Of a DNA stretch of 64,000 bases, positions 1-64,000 are shown in pieces. Where the stretch lies: contig JABABK010000007.1 of assembly GCA_014238285.1 (NCBI GenBank), forward strand, positions 1-64,000, read 5' to 3'. This stretch comes from Hellea sp. Lineage in GTDB: Bacteria > Pseudomonadota > Alphaproteobacteria > Caulobacterales > Maricaulaceae. The notes beneath the pieces are model-generated. The model did no database searches and had not been told where the DNA came from. It saw only the letters and a list, made by a program, of their open reading frames with translations. How positions within the stretch are numbered: the first letter of the stretch is position 1; the number at the start of each line of letters is the position of its first letter. Both the position numbers and the translations under genes were made by a program.

Positions 1-311
1 TAGAACGTTGACCCGCTAGATTTTCCAGCTGCGGCCCATTTTTCAAACCGCTCGCGGGTGGCTGCATCATCCAGTGTGTTTTTGCCAAGATAGACGCCGC
101 CCGGACCCGTCATTGCATCTGGGGCTACCATGACATTGCCGGTTAAGATAAGACCGGGCGCGCCTTCGGCCCAGCGGCTATAGAGATTGATCAAAGCCGC
201 GCCGGGAACCTGTCCATATTCAGCCATATTTTCTTCCATGGCAGCTTTGGATATCCGGTTTTTTAAAGTGTTACCTGAGGCGAGTTTTAGAGGTGAAAAT
301 AGATCGGTCAT
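1..311 (-). CDS. NADH:flavin oxidoreductase / old yellow enzyme family, N-terminal part only; runs off the left edge
   Basis: Reverse-complement translation is open from ATG at 311: MTDLFSPLKLASGNTLKNRISKAAMEENMAEYGQVPGAALINLYSRWAEGAPGLILTGNVMVAPDAMTGPGGVYLGKNTLDDAATRERFEKWAAAGKSSGSTF. Typical OYE N-terminus. Not in the ORF track because it is truncated by the window. Confidence 0.85.
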   Translation of the reverse strand, partial: MTDLFSPLKLASGNTLKNRISKAAMEENMAEYGQVPGAALINLYSRWAEGAPGLILTGNVMVAPDAMTGPGGVYLGKNTLDDAATRERFEKWAAAGKSSGSTF

Positions 312-448
312 ATATAGTTCCTAATTTTTCAAAACTATAAAGAAAAGTTACCTTCGATGCCAGTTCAATGATGAAAGTCTTATTGTTAAATTTGCATGAT
401 TTCTGGATCATGAATTGACTCGAGACTTAGTTAATTTAAACCGCATCC

Positions 449-1768
449 ATGGCAAATCTACTACAAACAAAATACTGGCCCCATATTGATGGTCTTCGTG
501 CCTTTGCCGTTATGGCGGTTTTGTTTTTTCATTTTAAGACACCTGGTTTTTCTGATGGTTATCTAGGCGTTGATATTTTTTTTGTTATAAGTGGATTTTT
601 GGTTAGCCGACTGATCCTGAAAGACATTGAAGAATTTGAAAAAGTTAGGTTTGGTCGGTTTTTTGCTCGCCGGATAAGGCGACTATTCCCGACTCTGGCG
701 GCTGTCTGCGTGGTAACGGCGATTATTGCTTATGGTCTACTCGATAATGAACGGCTGACCGCATTTGGTAAGTCAGTCGGCGCCGCAATTATTTCCTTGT
801 CGAATATAAATTTTTGGAGTGAGTCAGGTTATTTTGATACGGGCAGTGATACTAAACCTTTGCTTCACACATGGTCTTTGAGCGTCGAGGAACAATTTTA
901 TCTATTTTGGCCTGCTGCAAAAATGTTCACAGATGCCCGCGCCCTCAAAGCCGATGAAGTCAAAGCCATGATCACCCGTTTTGCCGATACGGCCGAAGCG
1001 GCAAAATCAGCCGGATTTGACGGTGTACAAATCCACGCCGCTCACGGTTATCTTGTGGCGCAATTTCTGTCACCTCTATCCAATTTGCGAGAGGACGAAT
1101 GGGGCGGCAGCCTAGAAAACCGTGCACGCTTCCTGCTCGAGATCGTGCGCGCCGTGCGCGAACGCACCGGAAAGAAATTCGGACTGGCAGTCAAACTCAA
1201 CTCAGCCGATTTCCAGCGCGGCGGGTTTGATGTCGACGACGCCAAACAAGTCGTTAAATGGCTCAATAAAGAAAGCGTCGATTTTGTTGAACTGTCTGGC
1301 GGGTCCTATGAAAGCGCGGCCATGGCCGGTGCGGCGGAGGAAGATAATCCTTCCTCAACTATGCTGCGGGAAATTTACTTTATCGAATTTGCCAAAGAGA
1401 TCGAAAAAATAGCCAAAATGCCGCTCATGGTAACCGGCGGTATTACCAAACGCGAAACAGCTGAAATGGCCATGGAAAGCGGCGCCGTCGAAATTGTCGG
1501 CATTGCCCGCGCCTATGGCTATAATCCGTATATTGCGCGCGACTGGGCAGCAGGTCAAAATACAGACGTACGATTGCCAGAGGTCAAATCCAAAAATAAA
1601 ACGTTCAAAGTTCTGGCCACTATGGGCATGACCAAAGCCAATCTTTACACAATGGGTGAAGGCGGAATGCCAAAGGCCAAGCGAAGCCCGCTCATAGCCG
1701 TTATCCGCGGACAAATGAAGCAGGCCAAGCTAACCAAGCAATATCGTAAATGGCTTGATCAAGCTTAG
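449..1768 (+). CDS. Chimeric ORF: acyltransferase-3 (OafA-like) N-terminus (about 449-917) fused in frame to old yellow enzyme C-terminal part (about 918-1768)
   Basis: N-half: HIDGLRAFAV, GVDIFFVISGFLVSRLIL, HTWSLSVEEQFYLFWP (acyltransferase-3 motifs). C-half: AKSAGFDGVQIHAAHGYLVAQFLSPLSNLREDEWGGSLENRARFLLEIV, GGITKRETAEMAMESGAVEIVGIARA (OYE TIM barrel). Confidence 0.85.
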   Translation: MANLLQTKYWPHIDGLRAFAVMAVLFFHFKTPGFSDGYLGVDIFFVISGFLVSRLILKDIEEFEKVRFGRFFARRIRRLFPTLAAVCVVTAIIAYGLLDNERLTAFGKSVGAAIISLSNINFWSESGYFDTGSDTKPLLHTWSLSVEEQFYLFWPAAKMFTDARALKADEVKAMITRFADTAEAAKSAGFDGVQIHAAHGYLVAQFLSPLSNLREDEWGGSLENRARFLLEIVRAVRERTGKKFGLAVKLNSADFQRGGFDVDDAKQVVKWLNKESVDFVELSGGSYESAAMAGAAEEDNPSSTMLREIYFIEFAKEIEKIAKMPLMVTGGITKRETAEMAMESGAVEIVGIARAYGYNPYIARDWAAGQNTDVRLPEVKSKNKTFKVLATMGMTKANLYTMGEGGMPKAKRSPLIAVIRGQMKQAKLTKQYRKWLDQA

Positions 1769-1790
1769 GCAATAGCAACAAGGTAAGTAT

Positions 1791-2888
1791 ATGAAACGCG
1801 CTTTTAAAGTTCTCGGAATCACAGTCCTACTGCTGGCGGCTTATCTATTATTTTGGCCAGTTCCTCTTGATCCCGTAGCTTGGAACGCGCCCGAAGATAA
1901 AGGCTATGTCGGAGACTTCGCCCCCAACACAAAGCTTGCAAATCTAGAGCTGCTCGATATTGGCGATATTCACGGCCCGGAAGATGTTGCCAGCCGCGAA
2001 ATCGACGGGGAGCTTTATCTATTTGTATCCTCACAAGACGGTCTCATTCGTCAGATTAATGCAGCGAGCGGCGATGTAACCACATTTGCTGATACAGGCG
2101 GCGTTCCTCTTGGGCTCGAATTTGATACAGATAATAATCTAATCATCGCAGATGCCTTTGAAGGGCTCTTGTCTGTCACACCTGATGGTACTGTCACAAC
2201 CCTTACCAATAATATTAACGGATCACCTATCCTTTATGCCGATGATCTTGATATTGACCCCAAAGGGATCATCTATTTTTCTGATGCCAGTGTAAATTTC
2301 GGCGCTAAGGCAGCCGGACAAACCATGAAGGGAAGCCTGCTTGAAATTATGGAACATGGGCGGACAGGGCGAGTTCTTGCCTATAATCCGAAAACCCAAA
2401 AAACCACACTGATCATGGATAATCTGTCCTTTTCAAACGGCGTTGCCATGGGTCCTAAAGGCAAAAGCATATTGGTCAATGAAACAGGTGAATATCGCGT
2501 TCACCGCATCTGGGTTAAAGGCCCTAAAAAAGGTCAGTCTAAAGTCATCATCGATAACCTCCCCGGTTTTCCTGATAATATAAACCAAGCCCCCAATGGT
2601 GATTATTTTGTCGGCCTAGTTTCAAGACGAGCTAAAATGCTGGATGATATGTCAGCCTCCCCTTTCATGCGAAAACTGGCCTGGCGCCTACCGGAGTTTA
2701 TGAAGCCTAAAGCCGTGGGTTATGGATTTATCATTCAAATGGATGCCGCTGGGCAGGTGAAACAAACCTGGCAGGATCCAAGCGGCGCCTATCCATTGAC
2801 GACAGGTGCCCATGCGCCTGGCGACGGCTTTCTTTATATTTCCAGTCTGGGCTCTGATAAACTTGGCCGGATGCCATTTAATCAATAA
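1791..2888 (+). CDS. SMP-30/gluconolactonase or strictosidine-synthase-like beta-propeller protein with N-terminal membrane anchor
   Basis: N-terminal hydrophobic segment; DLDIDPKGIIYFSDASVNFG and FSNGVAMGPKGKSILVNETGEYRVHRIWVKG are characteristic of this beta-propeller family. Confidence 0.75.
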   Translation: MKRAFKVLGITVLLLAAYLLFWPVPLDPVAWNAPEDKGYVGDFAPNTKLANLELLDIGDIHGPEDVASREIDGELYLFVSSQDGLIRQINAASGDVTTFADTGGVPLGLEFDTDNNLIIADAFEGLLSVTPDGTVTTLTNNINGSPILYADDLDIDPKGIIYFSDASVNFGAKAAGQTMKGSLLEIMEHGRTGRVLAYNPKTQKTTLIMDNLSFSNGVAMGPKGKSILVNETGEYRVHRIWVKGPKKGQSKVIIDNLPGFPDNINQAPNGDYFVGLVSRRAKMLDDMSASPFMRKLAWRLPEFMKPKAVGYGFIIQMDAAGQVKQTWQDPSGAYPLTTGAHAPGDGFLYISSLGSDKLGRMPFNQ

Positions 2889-2890
2889 TT

Positions 2891-3244
2891 ATGCAAAAAA
2901 CGGTCTATAAATTACTCTTATCCGCTGAATGGGAAACGCTAGAAACAGAAGACGTTTTCCTAGGAACACCACTAGACCTCAAGGATGGCTATGTCCACTT
3001 ATCCACCGCAGGCCAAGTGATCGAAACTGCGCGGTTACATTTCAACCACAAAGGCCCATTAGTATTAGTGGAGCTTGATGAATCAGATTTTGGAGACACC
3101 CTCAAATATGAACCGGCGCGTGACGGATCTCTATTTCCCCATCAATATGGCCTCCTAAAGCGCTCACAGATAAAACGGCATTGGCCCTTGAAAGAGACAG
3201 GCAATGGCACATATGAGTTTCCGGACGAATTTTATCAGGACTAA
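2891..3244 (+). CDS. DUF952 domain protein
   Basis: VYKLLLSAEWE...DGYVHLSTAGQVIETARLHF...LVELDE..LKYEPARDGSLFPHQYG pattern. Confidence 0.8.
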   Translation: MQKTVYKLLLSAEWETLETEDVFLGTPLDLKDGYVHLSTAGQVIETARLHFNHKGPLVLVELDESDFGDTLKYEPARDGSLFPHQYGLLKRSQIKRHWPLKETGNGTYEFPDEFYQD

Positions 3245-3265
3245 ACATCCTAACAGGAACTAGAC

Positions 3266-4327
3266 ATGGGCTTTATTTATAAAACAGCGACGAAGTTGAT
3301 GCGGACATTACCGGCTGAAACAGCCCACCGCGCGACGATTAACGCGCTTAAAACCGGTCTTGGGCCTGTCGCGCTTAAAAAACCTGACCCAATACTTGCG
3401 ACAAATGTCGGCGGCTTATTACTGCCTAATCCTGTCGGTCTTGCGCCCGGTTTTGACAAAGACGCAGAAGTTCCGGATGCTATGTTGGTTTCTGGCTTTG
3501 GTTTTGTTGAATGCGGAACGGTGACACCCATGCCGCAAATTGGTAATCCCAAGCCGCGCCTGTTTCGCCTGCCCGAAGACCGCGCTGTGATAAACCGGAT
3601 GGGCTTTAACAATGGCGGTCTGAACGCATTTAAAAAACGGCTTGAAGACCGTAGTGGCAAGCAAGGCATTGTCGGCGCTAACCTTGGCGCCAATAAAGAC
3701 AGCACAGACCGGGTTGGTGATTACGTCACCGGCCTATCCGCGCTCTGGGGCCTTGCTGATTATTTCACCATTAATATCAGCTCTCCCAACACGCCGGGTC
3801 TTCGGGATTTGCAGGCCTCAGATGCCATGGATGATTTACTCGGCCGCATTCAAGAAGCGCGCGCAAAACTCACCGGAGATCAACCTTCACCGCCGATATT
3901 CCTAAAGGTCGCCCCTGATCTTGATCATGCACAGGTCGAGCGCATCACCGAGCAAGCGCGGACTTACGGCATGAACGCCATCATCGTCTCAAACACGACG
4001 ATTGATCGTCCGGAATCTTTGAAAAGTTCCAACAAAAGCGAAGGCGGCGGACTATCCGGCGCGCCTCTATTCAAGAAGTCCACCCGTATGCTCAAAGAGT
4101 TCGCGGCAGCCGCTGATGGCCGGATTGACCTTATCGGCGTGGGCGGCATAAGTAGCGGCGGAGAAGCCTATGCTAAAATCCGCGCCGGCGCCAAAGCGGT
4201 TCAGCTTTATTCTGCCATGATTTATCAAGGCCCGGGGCTTGTTATGGATATTCGCAACGATCTAGTGCAGCGGCTTAAAGCTGACGGCTTTAATTCTGTT
4301 GAAGAAGCGGTTGGCAGCTCGGACTAG
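3266..4327 (+). CDS. pyrD: dihydroorotate dehydrogenase (quinone)
   Basis: LLPNPVGLAPGFDKDAEVPDAMLVSGFGFVECGTVTPMPQIGNPKPRLFRLPEDRAVINRMGFNNGG; INISSPNTPGLRDLQ; SGAPLF. Confidence 0.96.
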   Translation: MGFIYKTATKLMRTLPAETAHRATINALKTGLGPVALKKPDPILATNVGGLLLPNPVGLAPGFDKDAEVPDAMLVSGFGFVECGTVTPMPQIGNPKPRLFRLPEDRAVINRMGFNNGGLNAFKKRLEDRSGKQGIVGANLGANKDSTDRVGDYVTGLSALWGLADYFTINISSPNTPGLRDLQASDAMDDLLGRIQEARAKLTGDQPSPPIFLKVAPDLDHAQVERITEQARTYGMNAIIVSNTTIDRPESLKSSNKSEGGGLSGAPLFKKSTRMLKEFAAAADGRIDLIGVGGISSGGEAYAKIRAGAKAVQLYSAMIYQGPGLVMDIRNDLVQRLKADGFNSVEEAVGSSD

Positions 4328-4423
4328 CCCTTGTCAGAAAAGTCTGTAATTTTAGCAATCCATTAACCGGCAATTTACCCCTCTCATTCACTATCTATTA
4401 ACTAACGATGGAATGAGGGTCAC

Positions 4424-6811
4424 ATGCCGCCAGCTGCGAGCGCTAATTACGATACGGAATACGCCAATGCTCTGATGGAGGATTTGGACACGGCTCCGGG
4501 CCTATTTAAGCGCGCAATCACCGCCCTGGCTCTTATTGGATTTGGTTTTGCGGTCCTGGCTTCGGTTGTGACCTATAACCCTTTTGATACCACAAGTGAT
4601 ACCGCTGGTATCGGCTCTGTCCAAAATGCTCTTGGCAAAGGCGGAGCAGGTCTCGCTAATATTCTTATGCAATTTATGGGTTGGGGCGCGCTAATTGCTG
4701 GCCTCTTATCTTTAACCACGGGTGTTAAAGGTATCATTTGGCCACGCAAAACAGTTAAAAAATCCGAGAAATGGGGCTATCTATGCCTCGCCATTGGCAC
4801 AATTATTTTTGGAAGCGCGGCACTGTCCGGCTTCCCTATTCCGCAAAGCTGGCCCATGGCAACTGGGCTTGGGGGCTGGCTTGGTGATGGTATCTTCCTA
4901 AGCTTTAAAGGCGGGTTAGATCATTTTAACATTCCCGTTTCAGGATTTATTGCGGCATTTTTCACCTTTTTGATCGCAGCTTTTTGTTTCGCCAGGTTTG
5001 TCGGGATTGTCAGCAAAGACATTTTGGACATCTGGGAAGCGGTTTTGATGGTTTGGGCTACGATACGGGTTTGGTTTGATCGGTTTGCAGGTTGGATCAA
5101 AGAACGTTTCGCCAAAACTTACGGCGCCGAACTCGAGCAAAGCGACTCCATCGGCTCACTCTTGCGCAGAATTCCTGACGAGCCCGCGCCGCGCTCATCC
5201 TCCATCATGCCTTCCGTACAACCTGCCACAAAGCCCACGTCCGCTCAAAAAAGCTCCGCGCCCAAAAAACGAAAGCGCGTTACCAAGGTCAAAAAGCCTC
5301 AGTTTCATTTTCCCGAAGGCTCTGACTTTGTCCTGCCAGGGATTGATCTTTTGAAGACACCGCCGCCGCGTAAAAACACCCATGATGATATGGCGCTTCG
5401 CCGGGCCTCCGAAGACCTTCATAGGGTTATGGGTGACTACGGTATTAAAGGCGAAATGGGCGCGGTTCGGCCTGGTCCTGTGGTCACTTTGTTTGAATTT
5501 GAACCTGCCCCGGGCGTGAAATCCCAGCGCGTCATAAACCTTTCGGCTGATATTGCTCGGAATATGAGCGCCGAAAGTGCTCGTATCGCGGTTGTTCCAG
5601 GCCGTAACGCCATGGGCGTTGAGCTTCCCAATCGTCGCCGTGAAACCGTCTGGCTCAAAACTATGCTCGCCAGCGACGCCTATCTAAATACTGAGGCGGC
5701 GCTCCCCTTATTGATGGGTGAAGATATCGGCGGAATGCCTTTTATTGCCGACCTTTCAAAAATGCCCCATTTATTAGTCGCGGGTACAACGGGTTCAGGT
5801 AAGTCAGTTGGCATCAACGCCATGATCCTCTCGCTGATGTATAAACTGACACCAGATCAGTGTAAGTTCATCATGATCGACCCTAAAATGCTTGAGCTTT
5901 CCGTTTATGACGGCGCGCCGCATTTGCTCGCCCCTGTGGTTACCGAACCTAAAAAGGCTGTAGTAGCCCTGAAATGGACCGTGCGCGAAATGGAAGACCG
6001 TTATCGCAAAATGGCCAAAATGGGTGTCCGTAGCATGGCGGGCTATAATGAAAAAATCGCCGATGCCCAAGAACGAGGCGAGGTTATGACCCGCACCGTC
6101 ATGACGGGTTATGACAAAGAAAGCGGCGAGCCGACTTACGAAACCGAAGAATTAAATTTTGAGCTTATGCCATACATTGTCGTCATCATTGACGAAATGG
6201 CTGATTTGATGATGGTCGCGGGTAAAGACATAGAAGGAACTGTTCAGCGTCTTGCCCAAATGGCCCGAGCTGCCGGTATTCATTTGATCATGGCAACCCA
6301 GCGCCCATCCGTTGATGTCATTACAGGCACAATCAAAGCCAACTTCCCGACCCGCGTAGCCTTCCGGGTTGGTTCCTCAATCGATAGCCGTACTATTTTA
6401 GGTGAAACAGGCGCCGAGCAGCTTCTGGGCAATGGCGACATGCTCTATATGGGTACAGGGCGCCCGCGCAGACTGCACGGACCATTTATATCGGACGGCG
6501 AAGTCGAACAAATCGCAGCTTTTGTTAAAGCTCAAGGGTCACCAAGCTATCTCGAAGATATCACCGCTGAGCCTGAAGAAGCCATAAGCGGAGACACAAC
6601 AGGTGGGGAAGCCAATTCTTTATTTGATCAAGCTGTGGCAATTGTTTCCAAAGACCGTAAAGCCTCAACCAGCTATATCCAGCGCCGCCTATCGATCGGC
6701 TATAACCGCGCTGCTAATCTGATTGAGCAAATGGAACGCGAAGGCATGATCGGGCCATCTGGTCCCGGCGGTAAACGCGAAATCTTTCTACCGGAACATG
6801 GAGGATATTAA
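4424..6811 (+). CDS. ftsK: DNA translocase FtsK/SpoIIIE
   Basis: N-terminal TM segments, Walker A ([15 protein letters not shown]), [27 protein letters not shown]-terminal gamma domain. Confidence 0.96.
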
Positions 6812-6909
6812 TGGAAGCACTCGCATCATTTATTAGTCTGTTAGCGATCTGGGCCGCTCTTTATTTGGGTTATACCGTCTCGATGAAACGCTATCAGCAA
6901 GAGGACTAG
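6811..6909 (+). CDS. 32-aa small single-TM protein translationally overlapping ftsK (TAATG)
   Basis: Read directly: [32 protein letters not shown]; the start overlaps the ftsK stop by 1 nt. Confidence 0.55.
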   Translation: MEALASFISLLAIWAALYLGYTVSMKRYQQED

Positions 6910-6919
6910 GTTAATCCCG

Positions 6920-7375
6920 ATGATTAAACTCCGGCCAGCCTCCTTAAAAGACCTGGACGTATTGCTGAGTTTTGAGCAAGGTATCATCGAGGCCGAAAGG
7001 CCTTTTGATCCAACGCTAAAGCCTGGTGAAATTCACTATTATGATTTAGCAAAGCTTGTTCAGAGCCAAGATGCTGAAGTTATTATTGCCGAAAAAGGCC
7101 TCGAGATTGTCGGATCAGGCTATGTCCTTAAAAAACAGTCTGACGACTTTCGTATCCAAGCCTTTCACGCGCATATCGGGTTTTTATACGTAAAGCCTGA
7201 GCACCGTAAACAAGGTATCAATAAAAGCATCTTGGATGCCCTCATTGAATGGGCTGACAGTCAAAACTTAAGTGTAATCCAGTTAGAGGTCTATCAAGAC
7301 AATCTACCAGCTCTCCGGGCTTATGAAAAAGCAGGGTTCATCCGGCATTTAATTCGGATGCGGCTGACCCGGTGA
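6920..7375 (+). CDS. GNAT family N-acetyltransferase
   Basis: IGFLYVKPEHRKQGINKSILDALIEWA...LEVYQDNLPALRAYEKAGF. Confidence 0.88.
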   Translation: MIKLRPASLKDLDVLLSFEQGIIEAERPFDPTLKPGEIHYYDLAKLVQSQDAEVIIAEKGLEIVGSGYVLKKQSDDFRIQAFHAHIGFLYVKPEHRKQGINKSILDALIEWADSQNLSVIQLEVYQDNLPALRAYEKAGFIRHLIRMRLTR

Positions 7376-7400
7376 TCAAGACATAAAACCAAACACAAAA

Positions 7401-7425
7401 AAACCGGATCTAAAAGACCCGGTTG
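7401..7425 (-). terminator. Rho-independent terminator downstream of rpsT
   Basis: Minus strand: AACCGGGTCTTTTAGATCCGGTTTTTTTG; GC stem followed by a T-tract. Confidence 0.85.
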
Positions 7426-7449
7426 TTCTTTATTACTGTAAGCGACCGC

Positions 7450-7713
7450 TTAACTCATCGTTTTAACCCGCTTGTTAAGACGAGAGATTTTGCGAGATGC
7501 TGTATTCTTCTTAAACACGCCTTTAGTCACAGCGCGCATCATAACTGGCTCAGCAGCTTTAACGGCTGTTTGAGCGTCATCTTTATTGCCAGCTGTAATC
7601 GCGTCTTCAACTTTGCGCAAATGAGAGCGAACCATAGTCTTGCGCGCTTTGTTAACGGCAGTCTTACGAGCCTGAACGCGTACGGCTTTTTTGGCTGATG
7701 ATGTATTTGCCAT
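7450..7713 (-). CDS. rpsT: 30S ribosomal protein S20
   Basis: [39 protein letters not shown]...; start chosen downstream of the ORF-track start. Confidence 0.95.
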
Positions 7714-7830
7714 ATTATCCTCAAAAACTAGCTCTTTTATCCTTAAAAGAGCCATCTAATTCTGTAAACGCGCCCTATAGCGCCCGATTTCTCAGGCGTC
7801 AAGCACCCTATTTATCTTACTTGATTTATT

Positions 7831-8607
7831 CTACTTGTTTTTAAAATGCGGTTTACGTTTTTCTACAAAAGCCGCCATGCCTTCTTTTTGGTCTTCTGTG
7901 GTGAACATGGATTGGAAAAGACGGCGTTCGAACTTGATACCTTGCTGTAATGTGGTCTCAAACGCGACATTAATCGTCTCCTTAGTCATCATAGCAATGG
8001 GTAGGCTTTGGGCGGCAATCTTGCGTGCAGCCTCTTCAGCTACATCCTGTAGCTCATCTAGAGGGACTATGCGCGATACTAGTCCTGCGCGCTCCGCCTC
8101 TTCAGCCCCCATCATGCGGCCCGTCAGGCATAAATCCATCGCTTTAGCCTTACCAACAGCGCGGGTAAGACGCTGGGTCCCGCCAATACCCGGCATAACA
8201 GCCAAAGTAATTTCTGGTTGGCCAAATTTTGCATTGTCTGCTGCGATAATAAAATCGCACATCATGGCTATTTCACAGCCCCCACCAAGAGCATAGCCAG
8301 AGACGGCCGCAATAATCGGTTTACGAAAGCGCTCTATTGCGCCTGCATATTTTTCAAACGGGTCGTTTTTATAGATATCAAGATACTGGTTTTCCTGCAT
8401 CTCTTTAATATCCGCGCCTGCCGCGAATGCTTTATCTGATCCGGTTAGGATAACACAGTGTATGGAATCATCAGACTCAAGCTCTGATAGAGCCTGCATA
8501 ACCTCATTCATCATATTGTTGCACAGGGCGTTTAAGGCCTTTGGCCGGTTTAAACGGATTTTCGCAACGTGCCCATCGCGGGTAAACTCAATCATGTCAT
8601 AGGACAT
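7831..8607 (-). CDS. enoyl-CoA hydratase
   Basis: LNRPKALNALCNNMM; GSDKAFAAGADIKEM; AAVSGYALGGGCEIAMMCDFIIAADNAKFGQPEI. Confidence 0.93.
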   Translation of the reverse strand: MSYDMIEFTRDGHVAKIRLNRPKALNALCNNMMNEVMQALSELESDDSIHCVILTGSDKAFAAGADIKEMQENQYLDIYKNDPFEKYAGAIERFRKPIIAAVSGYALGGGCEIAMMCDFIIAADNAKFGQPEITLAVMPGIGGTQRLTRAVGKAKAMDLCLTGRMMGAEEAERAGLVSRIVPLDELQDVAEEAARKIAAQSLPIAMMTKETINVAFETTLQQGIKFERRLFQSMFTTEDQKEGMAAFVEKRKPHFKNK

Positions 8608-8692
8608 AAAGACCTCTCTTCTAATAGAGGGCGGCTTTTAACGGACGGTATAAGAAGTTTGCAAGACCTAATAATAATTAGGTCTTGGCGTT

Positions 8693-9040
8693 TTATCTAC
8701 GGTGCTTGGCTTTACGAGCCGCATATTTAGCATCCCGGCGAGCCTTTTGAGACTTAACCAGTTCTTCTTGCGCTTTTTTGGCGGCGACTGCTCCAACCGC
8801 GGCTTTACGTTCGTTTTCGATACGCTCAGCCTCTAGGCGTGCCGCCTCAGCTTTTTTCTCTTCAGCTCGCTGCGCTTCCCGTTCGGCTTTACGCTTATTG
8901 CGCTCAGCCCGTTCTGCCATTTTCTTGGCTTTTATTTCCGGATCCATCTGTCTTTCCTGGGCACGCTTGAGCATAGCAAGCTTGTCCTCTTTTTGAGATT
9001 TAAGACGATCGTTGAAATTATGGCCTGAAAAGCCTGACAT
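8693..9040 (-). CDS. DUF6481-like charged coiled-coil protein
   Basis: Lys/Arg/Glu/Ala-rich helical protein; family name from general resemblance only. Confidence 0.5.
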   Translation of the reverse strand: MSGFSGHNFNDRLKSQKEDKLAMLKRAQERQMDPEIKAKKMAERAERNKRKAEREAQRAEEKKAEAARLEAERIENERKAAVGAVAAKKAQEELVKSQKARRDAKYAARKAKHRR

Positions 9041-9131
9041 TGGTTACCTCATGAGTGAATTAAGTATGATCTGCGCCTTTAAACATAATTCAACCAAACT
9101 TTGAAGGGGGTAGCTGAACTTTTTTTTGATT

Positions 9132-11318
9132 TTAGAAATCCAGACTAATCCCAGCGAAGATCTCACGGGGCTTACCAGGGCGAATTCCAGAGGGACGGCG
9201 TGCGGCCCGGTAAATTTCATCAAACAGGTTTTCGGCCTTTACAGTCAATCGAATAGAATCACTGAGCTGATAGTAAGCATTCGCGTCCACTAACGTGCGG
9301 CCATCAATAGTCTCGTCGTCAGCAATATCGCCTTGCCCGGCAATACTTCTGGTTTTTGAAACTGTGTTTAGCAGGCTGTTAACGCCCCAATTATTACCGG
9401 TGACGCCTAGGTTTAACGTCAATTGATGTTCTGGAACATAAGGCAGCTCATCGCCGCTAAGGACATCACCCCATGCCTCGTAATCACTGCTAAAGTCGTT
9501 CTTAAATTTAGCGTCTGTGTAAGCATATGTCAGTCCAACAGGGAAGCTCAGCGAACCGTCTGTCGCAAACTCATGTGAGGCCGTAACTTCAAGACCTTTA
9601 ACGTTCACATCACCGCCATTATTGCTGTCGCCGACATCGCCTGTGCTACACGGAGAGAAGTTGGTGCAGTCGCCGAGCATATTTGAATAATCATTAAAAT
9701 AGCCAATGACTTCGAGCTTAACACCACTATCGGCGCCGTAACGAACACCTGCTTCATAGACGATAGAACGTTCTGGGTCAGTCCCTTCACGAGACGAGAC
9801 AGATGGGGCGGCAAAACCTTTATGAACGCCGCCAAATACGGCAAGGCTTTCATCGATGTCGTAAATAGCTGCGATAGATGGCAAGAATTCAGAGTAAGAG
9901 TTGTCACGTTCACTGCTGATATCAGCATCAATGCGGTCAGCTCCGTTCCAGCGGGTTTGGTCCGTATCGATAGTTTCAAGACGTCCACCTAAAGTGACGC
10001 TCAGCTTATCCCACTCAATTCGGTCCTCAACATATAGAGCAATGGCATCAGCATACGATAAGCGGTTTGCTTGTGTCCCAGGCGCTGCCGCCATGGTCCG
10101 AACCAGGTTCCTGTTTTGCATTTGATATCCGTCCTGATGCTGGAAACGATCAACGCTATCTTTATGAAAGCGCGCTGAGGCAACAAGATTGTGAGTGATA
10201 TCTTTCATCTTCACTGATCCCGAAAGAGCTGTCTGGATGCCCTTAGAGTAATAGGTACGATTGTTGGCCCGAACTCGCAGCTCTTCTCCCGCAACGCTAT
10301 CGACTAGCCCTTTTAAAAGATCGACATTATCCTCTGTGACACCGTCATGAAGCTTATACCAGTTACGGGCAAACTCGGTGCGGTAGGCTATCGTGGTTAA
10401 TCCCCAGTTTTCGCCCAGCGAAATACGATGCGTGGCCTGATAGGTTTGATGATCATTATTCATTTGGTCAATTTGGCTGGCCGCATAGCGCTGATAAGGG
10501 TCGACATCGAAATCTTCTTGAAGGAGACCTAAGTAGGTTTCGTCGGAAACCTCGTCTTTGGTCTCGAGCTTCAGCTCAAGGCTATGATCGCCGTTATTGG
10601 AGTATAGCCCAAATTTGGCAACATAGTCTTCAATGTCAAAACCTGTATTACCATTGGGAACGGTTTTAAATCCGTCGGCATGATCTTGATAGGTCTCCAC
10701 CAAAAACCCAGCATCAAAAGCTCCCAAGGATTTACGCCCGCCGGCCCAAGCATGTACTTTATTGTGACCTAAGTCAGAGACGAGAATGTTAGCATGTGCA
10801 GCCGCCTCTTCTGTCGGAATTGGGGTTGAGAAAAAGTTGATTGCGCCAGCGGTTGTGTTGGGACCATATTTGGTTGTCGCGGGGCCTTTGGTCACTTCTA
10901 CCGCGTTCATACGGCCTGTTACCGGGAAATAATACGCGGAAGGTGATGCATATGGCGCGGGCGCCATTAAAACGCCGTCTTCCATAATCACGACTTTGCC
11001 GGAGCGCTCCGCGCCAGAACCACGAAGTCCAATATTGGGACGAAGGCCGTAACCATCTTCTTCTTGTACGTTAACACCCGGTACATTGCGCAAGACGCGG
11101 TGAATATCGCTATAGTTCTGCTTTTTAAGCTCTTCCTGTCCAATGAAGGACACAGCGCCGGCAATATCGTCAATATTCTGAACGCTACCAACGACTGTAA
11201 TCTCATCTATTTGATTAAGACTATTTTTGTGATCATTCGCAAAAGCAGACGTTGCGGATAAGGATAAGGATAAGGATAAAATGGAACCAGTCAGGAGACA
11301 TATTTTTTTATAAGACAC
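9132..11318 (-). CDS. TonB-dependent receptor, FecA-like siderophore/iron uptake
   Basis: Signal peptide, TonB box region (IDEITVVGSV), plug domain (LRNVPGVNVQEEDGYGLRPNIGLRG..VLMAPAPYASPSAYYFP), C-terminal ...GISLDF. Confidence 0.92.
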   Translation of the reverse strand: MSYKKICLLTGSILSLSLSLSATSAFANDHKNSLNQIDEITVVGSVQNIDDIAGAVSFIGQEELKKQNYSDIHRVLRNVPGVNVQEEDGYGLRPNIGLRGSGAERSGKVVIMEDGVLMAPAPYASPSAYYFPVTGRMNAVEVTKGPATTKYGPNTTAGAINFFSTPIPTEEAAAHANILVSDLGHNKVHAWAGGRKSLGAFDAGFLVETYQDHADGFKTVPNGNTGFDIEDYVAKFGLYSNNGDHSLELKLETKDEVSDETYLGLLQEDFDVDPYQRYAASQIDQMNNDHQTYQATHRISLGENWGLTTIAYRTEFARNWYKLHDGVTEDNVDLLKGLVDSVAGEELRVRANNRTYYSKGIQTALSGSVKMKDITHNLVASARFHKDSVDRFQHQDGYQMQNRNLVRTMAAAPGTQANRLSYADAIALYVEDRIEWDKLSVTLGGRLETIDTDQTRWNGADRIDADISSERDNSYSEFLPSIAAIYDIDESLAVFGGVHKGFAAPSVSSREGTDPERSIVYEAGVRYGADSGVKLEVIGYFNDYSNMLGDCTNFSPCSTGDVGDSNNGGDVNVKGLEVTASHEFATDGSLSFPVGLTYAYTDAKFKNDFSSDYEAWGDVLSGDELPYVPEHQLTLNLGVTGNNWGVNSLLNTVSKTRSIAGQGDIADDETIDGRTLVDANAYYQLSDSIRLTVKAENLFDEIYRAARRPSGIRPGKPREIFAGISLDF
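11256..11279. repeat. 4 x GGATAA hexanucleotide tandem repeat inside the signal-peptide region of the TonB-dependent receptor
   Basis: Plus strand: gcGGATAAGGATAAGGATAAGGATAAaatg; encodes the LSLSLSLS run on the minus strand. Confidence 0.95.
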
Positions 11319-11333
11319 TTACTTTTCTCTTCT

Positions 11334-11355
11334 TGCGAACTATTCTCAATTGCGA
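11334..11355. promoter_or_regulatory. Fur-like/iron-responsive operator candidate 1
   Basis: TGCGAACTATTCTCAATTGCGA, upstream of an iron-type TonB receptor; resembles alphaproteobacterial Fur boxes. Confidence 0.5.
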
Positions 11356-11383
11356 AATGAGCGTATAGCTAACTCTTTTTTTA

Positions 11384-11406
11384 TGCGCAAGTGAGAATTA
11401 GTCGCA
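11384..11406. promoter_or_regulatory. Fur-like/iron-responsive operator candidate 2, opposite orientation
   Basis: TGCGCAAGTGAGAATTAGTCGCA; resembles the reverse complement of site 1 (TCGCAATTGAGAATAGTTCGCA). Confidence 0.45.
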
Positions 11407-11490
11407 AACAGTGGTTTTCTTTTGTCAGATTGTCGCGGCGGCTTGCGAAGCCCTTGTTTGTCCTGCTAAACCGCTCGAAATGGAGCCCCA

Positions 11491-12105
11491 ATGGAAAACT
11501 TGTTAAACACCCCGGCCACCGTCGTCCTGATCATCGTCAACGTCATTGTCAGCTATATTGGCTTTACACAAAAAGACTTTTTTGAACGCAATGTTTTCTG
11601 GATCGCGCCGATCCGTGAACAAGGGCAATGGGAGCGATTTGTCTCCTCGGCTTTTTTGCACGTCAATGGGATTCATCTTTTCATTAATATGTTTGTCCTG
11701 TATGAATTTGGGCGCATTTTAGAAACGGTTCTTGGAACGCCCGGATTTATTATCCTGTATGTCGCTTCGCTCTTAGCCGGAAATGCATGGGAATTTTTCG
11801 CCAATAAAAACAAGCCCAATTACCGAGCCGTCGGCGCGTCCGGCGCGACATCCGGTATCATCCTTGCGTTTTGCCTGTTCTTCCCGTTCGCCACACTTCT
11901 ATTATTTTTTATTATTCCCATGTGGGCGATCGTGCTCGCGGTTTTGTTTATGATTGGCAGCTTTATTTTATCAAAACGAGAGGGAAACATTATCGCACAC
12001 GGGGCCCATCTTGGCGGCGCTATCGCCGGGCTAGTGGTGGCTATTGTGTTCAGGCCAAATGCATGGGGTGAGTTACTGCGGCAGGTCGTTGAGCGAATTG
12101 GGTAA
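11491..12105 (+). CDS. rhomboid family intramembrane serine protease
   Basis: FLHVNGIHLFINMFVLYEFGRILE; catalytic GASGATSG; HGAHLGGAIAGL. Confidence 0.9.
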   Translation: MENLLNTPATVVLIIVNVIVSYIGFTQKDFFERNVFWIAPIREQGQWERFVSSAFLHVNGIHLFINMFVLYEFGRILETVLGTPGFIILYVASLLAGNAWEFFANKNKPNYRAVGASGATSGIILAFCLFFPFATLLLFFIIPMWAIVLAVLFMIGSFILSKREGNIIAHGAHLGGAIAGLVVAIVFRPNAWGELLRQVVERIG

Positions 12106-12106
12106 T

Positions 12107-12685
12107 TTAGGCCTCGATAAACCTCTCTACGGCGCCCAACACTAGAGGCCGCCAATCTATACCTGGCAAAGCTTCAGCAACAGCGTGATGTCGCAGGCTG
12201 ACAAAGCCATGCATCAGCGCCCAGACCTCTAGGGCCTTCTTTTGTTTATCTTCAAGGTTGGCGTCAGATGGTAAAATAATCGATGTGAACGATACAAGCC
12301 GGTCAAAAGCGATAGCGCTCGCTGTGCGCGCTGCTTCTGATGGATGATAACTCGCGCCAGCTTCACCAAATATCAGTTGGTAGTGCGCCTTATGGTTTTC
12401 AGCGATGTCAAGATAGCGTCCACAAGCGGCTAAGACAGAACCACGAGAATCGCCCAGGTCATCAACCTCCACCGCAGCGGAAACCATTTCAAAACCCTCT
12501 ATATAGAGCGCCTCTAATAGGCCATCCTTGCCCTTAAAATGGCTATAAATGCCAATTGTTGAAACACCCGCCTTTGCCGCAATAGCTCTAACACTGAGCG
12601 CAGAAACACCGCCTTGAAGGAAAAGCTCTGAGGCCGCCTCAAGAATTTTTCCCTTATTGGTATGTGCGGCCTCTATCACGGTCAT
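12107..12685 (-). CDS. TetR/AcrR family transcriptional regulator
   Basis: KILEAASELFLQGGVSALSVRAIAAKAGVSTIGIYSHFKGKDGLLEALY. Confidence 0.93.
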   Translation of the reverse strand: MTVIEAAHTNKGKILEAASELFLQGGVSALSVRAIAAKAGVSTIGIYSHFKGKDGLLEALYIEGFEMVSAAVEVDDLGDSRGSVLAACGRYLDIAENHKAHYQLIFGEAGASYHPSEAARTASAIAFDRLVSFTSIILPSDANLEDKQKKALEVWALMHGFVSLRHHAVAEALPGIDWRPLVLGAVERFIEA

Positions 12686-12707
12686 TTAGAATCTTTCTTG
12701 ACAAACT

Positions 12708-12743
12708 ATAACGCTGTTATATATAGAGGTATAACAGCGTTAT
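12708..12743. promoter_or_regulatory. TetR-family operator pair overlapping the promoter of the 12777 gene
   Basis: ATAACGCTGTTATA-TATAGAGG-TATAACAGCGTTAT: perfect 14-bp inverted repeat, each arm itself palindromic (ATAACnnnGTTAT). TTGACA at 12698-12703 with a TATATA-like -10 about 16-17 nt downstream. Confidence 0.82.
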
Positions 12744-12776
12744 ATGCAATAGAAAATTTCACACGCAGAGAACATT

Positions 12777-14174
12777 ATGACCCACGAAACAATTGAAGCG
12801 GATTATATCATCGTCGGTAGCGGCGCCGTTGGCATGGCCTTCGCCGATGTAATCTTATCAGAAACAGATGCCAGCATCGCCATCATCGACCGCCATCACA
12901 AGCCGGGCGGGCACTGGAATGTGGCTTATCCATTTGTGACCCTGCACCAACCGTCAGCCTATTACGGCGTTTCCTCTCGCGAGCTTAGCAGCGGACTAAA
13001 AGACGAAGTCGGCCTGAACCAAGGGCTTTACGATCTCGCAACAGGTGCAGAAGTCAGTGCTTATTTTGAAAATGTTATGCGCCAAACATTTCTCCCTTCC
13101 GGGCGGGTTCAATATTTTCCGCTATGCGACTATAAGGGCGATGGTCAGTTCGAACACACGATCACAGGCAAAACCTATCAGTCGACAGCCCATAAAAAGA
13201 CCATTGACTGCACGTTTCTAAATACATCCGTTCCCTCAACGCACACACCAAATTTTTCGATCGAAGATGGTGTCAATTTTAGACCGCTGAACGATCTACC
13301 CTTTATCAAGGAACCGCCAGAGGGCTATATTGTTATTGGCGGCGGTAAAACCGGAATCGATGCCTGTCTATGGCTTTTAGAACACAAGGTTGATCCTGAC
13401 AAAATCCAGTGGGTCATATCGCGGGACGCCTGGCTCCTAAACCGCAGAAACACCCAACCAACCCTGGAGTTTTTCGAAGATACGATTGGGGCGCAGGCCA
13501 ATCAATTTGAAGCGATTGCGGGCGCCGAAACAATAACCGATATGTTTGATCGCCTTGAGACTTGCGGATATTTTCTGCGCCTCGATCCAAATGTCAGGCC
13601 GTCCATGTTTCACGGCGCAACCATTAGTGAAATGGAACTTGAGGAACTTCGCAAGATTAAAAACATTGTGCGCTTTGGCCGGGTTCAAAACCTGGGACTC
13701 CACAAAATCATTCTCGATAACGGCGAGATTGCCACAAGCCCGAAACACCTTCATGTCGATTGCTCCGCCAGCGCCATATCAAATGAAGAGACCAAGCCTA
13801 TTTTCGAAGGCGATCTAATCACGCCTCAAATGGTGCGCTCTTATCAGCCGGTTTTTAGTGCAGCCTTTATCGCCCATGTTGAAGCGGCCTATGATAATGA
13901 TGGCAAGAAAAACGAAATATGCGGCGTGGTGCCCCTGCCCAATAAAGACACAGATTATATAAAGTTCACATCGGCGTTTATGAAGAACCAATATATATGG
14001 TCACAAGACCCGGAGCTGCAGACATGGCTGTTTAACAATCGTCTGGATGGGTTTAGCCATGTTGTCGCCGCCGTTGACAAAGATGATGACAAAAAAATGG
14101 CAATTCTCAAAAAACTTCGCGATAATGCCATGCCCGCAGTCGCTAAACTTATGCAATTCAACGCTCAAATTTAA
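12777..14174 (+). CDS. FAD/NAD(P)-binding oxidoreductase (flavin monooxygenase-like)
   Basis: N-terminal ADYIIVGSGAVGMAFADVIL; second dinucleotide motif YIVIGGGKTGIDACLWLLEH. Confidence 0.82.
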   Translation: MTHETIEADYIIVGSGAVGMAFADVILSETDASIAIIDRHHKPGGHWNVAYPFVTLHQPSAYYGVSSRELSSGLKDEVGLNQGLYDLATGAEVSAYFENVMRQTFLPSGRVQYFPLCDYKGDGQFEHTITGKTYQSTAHKKTIDCTFLNTSVPSTHTPNFSIEDGVNFRPLNDLPFIKEPPEGYIVIGGGKTGIDACLWLLEHKVDPDKIQWVISRDAWLLNRRNTQPTLEFFEDTIGAQANQFEAIAGAETITDMFDRLETCGYFLRLDPNVRPSMFHGATISEMELEELRKIKNIVRFGRVQNLGLHKIILDNGEIATSPKHLHVDCSASAISNEETKPIFEGDLITPQMVRSYQPVFSAAFIAHVEAAYDNDGKKNEICGVVPLPNKDTDYIKFTSAFMKNQYIWSQDPELQTWLFNNRLDGFSHVVAAVDKDDDKKMAILKKLRDNAMPAVAKLMQFNAQI

Positions 14175-14185
14175 TAGGTATTCCC

Positions 14186-15268
14186 ATGACAGAATTACAA
14201 TCCCGAAAAACTGACTTGCACGAAACTCAGCTCATCGAGACAGATATCCCCGAAATCTCAGACGGAGAAATTTCTCTGAAAATCGACCGCTTTGCTTTCA
14301 CTTCCAACAACATCACCTACGGTGTAGCGGGCGATATGTTGGGGTACTGGCAGTTCTTTCCGCCTAAGGCTTCAAACACAGACGGATGGGGATTACTGCC
14401 GGTCTGGGGCTTTGCCGATGTCATTGAGTCAAAAGCAGACGGCATTCCCGTCGGCGATCGCATCTTCGGATATTTCCCGCCTGCAACCCACACTAAAATG
14501 AAACCCGTAAAAATCTCGGACTCAAGCTTCATAGAAGGCGCAGACCACCGATCACAGCTTCCGCCAGGCTATAACCGTTATTCCCGCGTCAGCGGAGAGC
14601 CCGGTTACAATGCGGCCATGGATGATATGCGCATGCTGTTATTCCCGCTGCACATCACATCATTTTGCCTACATGATTGCCTGTCTGATGCCGATTGGTT
14701 TGGCGCGGAACAAGTCCTGATTGTCAGCGCATCAAGCAAGACCAGCCTTGGACTTGCCTATGCGCTTCACAGTGATGATCAAGCACCCTCAGTAGCCGGT
14801 ATAACCTCGGCTCGTAATTTGGAATTTGTCAATGGTCTTGGATATTACGATGATGCCACGACTTATGATGCGGTTGATCAAATCAAAAACGTTCCCACCG
14901 CGATTGTCGACATGTCCGGTAATGCGGAAATTCTGGGACAGATTCGTGCGCGTCTCGGCGATAATATGAAGCAATGCATCAATGTTGGCTTCACCCACTG
15001 GGAAGACCTCAATCCTGCTGACGCAGCGGGTCAAGACGACCGCACCTCAATGTTCTTCGCGCCGGGCCATATCCAAAAACGCATGAAAGATTGGGGAGCG
15101 GCTGAGTTTCAAAAGCGCTCAATGGGCTTTATGATGAAATCCATTATGGCCAGCCATACTTGGCTTAAGGTCAAAAAAATCGATGGCGTCGACGGACTCG
15201 CGGAAATCTATCAAGACGTCTGTGATGGTAAAATACCCGCCAATGAAGGGATTATTGTGAAGGTTTAA
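14186..15268 (+). CDS. DUF2855 family protein (MDR/quinone-oxidoreductase-like)
   Basis: LKIDRFAFTSNNITYGVAGDMLGYWQFFPP...GWGLLPVWGFADVIES..GVPVGDRIFGYFPPATH pattern. Confidence 0.78.
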   Translation: MTELQSRKTDLHETQLIETDIPEISDGEISLKIDRFAFTSNNITYGVAGDMLGYWQFFPPKASNTDGWGLLPVWGFADVIESKADGIPVGDRIFGYFPPATHTKMKPVKISDSSFIEGADHRSQLPPGYNRYSRVSGEPGYNAAMDDMRMLLFPLHITSFCLHDCLSDADWFGAEQVLIVSASSKTSLGLAYALHSDDQAPSVAGITSARNLEFVNGLGYYDDATTYDAVDQIKNVPTAIVDMSGNAEILGQIRARLGDNMKQCINVGFTHWEDLNPADAAGQDDRTSMFFAPGHIQKRMKDWGAAEFQKRSMGFMMKSIMASHTWLKVKKIDGVDGLAEIYQDVCDGKIPANEGIIVKV

Positions 15269-15331
15269 CCGATGAGAGAAACGCGTCTTCCCTTGCTAGC
15301 GGGGGAGAACAATTCAAACCCAACGAAGACA

Positions 15332-15985
15332 TTATTGTAAAGGTTTTGCACCTTGCAGCTTTGTAGGCTTAGCCTGCATCAATAATTGATGAGTTTCACT
15401 CGCCTCTGCCCAAGACTTTGGCAGAAAATGCCTGCCGTCTCGGTGTAACCGAATAGCTTCTTTAACTTGAAATGCTGCGGTCCCGAAAGGGACAGCGCCA
15501 ACACCCGTCCCCAATCCAGGCATGGCGATAGTATTGACGTGGTCTTTTATACGCTCCCCTTTTTGAACGCCGTCCCGAAAGACCCCTTCTCGAAGAACCA
15601 TTATTACGGCCCGCATTGCTAAGTATGGATTGATTGTATCTGGACCTAAAAACATAGGCACTCTCATCGTTGGAGCAGCAATTAAATATGGGGTTTCGTT
15701 ATCTCTAGTTTCGACAACTTCAGCGGCGCCCACTGGTAATTCTCCATGCCAGTATTTTAGAATTGCCATCCGAACATTATCTTGAACAATATCTCCAAAC
15801 CGCCATGTGTACCAAGCATCTATACCGCCATCCATAAACCCAAAACTATTGGCTGGACTAACCATTGCGTCGCATTCGACATCAAAAATTGAACCTCGAT
15901 GAATCGACACTTCGTCCAGATCAGAGCAGTGCATTTCAAAAGCGTCTGCTAATGCCTCTTCTGTAGCTGTCAGAATGAATTTCAT
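15332..15985 (-). CDS. macro domain protein (ADP-ribose-binding fold)
   Basis: IHRGSIFDVECDAMVSPANSFGFMDGGIDAWYTWRFG...IAAPTMRVP...VNTIAMPGLGTGVGAVPF. Start set at MKFILTATEE. Confidence 0.8.
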   Translation of the reverse strand: MKFILTATEEALADAFEMHCSDLDEVSIHRGSIFDVECDAMVSPANSFGFMDGGIDAWYTWRFGDIVQDNVRMAILKYWHGELPVGAAEVVETRDNETPYLIAAPTMRVPMFLGPDTINPYLAMRAVIMVLREGVFRDGVQKGERIKDHVNTIAMPGLGTGVGAVPFGTAAFQVKEAIRLHRDGRHFLPKSWAEASETHQLLMQAKPTKLQGAKPLQ

Positions 15986-16093
15986 TGTAAGATCGTACAA
16001 TAAATAGAGCGCTGTTTGAACAAAAAACCTCAATTATAGCCAAGTTTATTCGATGAAGAATTAAACGTGAAATGCACGCATGGCTGAATATAT

Positions 16094-16918
16094 TTAGTCT
16101 TCACCCGCTTCATATTGATCCGCGAGTTGTGCGCCAAATTGCGCGGCCATTGCAAATAGTTTTTCAGGCTCGCTTTGGCGCATTTTTGCAAGTTCTAGCT
16201 CCATGCCCTCAGCGCAAATCAGTTCGGGGACATTATCCGAAACCGCCTTTAAAATAGCGGCGGCGCAATCCATCGGATCATCACCATTTTCGATATTGTC
16301 ATCTGATTTACCGCGCTTTGAGCCATCTTTTGTCAAAGCGTTGCGGGACACATTCGTTGCGACAGAGCCCGGCAGGATATTTGTAACCTTGATATTGTGA
16401 CGAAGCTCTACCTCAGTCCGAAGCGCGTCCATATATCCGATCAGGCCGTGCTTGGCGGCGCTATAAGCTGTTCGCAAGGGTGAGCCAATGCGTCCGGCCA
16501 CTGAACTGATCGCCACAATATGCGCCCCGCCAGCTTCGACCATTTTTGGCAGTTGCAATTGGGTTAGCCATATCGGCGCAATGAGGTCAATCTTGATAAG
16601 ATCAGTGTGAATTTGAGGGTGGGTATGTATAGCCAGACTGCGCTGGCTAATCCCGGCATTATTAATCAATATATCAACCCGGCCTTTCCACGCCCAAGCC
16701 GTCTCGACATGGGCTTCTAGGTTCTCATAATTTGTCACTTCGAAAGGTAGGATTAAGCTGTCTGTTGATAGTTCTGCTTTAACCGCTTTTAGTGCCTCTA
16801 CACGACGGCCTGATAAAATAATATTGGCGCCCGCCGCTGAAAAGGTTTGGGCAAGAGCGGCCCCAATCCCGGATGAAGCTCCGGTTATCCAAATAGTTTT
16901 GTTTTTAAATTCACTCAT
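16094..16918 (-). CDS. SDR family NAD(P)-dependent oxidoreductase
   Basis: KTIWITGASSGIGAALAQTFSAAGANIILSGRR; NNAGIS; YSAAKHGLIGYMDALR. Confidence 0.93.
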   Translation of the reverse strand: MSEFKNKTIWITGASSGIGAALAQTFSAAGANIILSGRRVEALKAVKAELSTDSLILPFEVTNYENLEAHVETAWAWKGRVDILINNAGISQRSLAIHTHPQIHTDLIKIDLIAPIWLTQLQLPKMVEAGGAHIVAISSVAGRIGSPLRTAYSAAKHGLIGYMDALRTEVELRHNIKVTNILPGSVATNVSRNALTKDGSKRGKSDDNIENGDDPMDCAAAILKAVSDNVPELICAEGMELELAKMRQSEPEKLFAMAAQFGAQLADQYEAGED

Positions 16919-16978
16919 TCAATAGCCCCTTATGATCTAGATAGAAGCTACTCCAACTTTGAGTGTGGCCCAAGAAAA

Positions 16979-17000
16979 AACCCTGACCAAAGCCAGGGTT
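16979..17000 (-). terminator. Rho-independent terminator downstream of the 17025 lipoprotein gene
   Basis: AACCCTGgctttggtCAGGGTT followed by a T-run on the minus strand. Confidence 0.8.
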
Positions 17001-17024
17001 TTCAAAATAAGCTGTTAGTTAGCC

Positions 17025-17639
17025 CTATCCATCTTGCTCCGGGAAAACCATAACGGGGCTTAAGTTTTGCAGAATTTCGCGAGCGTTAAAGCGGTTATCC
17101 GCCCCCGCGCTGCTACCATGTCCAAACATAACTTCGGCGCTGGCACGATATTTCGTAGTTTCACGAACATTGTAATTGTTGAAAAACGGGTCTTGGTTAT
17201 AACCCATAAAGCCCCAGCCGCGGCTTCTACCAAATGGTCTTTGGAAATAGCTATAACGGTTATAGGCGCTCCAGCCATAACGCGGCCGATAAAACGAATA
17301 GCTGAAATAAGGATCATAAAAACCATGGCTTAATCCCGGCGAAACTCTAACCCGTGAGTTCTTTTCTGTGTCACGATTGGCCAGAGTGAAATTCTCATAG
17401 CCTTTCTCGACAGCCATTTCGGCGGCGCGGTAGAGCAAATAGTTTTCAACTGTCTCGCGGTCGGTCAGGGAGTTGCCCCCAAATGTAACGCGGGCCGTTT
17501 TATTATCCAGCATAGTCTGTGAATAACCATCGAAACCGCCAGGTTTAGACGCGGCTTGATAGGGTGTTGTTGTGGCGCAGGCCGCTAATAAAATAGTCGC
17601 GGACGCGGCAAGAACGAGATGACGCATAGCTTTCATCAA
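17025..17639 (-). CDS. CC0125/CC1285-like lipoprotein of unknown function
   Basis: Lipobox LLAACATT; DGYSQTMLDNKTARVTFGGNSLTDRETVENYLLYRAAEMAVEKGYENFTL. Confidence 0.7.
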   Translation of the reverse strand: MMKAMRHLVLAASATILLAACATTTPYQAASKPGGFDGYSQTMLDNKTARVTFGGNSLTDRETVENYLLYRAAEMAVEKGYENFTLANRDTEKNSRVRVSPGLSHGFYDPYFSYSFYRPRYGWSAYNRYSYFQRPFGRSRGWGFMGYNQDPFFNNYNVRETTKYRASAEVMFGHGSSAGADNRFNAREILQNLSPVMVFPEQDG

Positions 17640-17760
17640 TGTCTCCTTTACGAGGATATAGTTTAACTCTAGCGCCCCGTCCCTGAACGCACACTGAAAA
17701 CATAGGGGGAATTGTTAACTTTTGCAAGAAAACCAACTGCAATTGATTCTCACTTTTAGG

Positions 17761-18228
17761 TTACCGCAGAAATCGCGCCGCCCATAAAGCGACTAAAAGA
17801 GAGCTTATCATCCCTATAATTGCGGCTATTTTCGGTAACTCCCCTAAGGCCAATAGATAGTAACAAAACGGAATCCACGGCAGTACCAATAAAATGACAA
17901 CCACAGCCCGCAAGCGGCTAAGCGGTACTCTAATCGCGCGTTTAGCATAGCTGGCAATTAGGCCCATAGGCACAAAGACCAATCCGCCAATGCCGAAACA
18001 AAGCGCAAACGCCGATAATAAATGCATAATGCCTGTATCATTTTCCGCAAACCCCGCAAATGCATAGGCACTTGCGGCTAAGGCACAGAGCGTCAAAATC
18101 AAACAAAGACCAAAAATCAATTTGGAGAAAAAATCTCCTGAACCTACAGCGTTATCATCGCTGTCAAATGATATGACACGCTGTAAGGCTTCGTCCTCAG
18201 ATTCAGTCATTACGCTGATCAGGCTCAT
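17761..18228 (-). CDS. hypothetical multi-TM membrane protein
   Basis: Long hydrophobic segments; overlaps the 18203 ORF end by 26 nt. Confidence 0.6.
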   Translation of the reverse strand: MSLISVMTESEDEALQRVISFDSDDNAVGSGDFFSKLIFGLCLILTLCALAASAYAFAGFAENDTGIMHLLSAFALCFGIGGLVFVPMGLIASYAKRAIRVPLSRLRAVVVILLVLPWIPFCYYLLALGELPKIAAIIGMISSLLVALWAARFLR

Positions 18229-19504
18229 GGGTTTTTGAAATTTTCAACTTCATAATTTGATTGCGTTGACGTTCCAAAATTTCAAACCGATAACCGTAAT
18301 AGGCGAAGGTTTGATTTTCGTCCGGTATGGTTTGGCTTTCGTGGATTACGAGGCCTGCAATGGTCACGGCTTCATCATCGGGGAGTTTCCAATCCAAAGC
18401 TCTATTTAAATCCCGGATCGGAATATCGCCAGTAATTGTTATGGATCCATCGGCGTTACGCTCCATGCCCGATAGCTCGTCATCATATTCATCCTGAATA
18501 TCACCGACGATTTCTTCGAGAATGTCTTCTAGCGTGATCACGCCCATAAGCGCCCCATATTCATCGACAACAATGGCGAAATGCTCTCGTTTATGCTGGA
18601 AGGCTCTGAGCTGTTTCACAACAGATGTGGTTTCGGGCACGAACCAAGCATCGCGGCAAATGCGTTTAATGTTGAGGCTGCTAACATCGCCCGCCGTTCG
18701 CGATAACGCCTTAAGCATATCCTTGGCATGTAAAACGCCTGTGACATTATCCTTATCATCCATCCAAACTGGCAGTCGGCTATGACCACTTGCGAGAACT
18801 TCTTTTAAAATTTGTTCAGGCGGCAGGGAGCCGTCGACCATGACAATGTTTTTACGGTGAACCATGACCTCTTCAACGGTCAGGTCATTAAGCTCAAGCA
18901 CACCGATAATTTGATCCCGCGCGCCTTTTTCAACGCCGCCTTCTTTATGATGCAAATCCACGGCCCCGCGAATTTCATCCTTAGCCGTCCACGCTGAAGA
19001 ATCGCTATCGACACCAAAGAGCCTCAAAACGCCATTAACGATCACCTGAACCAAGGCAACGATGGGCGCAAATAGAGTGACAATAATATTCACTGGCCGC
19101 GCTACGCTTAATGACGCTTTGTCAGGCTGGGTTATCGCATAGGTTTTTGGCAGGACTTCAGCAAAAATTAAAATCAGGGCCGTCATGGTCATCGTTGCAA
19201 AAAACAGCGACCAATATCCACTCCCAAACAACTTTGTCATGACACCCCCCATTAAAATCGAGGCCGCAACATTGACTAAATTATTGCCGAGCAAAAGAGA
19301 CCCTATGAGACGTTCTCTTTGTTCGAGCAACCGCGCAACAATGCCCGCGGCTTTGTTTCCATCACGCTCTGCTGCGTGAATTCGCGCTCGAGACGCCGCG
19401 GTCAGCGCCGTTTCAGAGCCTGAGAAAAAAGCCGATATAACCAGTAATCCCATAACAGCCAAAATCGTCAGGAAAACGGTGGGGTCTTTGAGAGTTTCAA
19501 TCAT
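18203..19504 (-). CDS. HlyC/CorC family transporter (DUF21 + CBS + CorC domains)
   Basis: FFSGSETALTAASRARIHAAERDGNKAAGIVARLLEQRERLIGSLLLGNNLVN; HFAIVVDEYGALMGVITLEDILEEIVGDIQDEYD. Confidence 0.93.
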   Translation of the reverse strand: MIETLKDPTVFLTILAVMGLLVISAFFSGSETALTAASRARIHAAERDGNKAAGIVARLLEQRERLIGSLLLGNNLVNVAASILMGGVMTKLFGSGYWSLFFATMTMTALILIFAEVLPKTYAITQPDKASLSVARPVNIIVTLFAPIVALVQVIVNGVLRLFGVDSDSSAWTAKDEIRGAVDLHHKEGGVEKGARDQIIGVLELNDLTVEEVMVHRKNIVMVDGSLPPEQILKEVLASGHSRLPVWMDDKDNVTGVLHAKDMLKALSRTAGDVSSLNIKRICRDAWFVPETTSVVKQLRAFQHKREHFAIVVDEYGALMGVITLEDILEEIVGDIQDEYDDELSGMERNADGSITITGDIPIRDLNRALDWKLPDDEAVTIAGLVIHESQTIPDENQTFAYYGYRFEILERQRNQIMKLKISKTHEPDQRND

Positions 19505-19512
19505 GAGAATGG

Positions 19513-20610
19513 CTATATCAGAGTTTGTAAATATTCGCGAACTTTGTCAGCCGGCGTATCCTTTTGCACAAAGGCTTCGCCAATGGCGCGCGCTAAAATA
19601 AATGTGAGCTTACCGGCTTCATTCTTTTTATCTTGTGACATGTGCCGCATCAGGGCGTCTGTATCACCTAGCAATGATTTTACATCGGCAAGGGTTTTCA
19701 TGCTTTTTGCTTTGAGGTGACCTGCTACCTTCTCAGCGGCTTCGCGGCTAACCAATCCTTGGCTCGCAGAAAACTCAAATGCCATTTGCATCCCTGCGCT
19801 AACAGCCTCGCCGTGGAGTAGGTCGCCGCTATATCCCGCCTCGGCCTCGAGAGCATGACCAAATGTATGACCAAGATTTAGGAGAGCTCTTCGTCCGCGC
19901 TCTTGTTCGTCTTCGGCAACAATCACGGCTTTCATCATACAGCTAACGGCAATAGCTTCAGCTACGGCATTTGGCTCTAGAGCAAGAACGTCATTTCCAT
20001 TGGCTTCCAGCCAATTAAAAAAATCAAGATTACCCAGAAGGCCATATTTTAGGATTTCTGCATATCCCGCCTTAAGTTCGCGCTCAGGTAACGTGCTAAG
20101 AACAGACGTATCAGTCAATACCAGACTTGGCTGATAAAATGCGCCGACTAGGTTTTTGCCTTGTTTTACATTGATAGCTGTCTTTCCGCCAACTGAACTA
20201 TCCACTTGCGCCAATAAAGTCGTGGGAACTTGGACGAACTTACAGCCGCGCTTAAATGTGCTTGCCGCAAAGCCTGTTAGATCGCCGATAACTCCGCCGC
20301 CAAAAGCCAAGAGCGTGTCAGCACGGTCAAGCCCTTGCTCAAACATATTATCTAATACAGTTTGCAGGGTCGGGAAGCTTTTCTGACTCTCGCCAGAAGG
20401 CAAAACCGTCAGGCCGATATCTCTTTCCATCGTATAGAGGCGGTCTTTGTACAGATCATAAACCGTCTCGTCTGTTACGACATGAACACGGCCTTGCCCA
20501 ATGATTGGATCCAAATATCGCCCCATATCAGTTAGAACATCTTGACCGATAACAATATCGTAACTTCGGCTCCCAAGGTCGACTAAAACCTTTCGATCAG
20601 CGCTGGTCAT
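19513..20610 (-). CDS. aroB: 3-dehydroquinate synthase
   Basis: LAFGGGVIGDLTGFAASTFKRGCKFVQVPTTLLAQVDSSVGGKTAIN; LNLGHTFGHALEAE. Start ATG overlaps the aroK stop (ATGA). Confidence 0.96.
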   Translation of the reverse strand: MTSADRKVLVDLGSRSYDIVIGQDVLTDMGRYLDPIIGQGRVHVVTDETVYDLYKDRLYTMERDIGLTVLPSGESQKSFPTLQTVLDNMFEQGLDRADTLLAFGGGVIGDLTGFAASTFKRGCKFVQVPTTLLAQVDSSVGGKTAINVKQGKNLVGAFYQPSLVLTDTSVLSTLPERELKAGYAEILKYGLLGNLDFFNWLEANGNDVLALEPNAVAEAIAVSCMMKAVIVAEDEQERGRRALLNLGHTFGHALEAEAGYSGDLLHGEAVSAGMQMAFEFSASQGLVSREAAEKVAGHLKAKSMKTLADVKSLLGDTDALMRHMSQDKKNEAGKLTFILARAIGEAFVQKDTPADKVREYLQTLI

Positions 20611-21209
20611 TTTACAGAGCTCTTGCATTGAGAGTTGTTTGAGCGTTTTGGCGCTTGTTTCGTTCGCTGAGCTTTAAGGTGCCGCTCAACATGTCTCATC
20701 ACTTTATTGACTGTCCGAATATGCGGACCCTTGGCAATAGAAACTGTGATATCAGCCTTGGCATATATGGGATAACGTTCATCCATGAGCTCACGCATAC
20801 GCGCAGCCGGATCGGCCACTTGTAATAATGGCCTGGTGTTTTTACGGCTGACACGTTCCATTATGGTCTCGAAGTCACCCTTGAGCCAAACGGTTAAAGC
20901 ATTTTCCAGTAGAATTTCTCTCGTGTCTTCAGGAATAAAGGCGCCGCCGCCCGTGGCTAATACAATCGGGGTGCCGTCCAATAGGCGCTCGATAACGCGC
21001 TTTTCACCATCGCGAAAAGCCGCTTCACCGTGATCGCGAAAATATCCAGCGACCGTTCGGCCCGAAGCCTTCTCTATTTCTTCGTCAGAATCATAAAAAG
21101 ATACAGCCATGCGCTTTGCGAGGCGCCGCCCTACCGTGGTCTTTCCAACCCCCATCAAGCCAACCAAGGCGATAGGTTGTGCGCATATAGCGCGATGTTT
21201 AGGCCGCAT
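20607..21209 (-). CDS. aroK: shikimate kinase
   Basis: IALVGLMGVGKTTVGRRLAKRMAVSFYDSDEEIEKASGRTVAGYFRDHGEAAFRDGEKRVI. Confidence 0.95.
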   Translation of the reverse strand: MRPKHRAICAQPIALVGLMGVGKTTVGRRLAKRMAVSFYDSDEEIEKASGRTVAGYFRDHGEAAFRDGEKRVIERLLDGTPIVLATGGGAFIPEDTREILLENALTVWLKGDFETIMERVSRKNTRPLLQVADPAARMRELMDERYPIYAKADITVSIAKGPHIRTVNKVMRHVERHLKAQRTKQAPKRSNNSQCKSSVK

Positions 21210-21324
21210 GATGTGCCTTTATCTCTCTAAAGCTGATGGACATGCCATTCAGATGAAATTTTTTCTTACTATGTCGATAAAAGCAGCTATGCTCAAGAGC
21301 AAACACACATCAAAAGGATTTGAA

Positions 21325-21465
21325 ATGAAAAAACTAGGCTTGGCACTCGCGCTGATCCTGATTTTTGGGGCAGGCTTATTTTTCTGGCTTCTCAGCCAAA
21401 GCACTCCCGAACAGGCAAATTCTGAAACTGTAATCGTTGATATTGAAGACAAGTTTGAGAGATAA
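21325..21465 (+). CDS. 46-aa small single-TM protein
   Basis: MKKLGLALALILIFGAGLFFWLLSQSTPEQANSETVIVDIEDKFER*; preceded by AAAGGA; abuts the next gene. Confidence 0.6.
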   Translation: MKKLGLALALILIFGAGLFFWLLSQSTPEQANSETVIVDIEDKFER

Positions 21466-23085
21466 ATGAAAGCTCTTTTACTCACATCCATCGCCTGTTT
21501 TTTGATGCCTAGCTTGCTAATGCCAACGAGCGCATCAGCTCAAATTGATATGAGCGAACTTGGCAGTGCCGCCGCCTACGAACCCGGAACGCTCAGCGCA
21601 GGAAGCGGCGGTCTTGGCAATAATTTATGGGTCGGCACTCGCATCGGCACAGCTCAAAGCCTTATCCAAGAGTTGCCGGATCAATTTTCAAACTCCATTG
21701 CCCGTGACCTCTCCCGCGCGGCGCTCTTATCGGCCGGGGTGCCGCCTGAAGGCGGCTCCAATGCTGGTTTCCAGCAAACCCGCCTCAATGCTATTATGGC
21801 CATGTCGGAAATGGCCGCGGCGCAAGACATTATCCAGCGCACACCTGAGCTTGCGAGCTCTCGGCAGCTGAAGGCTGATATGGCGCTTTTATCTGGTGAT
21901 AGCGACAATGTGTGCGCTCTGTCTGATAGTATCTTAGATGCTCGCTCGGAAGTTTACTGGATGAAGCTGAGAGCCTTTTGCCATGTCCAACGCAATGAAG
22001 GCGCAGCCGCCGAACTTACGCTCGATTTACTTAGCTCTTCCGGCGATGATGACAAAACCTTTCAAACCCTAATGCGCCAATTAATGGCCATTCCAAGCAA
22101 GCCAAACTTAAAAGACATGAACATTAACCCCCTATCCATTGCCATGATGGATAAGGCGGCGCTTGATTGGCCTGACGGAAAATTACCCCCTATCGCCGCA
22201 GCGCGAAGAGCTTTTAATCCGCTTTCAAGTCCGGATGACAGGCTCAACGCGTTATTTTTGGCGGGGAGCGCGCTCTCTAACGCTCAAATCACCCAAGTCA
22301 TCGAAACTCTTGCCTCAAATACAATCGATAATTCTGACGGTCTTGCTGGCGGGTTTGGAGATATTTCGCCGCAACCCAATTTGGGCACGGCCCTGGCCGA
22401 AAAAACACCTGGCAGTTTTCATGAGCTTTATTCGCTGGCGCAAACAGGTAATCCTGACACGCGTATCCGCGCTGTTGTGGCGATGCTTAATCGCGCGCAA
22501 GAAGCCGGAGCCTTTGACCGGTTTGTATCTTTTTTGGAACCACAATTCCGCATGCTCTCAATTGACCAAGCTGCTCAGCCGGACCTCCCAATATTAACCA
22601 AGGCCGCAATCGCTTTAGGCGATATCTCGGCCCTGCAGCAAATACATGGACTCCTAGGTGGCAACGCGATGCAAGACCGAGTTGCTTTGGCAACGGACGC
22701 GCTTGGCAATGGGTTTTACGGCGGCAACCTTGGCGTTGATATTGATAGCCGCCTTGCCAAGTCAGGCCGTGTTAAAGCGCGCGCCCTGCGCGATGCACTC
22801 CTTGCCCACGCCCTTGGCGCGCAGCTTTCTGAAACGGCGCTTAAAACCTTGCAAAAAAAATCAAATATGGGTCAATTTAGCGGCGATCTTTTAGCCCTTC
22901 AATCATCATCCGCGCAGAGAGCAGAAGCCGAAACCGCTTTACGCGCCGCCCTTATTCTTGAAGACAGTGCTAAGCTATCAAATATTCAAATTCATCAAAT
23001 CGTTATGTCCCTATACAAAGCCGGGTTGACAGATTTTGCCGCAAAGCTCGCCGCTCAGGATTTTCTATCTGACTTTAAGGAATAG
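21466..23085 (+). CDS. secreted helical-repeat protein of unknown function
   Basis: Signal peptide (SLLMPTSASAQ), long Ala/Leu-rich helical body, encoded directly before xerD. Confidence 0.65.
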   Translation: MKALLLTSIACFLMPSLLMPTSASAQIDMSELGSAAAYEPGTLSAGSGGLGNNLWVGTRIGTAQSLIQELPDQFSNSIARDLSRAALLSAGVPPEGGSNAGFQQTRLNAIMAMSEMAAAQDIIQRTPELASSRQLKADMALLSGDSDNVCALSDSILDARSEVYWMKLRAFCHVQRNEGAAAELTLDLLSSSGDDDKTFQTLMRQLMAIPSKPNLKDMNINPLSIAMMDKAALDWPDGKLPPIAAARRAFNPLSSPDDRLNALFLAGSALSNAQITQVIETLASNTIDNSDGLAGGFGDISPQPNLGTALAEKTPGSFHELYSLAQTGNPDTRIRAVVAMLNRAQEAGAFDRFVSFLEPQFRMLSIDQAAQPDLPILTKAAIALGDISALQQIHGLLGGNAMQDRVALATDALGNGFYGGNLGVDIDSRLAKSGRVKARALRDALLAHALGAQLSETALKTLQKKSNMGQFSGDLLALQSSSAQRAEAETALRAALILEDSAKLSNIQIHQIVMSLYKAGLTDFAAKLAAQDFLSDFKE

Positions 23086-23088
23086 TCT

Positions 23089-24012
23089 TTGAACACAGCA
23101 AATTCCATCGAGGCGTTTTTGGAAATGATGCAGGCCGAGCGCGGCGCATCCGACAATACAATTTCAGCCTATCGCCGGGATCTTGATGGATGGGTCTCGA
23201 CCCTTAAAGGTCAAAACAAAGACTTGATATCTGCCCAGACCGCCCAGCTTGAAAAAGCGCTTAGTGTATGGGCTAAGGCCGGACTCGCGTCCTCAACCGG
23301 CGCCAGGAAGCTTTCTTCCCTCAAACAATATTTCAAATTTTTGCAAACAGATGGACTTCGAAAAGACAATCCAGCTCAGAACCTTCGCGGCCCAAAACAA
23401 GGCCGGCCCCTGCCCAAAGTTTTATCTGAACAAGATGTCGATCAACTGTTTGAAGCGGCGGAAAAAGATCAAAGCCCAAAAGGTATTCGGCAGTTATGCC
23501 TGCTTGAAATATTGTATGCGGGGGGCCTTCGGGTTAGCGAGCTCGTCAGCCTCTCGGTCCGAGCGGTTCAAAGGCGAGACGGATGCCTCTTAATCAAAGG
23601 CAAGGGCGGCAAAGAACGCATTGTGCCCTTAACGCCGCCCGCTATTACCGCCATAAAATCTTGGCTAAAGCTGCGCGAAACAACACTGCCAAACAAAATT
23701 GACGCTAAGGAACGGGCGGATTCATTTCTATTTCCATCATCTGGAAAATCCGGCCATATGACCCGGGAAAGGTTCGCTCAACTATTAAAAGACCTTGCCG
23801 TACAAGCCGGACTACCACCGTCTAAAATATCCCCGCATGTTCTAAGGCATGCCTTTGCCACTCACTTGCTCGCCAACGGCGCTGACCTTCGCAGCGTACA
23901 AACGCTCCTGGGACATGCGGATATTTCTACAACGCAGATCTATACCCATGTTTTAGATGAGCGTCTGAAGGCCCTCGTATTTGATATGCATCCTTTGGCG
24001 GATAAAAACTAA
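23089..24012 (+). CDS. xerD: tyrosine recombinase XerD
   Basis: LLEILYAGGLRVSELVSL; KGGKERIVPL; HVLRHAFATHLLANGADLRSVQTLLGHADISTTQIYTHV. TTG start. Confidence 0.93.
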   Translation: MNTANSIEAFLEMMQAERGASDNTISAYRRDLDGWVSTLKGQNKDLISAQTAQLEKALSVWAKAGLASSTGARKLSSLKQYFKFLQTDGLRKDNPAQNLRGPKQGRPLPKVLSEQDVDQLFEAAEKDQSPKGIRQLCLLEILYAGGLRVSELVSLSVRAVQRRDGCLLIKGKGGKERIVPLTPPAITAIKSWLKLRETTLPNKIDAKERADSFLFPSSGKSGHMTRERFAQLLKDLAVQAGLPPSKISPHVLRHAFATHLLANGADLRSVQTLLGHADISTTQIYTHVLDERLKALVFDMHPLADKN

Positions 24013-24740
24013 TAGTCCGGAACAATTATGGTGCTGATCGAGGTAGGATAAATTTGAAACTCATATGGAATATGGAAAGCCAAATTCAAATCACCGCTAC
24101 GAGTCCACTTAACATCTTTATCTAAGCCAGTTATAACGGCTCGATAATCGGGACCTAACCTGGCGGTGATGTCGTTGATTTCTATTATAACTAAATCCAT
24201 AACTTTTTGACGATATTGGTATGGATTGACGACACTGACTGAGATCTCATCTTCCGTCTCTATAACCGTCCTTCCAACTTTATCTATGCTATCAACAAAC
24301 GCTCCCAATTTTGTTGCCAGCTTGTAAGAATCTCCGACCGTATCAGGAATTTTAGTTTTCACCTTTAAGTAAGCGACTGATGTATCAGGCCTATTGCCTC
24401 CCATGATTCCGGATTTAAAATTGGATTTAGAAAGCGGCCTGACAAAACCATCATCTACAATACTGAGTTCAATCGCCGAATCCTTTCGAGACGCGGAAAT
24501 AAAATTATCAACCGTTTCGGAAATTTCATTAAACCTAGTCGCTATTCCTCTTGAGTCGTTTTCAATTCTGACCTCAAGCAATAAATAGTCCCCCTTTGTT
24601 TCCAAAAATATACCCGGTGAAGAGTCAACGCGCTTGGTGGCTGTAACGATAATTTCATCAAGCTGCGCAAGAGCTGGTATTGACAATCCCGCTAACAATC
24701 CCCCCAAGATCAAGGTTTTGATCAGAATTTTCATATTCAT
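24009..24740 (-). CDS. secreted SIMPL-like protein of unknown function with a TonB-box-like N-terminus
   Basis: Signal peptide ...PALAQ, then LDEIIVTATKRVDSSPG; no beta-barrel or plug motifs in about 245 aa. Confidence 0.5.
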   Translation of the reverse strand: MNMKILIKTLILGGLLAGLSIPALAQLDEIIVTATKRVDSSPGIFLETKGDYLLLEVRIENDSRGIATRFNEISETVDNFISASRKDSAIELSIVDDGFVRPLSKSNFKSGIMGGNRPDTSVAYLKVKTKIPDTVGDSYKLATKLGAFVDSIDKVGRTVIETEDEISVSVVNPYQYRQKVMDLVIIEINDITARLGPDYRAVITGLDKDVKWTRSGDLNLAFHIPYEFQIYPTSISTIIVPDY

Positions 24741-24881
24741 TCCCCTGTTGGTTGTTTTATTATATAATAACATTTAAATCCGGATTCTTCAAGTTGTACC
24801 CATTTTGCCCTTTATAACGCTCTAACCTTGCCCTCTTGGTTTCCTCTGATATGGTGCCGCGCTTAGCCTAAAGGACCTTGA

Positions 24882-25826
24882 ATGCCCCGTACCTATTTGG
24901 ACTTTGAACGCCCGGTTGCAGAGCTTGACAGCAAAATTGAAGAGCTGATTGCCGGCGGTGAAAAAAATGTTGCCGCTGTGGCCTCATTACGCGAAAAATC
25001 TTCCAAACAACTTAAATCTATTTACGAAAAAATTGGAGCTTGGGAAAAGACACAAGTGGCGCGGCATCCCTCTCGGCCACATTTTAGTGAATATGTTGAA
25101 GGCCTGATTTCGGAATATACCCCTCTCGCAGGTGACCGCAAATTTGGCGATGATTTAGCGCTTATGGGCGGGCTTGGAAAGATCCGCGGACAGAGCGTCA
25201 TGGTGATCGGCCACGAAAAAGGCAAAACCACCGAAAGCCGCCTCAAACATAATTTTGGCATGGCGCAACCCGAAGGTTACCGAAAAGCCGTTCGCTTAAT
25301 GGATATGGCCGAACGCTTTAACTTGCCTTTGATTTCATTCGTGGACACGGCTGGTGCTTATCCTGGACGCGGCGCGGAAGAGCGCGGACAAGCCGAAGCC
25401 ATTGCGCGCTCCACAGATCGCGGCCTGTCTCTCTCCGTTCCGTTTATAACTGTCATTGCGGGTGAAGGTGGATCTGGCGGAGCGGTTGCCATCGCCACTG
25501 CCGATAAAGTTATGATGCTGCAGCACTCTATTTATTCAGTCATATCACCAGAAGGGTGCGCGTCTATATTATGGCGCGATGGGACTAAAGCTCAAGACGC
25601 AGCAAAAGCCATGAAGGTCACAGCTCAAGATTTATCAAAGCTTGGCATCATCGATCATATCATTGATGAACCATTAGGTGGCGCCCATAGAGCGCCAACC
25701 GATATGATAAAAATTGTTGGCGCCAACATCATGACGGCCATTGAAGAATTATCTGCTCTCGATTCCAAAACCCTGATCAAACGGCGCCGTGAGAAATTCC
25801 TCAATATTGGGCGGTCTCTCCTTTAA
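24882..25826 (+). CDS. accA: acetyl-CoA carboxylase carboxyltransferase subunit alpha
   Basis: YLDFERPVAELDSKIEEL; FVDTAGAYPGRGAEERGQAEAIARS; YSVISPEGCASILWRD. Confidence 0.96.
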   Translation: MPRTYLDFERPVAELDSKIEELIAGGEKNVAAVASLREKSSKQLKSIYEKIGAWEKTQVARHPSRPHFSEYVEGLISEYTPLAGDRKFGDDLALMGGLGKIRGQSVMVIGHEKGKTTESRLKHNFGMAQPEGYRKAVRLMDMAERFNLPLISFVDTAGAYPGRGAEERGQAEAIARSTDRGLSLSVPFITVIAGEGGSGGAVAIATADKVMMLQHSIYSVISPEGCASILWRDGTKAQDAAKAMKVTAQDLSKLGIIDHIIDEPLGGAHRAPTDMIKIVGANIMTAIEELSALDSKTLIKRRREKFLNIGRSLL

Positions 25827-26566
25827 AAGCTTGTACCAATACCTGCGCCAACCCATAAAAGATTGTCTTTAGCCGTAAACCCATTGCCATTTCCATCGAC
25901 TTTGAACCGAAGTGTGTCTTCAGAAGATATGGAATAATTAGCGCCGACATAAGCCGAAACATTGTCATTTATATCCTGAGTAATCGCCGCTGACGCTAGT
26001 CCATATTCGTAATCACCCGGTCCGTCAGCCGTCACAAAAGCCGCTGTTAAGCCTAAGTCTAAACTGGTTTTTTCGGCTAGTTCCAAACTATGACTAACCC
26101 CTCCTTCGAGTGTAAAGGCTTCCAGATCAAGATCATAATAAGCATATATACTCGGCGCTAGAACCGTATCAAAATCAAGCCCAGCATTAACCTCAAATGA
26201 TGAAGCGCCGCCAAAATCAAACAGACCGCCCGGCGTGTCCGGGAAATGATAAATCGTGAACCCCGTACTACCGCTGATCGTATCGGACAAAGCAAATCCA
26301 TACCCGCCATAGACATCAATTTCATCAATCGCCGCTGACGATGTTTCGCCCATAGCCAGAGATGACCAAGCGCCTAAAGTCCAATTGCCATAGCCCAGTT
26401 CTGCGCCTGTTTGAACAGCGCCGCGCTGATAGCTAACGCCGCGAAAAACATATTCCGAAACAATATCGGCTGTTGTTGATACACTTATATCTTCGGCCCA
26501 TGCAGAAGTACCTCCCATAACCATCGTCAATGTGAGGGCTGTCGTGCCCGCTATTAAATTTTTCAT
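25823..26566 (-). CDS. TorF family putative porin
   Basis: Signal peptide; DIVSEYVFRGVSYQRGAVQTGAELGYGNWTLGAWSS; C-terminal aromatic residue. Confidence 0.8.
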   Translation of the reverse strand: MKNLIAGTTALTLTMVMGGTSAWAEDISVSTTADIVSEYVFRGVSYQRGAVQTGAELGYGNWTLGAWSSLAMGETSSAAIDEIDVYGGYGFALSDTISGSTGFTIYHFPDTPGGLFDFGGASSFEVNAGLDFDTVLAPSIYAYYDLDLEAFTLEGGVSHSLELAEKTSLDLGLTAAFVTADGPGDYEYGLASAAITQDINDNVSAYVGANYSISSEDTLRFKVDGNGNGFTAKDNLLWVGAGIGTSF

Positions 26567-26645
26567 AATTGTCTCCTGTCTTCAAACATTAATTGCTTGT
26601 GAGAAAACAGAAAAGCGGCGCGATAGCGAACAAAACCGCATATAT

Positions 26646-26675
26646 TAAGCCGCCAAGACAAGTCATGGCGGCTTA
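26646..26675 (-). terminator. terminator-like hairpin downstream of secA
   Basis: TAAGCCGCC-N12-GGCGGCTTA, perfect 9-bp stem; weak T-tract. Confidence 0.5.
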
Positions 26676-26717
26676 TTGTGCAAATATGCTTATTATTAAG
26701 GCATAAATTTAAACGAT

Positions 26718-29396
26718 TTAAGCACGCCCATGACAATGCTTAACCTTATTACCAGACCCGCAAGGGCACGGCGCATTTCTAGAAATGCCCATAAGAGCTG
26801 AGGGGTCAAGGTCACCTGAAGCGCCCACTGGCTTAGATTCATTCACCATATCCATAGGTGAGCGTGCGCCTTTAGCGGCTTCGGTTTGCTGTTGTTGCTG
26901 GGCTTGTTGGCGCTGCATTTGAACATTGATCAAAAGCCTGTTTATAGCCTGCGTCACACCTTCTCTCAAATCTGTGAGAAGTTTATCAAAAAGCACAAAA
27001 GCTTCTGATTTATATTCATTAAGCGGATCGCGCTGACCATAGCTTCTCAGGCCAATAACAGACTTAAGGGCATCCAGATGCTGTAGGTGTTCACGCCAAT
27101 TATTGTCGATCACCTGCAGGAGAACTTGCTTCTCGGCATTCCGATATTGTTCTTGATCGACGGTTGCTGATAATTCTTTGACCATATTATCAGCCGTATC
27201 ACGCAGACGGGTTAGCATTTCTTCATCAGCAATGCCTTCTTCGGCCGCCCAGTCTTTAAACGGTAAATCCATCAGCATGATGTCGCGGGTCTTTTCTTTC
27301 AAGTCATCAATATTCCACTGCTCAGCATAGGCCTTTTTTGGAACATACGCATCAATCAGGTCTTCACAGACTTGATGACGGAAATCTTCGATAACATCTG
27401 AAACGTCTTCGTCGCGCATAAATTCAAGCCGCTGTTCAAAGATGGTCTTACGCTGATCATTCATGACGTCGTCAAATTTCAGCAGGTTTTTGCGAATATC
27501 ATAATTGCGCGTTTCAACTTTGACTTGGGCGCGCTCGACCGCTTTTGTCATAAAACGATTGGTCAGGTTTTCACCCTCTTCCCAGCCCATTTTACCCATC
27601 ATATTTTTCAGGCGATCCCCGCCAAAAATACGCATTAAATCATCTTCAGTAGATAAATAAAACTTTGAACGGCCAGGATCACCTTGACGGCCAGTCCGGC
27701 CACGAAGCTGATTATCAATCCGGCGACTTTCATGGCGCTCCGTCGCCAAAACATAAAGACCGCCAGCGTCAAGTGCCTGACGTTTCAATATCCCTATTTC
27801 TTCTTTAATTAATTCTTCGATCTTAGCGGATTCTGATTCGGAGGCTGTTTCAGGAATTTCGGATTCTAGACGCATGTCTAAATTCCCACCGAGCTGAATA
27901 TCAGTTCCTCGACCTGCCATATTGGTCGCAATGGTTACTGCGCCAGGAACACCTGCCTGTGAAACAATAGAGGCTTCTTGCTCATGATACCGTGCGTTTA
28001 AAACTTTGTGTTCAATCTCTTCAGCTTTTAAGGCTTCAGATAATTTTTCAGACTTTTCGATGGAAACTGTGCCTACCAAAACCGGTTGTCCATTTTTCTT
28101 ACACTCACGGATTTCTTTGATGATTGCGGAAAATTTTTCGCCTTCCGTTCGGAAAATAACATCTTCGTCATCAACCCGCATAATCGGCTTATTGGTCGGA
28201 ATAATAAGCATATCAAGACTGTAAATATCGTGAAACTCTGACGCTTCCGTTTCAGCGGTTCCGGTCATGCCTGATAATTTGTCATAAAGCCGGAAATAGT
28301 TTTGCAGTGTTACAGACGCCAACGTGACGTTTTCCGGTTTGATATCGACATTTTCTTTAGCTTCAATCGCCTGATGAAGACCTTCCGAAAGACGGCGGCC
28401 CGACATCATGCGGCCAGTAAATTCGTCAATCAGAACAACTTCGTCGTCTTTAACAATGTAATCTTTATCTAAGATGAAAACTTTATGAGCTTTTAGAGCT
28501 TGGTTGATGTGGTGAACAATCGTGACGTTCTCGATGTCATAAAGGCCTTCGCCTTTCAAGAGGTCTCGCTCCCGCAAAATACTTTCGATCTGCTCATTGC
28601 CGCTTTCGTTAAAGGCTGCGCTTCTGGCCTTTTCGTCAACCTCATAACCCTCTTCAGCAATTTGCGGGATAATTTCATCAATTGTCTGATAAAATTCAGA
28701 CTTATCATCTGTCGGTCCGGATATAATGAGCGGCGTCCGGGCCTCGTCAATTAAAATAGAATCGATCTCATCGATAATCGCAAAACTATGAGATTTTTGC
28801 AGCATTTCCTCGATGGAATATTTCATATTATCGCGCAGATAATCAAAACCAAATTCATTATTGGTTCCGTAAGTTATATCGCAATTATAGGCTTTTTGTC
28901 GATTTGGGTCCCAAGGTTCGTGATTATTGATACAGCCGACTGTCATGCCAAGAAAAGTATAGACTTGTCCCATCCATTCGGCGTCTCGGCTAGCGAGATA
29001 TTCGTTCACAGTTACAATATGAACGCCGGTTCCTGGCAGAGCATTTAAGTAAGCGGCTAGAGTTGAAACAAGCGTTTTACCTTCACCTGTTCGCATTTCT
29101 GCGATTTCGCCGCGGTGCAAAGTCACGCCGCCGATAAGCTGAACATCATAATGACGTTGACCTAAAGTCCTTTTAGCCGCTTCACGAACAGTTGCGAACG
29201 CTTCCGGTAAAATATCATCTAGCGTGGCACCATCACTTAAACGCTGACGGAACTCTTCCGTCTTGAGCTTTAGAGCGTCATCGGTCATGGCTGCAAATTC
29301 AGGCTCCATACCGTTAATTTTAGCGACAAGAGGCCGTAATTTTTTAAGCTTTCGGTCATTTTCAGATCCGAAAATTTTCTTAGCAATGCCAAGCAT
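26718..29396 (-). CDS. secA: preprotein translocase ATPase SecA
   Basis: [42 protein letters not shown]-terminal zinc motif [14 protein letters not shown]. Confidence 0.97.
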
Positions 29397-29538
29397 GTAA
29401 ACTCCTGGGGGGTTACAGGGGTAACCTTATTCTTATTATCTTCGGGGGTGACTTAGGTACGATGGTGCAGTAAGTCAATAAAAGGGCTGAAATCCTTGGC
29501 AGAAATTAATCATTCTGTCGTTGTTCGGGGAGGTATAC

Positions 29539-30423
29539 TTGTCCAAATTGCTAGAAACACCTCGGAAACGCGTCTTGGGTATAATCGCGGCCTGTTTAGT
29601 TGGCCTGATTATTTTAATTCTGATTGCGCGAGCACCCAAAAACAGCGCCCCAACAGGTGACATACCCGTTTCTCTGGACAATAACATTATTGCTTCTGTG
29701 AACGGATCCCCGATATATCAAAGCCAATTAGAGGTCATTATTAATAAATTTGGCGACGAAGACAGTAAAATACAAAAATCGGCAGCCCTTGAGCATTTAA
29801 TCGAGCAAAAACTATTGGCTCAAAAGGCTAAAGACGAAGATCTAAATAGACAAACAAGCATTCAAAGCCAGCTACAGCTAGCCCGCGACACTATTTTAGC
29901 AGACGCCATGATTAAGCAGTTCATCGAGGACAATATCACAGATGATGAGCTTCGAACTTTCTATGACACTCAAACCAAACTTCAAGGGCCAGAATTGCAA
30001 ATCAAAGCCCGCCAAATAGTTTCCCCTGACGAAGCGACGGCAAAAGAAGTTATCCGCAGGCTAGACGACGGTAAATCTTTTGTTTCTATTGCTTTAGCTT
30101 TTTCAATCGATCGAGCTACTCGCGAAAACGGCGGAGATATGGGCTATATATCCAGAGATGTTCTAGACTCCACGTTAACAGAAAAAATCTTCGCTGGCGA
30201 TGACGGCGTAAGGCTTGAGCCCTTTCAGACAAAGCAAGGCTGGCATGTTGTCGAAATTATGTCCCGACGAATGTCCCCCATTGCCAGCTTTGAAGATCGC
30301 TATGAACACATACGAAAATTAGTCTCCGCGCAAAAGGTTGAACAGTTTTTGGATCGCCTTAAACAAGGGGCTAAAATAGACTATGTAACCACAAGCTCGG
30401 ACTCCGAAATACCAAACGATTAA
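29539..30423 (+). CDS. parvulin-type peptidylprolyl isomerase, membrane anchored
   Basis: N-terminal TM; QIKARQIVSPDEATAKEVIRRLDDGKSFVSIALAFSIDRATRENGGDMGYISRD...GWHVVEI. Probable TTG start after GGGGAGG. Confidence 0.85.
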   Translation: MSKLLETPRKRVLGIIAACLVGLIILILIARAPKNSAPTGDIPVSLDNNIIASVNGSPIYQSQLEVIINKFGDEDSKIQKSAALEHLIEQKLLAQKAKDEDLNRQTSIQSQLQLARDTILADAMIKQFIEDNITDDELRTFYDTQTKLQGPELQIKARQIVSPDEATAKEVIRRLDDGKSFVSIALAFSIDRATRENGGDMGYISRDVLDSTLTEKIFAGDDGVRLEPFQTKQGWHVVEIMSRRMSPIASFEDRYEHIRKLVSAQKVEQFLDRLKQGAKIDYVTTSSDSEIPND

Positions 30424-30425
30424 TT

Positions 30426-31664
30426 ATGACGATTTCTCCCTTTGCCCCAAAATCTTTTCCAAGGCTTGAGCCTGTAGCCGGGTTTGACATGGCCGTTGCT
30501 GAAACCGGCGTTCGGTACAAAGACCGAAGTGACCTTTGGGTCCTACGCGGGATACCGGGCACTCAAATTGCGGGCGTCTTTACGAAAAGTCTCATGCCGG
30601 GCGCACCTGTTGATTGGTCAAGGCGGGCGTTATTGAGTCCCGACAACCCCGACAAACCCCGCATTCTTGTTGTGAATTCAGGAAACGCCAACGTTTTTAC
30701 GGGGTCCGCCGGCGCCCAAGCGACAGAACTGACCGCGAAGGTTGCTGAAAAAATCTTTGATACGGAACAAAAATCCGTCATGCTCGCATCCACAGGCGTT
30801 ATTGGGGAGATTTTGGACGTAGAAAAAATTGTGCGCTCGCTTCCAAATATGGTCCAAACCATGGACGTAAATTTGTGGGAAGAAGCGGCTAACGCCATTG
30901 CCACAACAGACACTTATCCCAAAGGCGCAACGGCTTCATGTGAAATACACGGCGTGCCAGTTAGGATTAACGGCATTGCAAAAGGCTCGGGCATGATTGC
31001 CCCCGATATGGCGACCATGTTGGGGTTTATAGCCACTGATGCCAAAATTGGGCAAAGCGCCCTACAAACTATCTTATCGGGGTTTACGCAATTAACGTTC
31101 AACGCGATAACGGTCGATAGCGACACATCCACATCAGACACCGTCTTGTTGGCTGCCAGCGGAGCCGCAGATCATCCGATCATTTCTGATGCTCACGATT
31201 CTGCACTGCATGATTTTAAAAATGCTTTATTGAACGTTATGTTAGGCCTAGCTCACCAAATTATTAAAGACGGTGAAGGCGCATCAAAATTTATCTCGAT
31301 CGATGTTAAGGGAGCTGTCTCTGATGAAAGCGCGCGAACAATAGCCATGTCTATTGGCAATTCCCCATTGGTCAAAACCGCCATTGCCGGCGAAGATGCC
31401 AATTGGGGAAGAATAGTTATGGCCATCGGAAAATCGGGAGAGCCAGCAGATCCTGAGAAGCTATCCGTATCGATAGGCCCTCATCTTTTGGCCGAGAACG
31501 GGCAATTGGCAGAAACTTATAAAGAAGAACATGGCGCGACCTATATGAAGCGTGATTATATTGAACTTTCAATTGATATTGGCCTGGGCCAAGGCAGCTA
31601 TACGGCTTGGACTTGCGACCTGACACATCGTTATATAGTTATTAACGCTGATTACAGAAGTTAA
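30426..31664 (+). CDS. argJ: bifunctional glutamate N-acetyltransferase / amino-acid N-acetyltransferase
   Basis: VVNSGNANVFTG; MLASTGVIGE; GSGMIAPDMATMLGFIATDA; DSDTSTSDTVLLAASG. Confidence 0.96.
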   Translation: MTISPFAPKSFPRLEPVAGFDMAVAETGVRYKDRSDLWVLRGIPGTQIAGVFTKSLMPGAPVDWSRRALLSPDNPDKPRILVVNSGNANVFTGSAGAQATELTAKVAEKIFDTEQKSVMLASTGVIGEILDVEKIVRSLPNMVQTMDVNLWEEAANAIATTDTYPKGATASCEIHGVPVRINGIAKGSGMIAPDMATMLGFIATDAKIGQSALQTILSGFTQLTFNAITVDSDTSTSDTVLLAASGAADHPIISDAHDSALHDFKNALLNVMLGLAHQIIKDGEGASKFISIDVKGAVSDESARTIAMSIGNSPLVKTAIAGEDANWGRIVMAIGKSGEPADPEKLSVSIGPHLLAENGQLAETYKEEHGATYMKRDYIELSIDIGLGQGSYTAWTCDLTHRYIVINADYRS

Positions 31665-31710
31665 CCGCCCCAATCTAATTATTACCATGTTGTTAAGGTA
31701 TCGCCCGTAA

Positions 31711-32136
31711 ATGTATAAACAAGTATTGCTAGTCGTAGCTTGTGCGCTAATCGACACTGATGGACGAGTCCTGATGTGTCAGCGCCCAGCTGATAAAGAT
31801 TTTTCTGGAAAATGGGAATTTCCAGGAGGAAAATTGGAGGCTTACGAACGGCCAGAAGACGCTATTGTCAGAGAACTAAGAGAAGAATTAGCCATTGAGC
31901 CGTGTGAACGGTGCTTACAGCCTTTTTCTTTCGTCTCACACGAATATGACAAATTTCATCTTCTTATGCCGCTTTTCTTATGCCGCCAATGGGATGGATT
32001 TCTTCGTCCCCAAGAAGGACAAATGGTCAAGTGGGTTTTCCCACGCCATATTATGGATTTGGATCTTGTTCCGGCTGATATCCAGCTAGCACAAGAGATT
32101 AGGGATCGGCTCCAAGAGAACCGAAGATATGAATGA
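31711..32136 (+). CDS. mutT: (deoxy)nucleoside triphosphate pyrophosphohydrolase, MutT/Nudix
   Basis: Nudix box: GKLEAYERPEDAIVRELREELAIE. Confidence 0.88.
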   Translation: MYKQVLLVVACALIDTDGRVLMCQRPADKDFSGKWEFPGGKLEAYERPEDAIVRELREELAIEPCERCLQPFSFVSHEYDKFHLLMPLFLCRQWDGFLRPQEGQMVKWVFPRHIMDLDLVPADIQLAQEIRDRLQENRRYE

Positions 32137-32339
32137 AAATGGGCTATAAAAAAACATCATTCAAAAAGTATTTGAACGATTATTGGAACAACGACTCCGG
32201 CGCAACCGCCATCGAATATGGTTTACTTACAGCACTTATTGCTGTCGCTATGATCGTAGGACTTCAAATCCTCGGAGCGGGCAATGAAGGTTCCTGGAAT
32301 AGTGTTGCAGCAGACGTTGCTGAGGCTATGGATCAATAA
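32133..32339 (+). CDS. Flp family type IVb pilin
   Basis: NDSGATAIEYGLLTALIAVAMIVGLQILG: Flp prepilin cleavage and hydrophobic motif. Confidence 0.9.
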   Translation: MKMGYKKTSFKKYLNDYWNNDSGATAIEYGLLTALIAVAMIVGLQILGAGNEGSWNSVAADVAEAMDQ

Positions 32340-33189
32340 TTTCAGCTCTTATGTCTTTAAGAGCATCGGAGAGTCTTGTTTTTGCGGAACCGGGCTTTAA
32401 GGGTTTTTGTTGACTTTCATGAGGCGACCATCCCGTTGCCCATAAAATGTCAAACAAAGCTTCATATTTTCCTTCAACATTTTGCTCGAAATAATGGCGC
32501 TTAATTCTATCTAAAAATGTTCGGCCCTCATATTGAGGCGTATAAGCTGTGAGATAGTTTGTTTCACCTATATCCCTCAAATCCTCAATGAGCGTTTTTA
32601 AGGCCGTATAATTTACCCGGCACGGATCTCGATCAATAACCGGCAGTGCAAAGCCAGAAGCGTTAAGAAGACCTGCCGCTTGCTGAACATCGATCATCGG
32701 TGCAACCCTAGGAATTATCCCGCCATATTTATCCTGATCGGCTCCAAAACAGGCCCGGCGCAGCCCGAGTAAACTCTCCCCTCCAAGCAAAGCGCTCAAA
32801 AACAAGCCATCGGGAACCATGTTTTCTCGAGTCGTTCTCATGACAAGAGGAACTTCATTGAGACTTTGCAAAACCAAGCCTGATAAAATTAGATCTGGAT
32901 TTACGCCCTTAGGCCATGTCGCAGGCCAGTCATGATAAATTATTATGTTTTCTGGTTTTTTATCGGGTGGCAAGTTTAAGACAAAACTATCGACAAAGTC
33001 TGGAAGCCCAATAATGATAGCCAGTTTAAACTGGCGATTAATATCGATTATTCGCTCTGCAGCATCTTCACCACAACGTCGCAGTAAAAAAGCATCATTG
33101 GTTCTACGCGCAGCTCTTTCTCGCCTGACACGGCGTAGAGCTGGATTAAATATTTGCGGAGTCGGTGAGTTTTCGCGCATAATCGTCAT
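32326..33189 (-). CDS. SAM-dependent methyltransferase-like protein (BioC/NDUFAF5-like)
   Basis: RRVRRERAARRTNDAFLLRRCGEDAAERIIDINRQFKLAIIIG; divergent to comF. Confidence 0.75.
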   Translation of the reverse strand: MTIMRENSPTPQIFNPALRRVRRERAARRTNDAFLLRRCGEDAAERIIDINRQFKLAIIIGLPDFVDSFVLNLPPDKKPENIIIYHDWPATWPKGVNPDLILSGLVLQSLNEVPLVMRTTRENMVPDGLFLSALLGGESLLGLRRACFGADQDKYGGIIPRVAPMIDVQQAAGLLNASGFALPVIDRDPCRVNYTALKTLIEDLRDIGETNYLTAYTPQYEGRTFLDRIKRHYFEQNVEGKYEALFDILWATGWSPHESQQKPLKPGSAKTRLSDALKDIRAEIIDP

Positions 33190-33191
33190 AT

Positions 33192-33968
33192 ATGCCAAGT
33201 CGCGTGAAAATAAACCCTCTTTCGAGTTCTTTAACGAGCTCTCTGCGCGGCTCGAAGACATTGGGACGCTCTTTACTTGACATATTACTACCGCCAGAAC
33301 ACAGCTTTGGGCGAGATAATGATCGTTTGGATTGGAGTAAATTCACATTTCTGGACGACCCATGCTGCCATCTTTGCGGGTTTCCATTTGAATTTGACCA
33401 AGGTAGCGGCGCTATTTGCGGGGCCTGCGCCGGACGCACGCCCATTTTTGATCAGGGCCGCGCCGCATTTGCCTATGATGAGCATAGCCGCCCTTACATC
33501 CTAGCCTTTAAGCATGGCGGCCGAACCATCCATTTAGATCGCTTTGCTCGCCAGTTACAGCGGGCCGGACATCTTTTTTGGAACGACGCCGACATGATTA
33601 TCCCTGTGCCGCTTCATCATAGCCGCTTGATCAAAAGACGGTTTAACCAAGCCGCTTTACTGGCACGGGCCTTATCAAAGCACACGTCCGTTCCTTTTGC
33701 CCCAGAAATATTATATCGGCATAAAGCAACACCTTCCCAAGGTGGCCAATCCCAAAAAGGACGATTTCGAAATGTGAAAGGGGCTTTTACTATTCCCGAC
33801 GCCATCAAAAATACGCTAGAAAACAAGACGATTATCCTTATCGATGATGTTATGACCACTGGCGCAACCATTGAAGCCTGTACCAAAACTTTAAAACGCG
33901 GCGGCGCACAAAAGGTCTATGCTTTAACATTGTCACGGGTTGTCAGGGCCCAGCAAATCCCTACATAA
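33192..33968 (+). CDS. comF: ComF family protein (phosphoribosyltransferase)
   Basis: CCHLCGFPFEFDQGSGAICGACAG; IIPVPLHHSRLIKRRFNQAALLA; IILIDDVMTTGATIEACTK. Confidence 0.93.
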   Translation: MPSRVKINPLSSSLTSSLRGSKTLGRSLLDILLPPEHSFGRDNDRLDWSKFTFLDDPCCHLCGFPFEFDQGSGAICGACAGRTPIFDQGRAAFAYDEHSRPYILAFKHGGRTIHLDRFARQLQRAGHLFWNDADMIIPVPLHHSRLIKRRFNQAALLARALSKHTSVPFAPEILYRHKATPSQGGQSQKGRFRNVKGAFTIPDAIKNTLENKTIILIDDVMTTGATIEACTKTLKRGGAQKVYALTLSRVVRAQQIPT

Positions 33969-33997
33969 CAGCCCAAGAAAGATTCAGGAGAGGCTTC

Positions 33998-34255
33998 ATG
34001 CCAAAGATTGAAATTTATACCAAGGCATTCTGCCCGTTTTGTATTCGCGCCAAGAGCCTTCTAAAATCTAAGGGCGCTAGCTTTATAGATATACCGGCTT
34101 GGATGGACGGCGATAAACGCGCCGAGATGCGAAAGCGCGCAAACGGCGGAAATACATTCCCGCAAATCTTTATTGGCGGCAAACATATTGGCGGCTGTGA
34201 TGACCTGTTCGCGCTCGAGAGAGCTGGCGGTCTAGACCCTCTTCTTCAAAGTTAA
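33998..34255 (+). CDS. grxC: glutaredoxin 3
   Basis: MPKIEIYTKAFCPFCIRAKSLLKSKG; TFPQIFIGGKHIGGCDDLFALERAG. Confidence 0.94.
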   Translation: MPKIEIYTKAFCPFCIRAKSLLKSKGASFIDIPAWMDGDKRAEMRKRANGGNTFPQIFIGGKHIGGCDDLFALERAGGLDPLLQS

Positions 34256-34258
34256 GCC

Positions 34259-35071
34259 ATGCGTGTCGCCTGTATTCAACTCCGTAGCGGAACTGATATT
34301 ACCGCTAACATTGAAACGGCAAACCGCCTTGTTCGCCAGGCCGCGCAAGACGGAGCGAGGCTCATAGCAACGCCTGAAATGACGCATATTCTACAGCGCG
34401 CCTCCAAGAACTTGTTTGAAAGCATTAAACCCGAAAGCGCCGATTTGGGCGTAAAAGTTTTTTCAAGCCTCGCGGCCGAATTAAATATTCATCTGATCAT
34501 CGGGTCTCTTGCCATACGCACTGACGAGGCTCGCGCCGCCAATCGGTGTTTTCTTTTTGGCCCAGACGGCGAGATCAAGGCCCGCTATGATAAAATACAT
34601 TTATTTGATGTCAGTGTTTCCAAAAAAGAAACCTGGAAAGAAAGCAATATCTATGATCGCGGCACCAAAGCCGTTATCGGCAAAGCCGGCGCAGCGAATA
34701 TCGGCCTTTCTATTTGTTATGATTTACGCTTCGCACATCTTTACCGGCATTACGCGCAGAGCGGCGCCGATATCATAACCGTTCCCGCGGCCTTTACGCG
34801 TCCAACGGGTGAAGCTCATTGGCACGCCCTTTTAAAATCCAGAGCCATTGAAACAGGCGCTTTTATCCTGGCGCCGGCTCAAGGCGGAGCTCACGAAGAT
34901 GGGCGCGAGACCTATGGTCACTCATTGATCATCAATCCATGGGGTGAAATAATAAGTGAGCTTGATCACGATGAGCCCGGTATTCTTTCTACGCAGATTG
35001 ACCTAGATGAAGTTCGTCAGGCTCGACAAAGAATTCCTGCTTGGAACCACAATCCGCACTTTGAAACATGA
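34259..35071 (+). CDS. carbon-nitrogen hydrolase (nitrilase superfamily)
   Basis: ATPEMTHILQ; YDKIHLFDVSV; ANIGLSICYDLRFAHLYR; PAAFTRPTGEAHW. Confidence 0.92.
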   Translation: MRVACIQLRSGTDITANIETANRLVRQAAQDGARLIATPEMTHILQRASKNLFESIKPESADLGVKVFSSLAAELNIHLIIGSLAIRTDEARAANRCFLFGPDGEIKARYDKIHLFDVSVSKKETWKESNIYDRGTKAVIGKAGAANIGLSICYDLRFAHLYRHYAQSGADIITVPAAFTRPTGEAHWHALLKSRAIETGAFILAPAQGGAHEDGRETYGHSLIINPWGEIISELDHDEPGILSTQIDLDEVRQARQRIPAWNHNPHFET

Positions 35072-35508
35072 TCAAATATAATCTCATATGCGAAAGCGAC
35101 CATGAATTTGAAATTTGGTTTTCAAGATCATCAGATTTTGACGAACAAGCGCCAAAAGGCTTAATCGAATGCCCCTTTTGCGGATCAAGTAGAATTGAAA
35201 AAGCTATTATGGCGCCGAATATTTCGACCTCACGCAAAAAGACTGCCATCGCCCAAAAGAAGGCCGACGGCCTCAAAATGATGAATGCGGCTGCCGATAA
35301 AGTCCGTAAAGAAATTGAAAAAAACTGTGACTATGTCGGCGAGAAATTTGCTGATGAAGCGCGCTCTATTCATTACGGCGAAAAACCGCAGCGCGCCATA
35401 TACGGTGAAGCCAGCCCCGCTGAAGCTGCCGAGCTTCACGATGAAGGCGTTGGTATTGCGCCGCTGCCAGATATTCTCGCGCCAAAGCCAAAATCCAAAC
35501 AAAATTAA
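35068..35508 (+). CDS. DUF1178 family protein
   Basis: MIKYNLICESDHEFEIWFSRSSDFDEQAPKGLIECPFCGSSRIEKAIMAP. Confidence 0.88.
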   Translation: MIKYNLICESDHEFEIWFSRSSDFDEQAPKGLIECPFCGSSRIEKAIMAPNISTSRKKTAIAQKKADGLKMMNAAADKVRKEIEKNCDYVGEKFADEARSIHYGEKPQRAIYGEASPAEAAELHDEGVGIAPLPDILAPKPKSKQN

Positions 35509-35579
35509 CGTTTATTAAATTCCCGACAGTCTGGCGTTTCAGTAACCTTTAGATAAGCATTCGCGTGTATTTTCAATTT

Positions 35580-36497
35580 ATGAAAAAATTAACCATAATG
35601 CCTATCGCCCTTACTGCCGTCATCCTATCAGGGTGCGCTATGACAACGGCTGGGGTCAAAAAAGGCGATGAGCGTAATTTCGCGCGCTCCGTCAATGATG
35701 TCAGCGCAGGCCGCGCCATTAAGGCCCGCCTCACACGCGCCTATGATTTTGATCTCGATAAAGTCGATGTAGAAGTCGCAGAAGGCATCGTTGTTTTAAC
35801 CGGCAGTGTCCCGAGCGATACTGACAAAGCCGAAGCAGAGCGCATTGCCTGGAGCGGTCCGAACATTGCTCAAGTTGGCAATGAAATAACACTTAACTCC
35901 AAAACCGGTATGGTTCGTAGCTCCAAAGATGCCTTTTTGAGCACATCAATAAAGTCCAGAATGATTGCCGAAAAAAATGTCAAAGCCCGCAATGTGAATA
36001 TCGAAACCCATAATGGCGTGGTTTACTTAATGGGCGTTGCCCGTGATCAAGCCGAACTTGAACGTATTGCCTATATTGCCAGCACAACAAAAGGCACGAA
36101 AGAAGTTGTCTCTTATATCAAAATAGCAGGACAGCCTGTTACCTCAAGCGCGGCCTATAGCGCTCCTCAAACCTATGGCACGCCGCAATATTTTGGCGAG
36201 CCTTTAGAGACAGCGCCTTTATCGCCGAGCATTCCTCAATTGCCTGCGCCAAATGGCCTATCCGCCCAATCGGAATTACCGCGCCTGTCCGCACCATCGC
36301 AAAAATTACCGGAAACAGAGCCATACTACCGTGACCCGGAAACGGGTGAAAGAATTATCCTGCCACCAGGAACAAAAACTATTCCCTATAAACCTGGCAG
36401 TGCTGCAGGATTAAATGGGCCAAAACTGGGCGACACGCCATTTTACATAAATCCGTCGACAGGTGAAAAAGTTCAAATCGTCTGGACGGGCGGTTAA
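35580..36497 (+). CDS. BON-domain lipoprotein with Pro-rich C-terminus
   Basis: Lipobox ILSGCAM; two BON-like repeats (VEVAEGIVVLTGSVPSDTDKAEAERIA; VNIETHNGVVYLMGVARDQAELERIAYIA). Confidence 0.8.
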   Translation: MKKLTIMPIALTAVILSGCAMTTAGVKKGDERNFARSVNDVSAGRAIKARLTRAYDFDLDKVDVEVAEGIVVLTGSVPSDTDKAEAERIAWSGPNIAQVGNEITLNSKTGMVRSSKDAFLSTSIKSRMIAEKNVKARNVNIETHNGVVYLMGVARDQAELERIAYIASTTKGTKEVVSYIKIAGQPVTSSAAYSAPQTYGTPQYFGEPLETAPLSPSIPQLPAPNGLSAQSELPRLSAPSQKLPETEPYYRDPETGERIILPPGTKTIPYKPGSAAGLNGPKLGDTPFYINPSTGEKVQIVWTGG

Positions 36498-37153
36498 AGC
36501 CACTCTAAAGGGTTTGGAAGCTGAAAGTTCGCAAAATCAATTCTAAGAATTCTCCGGTTATGATTGACTATCGCTTTATTGGAACGGTGTAAGATCAGCG
36601 CATTTGCCAACAAGACATCGCCTTTAGATGCCCTGCAAATATGATTTTCGCTTTTCTTGACAATTTCATGCACTTGGGCCTCATATACTTTCCCAAATCT
36701 ATGACTCGCGATCGCCAATTCCGTCGGACCCTGGTCTTTTCTAACGTCATCTAAATATATTTGAACAAAAATCATTTTTTCCAAATATCTTAATGGTGCC
36801 TCACAGTGCCAAATATTGCTTTTACGTGTCCACCGCTCAAATCCTGGCACATTATGTTTTTCTTTCACCGCAATCACTCGGTCTTGATGCCAAGTCAGCG
36901 ACCATTTTTGAGCTCTGTTTTTATTAAACAATACTGCCCTAACCGGAAAAGCGTTTGGGTAAATCGTATCAATACCTAATTTTAGATCGCCGTCAGTAAA
37001 TTTATCGAAACTAGCTACGGATAAGCGGGCGGATAATTCGCCACAAATTTCTCGAATATAATTTACTTGCTGATTATCGTATGCTGAGCGTAGCCAAAGA
37101 AAACCTTGATCACGCAAAGCTTTAGCGGCTTGGCTCGCATGGTTTAACCCCAA
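36494..37153 (-). CDS. phytanoyl-CoA dioxygenase (PhyH) family protein
   Basis: SLTWHQDRVIAV...FVQIYLDDVRKDQGPTELAIASH...LANALILHRSNKAIVNHNRRILRIDFA. Confidence 0.75.
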   Translation of the reverse strand: MGLNHASQAAKALRDQGFLWLRSAYDNQQVNYIREICGELSARLSVASFDKFTDGDLKLGIDTIYPNAFPVRAVLFNKNRAQKWSLTWHQDRVIAVKEKHNVPGFERWTRKSNIWHCEAPLRYLEKMIFVQIYLDDVRKDQGPTELAIASHRFGKVYEAQVHEIVKKSENHICRASKGDVLLANALILHRSNKAIVNHNRRILRIDFANFQLPNPLEWL

Positions 37154-37488
37154 AGCGCTTGACTATCCTTAGACCAACCTATCGTCACTTTATCGGCTGA
37201 CATAATCACGGGTCGTTTAATTAAGGTTGGGTGCCGAGACATCAAACTCAAAGCACTTTCGGGCGTTATGTTTTCCTTGTCAGATTCATCAAGGCCACGC
37301 CATGTCGTCGAGCGCCGGTTCAGCATGACTTCCCAGCCCTGTGTTTTAATCAAGTCTTGCAAGATATTTTCAGACATACCGTCGGCGCGAACGTCTATCA
37401 GGATAATATCGTGTCCTGTCGCTTGCAGACTTTTGATGGCCTTCCGGCACGTGTCACATGTTTTGAGATGATAGATTGTCAGACTCAT
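37144..37488 (-). CDS. ArsC/Spx family reductase-like protein
   Basis: LTIYHLKTCDTCRKAIKSLQATGHDIILIDVRADG; LNRRSTTWRGL; MSRHPTLIKRPVI. Confidence 0.88.
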   Translation of the reverse strand: MSLTIYHLKTCDTCRKAIKSLQATGHDIILIDVRADGMSENILQDLIKTQGWEVMLNRRSTTWRGLDESDKENITPESALSLMSRHPTLIKRPVIMSADKVTIGWSKDSQALWG

Positions 37489-38309
37489 GAATAGGTCTCA
37501 ATAAAATACGTCAATGCATCGTAAACTACATCACGGCTGACATCATTATGAATTTCATGTTCGCAATCTTGCAACGGCAAGAACGTGCAATTTTGCGCTT
37601 TAGAAGCAAACTCTTCGGAGCCTGCAAACTGAGTGAGCTTATCATCTCGGCTATGCAACATCAAAAGTGGAGCTTGCCATTTTTCAGCATTCGCGACGTT
37701 CCATTCGCCGCCTTCAACAATATCCTCCGCAAGACCAACACCAAGACGGCGATGATTAAGAGGGTCATTGGCATATAATTCCTGAACTTCCGGCAACGTC
37801 GAAACCTCATGCCCAACAATGTCGTTAGCGATTGTCATTTTTGGCACAATTTTTCGCAAAATTTTCACAAGCATTCTTAAACCACCAGACACAGGCTTAA
37901 CGGGATAGATCAATGCGGCGGATACTATGTAAGCTCTAATTTTAGGCGCATGGGTCAAGCCGTGATTAAGGACAAGACCTCCGCCCATAGAGTGACCATA
38001 TAGAAAAATTGGAACGTTCGGGCTTAATCTCTCCGCTTCTGATATAGCTAACGTCACATCAGCGTGTAAAATTTCGTAACTTTTGCAGACGCCGCGCTCC
38101 GCTTCAGATTTTCCGTGACCTTCAAGGTCAATGGCAAGACTAGATATATTATGATCCGCCAAATGCTCCATCATATGTTGATAACGGCCACCATGTTCAC
38201 CAAATCCGTGAATAATGACGAGGGCCGCCTTTGGGTTTTCAGCTACGCAGCTTATAAGGTGCCGCTCATGTGAATTGATCGGGTTCTTCAGGGAAATGTC
38301 AGAAATCAT
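37485..38309 (-). CDS. alpha/beta hydrolase (monoacylglycerol-lipase-like)
   Basis: ALVIIHGFGEHGGRYQHMMEHLA; DLEGHGKSEAERG; FLYGHSMGGGLVLNHGL. Confidence 0.92.
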   Translation of the reverse strand: MISDISLKNPINSHERHLISCVAENPKAALVIIHGFGEHGGRYQHMMEHLADHNISSLAIDLEGHGKSEAERGVCKSYEILHADVTLAISEAERLSPNVPIFLYGHSMGGGLVLNHGLTHAPKIRAYIVSAALIYPVKPVSGGLRMLVKILRKIVPKMTIANDIVGHEVSTLPEVQELYANDPLNHRRLGVGLAEDIVEGGEWNVANAEKWQAPLLMLHSRDDKLTQFAGSEEFASKAQNCTFLPLQDCEHEIHNDVSRDVVYDALTYFIETYS

Positions 38310-38316
38310 TTTAGCT

Positions 38317-38757
38317 TCACTTTAATTTCACGGCCGTGCCGTAAGCCAAAAGCTCGACCCCGCCAAAGGCTTGAGGCTGGCTACCAATGGCTGAAAACTC
38401 CAAGCGTACATTATAGATCGCGTTGGCGCCCATGGCTTGAGCTTGTTTTTTCATTCGGATAATAGCTTCCCGCCTCGCTCTTTCGAGCAGGCTTTCATAG
38501 CTTTTAAGCCGGCCACCGATAATCATTCTAAGAGCGGCTGCAATTTTTTTAAAATAATCGACCGCAATGACAACATTGCCGCTGACAACAACCCCGCCGG
38601 GTTCTAAGTCCTTAGGAAGCTTCTTCAAGTTCACGGTTGTTATATATGATAACTCTGCTTCCTCTCGTTGAAGCCTGTTAAAATGGCGAGCTTCATTGGC
38701 GCGGCCAAAGAAAAAACCAATCAGCATCAAAATGATAAAGCTTACGATGCCGCCCAT
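38317..38757 (-). CDS. YbjQ-like heavy-metal-binding domain protein with N-terminal TM
   Basis: GVVVSGNVVIAVDYFKKIAAALRMIIGGRLKSYESLLERARREAIIRMKKQAQAMGANAIYNVRLE. Confidence 0.82.
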   Translation of the reverse strand: MGGIVSFIILMLIGFFFGRANEARHFNRLQREEAELSYITTVNLKKLPKDLEPGGVVVSGNVVIAVDYFKKIAAALRMIIGGRLKSYESLLERARREAIIRMKKQAQAMGANAIYNVRLEFSAIGSQPQAFGGVELLAYGTAVKLK

Positions 38758-38758
38758 T

Positions 38759-39082
38759 TTATTCGGCCACAACCGCTGTGCCGTAAACATAAAGCTCAGA
38801 TGCGCCGGCCGTCACAGATGAAGTAGAGTAGCGAATATTGACCACGGCATTTGCGCCCAGACCCCTCGCCTCTTCGACCATTCGGTCTGTCGCTTCGTCG
38901 CGCGCGTCAGAGAGTAGCTCCGTATAACCCTTTAGCTCGCCGCCGACGATGTTTTTAAGACCCGCCATAATATCGCGGCCCAAATGTTTCGACCGAACCG
39001 TATTGCCTTGGACAAGTCCTAAATGCCGAACAATGTCGCGTCCTGGGACCGTTTCCAAATTTGTGAGAGTGAGTTCTTGCAT
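38759..39082 (-). CDS. YbjQ family heavy-metal-binding domain protein
   Basis: LTLTNLETVPGRDIVRHLGLVQGNTVRSKHLGRDIMAGLKNIVGGELKGYTELLSDARDEATDRMVEEARGLGANAVVNIRY. Confidence 0.92.
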   Translation of the reverse strand: MQELTLTNLETVPGRDIVRHLGLVQGNTVRSKHLGRDIMAGLKNIVGGELKGYTELLSDARDEATDRMVEEARGLGANAVVNIRYSTSSVTAGASELYVYGTAVVAE

Positions 39083-39177
39083 AAGTGTTTCCATACTAAC
39101 TAAAAAGTGTAGTGAAAACCACAGCCCATGCCTAGTAAATTCTTGCGCCATTGAACTCTCTCGGGCAAAAGCCCTTC

Positions 39178-40122
39178 ATGACATTACGCATCGCTTTTCA
39201 AATGGACCCCATGGAAGTGGTCGACATCAATGCCGATACGACTTTTGCACTTGCAGAAATCGCCGCGGCGCGTGGAATGACGCTGTTCGAATATGCCCCC
39301 CAGCACCTCGCCTATAATGAGGGCCGTATTCAGGCTCACGCTCGGCCCATGACCGTGCACCGGGAACTTGGTAATCACGTCACTTTTGAAGAGCGCCGCC
39401 TCATTGATCTGGAAACAGATATCGATGTGGTCTGGATGCGCCAAGACCCGCCTTTTGATATGGCTTACATTACCGCCGCCCATTTACTGGAGCGCCTTAA
39501 AGGTAGAACTTTGGTGGTCAATGATCCGGAATGGGTCAGATCGTGCCCCGAAAAAATCGTGCCGCTCGACTATCCCCAGCTCATGCCGGAAACCCTGATC
39601 ACGCGGCACAAGCCAGCGATTGATGCGTTTCGTGAAAAACACGGCAATATTATTTTAAAGCCGCTTTATGGCAATGGCGGCGCCGGCGTGTTCCTCGTCA
39701 AACAAGGTGATAGCAATTATTCGTCCTTGATCGAAATGTTCACAGAAAGCTCCCGCGAGCCCTTTATTGCCCAAGCCTTCCTCAAAGATGTCTCCAAAGG
39801 TGACAAGCGCATTATCATTATTGACGGCGAAGCTGTGGGCGCCATTAACCGGGTTCCGCAAAAAGGCGAAACACGGTCAAACATGCATGTGGGCGGAACA
39901 GCTGTTCCAACCGAGCTTACCGAAGATGATCTGAGAATATGCAACGCTATCGGCCCAATGCTGAAAGAGCGCGGCCAGATCCTTGTTGGGATTGATGTTA
40001 TTGGCGATAAAATGACGGAGATCAATATTACGTCCCCAACAGGCGTTCAGGAGCTTAAACGGTTTTCCGGCGTCGATGCTGCCGCGCTTTGCTGGGATGC
40101 GATTGAACGCAAACTAGATTAG
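39178..40122 (+). CDS. gshB: glutathione synthase
   Basis: MTLRIAFQMDPMEVVDINADTTFALAEIAAARG; DPPFDMAYITAAHLLE; ILKPLYGNGGAGVF; GIDVIGDKMTEINITSPTGVQEL. Confidence 0.96.
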   Translation: MTLRIAFQMDPMEVVDINADTTFALAEIAAARGMTLFEYAPQHLAYNEGRIQAHARPMTVHRELGNHVTFEERRLIDLETDIDVVWMRQDPPFDMAYITAAHLLERLKGRTLVVNDPEWVRSCPEKIVPLDYPQLMPETLITRHKPAIDAFREKHGNIILKPLYGNGGAGVFLVKQGDSNYSSLIEMFTESSREPFIAQAFLKDVSKGDKRIIIIDGEAVGAINRVPQKGETRSNMHVGGTAVPTELTEDDLRICNAIGPMLKERGQILVGIDVIGDKMTEINITSPTGVQELKRFSGVDAAALCWDAIERKLD

Positions 40123-40168
40123 ATACGCCTCACATATTCGTGACTTGCCGTGTCTTGCTGTAAGTCTG

Positions 40169-40201
40169 CCTCCCTCATAAGGTAAACTTAGATAAGGGAG
40201 G
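40169..40201 (+). promoter_or_regulatory. 5'-UTR hairpin predicted to sequester the Shine-Dalgarno of the DUF547 gene
   Basis: CCTCCCT (40169-40175) pairs with AGGGAGG (40195-40201), which is the SD just upstream of ATG 40207. Confidence 0.5.
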
Positions 40202-40206
40202 TGTTC

Positions 40207-41082
40207 ATGAAACCCCATTTAATGAGCCTAATATTCGCGACGACCATTTTAAGCCAAGCGTCTATGGCTTATGGGCAACAAACAACTCAGCCGTCTCCAA
40301 CTGCTAGCGATTATTCAAGCGCCCAAATTAATTATGCCCAATTTGACCTTTTCATCGAAAAACTTTCTGTTGAAATCAAAGATCGGCGTAGTTTTGCTTA
40401 TGATCACATACGGAAAACGGCGCTACCTTTTCTGAGTGGTTATTCTAAAAAACTCGCCGGCGAGACTGTCAGCCATTTATCCGAAGATGAACAACTGGCC
40501 TATTGGCTAAACCTCCACAACCTTTTAGTCGTCGCCGCCATATCAACAGATACAAAAAGCACTGACCTTAAAAAATTACGCGGAACAGGATCTGTACCGG
40601 GAGACCTCTGGACAACGCCGCGCATTACTAAAGACGGTCAATCCTTATCCATCGCCGGGATTGAAAGCCTTATCTTGGCCCGCTGGTCAGAGCCGGAAGT
40701 TATATTTGGCCTATATCAAGGCATTAAAGGCGGCCCGAGACTTCATGAAACGGCTTACCGAGGCGCTTCTGTCAGGTCTGATTTAAGGTCAGCGGCCCGT
40801 CTCTATGTGAATGAAAAAGACATTGTTAAAGTTAAAAAACAAACCGCCGAAATCGCGCCCCTATTCTTATGGCATAAAGATAATTTGTTTGGCGCTAGTG
40901 AGGATACGGTTTTGAATTTTTTAAAAACCAATGCTGAGTCTAAATTAGCTGGTAAACTGTCAGACGCCACTCAAATTGAAGCTCGAAAATTGAATTACAA
41001 GGCCGATGATTATACACCGAGGTTGGCCGCTTCGGGGGTTCAGTCCAGCAGTCCGGCAGGTGGGCGTGGTTACGGCTCCTAA
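40207..41082 (+). CDS. DUF547 domain secreted protein
   Basis: Signal peptide; LSEDEQLAYWLNLHNLLVVAAI; GLYQGIKGGPRLHETAYRG. Confidence 0.85.
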   Translation: MKPHLMSLIFATTILSQASMAYGQQTTQPSPTASDYSSAQINYAQFDLFIEKLSVEIKDRRSFAYDHIRKTALPFLSGYSKKLAGETVSHLSEDEQLAYWLNLHNLLVVAAISTDTKSTDLKKLRGTGSVPGDLWTTPRITKDGQSLSIAGIESLILARWSEPEVIFGLYQGIKGGPRLHETAYRGASVRSDLRSAARLYVNEKDIVKVKKQTAEIAPLFLWHKDNLFGASEDTVLNFLKTNAESKLAGKLSDATQIEARKLNYKADDYTPRLAASGVQSSSPAGGRGYGS

Positions 41083-42502
41083 TCCGCTCTCAAAACCAAC
41101 ACCGTCACGAAAAACAATTTATGGATTTTGGGCAATTCTAACGCTCATAGCTGCTTGTTTAATTTTTATTCGGTCGATCAGCAGTCAATTTATCCTTGGT
41201 ACGACTACATTTGATCATCCATATATCGCCTTTATTGGCGCTCTACTCATTGGCGGACTAGCCTGGCTTTGCCTCATTTCGCTTATTCGAAGCCTCGCGC
41301 TCTGGCCGCTATCTAAGCGCCTATTATGGGGGTCTTTATTCTTGAGTCTTGGGCTGCGAGCGATGTTTTTCGGATCCACGTCTATTTATGAAAATGACTG
41401 GAACCGATATCTCTGGGACGGGGCTGTTTTAGAGAAAGGTCATAACCCTTATCGTTACTCACCTGCAGACGTTGATCTAGCCCTAGATTTAACAGATGAT
41501 AACCTCCAAAGCTTATCTAAGCTTTCGCAGAGCCATGACGAATTTGCCAATCGAATAAATTATCCAGAGCTAACAACGATTTATACGCCCCTTACGCAGC
41601 TTATTTTTGTCAGCGCCGCTAAAATAGAGCCCCTTAATCTAGATGCGCTTCGCTTGGTTTTTTTGATCATTGAAGCCGCGACATTGTTTTTAATGGTGAA
41701 AGCTTTAGCACTTTATGAGCGCTCCAAGCTTTGGGTTCTGATTTACGCCCTCAATCCAATTTTGATTTACGCCAGTTTTAATGCTGTCCATATGGATATA
41801 TTATTGGCGCCCTTCATTTTACTCAGCTTTATTTTCATTAAGCAAAAACCTTATTGGGCGGCAGTGGCACTAGGGCTGGCGGCAGGGATTAAATTATGGT
41901 CCCTCGTCTTAGCGCCGATATTATTTCGGCGCTGGAACGCTCACCCAAAGACATATTTGATCAGCGCTTTCATTGTTTGCGCCGTCTTTATCTTAAGTCT
42001 TCTGCCCATGCTTCTAAGCCTTCAGACCAATAGCGGGCTCATCGCCTATGCTGGTGAATGGCAAAAAAGCGCTTGGTTGTTTCCGATGATCTCAGATGGT
42101 CTCGGTTTGTTATTCTCAGACTCCAGTATAATCGCCCGCACCCTCATTGCTTTGATTATTACATTTACGAGCCTTTGGTTTGGGTTTGTCAAACTTAAAC
42201 CCCCTAAAGATGATGTGCGGTTTATCGGCCATATGCTTGGACTCACCGTTTTGTTCCTGCTCTTATCGCCAACCGGCTATCCTTGGTATGTGATTTGGGT
42301 TTTAATCTTTTTACCCTTTCGTCCAAACTATGGGGCAGCTCTTTTATGCGTCACAACTAGCTTATATTATTTACGATACGCGCTAAATGAGCGAAGCCTT
42401 ACGGCGGTCTATGATGCACAAATCATTCCCTTACAATACGGCTTGCCTCTATTGATAATTTTAGCAGGATGGTTCGTCCGGAGGCGACGCGGTGAATATT
42501 AA
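41060..42502 (+). CDS. multi-TM glycosyltransferase (GT87/mannosyltransferase-like)
   Basis: About 10 hydrophobic segments; SIYENDWNRYLWDGAVLEKGHNPYRYSP is typical of polyprenyl-phosphate-sugar-dependent GT-C enzymes. Exact start uncertain. Confidence 0.75.
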   Translation: MGVVTAPNPLSKPTPSRKTIYGFWAILTLIAACLIFIRSISSQFILGTTTFDHPYIAFIGALLIGGLAWLCLISLIRSLALWPLSKRLLWGSLFLSLGLRAMFFGSTSIYENDWNRYLWDGAVLEKGHNPYRYSPADVDLALDLTDDNLQSLSKLSQSHDEFANRINYPELTTIYTPLTQLIFVSAAKIEPLNLDALRLVFLIIEAATLFLMVKALALYERSKLWVLIYALNPILIYASFNAVHMDILLAPFILLSFIFIKQKPYWAAVALGLAAGIKLWSLVLAPILFRRWNAHPKTYLISAFIVCAVFILSLLPMLLSLQTNSGLIAYAGEWQKSAWLFPMISDGLGLLFSDSSIIARTLIALIITFTSLWFGFVKLKPPKDDVRFIGHMLGLTVLFLLLSPTGYPWYVIWVLIFLPFRPNYGAALLCVTTSLYYLRYALNERSLTAVYDAQIIPLQYGLPLLIILAGWFVRRRRGEY

Positions 42503-43196
42503 GGTCGTCATTCCTGCTCGCAACGAAGCCCGCGCAATAACAAAGGTTATCAGCGAAATTCCCCTGAGAATTATAAAGGATTCTGCCAATATCATTGTTG
42601 TCGATAACGGATCATCAGACGAAACCGCAGATATTGCAAAAGCGGCTGGCGCGACCGTAATTTCTGTTCCCATTCCAGGTTATGGACGAGCATGCCTCGC
42701 TGGTATAAAGACCGCGCGGCCTTGTGATATTGTCGTTTTTCTAGATGGAGATGCGTCTGACTTCCCCGAAGACATGGCTGCAATATTACAACCTATCTTG
42801 GACGGCAAGGCAGACATAGTGATTGGCTCTCGGTTAGTTGAAAGTATCGAAAAAGGGTCCCTCACCGTACAACAAAGATTTGGTAATAGATTGGCTTGCT
42901 GGTTGATGACTGTCTTTTGGAACGGAACGTTCACAGATCTCGGTCCCTTTCGGGCTATTAAAATGGACGCGCTTGACCGATTAAACATGCAAGCCCCGAC
43001 CTATGGCTGGACCGTGGAAATGCAAGTTAGAGCGCTTAAAGCAGGGCTGCCTTATCAGGAAGTCCCTGTCCGATATCGGAAACGTATCGGTAAATCTAAA
43101 ATATCAGGAACCATTCGAGGCGTTGTTTTGGCCGGCACTTATATTTTAGGCACGATCGCGCGCGAAAGAATGAATGGAAAATCTTACAAAAACTAA
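42492..43196 (+). CDS. glycosyltransferase family 2 (dolichol-phosphate-mannose-synthase-like)
   Basis: VVIPARNEARAITKVISEIP; IVVDNGSSDETADIAKAAGATVISVP; VVFLDGDASDFPEDM; GSRLVE. Confidence 0.9.
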   Translation: MNIKVVIPARNEARAITKVISEIPLRIIKDSANIIVVDNGSSDETADIAKAAGATVISVPIPGYGRACLAGIKTARPCDIVVFLDGDASDFPEDMAAILQPILDGKADIVIGSRLVESIEKGSLTVQQRFGNRLACWLMTVFWNGTFTDLGPFRAIKMDALDRLNMQAPTYGWTVEMQVRALKAGLPYQEVPVRYRKRIGKSKISGTIRGVVLAGTYILGTIARERMNGKSYKN

Positions 43197-43268
43197 CGCC
43201 CTAAGCAGTCCGGGAACTTGATTTTATAGGCTCTACGCCTATCTATGACGTTCATAAGGAGCTTATGC

Positions 43269-44570
43269 ATGTCTGATTTTTCGCCCCGTGAAATCGTATC
43301 TGAACTCGACCGCCACATCATCGCCCAAAGCGATGCCAAACGGGCTGTTGCAATAGCTCTTCGCAATCGCTGGCGCCGCAAGCGTGTACCTGAGGAATTG
43401 CGTGGTGAAATCACGCCAAAGAACATTCTCATGATTGGCCCAACGGGCGTGGGTAAAACCGAAATTTCTCGCCGCCTTGCCAGGCTTGCGCAAGCGCCTT
43501 TTATCAAAATCGAAGCCACGAAGTTTACGGAAGTTGGTTATGTGGGTCGTGACGTCGAACAGATCATTCGGGATTTAATTGAAAGCTCGATCTCAATGCT
43601 CAAAGACTTGCGCAGGGACCAAGTCAAAGCGCAAGCTGAAATCGCGGCTGAAAAGCGCATTATAGACGCCCTTGTCGGCACAAGCGCCGGCGAAGCGACG
43701 CGGGGGAAATTTCGCAAAAAACTGATGGCCGGTGAGCTTGATGATACTGAAGTCGAACTAGAGCTCTCAGATACATCGTCACCGTTTCAAGGCATTGATA
43801 TTCCCGGCCAGCCTGGTGGTGGCATGGGGATGCTAGACCTTGGGTCTATATTTAAAGGCGCAGGCCGAACGAAGAAAGTGAAGCTAAAAATCGGCGAAGC
43901 TCACGGGCCTCTATTATCAGAAGAAGCTGACAAGCTTATAGATGATGAATCCATTACCCGCGAAGCTATTGAGCGCGCGGAAAATGACGGCATTGTATTC
44001 TTAGATGAGATCGACAAAATCACAACACGGTCAGATGCCCGCGGCGGAGATGTTTCCCGCGAAGGCGTACAGAGAGATCTCCTGCCATTAATTGAGGGCA
44101 CCACCGTTTCCACAAAATACGGTCCTGTCAAAACCGATCATATATTGTTCATCGCATCTGGCGCCTTTCATATTTCCAAACCGTCGGACATGCTGCCAGA
44201 GCTACAAGGACGCTTACCCATCAGAGTAGAGTTGCGCGCATTGACAGAAAAAGACTTCGTTCGCATTTTAACGGAGCCTGAAGCCAGCCTGATCAAACAA
44301 TATAAAGCGCTCATGGCGACCGAAGATGTGACTTTGGATTTCACAGATGACAGTATTGCCGAGATCGCGAAAATAGCCGCTGAGGTCAACGCATCGGTTG
44401 AAAATATTGGCGCCCGCAGATTACATACTGTCATGGAACGATTGCTTGATGATATTAGTTTCAAGGCGACCGATAAAGGCGGCGAAAGCCTCACCATTGA
44501 TGCCGCCTATGTAAAAGAACATGTCGGAAAACTTGCGGCGGATCAGGACTTGTCCAAATTTATTTTGTAA
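43269..44570 (+). CDS. hslU: ATP-dependent protease ATPase subunit HslU
   Basis: [54 protein letters not shown]-like [13 protein letters not shown]-terminal LSKFIL. Confidence 0.97.
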
Positions 44571-44653
44571 TTCGTTTACCTTGCTCTAGTTTTTATTCCT
44601 CTAGGCTACAATTTATGATATAGCTTCTCTGAACCACTAGAGGAGACATTCGG

Positions 44654-46258
44654 ATGGGCGCAGCCGATTACACAAACACCGAAGCGGTGAGAACATTTGT
44701 CAATAAATTACAAAATAATGAAATTTCAAACCCACGTGATCTTAAGATAAAAGAGCATTTAGACGAACTCGCAAAATCATTGGCAGATAAACACCAGTCC
44801 TTAAGGGATGCCGTAAACGCGATTGACCTTGACGCCCACAACGCTTCTTACATCCGGCTCACAACCGCCGAAGAATTTGGGTTAACTCTATATTTGGGAA
44901 CGAATTGGGAAGATAGCCCACCAGAATGGTTTCAAAAATGGCTTGCAGAAAGCGAGTTACATAGACTCGGTTTCGATATTTTAAAATCGATCATGAAAGA
45001 CTATGAACATTATAAGATGAGCCAAGCAGAATATGACACGCTCATGAAGTCCGCAAGCTCTCCTGGCCTTATCGCCAATGACGGGACATATTTTGGCACA
45101 GGAAAATATGAGCAAATGGATGAAAAGTGGATGATTGCCGCACTCAACTATGTTCTAAATATCGTACATTCTGACGATATTTACGCGCCCTTCCCCAATC
45201 CAGTCTTAACCGCAGCCCCTCTAACCTTAAAACCCACCTCAGCCCATGCAGAGCCTGTTCTAGGTATTCTTGGGGATTGGGGTGCAGGTTTTTATAATGA
45301 ACCAAATGGAGTTGGCGGAACAATACCATGTCCCGCGCAGCGCGTTGCGGCCGACCTTAGTCAACACTCAATCGACTATCTCATTCATTTGGGCGACACT
45401 TATTATGCAGGAACCGATGGCTCCCGGCTCGGCCCTGACTCCGCCAATGAAGAACAAGAAAACCTCATCAATGTTTGGCCGGACCAAGGAACAGGACGAA
45501 ATTATACGCTTAATTCTAATCATGAAATGTACGGCGCCGCACAAGGGTATTTTAATGTCGCCCTGCGCAGGTCTGGGTTCTTTAATCAGCAAAACGGCGC
45601 CAGTGTTTTTGCGATGACCTATCCTCTTAAGATCGGCGGAAACCCTACAGGGAAGTCTTGGTTGGTTCTTGGTCTCGATTCTGCTTACTATTCTGACAAA
45701 GAAAACGGAATTAAAATGTATATGGACGGCGCAATTGGTTCTAAAAAGTTTCTGGATGAGCATAAAAAGCAAATTCACATGATCGAAAACATCTGCGCTG
45801 GTCATAAAGGTCCCATTATGGTCATGACCCATCATAACCCATGCGACACCATCACAACTAAAACCAATATCCTATATGATCAGGTTGTTTCTGCCATTGG
45901 CCGCGCGCCCTCTCTATGGGTTTGGGGTCACGTCCATAATGCCATTGTATATGATCAAATGATTATTAGTGACGATAAGCCTGTCTTTATCACATCCATG
46001 ACTAAAAGCAGGTGTTGTGGTCACGGCGCAGTACCATTTGGCCCAGCATGGGGCCTAGAGGGACGCGGCGATATCGCTTATTATGCCCACACGCATGATG
46101 ATCAATTTCCGGCTGACGTGCCGAGGGTCAAAAACGGGTATGCTTTATATACTCTGCATGACGATGGCGGCTTTACCGAAAATTTCTATGAGGTTGGCAA
46201 TCCAGAAAAACCCGCGTTTTCAAAAAAATGGACTCCTGATCAAGTCTACGGCAATTAG
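44654..46258 (+). CDS. calcineurin-like metallophosphoesterase with a roughly 190-aa N-terminal extension
   Basis: GILGDWGAG, HLGDTYYAG, NSNHEMYG, VMTHHNPCD, GHVHNAIVYD metal-binding motifs. Confidence 0.82.
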   Translation: MGAADYTNTEAVRTFVNKLQNNEISNPRDLKIKEHLDELAKSLADKHQSLRDAVNAIDLDAHNASYIRLTTAEEFGLTLYLGTNWEDSPPEWFQKWLAESELHRLGFDILKSIMKDYEHYKMSQAEYDTLMKSASSPGLIANDGTYFGTGKYEQMDEKWMIAALNYVLNIVHSDDIYAPFPNPVLTAAPLTLKPTSAHAEPVLGILGDWGAGFYNEPNGVGGTIPCPAQRVAADLSQHSIDYLIHLGDTYYAGTDGSRLGPDSANEEQENLINVWPDQGTGRNYTLNSNHEMYGAAQGYFNVALRRSGFFNQQNGASVFAMTYPLKIGGNPTGKSWLVLGLDSAYYSDKENGIKMYMDGAIGSKKFLDEHKKQIHMIENICAGHKGPIMVMTHHNPCDTITTKTNILYDQVVSAIGRAPSLWVWGHVHNAIVYDQMIISDDKPVFITSMTKSRCCGHGAVPFGPAWGLEGRGDIAYYAHTHDDQFPADVPRVKNGYALYTLHDDGGFTENFYEVGNPEKPAFSKKWTPDQVYGN

Positions 46259-46274
46259 AGAAATTTGCATTAAG

Positions 46275-47468
46275 TCAAATTTCTTCCGCCATAATTTGTG
46301 AAAACAGCTCAGGGTCAGTGACCCCTTCCGTTCCAATCAATAGTATATGAGCATCACCATCAAGGTTTAGCCTAGAGCGCACCTCACTATCACTCGCGGC
46401 GCAGATCAAAGCCGCTAAACCTGCAACCCCGCTTTCGCCTGCTTTTATTCCGGCTTCAGATGCCGCTAACATACGGATCGTCGGTGAAATAACATCATCA
46501 GGAATCAACAGATAGTCTTGAATGCTAACTGCAAGCACATCCCACGCCATGGGTGACGCTTCTCCGCAAGAGAGGCCTGCCATGATGCTTTCTTCTTCGA
46601 CTTTAGCGGTAACGGCTCTGCCCGCCTTTGCGCTTTCAAACAAACAGGGCGCACGTAAAGGTTCTACAACAATATATCTCGGGGTCGCCTCTGGCCAAAG
46701 ATGATGAAAGCTTAAAACCATTGCCGCCGCAAAAGACCCAACACCGCCTTGTAGAAATATGTGGGTCGGCGGCTCTGCTAATTGAGTTTTCACTTCATCG
46801 ACAATAACGCCGTATCCAGCCATCACATCTTTGGGTGTTTCCTCATAACCCGGCCAAGTCGTATCAGATACAATGATCCAGCCATTTTCATCAGCGTCAA
46901 CTTTCGTTTGCGCCACCGCATCATCATAATCGCCAGAAACCCGGGCGACTTCTGCGCCATAGGCGGCAATTGCCTTTTCACGAAACGGACTGACTTCTGC
47001 GTGAATATATATTCGGCACGACGCGCCGATGCGCTGCGCGCCCCAAGCCACAGAACGGCCATGATTACCATCCGTGGCTGATACCACGGTAATGTTTTTT
47101 ACTTCAGCCGCGTAGCGTCCGCTGTAAATGTCTCCAAAACTCACATTTTGACCTAGCGCGCGTTTCAGTTCTTTTTGAACTGCCCGCAAAACCGCATAGG
47201 CACCGCCGAGCGCCTTAAAACTACCCAAGCTGAACCGCGGACCTTCGTGTTTGTAACTGATCGTCCCGATATTTAGAGCGCTTGCCACATCGGTTAAATC
47301 CGCCAAAGGCATCGGCCCATAACCAACCCATGTCTTAATTTCATCAATCGCTGCATTGAGATCATTTACTGATAGGTAATTCGGAAGTTGAGAGGTTTTT
47401 TCTTCACTTCTTGAGAAAAGTTTTTGTCTCTCTCCAATTTTGGAAATTTCTATAAGCTGGTGTTTCAT
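46275..47468 (-). CDS. diaminopropionate ammonia-lyase (PLP fold II)
   Basis: RFSLGSFKALGGAYAV (PLP-Lys), VSATDGNHGRSVAWGAQRIGA, FLQGGVGSFAAA, GLSCGEASPMAWDVL. Confidence 0.85.
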   Translation of the reverse strand: MKHQLIEISKIGERQKLFSRSEEKTSQLPNYLSVNDLNAAIDEIKTWVGYGPMPLADLTDVASALNIGTISYKHEGPRFSLGSFKALGGAYAVLRAVQKELKRALGQNVSFGDIYSGRYAAEVKNITVVSATDGNHGRSVAWGAQRIGASCRIYIHAEVSPFREKAIAAYGAEVARVSGDYDDAVAQTKVDADENGWIIVSDTTWPGYEETPKDVMAGYGVIVDEVKTQLAEPPTHIFLQGGVGSFAAAMVLSFHHLWPEATPRYIVVEPLRAPCLFESAKAGRAVTAKVEEESIMAGLSCGEASPMAWDVLAVSIQDYLLIPDDVISPTIRMLAASEAGIKAGESGVAGLAALICAASDSEVRSRLNLDGDAHILLIGTEGVTDPELFSQIMAEEI

Positions 47469-47540
47469 CTCATATTCCGCTGCTAGCCAATTTTGGCGTG
47501 ATTATTGCAAATAGAGTCTCTCACGCAAGGAGAGATATGA

Positions 47541-47894
47541 GTGTTCTGGCCTTTTAGAAGACAAACTGAGAATGCGCTAAATCAAACGATTGTTCGCAAT
47601 CAATCAGAAACCCGTCATGCAAAGGCCTTAGGGCCAGTTGGGTCGGATAGAATCGCTTGCGTCATTGCCGTTCTTCTGGATCAACCCTATTGGGATTACG
47701 CCATAGACCAACAATCCGCTCTTGAAAATGCTGTTTTTACGGCGTCTTTTGCCGGCTTCATGCAGCCTTTTGACCATGAAGAAGAAGAGCTTATCAAGTT
47801 TCTAAGCACCCGGTTCGCTGGGCGAAAAATTTCAACATTTGCTTGGGGGCTTTATACAGATTTGTTGCGCGAACAAGAACGCGAGTCCGCTTAA
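47541..47894 (+). CDS. hypothetical protein
   Basis: 117-aa ORF, GTG start with upstream AGGAGAG; no family recognised. Confidence 0.55.
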   Translation: MFWPFRRQTENALNQTIVRNQSETRHAKALGPVGSDRIACVIAVLLDQPYWDYAIDQQSALENAVFTASFAGFMQPFDHEEEELIKFLSTRFAGRKISTFAWGLYTDLLREQERESA

Positions 47895-48859
47895 GGCTTA
47901 TCTGTAAAAATCAAACGTGCCCTAAGCCATTGATTAACGGGACGCTCAAAAAACCTATAAATCACCACCGCAATCACGCAAGTTAACGCAAAGACAATCA
48001 TCGTCATAATGACGCTTGCCATCTGGCCAAATTGAAACACATGCAATACCTTATCACAAAATTGAATCACATAAACATGGCTAAGATAGAGCGCGTAACT
48101 GGCGCCGCCTAACATCACAATCAGTTTTGGAATTCGCACGTTTTTCAAATAATGCAATGCCAGCGCCGCAATAATCAAACATGGGAAACCCAGTTTATAG
48201 GCTCTATGGGATAAAGTTATATCTGCCAATATAAGCGGGCTAAAATAAAGCAGGGCATAGACCAATAGTCGGCTTAAGCGTCTTTGTCCCAAGACCTCAA
48301 ACAATGCGAAGCCCAAAATAAATTCTAATATTATGGGGTCGCCATAAACCTGAAACAAAAACCTCTCATTTCCATGAAACAAAAAAACAAGTCCGAAAAA
48401 CGCTATAGCGACAATCAAATCTCTATTTTTAAAATTAAGGAATAAAGCCAGCGCAAAGACTGCATAAAAAAACATTTCATAATTCAGCGTCCATCCGACA
48501 AATAAAATTGGGTAATGTCCCACCCCGTTTTTATCAAAAGGAATAAAGAATAACGACTTGGCCAGGTCTGCCATATCCCCACTAGTGTTATTAAGGACTT
48601 CCGGCATTATAATCGCCACACTAAAAATGAACATCGTTAGAAGCCAATAGATCGGCACAATTCTAATCATCCGCTTGAAGAAAAACTTATCATGGGTTTT
48701 AGTCGTCGATAACATCATCACAAATCCACTGATAATGAAGAACATATCAACGCCAAAACTGGCATAGGCCCACCCCATGGTGGGTAAATGAACCACAACA
48801 ATCGCTGCAGCGGCCAAAAACCGAAGGGCTTCTATAATTTGATTGCGGGACGAATCCAT
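47891..48859 (-). CDS. acyltransferase-3 family membrane protein
   Basis: RNQIIEALRFLAAAAIVVVHLP...SFGVDMFFIISGFVMMLS; LFVGWTLNYEMFFYAVFALAL. Confidence 0.88.
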   Translation of the reverse strand: MDSSRNQIIEALRFLAAAAIVVVHLPTMGWAYASFGVDMFFIISGFVMMLSTTKTHDKFFFKRMIRIVPIYWLLTMFIFSVAIIMPEVLNNTSGDMADLAKSLFFIPFDKNGVGHYPILFVGWTLNYEMFFYAVFALALFLNFKNRDLIVAIAFFGLVFLFHGNERFLFQVYGDPIILEFILGFALFEVLGQRRLSRLLVYALLYFSPLILADITLSHRAYKLGFPCLIIAALALHYLKNVRIPKLIVMLGGASYALYLSHVYVIQFCDKVLHVFQFGQMASVIMTMIVFALTCVIAVVIYRFFERPVNQWLRARLIFTDKP

Positions 48860-48875
48860 AAAACCTGATAATTGA

Positions 48876-49148
48876 CTAAAGGTTTTTTTCAAGAGCCTTT
48901 CGTACCTGAAGCGCATGTCGGCCTAATAGCTTCGGGCAGGTTTTTCCACCTTGAATGAGTTCATTGTTATCTAAATATTCAAGCAAATGTTCTGATAAAT
49001 AGGGCCTGTCTTCTGCCATCTCTATCTTTGTTTGCCACTGCTGGGCACATTGTTGATAAGTTTTGCTATAATTATCCAAATATCGGATGCCGCCTAATGT
49101 GGCTACAAACCCTATAAACAAACCAATATATACCAAAAACTGTTTCAT
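48876..49148 (-). CDS. hypothetical small membrane-anchored protein
   Basis: 90 aa with one N-terminal TM; upstream of the acyltransferase. Confidence 0.5.
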   Translation of the reverse strand: MKQFLVYIGLFIGFVATLGGIRYLDNYSKTYQQCAQQWQTKIEMAEDRPYLSEHLLEYLDNNELIQGGKTCPKLLGRHALQVRKALEKNL

Positions 49149-49199
49149 AGAGAAACAGAAGCAAGAAGCTAGCCAACCCCGATGGTTAACAATTTATTA

Positions 49200-49709
49200 T
49201 TATGAAGTGATTCTAAAATCCATACCGGGTTCCAAATCTCGCAATAAAGCAACCATCACATCCGGCGTTAAAGCAACACAGCCTAATGTCTGCCGGTCAT
49301 CTGTTTGCGCGATGTGGATAAACACGGCTGAACCAGCGCCTTTTTGCGGCGGGCTATCATTGTGATCCATCACTAGAATAATATCATAGACGCCATCATC
49401 CCGCCAAAGTTTTTCATGGGATCCACTAAACGGTAGCCGAACAAACCGGTTATAGGCTCCGCTTTTTACATCATCACACCAACCGTCTTGAGGCGATAAA
49501 GGCCACATATGAAGGCGGCTTGGTGGCCTAAACGGCAATCGGTCTGGCCTATACAGGCCAAAGCGCACGTTATATTGGCCCAAAGGCGTTTTACCGTCAC
49601 CTTCTACGCCTTGTTTTTCATCAATATACCCACCCTGGCCAATGCGGCATTGATATTTATAATCGTCCCAAACGATAGATTGATCGTGGCAACTCACGGA
49701 AATGATCAT
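49200..49709 (-). CDS. L,D-transpeptidase family protein (YkuD fold)
   Basis: GDGKTPLGQYNV...FIHIAQTDDRQTLGCVALTPDVMVALL. Confidence 0.82.
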   Translation of the reverse strand: MIISVSCHDQSIVWDDYKYQCRIGQGGYIDEKQGVEGDGKTPLGQYNVRFGLYRPDRLPFRPPSRLHMWPLSPQDGWCDDVKSGAYNRFVRLPFSGSHEKLWRDDGVYDIILVMDHNDSPPQKGAGSAVFIHIAQTDDRQTLGCVALTPDVMVALLRDLEPGMDFRITS

Positions 49710-49801
49710 ATATACTCACGCAATAGTGAAAACTTGAGAGCAATCTGGCATTAGCTTATTGATTGTGGCAAGCTTAAAAGAACACAAAATTGTGAGGACC
49801 T

Positions 49802-50509
49802 ATGGCCGTTAAAAAACGCCTTCTATTAGTTGATGATGACGATGATCTACGGGACGAGCTCACTGAGCAATTCGCGCTTTATGACGAATTTGAAACAATG
49901 GGAGCTGCAACAGCAACCGAAGGCATCGAACTCGCCAAAACTAGCCCATTCGATCTTATCCTGCTAGATGTCGACCTTCCCGACATGCTGGGAACAGAAG
50001 CCTGCGATATTATGCGAAAAGCCGGCGTTGCCGCGCCCATCGTTATGCTCACGGGTAATGATGGCGATATGAACGAAATATTGGGCCTTAATTCCGGCGC
50101 CAATGATTACGTCACAAAACCATTTCGATTTGCGGTCTTACTGGCGCGGCTACGCGCTCATTTACGCAGCTTCGAACAAAGCGAAGAAGCAAGTTTTCAA
50201 ATCGGCCCCTATGAATTCAAGCCAGCCTATAAACGATTAGTGCCGCCGCCAGACGAGAACGGGACACAACCTCGGGATATCCGGCTGACAGAAAAAGAAA
50301 CCAATATTTTAAAATATTTGTACCGCGCCGGCGGCAAGCCTGTTGGCCGAGACGAATTATTACATGAAGTTTGGGGTTATAATTCCGGTGTCACAACCCA
50401 CACACTCGAAACGCATGTTTATCGATTACGTCAAAAAATCGAACCAGAAAAAGGCCAAGCTACCTTGTTAGTCACTGAACCTGGTGGTTACCGCCTAGTT
50501 ATGGCATAA
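49802..50509 (+). CDS. OmpR/PhoB-type response regulator
   Basis: RLLLVDDDDDLRDEL; DLILLDVDLPDMLG; DYVTKPFRFAVLLARLRAHLR; winged-helix LTEKETNILKYLYRAGGKPVGRDELLHEVWGYN. Confidence 0.94.
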   Translation: MAVKKRLLLVDDDDDLRDELTEQFALYDEFETMGAATATEGIELAKTSPFDLILLDVDLPDMLGTEACDIMRKAGVAAPIVMLTGNDGDMNEILGLNSGANDYVTKPFRFAVLLARLRAHLRSFEQSEEASFQIGPYEFKPAYKRLVPPPDENGTQPRDIRLTEKETNILKYLYRAGGKPVGRDELLHEVWGYNSGVTTHTLETHVYRLRQKIEPEKGQATLLVTEPGGYRLVMA

Positions 50510-50515
50510 ATTAAT

Positions 50516-51136
50516 ATGACCATTATTCTCGCAATTTATGCTGTTCTTGTGTTGGCCCTAACTTGGACAGAATATAACCGCAAAAGAAACCTTCAGGCAT
50601 GGCTTAAACCATTGGCTGCCCTCGGGTTTATCCTAATTGCCATCTTCAGCGGCGCTTTATATTGGGATTTTGGCCGATGGATATTATGGGGATTAATCGC
50701 CTGCGCCGTCGGAGATGTGTTGCTTTTATCTCGCGACAATCCCCTGAAGTTTAAACTCGGCATGCTTGCTTTTGCCATAGGGCATCTTTTGTATGTCTGG
50801 GCCTTTATAAATCACTCAGGAAAATCTGATTTAGCGCCTTGGATGTTTTTGCCTTTGATTGCCGGCATCGGGTATTTTACTTGGGTTCTGAAAAAACTTC
50901 CTAAAGACATGATCGCCCCTGTCGCTATCTACACGGTGATCATAATGGCCATGGTCATTTTCAGCTTCACAGTGCCTATAGCGATTATACCGCTCGCCGC
51001 CATCATGTTTGCTATATCGGATATGTTTGTCGCGCGAGATCGCTTTGTCTCAAATCAGCCCATAAACACTATTGCGATAACGCCTTTATATTTTGGAGCG
51101 CAGGCGCTCTTCGCGCTTGCGGCCAGTATAGGCTAA
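50516..51136 (+). CDS. lysoplasmalogenase (YhhN/TMEM86 family)
   Basis: FSGALYWDFGRWILWGLIACAVGDVLLL; AISDMFVARDRFV. Confidence 0.82.
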   Translation: MTIILAIYAVLVLALTWTEYNRKRNLQAWLKPLAALGFILIAIFSGALYWDFGRWILWGLIACAVGDVLLLSRDNPLKFKLGMLAFAIGHLLYVWAFINHSGKSDLAPWMFLPLIAGIGYFTWVLKKLPKDMIAPVAIYTVIIMAMVIFSFTVPIAIIPLAAIMFAISDMFVARDRFVSNQPINTIAITPLYFGAQALFALAASIG

Positions 51137-51984
51137 AGCTTTAAGGTCTGAGTGAGCGGTGCGTGGTCTGACGGCTTTTCTTTTATCCGCCACTCCGTAT
51201 GGATTTCATACCCCTGAGCGCCAGCTTTTTCTGCAGCTGGTTTTAAGGCTTGGCTGACCCATATATGATCCAAACGTCGACCACGATTAGACTTAAAAAC
51301 ATCCTTCGCCCGGTATGACCACCACGTATAAAGCTTTTCATCAACTGGTCTGAAGAGACGCGCCGTATCAACAAAATCATGACAGGCCCGCAAGTTTTCC
51401 AATATCTCAACTTCCATAGGTGTGTGGCTGACAACTTTTAAAAGCTGTTTATGGGACCACACATCATGCTCTCCGGGCGCAATATTAAAATCGCCAACCA
51501 AAACTTGTTGATCGTCACCTTTTTTAAACCGTTCTTTGAAATAGCCATTCATCGCTGCAAGAAAATCGAGCTTATGCTGAAATTTGTCATTTACAACCGG
51601 GTCGGCGACATCTCCGCCAGCTGGAATGTAAAAATTATGAAGCTCAAAATCTTCTCTTCCAGCGAGAACTTTCGTGCTGACATGGCGCGCATGATCCAAA
51701 GGACAAAAACTAGTCGATAACCGCTCCATAGGTAGGCGCGATAGAGTTGCCGCACCGTGATATCCTTTTTGACCCGAAACCTCGATATAGTCGTAACCGA
51801 GGTCTTTAAACGGCTTATAAGGAAATTGGTCTTCTAGGCATTTAATCTCTTGCAACGCCAAAATGTCAGGTGCGTGTTCTTTCAAGAAACGCGCGACCGT
51901 CTCTTGGCGAAGCCGGACCGAATTAATATTCCATGTGGTAATTTTGATTTGCATTTGATCTTGCTGGCAGAGGCCCGCCAGCAA
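51133..51984 (-). CDS. xth: exodeoxyribonuclease III
   Basis: ITTWNINSVRLRQETVARFLKEHAPDILALQEIKCLEDQFP; LVGDFNIAPGEHDV; RLDHIWVS; SDHAPLTQTLKL. Start probably at an internal M. Confidence 0.94.
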   Translation of the reverse strand: MLAGLCQQDQMQIKITTWNINSVRLRQETVARFLKEHAPDILALQEIKCLEDQFPYKPFKDLGYDYIEVSGQKGYHGAATLSRLPMERLSTSFCPLDHARHVSTKVLAGREDFELHNFYIPAGGDVADPVVNDKFQHKLDFLAAMNGYFKERFKKGDDQQVLVGDFNIAPGEHDVWSHKQLLKVVSHTPMEVEILENLRACHDFVDTARLFRPVDEKLYTWWSYRAKDVFKSNRGRRLDHIWVSQALKPAAEKAGAQGYEIHTEWRIKEKPSDHAPLTQTLKL

Positions 51985-52014
51985 GGCAAGTTGATTATGC
52001 GGCTATACTCAAAT

Positions 52015-52692
52015 TTATCGGCGGCGACGGTCCCGGCGGTCTTCATCGCGGTGAATAAAGATGCGAGGATCGACATTTCCATTATAGCGAAGGTCGGACA
52101 ACACGACACGGGTTTCGCCGCCAAAGCTATCGGCAATAACCCAAGCTTTAAACGCTAATGTTTGCGGATCAAAAATCATCGAAATATCACCGTCCATTTC
52201 GCCGCTGCCGTCTCTGGCTGTAACGCGGATTTCCTGAGGCGTTTTAAGCAAACCAACGACTTCGGTGTCGCGGGCTAAGTTGACATTTTCTTTCAAAAAA
52301 TAATTAAGAGGTGTCGCCGATAATGGAACACGATCTGTAGTTTCTAAGGCTTTGTCGTGTTGAACCAAAGTCACACCATCAGAAACAACCAGTAACGGAT
52401 TTGGTGCATCATACTCGAACCGCATTCGTCCGGGGCGAGACAGGTGAATAATCCCTGTATCGATCTGGCCATCAGACGTATATTGCGTAAACCGCCCTTC
52501 AAAGTTCGTAATGGAGTTTAAGGCCCCGTCGAGACGCGTAAGATCGTATTCAACGTTTTGTGGATCAGAAAAACTTGAAACAACGGGCTGCGGCGTTGAG
52601 TAGGCCTGTCCAACCTGACCTGTCGCAATAGCGCCAATAGAAAGCGCTGCGAGCGCTATACCAGCCATATATATTTTTTTGAATTTCTTCAT
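52015..52692 (-). CDS. lolA: outer-membrane lipoprotein carrier protein LolA
   Basis: LNSITNFEGRFTQYTSDGQIDTGIIHLSRPGRMRFEYDAPNPLLVVSDGVTLV. Confidence 0.88.
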   Translation of the reverse strand: MKKFKKIYMAGIALAALSIGAIATGQVGQAYSTPQPVVSSFSDPQNVEYDLTRLDGALNSITNFEGRFTQYTSDGQIDTGIIHLSRPGRMRFEYDAPNPLLVVSDGVTLVQHDKALETTDRVPLSATPLNYFLKENVNLARDTEVVGLLKTPQEIRVTARDGSGEMDGDISMIFDPQTLAFKAWVIADSFGGETRVVLSDLRYNGNVDPRIFIHRDEDRRDRRRR

Positions 52693-52903
52693 AATTAAAC
52701 CTCTTATTCAGCTTGTTTATAAGAAACCAAGATTTAATCCAGCCTGAATAAAAACAGTTTTTTCATTAAATTACCTCCATAGTATCAAAGAATTTAAATT
52801 GAATTTTAAACAATTTTATGCTAAATGTAAGTAACTGCCAGTGGGGCAATGAGAGCAATAAACCGGGACTTAGAGAGACTGACGCGAATGCGGAGGCTAT
52901 ATT

Positions 52904-53434
52904 ATGTCGTTGTTTACCATACGGCCGGGAATTGAATCAGGTTCTCCTGCCGATACTATTCAGAATTTAGAGTCACTCCCTGAAGAGGCTAATATTCACG
53001 CGCTTTGCGCGGCAATCGCTGCTGATTACGTAAAATTTGTGAAAAAGCATGTTTTAGAAGATTTAGATATGCCACAAAAATATACGATCAGAGACTTACA
53101 GGTCCTAATAAGTATTTTTGAAAGTGATACCGTTTTAACATCCGCCCATATTGTCAAAATATCTGGTCTTGATCCAGCTACCGTTGCACGGTCTGTCAAA
53201 ACCTTAAAAGACCATGGACACATTATCACGGAATCCAGCCTAGAAGACTCTAGAAGCCGTTTATTGAAAATAACACTGGATGGACGGGCTCTAGCTAAAG
53301 AATATGTCAAAGCCAGCCGGTCGGCCTTCAATAAAAATGGTTTAAGTTCCACAAACCAAGCTGACGAAATAGGAACAGTGTTCCAACTTTTGAAAGACTT
53401 TCGAAATCAAAGCCGAAAACTCAGAAAAGTCTAA
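52904..53434 (+). CDS. MarR family transcriptional regulator
   Basis: IVKISGLDPATVARSVKTLKDHGHIITESSLEDSRSRLLKITLDGRALAKEY. Confidence 0.87.
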   Translation: MSLFTIRPGIESGSPADTIQNLESLPEEANIHALCAAIAADYVKFVKKHVLEDLDMPQKYTIRDLQVLISIFESDTVLTSAHIVKISGLDPATVARSVKTLKDHGHIITESSLEDSRSRLLKITLDGRALAKEYVKASRSAFNKNGLSSTNQADEIGTVFQLLKDFRNQSRKLRKV

Positions 53435-53444
53435 GCCGCGCCTA

Positions 53445-54434
53445 TTAGGAAAGAATCATGTTGTGAATTGAGCGTTCTGGGCGAGCGCCATAATGGGATA
53501 TGACTTCTGCAGCGCACACGCTGCCAAGATAGCCAGCTTCTTGCCAGCTCATGCCCATTACGTGGCCGGCTAATACGCCGGCTGCATACTGGTCACCAGC
53601 CCCAGTCGTGTCCGTCAGCGAATCTGCTTTGGCTCTAGGCACAATGTGAACATCTCTGCCTTCTATTATTACGGACCCTTTTGCGCTGCGGGTAACGCAA
53701 GCAATTTTGCAGTCTTTTCGCAAAGCTTTTATGGCGACATCGAAATTGTCTGTTTCATAAAGCGATAAAAGCTCCGCCTCATTTGAAAATAGAATATCAA
53801 CATGGTGTTTTATCAAATGTCTGAAGCTGTCTCTATGGCGGTCCACACAAAATGTATCCGATAAAGTCAAAGACACTTTGCGGTTTGCCGCTTGCGCGTA
53901 TTCAGAGGCTTTCACAAAGGCGGCTTTAGCTGCATCTTGGTCAAATAAATAACCTTCTAAATAGATGATAGAAGCTGCCTGTATTTGAGACTTAACAATA
54001 TCTTTTGGACTAAATTTTACAGATGCTCCCAAGAACGTATTCATGGACCGCTCGCCATCCGGCGTCACTGCGATTAAGCAGCGCGCTGTCGCATCCTGTC
54101 CTTTTAGGCGGCCTGTGTTATAAGTTACTTCAGCCTCTGTCATCCCATTAGCAAATCGGTCTCCCAGTGCATCATCCGCGACCTTCCCAACATACGCGGC
54201 CCGAACGCCTAATTTGGCGATGCCGACAAGTGTGTTTGCCGCGGACCCACCTGCAATTTCTTGCGGAGTAGCCACGGCCGACAGTTTTTTATGTAAATCA
54301 AGTGCTCGGTTTTCATCGATGAGCGTCATTGCGCTTTTCGGAATGTCATTTTCGGCCAAAAATTCATCAGAGGCGGGCGCGATCACATCCATGATCGCGT
54401 TGCCGATTCCCAAAACATCAAATTTAGTAGACAT
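53445..54434 (-). CDS. PfkB-family sugar/adenosine kinase
   Basis: VLGIGNAIMDVIAPAS; AGGSAANTLVGIAKLGVRAAYVGKVADDALG; LTDTTGAGDQYAAGVLAG. Confidence 0.92.
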   Translation of the reverse strand: MSTKFDVLGIGNAIMDVIAPASDEFLAENDIPKSAMTLIDENRALDLHKKLSAVATPQEIAGGSAANTLVGIAKLGVRAAYVGKVADDALGDRFANGMTEAEVTYNTGRLKGQDATARCLIAVTPDGERSMNTFLGASVKFSPKDIVKSQIQAASIIYLEGYLFDQDAAKAAFVKASEYAQAANRKVSLTLSDTFCVDRHRDSFRHLIKHHVDILFSNEAELLSLYETDNFDVAIKALRKDCKIACVTRSAKGSVIIEGRDVHIVPRAKADSLTDTTGAGDQYAAGVLAGHVMGMSWQEAGYLGSVCAAEVISHYGARPERSIHNMILS

Positions 54435-54505
54435 TGTTCTTCCTTACATCTTGTGCTGCGCGGTTAAAACACTATCTGTGTTTTTGCAATGCGAAAGCTT
54501 AGATT

Positions 54506-55411
54506 ATGAAATACAAAGTCGCCGTCTTAATTTCTGACAACCTGGCCTCTGATCACGAAGATGCTAGAGATGATATTTTTGAGCTCGAAGAGCAAATGGC
54601 TAAACTCATCCCCGCATTTGCGCAGCACGAGATTTCTCTTGAAACTCTGCCTTGGAGACAAGCGGCCGATAATGCCGAAAATTTTGATGCTTACTTGCCA
54701 TTATTTGTCTGGGATTATTTTGAAGGCAATCAAGAAGATTTCTTATCTGAAATAGCAAAATCTGCCCAAAAGACCAAAATATTCAATAATTTTGACATCA
54801 TCCGCTGGAATTTGAACAAATCATATCTGGACGAGCTTGATAGTAGCGGCGCGCCGGTTATCCAGACAATCTATCTTGAACGCGTAACTCAAGCTGGCGT
54901 TGCGCGCGCATTTGAAGCTTTAAATACCGATATATTAGTTATTAAACCCGTTGTTGGCGGCGGGGCTTGGCGCCAAGCTTTGTATAAAAAAGATGATCCA
55001 TTTCCTGAAAAGGATAAACTTCCCCCAGAAGGCGCGATGGTTCAGGCCTTCTTGCCTAGCGTCCAGTCAGAGGGTGAATATTCGTTTGTCTATTTTGGTG
55101 GACAATTTTCTCACGCCGCGCTCAAACGAGCAAAATCTGGCGATTACCGAATTCAATCCATTTATGGAGGAACAGAAGAAACCTATTCTCCATCAAGTGA
55201 AGAACGGGAATCTGCCCGGTTAATTTTAGACGCACTAGATTTCACACCGCTTTATGCTCGCGTTGATTTATTACGTGGCAATGACGGGGCTTTAAAGTTA
55301 ATCGAGCTCGAATTACTCGAGCCTTATCTTTATTTACCTCACGCCGAAGAACAAGACGGTCTTAATAAAGGCGCTTTAAAGCTCGCAGAGGCGCTGGCTA
55401 AAAAACTCTAA
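54506..55411 (+). CDS. ATP-grasp domain protein (glutathione-synthetase-like fold)
   Basis: VIKPVVGGGAWRQALYKKDD; MVQAFLPSVQSEGEYSFVYFGGQFSHAALKRAKSGDYRIQSIYGGTEE; YARVDLLRGNDGALKLIELELLEPYLYL. Confidence 0.85.
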   Translation: MKYKVAVLISDNLASDHEDARDDIFELEEQMAKLIPAFAQHEISLETLPWRQAADNAENFDAYLPLFVWDYFEGNQEDFLSEIAKSAQKTKIFNNFDIIRWNLNKSYLDELDSSGAPVIQTIYLERVTQAGVARAFEALNTDILVIKPVVGGGAWRQALYKKDDPFPEKDKLPPEGAMVQAFLPSVQSEGEYSFVYFGGQFSHAALKRAKSGDYRIQSIYGGTEETYSPSSEERESARLILDALDFTPLYARVDLLRGNDGALKLIELELLEPYLYLPHAEEQDGLNKGALKLAEALAKKL

Positions 55412-56085
55412 TCAACTGCCGGAGTTTTGTCTTTAAACTTGCAAATCTCGCTAATGACGCAATTAAAACATTTAGGCGTCCTAGCAACACAAACATATCG
55501 TCCGTGCAAGATGAGCCAATGATGGGCGTGAAGCGCATATTCATCCGGCGTAACTTTTAAAAGATTAAGTTCAACTTCTAACGGGTTTTTACCCGGCGCC
55601 ATTCCTGTACGGTTAGATACCCTAAATATATGCGTATCCACCGCCATGGTTGGTTGACGAAAAATTTCGTTTAAAACCACGTTAGCTGTTTTTCGACCAA
55701 CTCCAGGCAGGCGCTCTAATTCTTCGCGCGTGTCCGGAACTTCGCTGCCAAAGTCATCGATTAGCATTTGAGATAATTTGGTAACATTTTTGGCCTTTGT
55801 TCGGAAAAGCCCGATGGTTTTTACATAGTCACGGACTTTGTCTTCACCCAAGGCGGCCATTTTTTCAGGCGTATCCGCCGCTTCAAATAGAGCTTTGGTC
55901 GCTTTATTAACCCCGACGTCTGTTGCTTGGGCCGACAGCGCCACCGCCACAACCAATGTAAATGGATTTGAGTAGTGTAGCTCTGTACGAGGCGCAGGGT
56001 CGAGCCTAGCAAGATGAGCGTAAATATCCGCAATTTTGGCCCGGGTTAATTTAGGTCTGGGTAGTTTTTTATTGGAAACAGCCAT
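55408..56085 (-). CDS. nth: endonuclease III
   Basis: LVVAVALSAQATDVGVNKATKALF; LERLPGVGRKTANVVLNE; Fe-S cysteines CVARTPKCFNCVISEIC. Confidence 0.96.
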   Translation of the reverse strand: MAVSNKKLPRPKLTRAKIADIYAHLARLDPAPRTELHYSNPFTLVVAVALSAQATDVGVNKATKALFEAADTPEKMAALGEDKVRDYVKTIGLFRTKAKNVTKLSQMLIDDFGSEVPDTREELERLPGVGRKTANVVLNEIFRQPTMAVDTHIFRVSNRTGMAPGKNPLEVELNLLKVTPDEYALHAHHWLILHGRYVCVARTPKCFNCVISEICKFKDKTPAVD

Positions 56086-56639
56086 TATCCGCGCGTTGAT
56101 ATCCGGTCTAACATTTGCTCAATCATTTTATCGGCAAAGGACGACGCTGGCTGAGCCGTTAGTTCTCCCTTTTTATCAAAAGCCTTATCTGCAAGCCCGC
56201 AACCCGTTTGGGCTGGGACAAGGTCAGCCCCAAGTCTCATCATGATAAACTGAATTTGGCGCATAGCCATAATTCCACTCATAGGACCTGGTGAACAAGA
56301 GGCAATCCCGAAAACTTTGCCGGATATATGTCCCATTTCAACCGTGCTCGTCCAATCAATGGCATTTTTAAGAACGGGCGGCAGACCGCCATTATATTCC
56401 GGCGAGACAATAATAATCCCGTCAAAGCCTTTCATACGGCTAATCAGTTTTTTAACGCCAGTGGGTGTTTTAAGGTCGCCATGATAAAGAGGTAAATCAT
56501 AGGTCGCTAAGTTGATTTCACCCGTCTTAACGCCAGCGGCTTTTACTTTTTTCTGCAAAGCCTTAGAGAGTTTTTGGTTGATGGAGTCTTTTCTTAAAGA
56601 GCCACATAAAAAGCCGATGCGCGGCGGTGTTTTTGCCAT
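56085..56639 (-). CDS. NADPH-dependent FMN reductase family protein
   Basis: IGFLCGSLRKDSINQKLSKAL; DGIIIVSPEYNGGLPPVLKNAIDWTS. Confidence 0.92.
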   Translation of the reverse strand: MAKTPPRIGFLCGSLRKDSINQKLSKALQKKVKAAGVKTGEINLATYDLPLYHGDLKTPTGVKKLISRMKGFDGIIIVSPEYNGGLPPVLKNAIDWTSTVEMGHISGKVFGIASCSPGPMSGIMAMRQIQFIMMRLGADLVPAQTGCGLADKAFDKKGELTAQPASSFADKMIEQMLDRISTRG

Positions 56640-56701
56640 GATATATCCTTATTTTTCAGCACTATAAAAACCCTTGAAGACAAATCAATTATAATGCGGA
56701 A

Positions 56702-57184
56702 TTATTTTCCGGTTCGTAAAAACACATACCACGCGCCGCTGCCGCCATGTTTAATATGAGCGGGCGCGAACTCTGCAATGACATGCCTAATATCTGGATG
56801 TTGAAGCCAATTAGGAAGGTTTTGCCTTAGAACACCTTGCCCGCGAAGGCCTTTACCCGTGACCACTAAAATGCATTTGTGGTTTTGGTTAAAGCTTCGA
56901 ATGATTCCGTGCCTAAGTTTTGAAAAAGCTTCTGTCTGCGTTAAGTCATGTAGATCAAGCTTGCGATCAAATTCAACTTTTCCCCGCCGGGTTTTCTTAT
57001 CTTGTTTGGTGAAAAGCGGACCGCTTTTAGGTGTTTGTCTAATGTTTTTGATATCTGATATTTGCAGCATATTCAAAAATTCTTGTTTCTCAGGTTTTGA
57101 ACTACCGCTTCGCAAAGGCGACACAGTTCGCGCAACTCGCCCCCAAAGGTTTTTGTCCTCCGGTTGATTGAGTTTCTTTTTCAT
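56702..57184 (-). CDS. Smr/MutS2 C-terminal domain protein
   Basis: KLDLHDLTQTEAFSKLRHGI...CILVVTGKGLRGQGVLRQNLPNWL...HIKHGGSGAWYVFLR. Confidence 0.92.
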   Translation of the reverse strand: MKKKLNQPEDKNLWGRVARTVSPLRSGSSKPEKQEFLNMLQISDIKNIRQTPKSGPLFTKQDKKTRRGKVEFDRKLDLHDLTQTEAFSKLRHGIIRSFNQNHKCILVVTGKGLRGQGVLRQNLPNWLQHPDIRHVIAEFAPAHIKHGGSGAWYVFLRTGK

Positions 57185-58083
57185 GGTGACGGAACACGGA
57201 CAGGCGCAGTTCTAGGCTTTCCTTGTTGAGCCAGCCAAATCGCGCCTAATATTAAAGCACAGCCGCCAAATTGAAGCCCTGTCATAGCTTCATCAAACAA
57301 CACCCATGCCACCATAGCAGCCACAACGGGCTGAACCACGATTAACACGCCGGCTATAGAAGCTGGCGTTGATCCCAGCCCTGATATGATCAAACCTTGA
57401 CCCATTACCTGAACAACTATTGCCAAAAACAGCGGCACTAACAGTCCTGATAGTGTTGCAGGTAAAAAAGATTCTCCCGATAGCCTCACCCATAAAACTG
57501 AGACTATCAGCTCAGTGACCGTCAACCAAAAAATAGCTTCGATTCCACTCAATAAACTTCGTGCCATCTTCGAACAGAGTATATAAGCCGAAACTAGAAA
57601 AGCGGCACCGAGTGCCAGCAGGTCTCCTTTGAGAACACCTTTACTTTCAGCCCCACCTCCTAAAGACAGAGCTGCCGCACCAATGAGGGCGACAAGAATA
57701 GCGACAAACCACACATTGGATGGCCTCTCTTTCAAAACAACCCAGGCTAAAAACCCAACGCCCAGGTTTCCAAGGCCAACGATAAACGTCGCGTTAGCTA
57801 CGGTTGTGAGCGAAAGGCCCCAATGCCATAGCGCAATATCGCTTGCAAAAAAGACACCGGCAAGAATGATGAGGGGGCTAGGTTTTACAGGTTTTCTTTT
57901 CTGAATTAAAAACACCAACATCAATAATATTGGAACGGCAAAAAGATATCGCCAAAATGCAATCGCCTGAGGACCCAGATCATTTAACCCCAATCGCAGT
58001 CCAATAGGCGCAAAACCAATACAAATCCCGCCCGCTAAAACGGTGAGCGGTCCTTTTAGAGAATTGCTTGGTTTATCTGTCAT
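57181..58083 (-). CDS. DMT/EamA family transporter
   Basis: 10 predicted TM helices; two EamA repeats. Confidence 0.9.
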   Translation of the reverse strand: MTDKPSNSLKGPLTVLAGGICIGFAPIGLRLGLNDLGPQAIAFWRYLFAVPILLMLVFLIQKRKPVKPSPLIILAGVFFASDIALWHWGLSLTTVANATFIVGLGNLGVGFLAWVVLKERPSNVWFVAILVALIGAAALSLGGGAESKGVLKGDLLALGAAFLVSAYILCSKMARSLLSGIEAIFWLTVTELIVSVLWVRLSGESFLPATLSGLLVPLFLAIVVQVMGQGLIISGLGSTPASIAGVLIVVQPVVAAMVAWVLFDEAMTGLQFGGCALILGAIWLAQQGKPRTAPVRVPSP

Positions 58084-58100
58084 AACGCTCGCCTAGCGAA

Positions 58101-59366
58101 TTAAGATATAGATGCCAACTGCAAAGCTAGATGAAAGGGCAATAAAACAGTCCAGCTTGCAGGATGTTTCATAACCCCCGCTTTATCACCCGCCGTAAAT
58201 CCTGAGCCAAAATATAGGTCAGCTCTAAAAGCCCCCCGTATAGCTTTGCCGGTATCTTGACTTATGGTAAGCAGGCTTGTGTTTTGTCCTTTGTAATCGC
58301 CTTTCCCAGACGGTATTTTGGTTTCGAGCCAAAACGGCACGCCGTAAGGGTAATGAGATGGATCAACCGCAATTGATGCCATATCCGTCAGCGGTACGCG
58401 CATAGCACCCTTGGGGCCCTCGCCCTCTAAAATCTGTTCTTCTTGAAAGAAAATATATCGTTTATTTTCATTCATAAGCGCTCTACTTTTTACCGATCCA
58501 GCTGATACCATCCAGTTTTCAATATCCTGCTTGGACGCTTTATTCTTTAAAAGTTCGCCACGTTCGACCAAAACTCTACCAATCGACGTATATGAATACC
58601 CATTATTATTAGCATAAGCTGCGCGCAATTTTTGACCATCATTAAAAACTAAAACACCGCTTCCTTGAATTTGCATAAAAAAGACATCAATCGGTTCCCC
58701 ATAAGCAATAGGCGTGGCAGATGATTCAGATATACTAGACCTTGGCCAAGTTAAAACATCCAGGTTTGAGGGTGACGATAGGATTGGCTCGGAATAAATA
58801 TCTGTTTTGATCTTACTAACATTTATTTCAGGCTGGTAATAACCTGTGATCATTCCGGCTTGATCATCATTACTCAAAATAACTGGCAAAAATTCGCTTT
58901 CGAAAAACGTTCTAGCCATTTCAATATCACCGCTCGAATAAACATCCGCTAAAACACAGCTGGAATACCAATCACTAACCCGGCCATAGTCAGAATTCCC
59001 AGAAAACAATTCCGCACTTAAATCCATCTCTTTAATCTTAACGCAACTTCGTTGAAATGAAGTGAGCGCCGGTCTAAGGTCCGTCGTCGCCCACCCTGAT
59101 AGGGCCTTAAACGCTGCATTTATATCAATCGGCGATGTTGAGGGTTCGATATCTGGCGGCACAATCACTACGACTCCCAAACCTCCTTCAGAGTCATCGT
59201 TCGGGCCATTATTAGGAGGTATCGGTTCGCGCGGCGGAGCCTCAACAGGCACAGGGCTTGGAATCGGCTCTGCTACAGGCGGCGTTTTTTCTTGTTCTGG
59301 GGTGGTCGTACAAGCCGAAAAACCAATGCACATTAAGCACAGGGATAACAATAGCTGTTTCTTCAT
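58101..59366 (-). CDS. mltA: membrane-bound lytic murein transglycosylase A, lipoprotein with Pro-rich linker
   Basis: GMITGYYQPEINVSKI; FFMQIQGSGVLVFNDGQKLRAAYANNNGYSYTSIGRVLVERGEL; KAIRGAFRADLYFGSG. Confidence 0.93.
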   Translation of the reverse strand: MKKQLLLSLCLMCIGFSACTTTPEQEKTPPVAEPIPSPVPVEAPPREPIPPNNGPNDDSEGGLGVVVIVPPDIEPSTSPIDINAAFKALSGWATTDLRPALTSFQRSCVKIKEMDLSAELFSGNSDYGRVSDWYSSCVLADVYSSGDIEMARTFFESEFLPVILSNDDQAGMITGYYQPEINVSKIKTDIYSEPILSSPSNLDVLTWPRSSISESSATPIAYGEPIDVFFMQIQGSGVLVFNDGQKLRAAYANNNGYSYTSIGRVLVERGELLKNKASKQDIENWMVSAGSVKSRALMNENKRYIFFQEEQILEGEGPKGAMRVPLTDMASIAVDPSHYPYGVPFWLETKIPSGKGDYKGQNTSLLTISQDTGKAIRGAFRADLYFGSGFTAGDKAGVMKHPASWTVLLPFHLALQLASIS

Positions 59367-59371
59367 AATGA

Positions 59372-60037
59372 CTACTGCGTTGTATCTGGAGTCGGGTCTG
59401 CTTCTATCTCGTCGCCATCAGACGGCGCAACATCTGCTAAAAGCCAATTCGGGCTTTTCGATTTGAAATCTCTTTCAAAACTCCAAACTTCCCGACTTCG
59501 TGATAAAGAATCCGGATCCCCTTCGACAATATTTCCCTCGGCATCTTTCAGGGCAGATGCTAGCTCTGCTTCAAAGCGAACTGAAATACGTCCATTATTC
59601 CCATCGCAGGAAACGCCAACAATTTCAGCGCTAAACAAACGGGCTAAATCTGTAATTTGGGTCAAATTATTGACTTCACGATTAGAAATCGCTCCCTCAT
59701 AAACATCATATACACTGTCCGTCAGAAGTTCTTTGAGCAAATCTCTATCACCATCTGCGTAAGCTTCCAGAATAACACTATAGGCACCTTGTGCCTGATC
59801 TGTGAATGTCGCGATTGTAAACATTGGGTCAAAAGCGCGAATCTTGGTAATATCTGGAAAATCTCCAGATTCTTCCAACGGCTCAATCATGGCTGGTTTT
59901 GCGTCATTATCATTGTTCATATATTTTTCAGGGTCAAAGGCCGCTTCTGGGCCCTGACCTACGGATTTTCCTAAAACGGAATACAGCATGGCACAAATAA
60001 TAGTCGCGATTGCAGCGTAGAGGATTATTTCATTCAT
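59372..60037 (-). CDS. Tim44/TimA-like adaptor protein
   Basis: N-terminal TM; FDPMFTIATFTDQAQGAYSVILEAYADGDRDLLKELLTDSVYDVYEGAIS. Confidence 0.87.
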   Translation of the reverse strand: MNEIILYAAIATIICAMLYSVLGKSVGQGPEAAFDPEKYMNNDNDAKPAMIEPLEESGDFPDITKIRAFDPMFTIATFTDQAQGAYSVILEAYADGDRDLLKELLTDSVYDVYEGAISNREVNNLTQITDLARLFSAEIVGVSCDGNNGRISVRFEAELASALKDAEGNIVEGDPDSLSRSREVWSFERDFKSKSPNWLLADVAPSDGDEIEADPTPDTTQ

Positions 60038-60173
60038 AGTTTTGCCTGCGTCGATATTCTTTAGTTATATGTCATAAAATCTGGATTGACCAGTTGCTCG
60101 GTTCAGCTGGCTATGTTAGCTCACCTCGCGCTAAGCGCAACATATTTAACAAACCTGATACAGGAGTGGCCCA

Positions 60174-60674
60174 ATGGCCAAAAAGAAAAAAGAAACCAAA
60201 CCAGCAGAAGAGCCTGTTGTTGAAGGCCAGCCTGGCCCAATGCTTCAAGTGCTCGCTCAATATACTAAAGATCAAAGTTTTGAAAATCCAAATGCACCGG
60301 ATTCTCTTCGGTCTGAACAAGGCGCCCCAGCGATTAATATCGCGATCGAGATTGGACGCCAAATGATGGCTGATGATGCTGTTGAAGTCACTTTAATACT
60401 TAAAGCCGATGCCAAACACGGCGATACAACAGCTTTTATTGCAGAGCTCGAATATGCAGGCCTTTTCGCTTTTAGAAATGTTAATATTGAAGAAATTCAG
60501 CCCTTGATCATGATTGAGTGCCCAAGGCTTCTATTCCCATTTGCCCGCCAAATTATGGCTGAAATGACTCAGGGTGGTGGCTTCCCGCCTATCATGCTCG
60601 AGCCACCGGATTTTGCCGCTATGTTTCGTGATGAAATGATGCGCCGTGCCGCGGAAGCAGAAAACATAAATTAG
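60174..60674 (+). CDS. secB: protein-export chaperone SecB
   Basis: LAQYTKDQSFENPNAP; YAGLFAFRNV; LIMIECPRLLFPFARQIMAEMTQGGGFPPIMLEPPDFAAMF. Confidence 0.96.
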   Translation: MAKKKKETKPAEEPVVEGQPGPMLQVLAQYTKDQSFENPNAPDSLRSEQGAPAINIAIEIGRQMMADDAVEVTLILKADAKHGDTTAFIAELEYAGLFAFRNVNIEEIQPLIMIECPRLLFPFARQIMAEMTQGGGFPPIMLEPPDFAAMFRDEMMRRAAEAENIN

Positions 60675-60698
60675 ATAATTTTATTTATTGAAATACTG

Positions 60699-60727
60699 AC
60701 CCGCTCATTTCTTTTGAGTGGGTTTTC
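60699..60727 (+). terminator. Rho-independent terminator downstream of secB
   Basis: ACCCGCTCAtttcttTGAGTGGGTTTTT (one G-T pair in the stem). Confidence 0.8.
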
Positions 60728-60783
60728 TTATGGTTTTATCTTAAACTACAAACGGCTTCCGCTGTTAACCCATTAAAGCTTCA

Positions 60784-61503
60784 TCAACGGGCTGCTTTAG
60801 CCCAATGTCTTTGCCATATCATTGATTTGTCATTCCCGCCCAACTTTTCAATGAATGTTTCATGGGCTGCTTTTTCAGAATTTGTTAGTTTGATTTGAAG
60901 AGGTATTGACCGAGGCTTCGCGACCGGGACCAAAGTTGTTTCAACCTGCCTGTTTTGTTTATCATCAAACCCGAAACGGCGCATACGTCCGCCTGACAAT
61001 TCTAGATAAACCTCTGCCAACAATTGCGCATCGATGAGAGCCCCGTGATTGTCCCGGCTCGCTAGTGAAATTGAAAAACGCTTACACAAAGCATCGAGTG
61101 AAGCCGGAGACCCTGGAAATTTAGCTCTCGCGATTTTGAGGGTGTCCGTGAACCTCTTAGGTACAATCGGATCAAACCCCGCGCGGATTAATTCTGCATT
61201 GACAAAACTCATATCAAAATCAGAATTATGAGCCACTAATTGCGCATCACCGACAAAGTCTAAAAATGCTTGAGCTTGATCTGCAAATTTGGGTTTTCCC
61301 GTCAAAAACTCTCGAGTTAAACCTGTAATCTGAGTAACTTTTTCAGGAATGTCTCGTTCTGGATCAAGATATGTATGAAATGTTTCACCAGTTGGCATAA
61401 GGTCGATTATTTCTAAACAGCCTATTTCCGTAATCCGGTCCTCACCTTTAGCATGAAACCCTGTGGTCTCCGTATCAAAAACAATTTCCCTAACTCTGGC
61501 CAT
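60784..61503 (-). CDS. dnaQ: DNA polymerase III subunit epsilon
   Basis: REIVFDTETTGFHAKGEDRITEIGCLEI; LVAHNSDFDMSFVNAEL; DNHGALIDAQLLAEVYLELSGG. Confidence 0.95.
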   Translation of the reverse strand: MARVREIVFDTETTGFHAKGEDRITEIGCLEIIDLMPTGETFHTYLDPERDIPEKVTQITGLTREFLTGKPKFADQAQAFLDFVGDAQLVAHNSDFDMSFVNAELIRAGFDPIVPKRFTDTLKIARAKFPGSPASLDALCKRFSISLASRDNHGALIDAQLLAEVYLELSGGRMRRFGFDDKQNRQVETTLVPVAKPRSIPLQIKLTNSEKAAHETFIEKLGGNDKSMIWQRHWAKAAR

Positions 61504-61504
61504 G

Positions 61505-62092
61505 TTATTCCCGTATTTCCTTTATGATAGCTTGCACTTGTTCGCGTGCAGCCTCCAGACCTTTATCCGTAAAAATAAGATAATCAGCTCTTTTTCTTTT
61601 CTCAGCGTCAGGAGTCTGTCGTTGAAGCAAGGTTTCAAACATTTCCTCCGTCATACCCGGCCTGCCTAAAACCCGTTTCTTTTGCACCTCATATGGAGCT
61701 GTTACGACAACTATTTTATGAACATAAGCATCGCCGCCCATTTCAAACAATAAGGGCACGTCCATAATAACAATATCAGAACGGCCCTTCTTGGCTTGCT
61801 CAAAAAACCTTTGACGCGCTTTTGCCACCATTGGGTGAATAAAACTTTCTAGAACCGACAAATTTAAAGGATCAGTTCGTATATGAGCGCCAAGAACTTT
61901 CCGGTCGATAGCCCCGTCTATTATAGCGTCAGGGAACACCGCTTTTATTAAAGGCACGGCTTCACCGCCTTTAGCATATAGATCGTGAACCGATTTATCG
62001 GCGTCAAAAACCGGGCAGCCTTCATCCTCAAACATTTTAGATGTGGTTGTTTTTCCCATCCCGATAGACCCTGTCAGCCCAATAATAATCAT
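61505..62092 (-). CDS. coaE: dephospho-CoA kinase
   Basis: IIGLTGSIGMGKTTTSKMFEDEGCPVFDADKSVHDLY; MDVPLLFEMGGDAYVHKIVVVTAP. Confidence 0.95.
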   Translation of the reverse strand: MIIIGLTGSIGMGKTTTSKMFEDEGCPVFDADKSVHDLYAKGGEAVPLIKAVFPDAIIDGAIDRKVLGAHIRTDPLNLSVLESFIHPMVAKARQRFFEQAKKGRSDIVIMDVPLLFEMGGDAYVHKIVVVTAPYEVQKKRVLGRPGMTEEMFETLLQRQTPDAEKRKRADYLIFTDKGLEAAREQVQAIIKEIRE

Positions 62093-62930
62093 TTAAGACA
62101 ACACGTTTTCTAAAAGAGGCCGAGGATCTAAATCTGCTCTCGGGTTTTCACCAAAAAACAACCGAAAGGATGGCTTAGCCTGAGCAATTAACATGTCCAG
62201 CCCGCCAATATAAGACAAGTTGTTGTTCTTTGCTTGTTTCAGCAATCCCGTCATTAAAGGCGTGTAAACCAGATCATAAATAAAAGCGCTAGGGTTCGCC
62301 GTTTTTAAATCGATATCCAAATCCGGCATGCCCTTCATTCCTGCAGAACTAGCATTTATAATTAAACCTGCAGACGGCAGAGATATTTGTCGATGCCTCC
62401 AAGCAACGCTATATATGCTCGGCAGGTTAAACTCTTTGACTAACTTTTCAGCCTTTTCATCTGTTCGGCCACAAATTCTAATCTCGGCGCAATTTAAGTT
62501 AAGTAGAGCGCCTATGACTGCTCGCGCCGCGCCGCCTGTTCCAATGATTAAAGCCGGCATATTCATTAAACGAGCCGGACTAATATTGTCGAGTAAAGGC
62601 GCGGCAAAGCCTTCCATATCTGTATTATGTGCATAAAGGCGGCCGTCTTTTTTAAACAAGCAGTTTGCGGCACCTAATTTTTCAGCCTCCGGCGTAATAA
62701 TATCCGCTGACTTAAAAGCATACTCCTTAAGGGGAACTGTAACATTTACCCCCGTAATGGTGGTTTTTTTTAAAGACTTAAACGCACGGTCAGCTTCATC
62801 TGGCCTAACCGCGAAATGAACATATGCCCCTGGAATTTTCATCTCTCTGAGCCAAAAATTATGCAATAGAGGCGATAAGGAATGGTGTATCGGCCATCCA
62901 CAAACTCCAGCTAATTTCGGTATGGGTCAT
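62093..62930 (-). CDS. aroE: shikimate dehydrogenase, with an apparent frameshift near its start codon
   Basis: ORF 62093..62866 encodes the body (TTITGVNVTVPLKEYAF; GTGGAARAVIGALL). The same frame continues upstream as IPKLAGVCGWPIHHSLSPLLHNFW, but the only nearby ATG (62928-62930, overlapping the maf stop) is one nucleotide out of frame. Confidence 0.85.
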
Positions 62931-63523
62931 GATAAAACAGCGCCTCGCTCCCGAAGATAATCCAAGACCGGAAGCAATGACAATCCTAATATAGAGAAAA
63001 AATCACCTTTTACATGGGAGAATAATTGAGACCCACGGCCTTCAAACTTATAAGCCCCGACGCTTTTTAATAGAGCTTCGCCCTCTAGTTTTAGGTAATT
63101 ATCGAGAAAATCTTCACTGAAATCACGCATGGTCAACTCAGTTTTTGCCAAGTGCCGCCAAACCGGGTTTCCATTTTCACAAATAACCACGGCCCCGATT
63201 AGATAATGAGTTTTACCTCTCATAAGCAGAAGCCTCTCACGAGCTTCATTCATACAGGCTGGCTTATCAAAGGCTTTACCGTCCATTTCCATTATTTGGT
63301 CCGCCCCTATAACAAGACCCGTTTCGTATTGACTTACTTTTTTAGCTTTAGCTTCGGCAAGCGCATCGGCAATATCCCTAACCGAATAATCTTCGGCTAG
63401 CATTGAAGCTTTTATACTGGTTTCATCAACAGGTTTAACGATCACGTCAAAATCAATACCAGTGTCTTTTAAAATTTGTCGTCTTATTTCACTACCAGAA
63501 GCTAGAATTATACGCATCATCAA
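62927..63523 (-). CDS. maf: Maf family nucleotide pyrophosphatase
   Basis: IILASGSEIRRQILKDTGIDFDVI; LVIGADQIMEMDGKAFDKP; GAYKFEGRGSQLFSHVKGDFFSILGLSLLPV. Confidence 0.95.
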   Translation of the reverse strand: MMMRIILASGSEIRRQILKDTGIDFDVIVKPVDETSIKASMLAEDYSVRDIADALAEAKAKKVSQYETGLVIGADQIMEMDGKAFDKPACMNEARERLLLMRGKTHYLIGAVVICENGNPVWRHLAKTELTMRDFSEDFLDNYLKLEGEALLKSVGAYKFEGRGSQLFSHVKGDFFSILGLSLLPVLDYLRERGAVLS

Positions 63524-64000
63524 ACTCTATTTGATCGAGTTTTGTGGTATAAAGTTATAATCTTTGCCGCTGTTTCTTCAATAGAGCGGCGCGTAACATC
63601 GACAACAGGGTATCCTTTTTTCAAGAACATTCTCTTAGCTTGCCGCATTTCATCCCGCACCTGGTCTATATTCGTATAATTTGTCGCTTTGTTTTCGTTA
63701 AGTCCAACTAATCTTTGAGTTCTGATTTGCGCAATTCGGTCAGGTGTGGCGACTAAGCCAACAATAAAAGGTTTTTTAAAAGTCTCTAATATACTCGGTA
63801 ACGGCGCTGTTGGCACTAAGGGTATGTTTCCTGTTTTATAGCCTCTATTAGCGAGGTAAATACTCGTCGGCGTTTTAGATGTTCTGCTGATTCCTAAAAG
63901 AACAATATCCGCTTTTTTTAGTCCTGGAACATTTTGCCCATCATCATGAGCCATGGCAAAATCAAGCGCCGCAATCCGGTCATAATATTCACTATCAAGC
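63520..64000 (-). CDS. pyruvate, phosphate/water dikinase regulatory protein (kinase/pyrophosphorylase, DUF299), partial at right edge
   Basis: YYDRIAALDFAMAHDDGQNV; DIVLLGISRTSKTPTSIYLANRGYKTGNIPLVP; open to the window end. Confidence 0.93.
   Translation of the reverse strand, partial: LDSEYYDRIAALDFAMAHDDGQNVPGLKKADIVLLGISRTSKTPTSIYLANRGYKTGNIPLVPTAPLPSILETFKKPFIVGLVATPDRIAQIRTQRLVGLNENKATNYTNIDQVRDEMRQAKRMFLKKGYPVVDVTRRSIEETAAKIITLYHKTRSNRV

Follow-up and report, generated by a model that had tools for sequence, protein, structure and literature searches.

The window analysed here comprises bases 1-64000 of contig C146 (100,721 bases) in an assembly of Hellea sp. (168 contigs totalling 3.74 Mb; completeness 95.6%), and its base 1 is the end of that contig, so that the 2 kb further left are not part of the assembly. 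Contigs shorter than ~3 kb were read as N, and the assembly searches reported below cover the longer ones. The left end of the window carries an N-terminal fragment of an old yellow enzyme (OYE) gene on the minus strand, followed on the plus strand by a single 439-aa frame (449-1768) in which the N-terminal part of an acyltransferase is fused in frame to the C-terminal part of an OYE. Residues 13-161 of this frame match Acyl_transf_3 (PF01757; 7.7e-18) and residues 160-365 match profile positions 138-334 of Oxidored_FMN (PF00724; 2.2e-43). This layout had been proposed in a sequence-only reading of the same DNA, and the open reading frames and Pfam profiles agree with it. The features are:

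3-311, minus strand: OYE N-terminus (NADH:flavin oxidoreductase), 103 aa, one piece of a single gene; the ORF runs 311->1 and is open at the contig end, window base 1
312-448, no strand: intergenic, between the divergent starts of the OYE and the acyltransferase
449-915, plus strand: acyltransferase-3/SGNH N-terminus, ~155 aa; the remainder is C93:56-1544
861-915, plus strand: 55 bases shared without mismatch with C93:1-55; here the assembly graph branches
909-916, plus strand: probable chimeric junction, with a predicted microhomology of 4-7 bases (CCTGC, in the PA codons of both proteins)
916-1768, plus strand: OYE C-terminus, ~285 aa, same gene as the N piece (OYE match from about 911)
1791-4327, plus strand: run 3' of the OYE, encoding strictosidine synthase/SMP-30-like, DUF952 and dihydroorotate dehydrogenase proteins

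One OYE gene in two pieces

When aligned with the 419-aa OYE ortholog of the relative G009, the N piece corresponds to residues 1-102 (78% identity) and the C piece to residues 133-417 (81% identity). Alignment with seven relatives reveals that the two pieces do not overlap and complement each other, with ~31 aa absent between them. In G009 the absent stretch reads YMQISHPGRQ...LNMEG, and 'PA' marks the junction; base 1 of the window cuts the gene just ahead of the conserved YMQISHPGRQ. A gap had indeed been foreseen from the letters of the window, but at 35-40 residues, a size that the G009 alignment brings down to ~31 aa. These 31 aa have no match in contigs longer than ~3 kb, which says nothing about their location since shorter contigs are masked.

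Because the pieces are complementary, without overlap, against one ortholog, they belong to a single split gene and not to two paralogs. It is thus very improbable that one OYE paralog has been cut by the contig end while a second is fused to the acyltransferase, and we rejected this explanation. Other OYE-family genes do exist in the genome, but they are distant (29-35% identity), whereas both pieces are similarly close to the same ortholog; moreover, the acyltransferase carries on in another contig, C93 (see below).

The OYE is intact in several relatives, where it is the first gene of a similar run (strictosidine synthase-like, dihydroorotate dehydrogenase, FtsK). In relatives a 2OG-Fe(II) oxygenase gene lies between dnaK and the OYE. 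Here it is found on C100 (L041; 6871-7494) with other genes after it, indicating that the dnaK-OYE neighbourhood has been rearranged in this species. This neighbourhood was considered as the missing left flank of the window and discarded, the oxygenase on C100 being no longer beside the OYE. The same contig carries, at 4126-6797, two tandem genes flanking a 100-N scaffold gap; they encode ~400-aa proteins with signal-like N-termini and share ~79% DNA identity over 722 bases. Within the intergenic interval 312-448, a degenerate stretch (CAAATTTAA...TTCATCATTGAACTGGCAT) is similar to the sequence 5' of the OYE in the relatives G009 and G002. Since an OYE-upstream-like piece is retained there, the acyltransferase looks like a lineage-specific neighbour of the OYE.

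A fork in the assembly graph

Comparison of window 1-2000 with its own genome yields one other match, bases 1-55 of C93, which are identical to window 861-915. The identity ends exactly at C93 base 55, beyond which C93 encodes, in frame, the acyltransferase C-terminus and an SGNH domain. Window 449-915 together with C93 gives a complete, stop-free acyltransferase-SGNH protein of 651 aa, whose alignment spans the joint in 78 fetched loci. In the readable contigs, the 55-mer at 861-915 has no second match besides the C93 end.

De Bruijn assemblers write adjoining paths with an overlap of exactly k bases. About 100 stretches, for the most part from the ends of contigs, were sampled; the remaining exact overlaps between contig ends (C6/C92, C103/C92 and C95 with itself) all measure 55 bases. 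As every exact contig-end overlap sampled has this length, k is 55 and window 861-915 is the branch point: a graph fork with two continuations, one into the acyltransferase (C93) and the other into the OYE (C146). The overlap at the contig end is exactly k bases, and the alternative branch restores the acyltransferase.

Two of the other overlaps belong to a set of three contigs:

C92 (L243), 295-389; C103 (L244), 1-55; C6 (L245), 1-55: element apparently in excised form and its chromosomal sides

An integrase and a NinB-family gene lie on C92, and its element appears to have been assembled in the excised form (attP), linked to each chromosomal side through 55 bases. The C92/C103/C6 forks have in common a 15-base core, TTCGAATCCTATCAT. 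Joining C103 to C6 through this core completes a tRNA-Pro(GGG) that contains it and that is not found in C92 or in C103+C92. This suggests that C92 represents an active prophage-like element. The fork looks like genuine site-specific recombination, and forks in this assembly are therefore not always artefacts. It must be noted that this element combines an integrase with a proper core and a pair of matching forks, and that nothing of the kind was seen at window 915. As for C95 (L246; 1-283), its first 55 bases recur at 229-283, within a gene with internal protein repeats (RQIALWGQSQRRIFSNRI); its start is a repeat collapse or a repeat-number variation at a contig end.

The acyltransferase-OYE fusion is absent from the relatives compared, and in none of them was an acyltransferase seen adjoining the OYE. 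The best-matching places in 41 genomes correspond to the OYE part or to the acyltransferase part of the fusion and not to its full length, the window itself excepted. In a few cases an alignment between the fused protein and another locus spans the joint; each such locus is an OYE or an acyltransferase match, and the extra stretch is presumably an extension of the alignment. The acyltransferase homologs of the genus relative G006 and of G009 lie near pyruvate dehydrogenase-like genes.

Origin of the join

The fusion at 915/916 is probably a false or one-sided inverted chimeric join, or a misassembly, and there is probably no biological switch at this locus; judging from the sequences and contig ends, we give this reading a probability of roughly 0.7. 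Most likely, then, the fused frame is not a real biological feature but two ordinary genes wrongly joined. Misassembly was one of three options left by the sequence-only reading, and the 55-base fork with C93, with its acyltransferase-completing branch, speaks for it.

The actual chromosome would have two intact divergent genes, the OYE and an acyltransferase that runs from window 449-915 on into C93, in the native order C93 (reverse) - acyltransferase - OYE - downstream run. A chimeric molecule may have formed when the acyltransferase strand became joined to the opposite OYE strand ~1 kb away, at a microhomology of 4-7 bases. Displaced 3' ends, as in multiple displacement amplification (MDA) and some library preparations, are a possible source. 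The joint falls at PA codons common to both proteins, TTTTGGCCTGC in the acyltransferase and (GGN)CCTGCT in the OYE. The OYE sequence leading up to the joint is missing, and the length of 4-7 bases is what these conserved codons predict. On reaching the fork at 861-915, the k=55 assembler would have taken the chimeric branch, and the true one would have become the first part of C93. Some 90 OYE bases would be left over, on a short piece that was filtered out or masked. C146 ends at base 1, ~90 bases before the junction is reached; a fork there that left a ~200-base edge below the length cut-off would fit. Such a chimera would presumably be absent from living cells. Were there no reciprocal junction, C93 should be unbroken just past its first 55 bases, as it is.

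The chief alternative is that the ~1 kb inversion is real, that microhomology-mediated repair produced it and that the sampled population is polymorphic for it, with both orders present; it would break both genes in some cells and have no function. The fork means that both branches are present in the assembly graph, and a mixed state seems genuine elsewhere in this assembly (C92/C103/C6). In addition, inverting the segment restores both genes. The earlier claim that one OYE and one acyltransferase are broken, and that a ~1 kb inversion would mend them, is borne out by relatives in which an intact OYE ortholog comes first in a similar run and by the completion of the acyltransferase through the 55-base overlap with C93. 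However, a balanced inversion should create a second fork where C93 meets the middle of the OYE, and C93 passes without a break. The reciprocal OYE-N/acyltransferase-C fusion predicted earlier was not found in contigs above the ~3 kb limit, below which a short piece could be hidden; C93 is a straight acyltransferase. Two genes would, moreover, be disrupted at once. That the assembler preferred the chimeric branch implies some real read support for it. The branch being perhaps supported in this way, a genuine inversion carried by some of the population, though unlikely, keeps an appreciable minor share of the probability. The fuller version, in which a natural-population inversion creates the in-frame fusion at a microhomology and both orders are maintained, strikes us as distinctly doubtful.

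Least probable of all is a programmed phase-variable inversion, in which a site-specific invertase would switch OYE and acyltransferase expression, as had also been suggested. Apart from the inverted layout itself, what favours it is the role at the cell surface that is expected for acyltransferase-SGNH proteins. Yet no inverted repeats of useful length were found at the breakpoints, where no shared word exceeds 6-8 bases or sits on the joint (relatives standing in for the missing OYE bases). Serine recombinases (PF00239) are absent from C146 and C93 and were found only on C163 and C86. No tyrosine recombinase (PF00589) is present on C93, and the only one on C146 is at C146:23416, 22 kb off. 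The breakpoints lie inside conserved coding sequence, and the relatives have neither the fusion nor an acyltransferase adjoining the OYE. A switch was rejected on the absence of a nearby recombinase and of any repeat longer than 8 bases near the breakpoints.

If the fusion at 915/916 is indeed a false or chimeric join, its message is mainly one of caution, since an in-frame 'fusion' gene close to the end of a draft contig may turn out to be an assembly fork. Checking for an overlap of exactly k bases with another contig's end is a quick test, by which such fusions can be prevented from entering protein databases.

Comparison with known systems

The locus resembles Hin/Mpi-type invertible switches in that both genes would be regained by inverting ~1 kb; unlike them, it has no useful inverted repeats and no nearby invertase. 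In geometry it resembles the inverted chimeras of MDA. Of the MDA chimeras sequenced in one study, 85% were inverted with an intervening deletion, and the joined segments tended to lie < 10 kb apart and were primed at short complementary stretches (BMC Biotechnol 2007, PMC1855051). Here too, nearby segments ~1 kb apart are joined in opposite orientation, apparently at a short complementarity; orientation and distance fit an MDA chimera, while the microhomology of 4-7 bases is an estimate from codons. Amplification of this sample is a conjecture, and chimeric molecules may have other sources. In contrast to de Bruijn branches caused by repeats, the fork occurs without a visible genomic repeat. 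Like a branch left unresolved by de Bruijn assembly at k=55, it joins a contig end to the interior of another contig through exactly k shared bases, after which the continuations differ.
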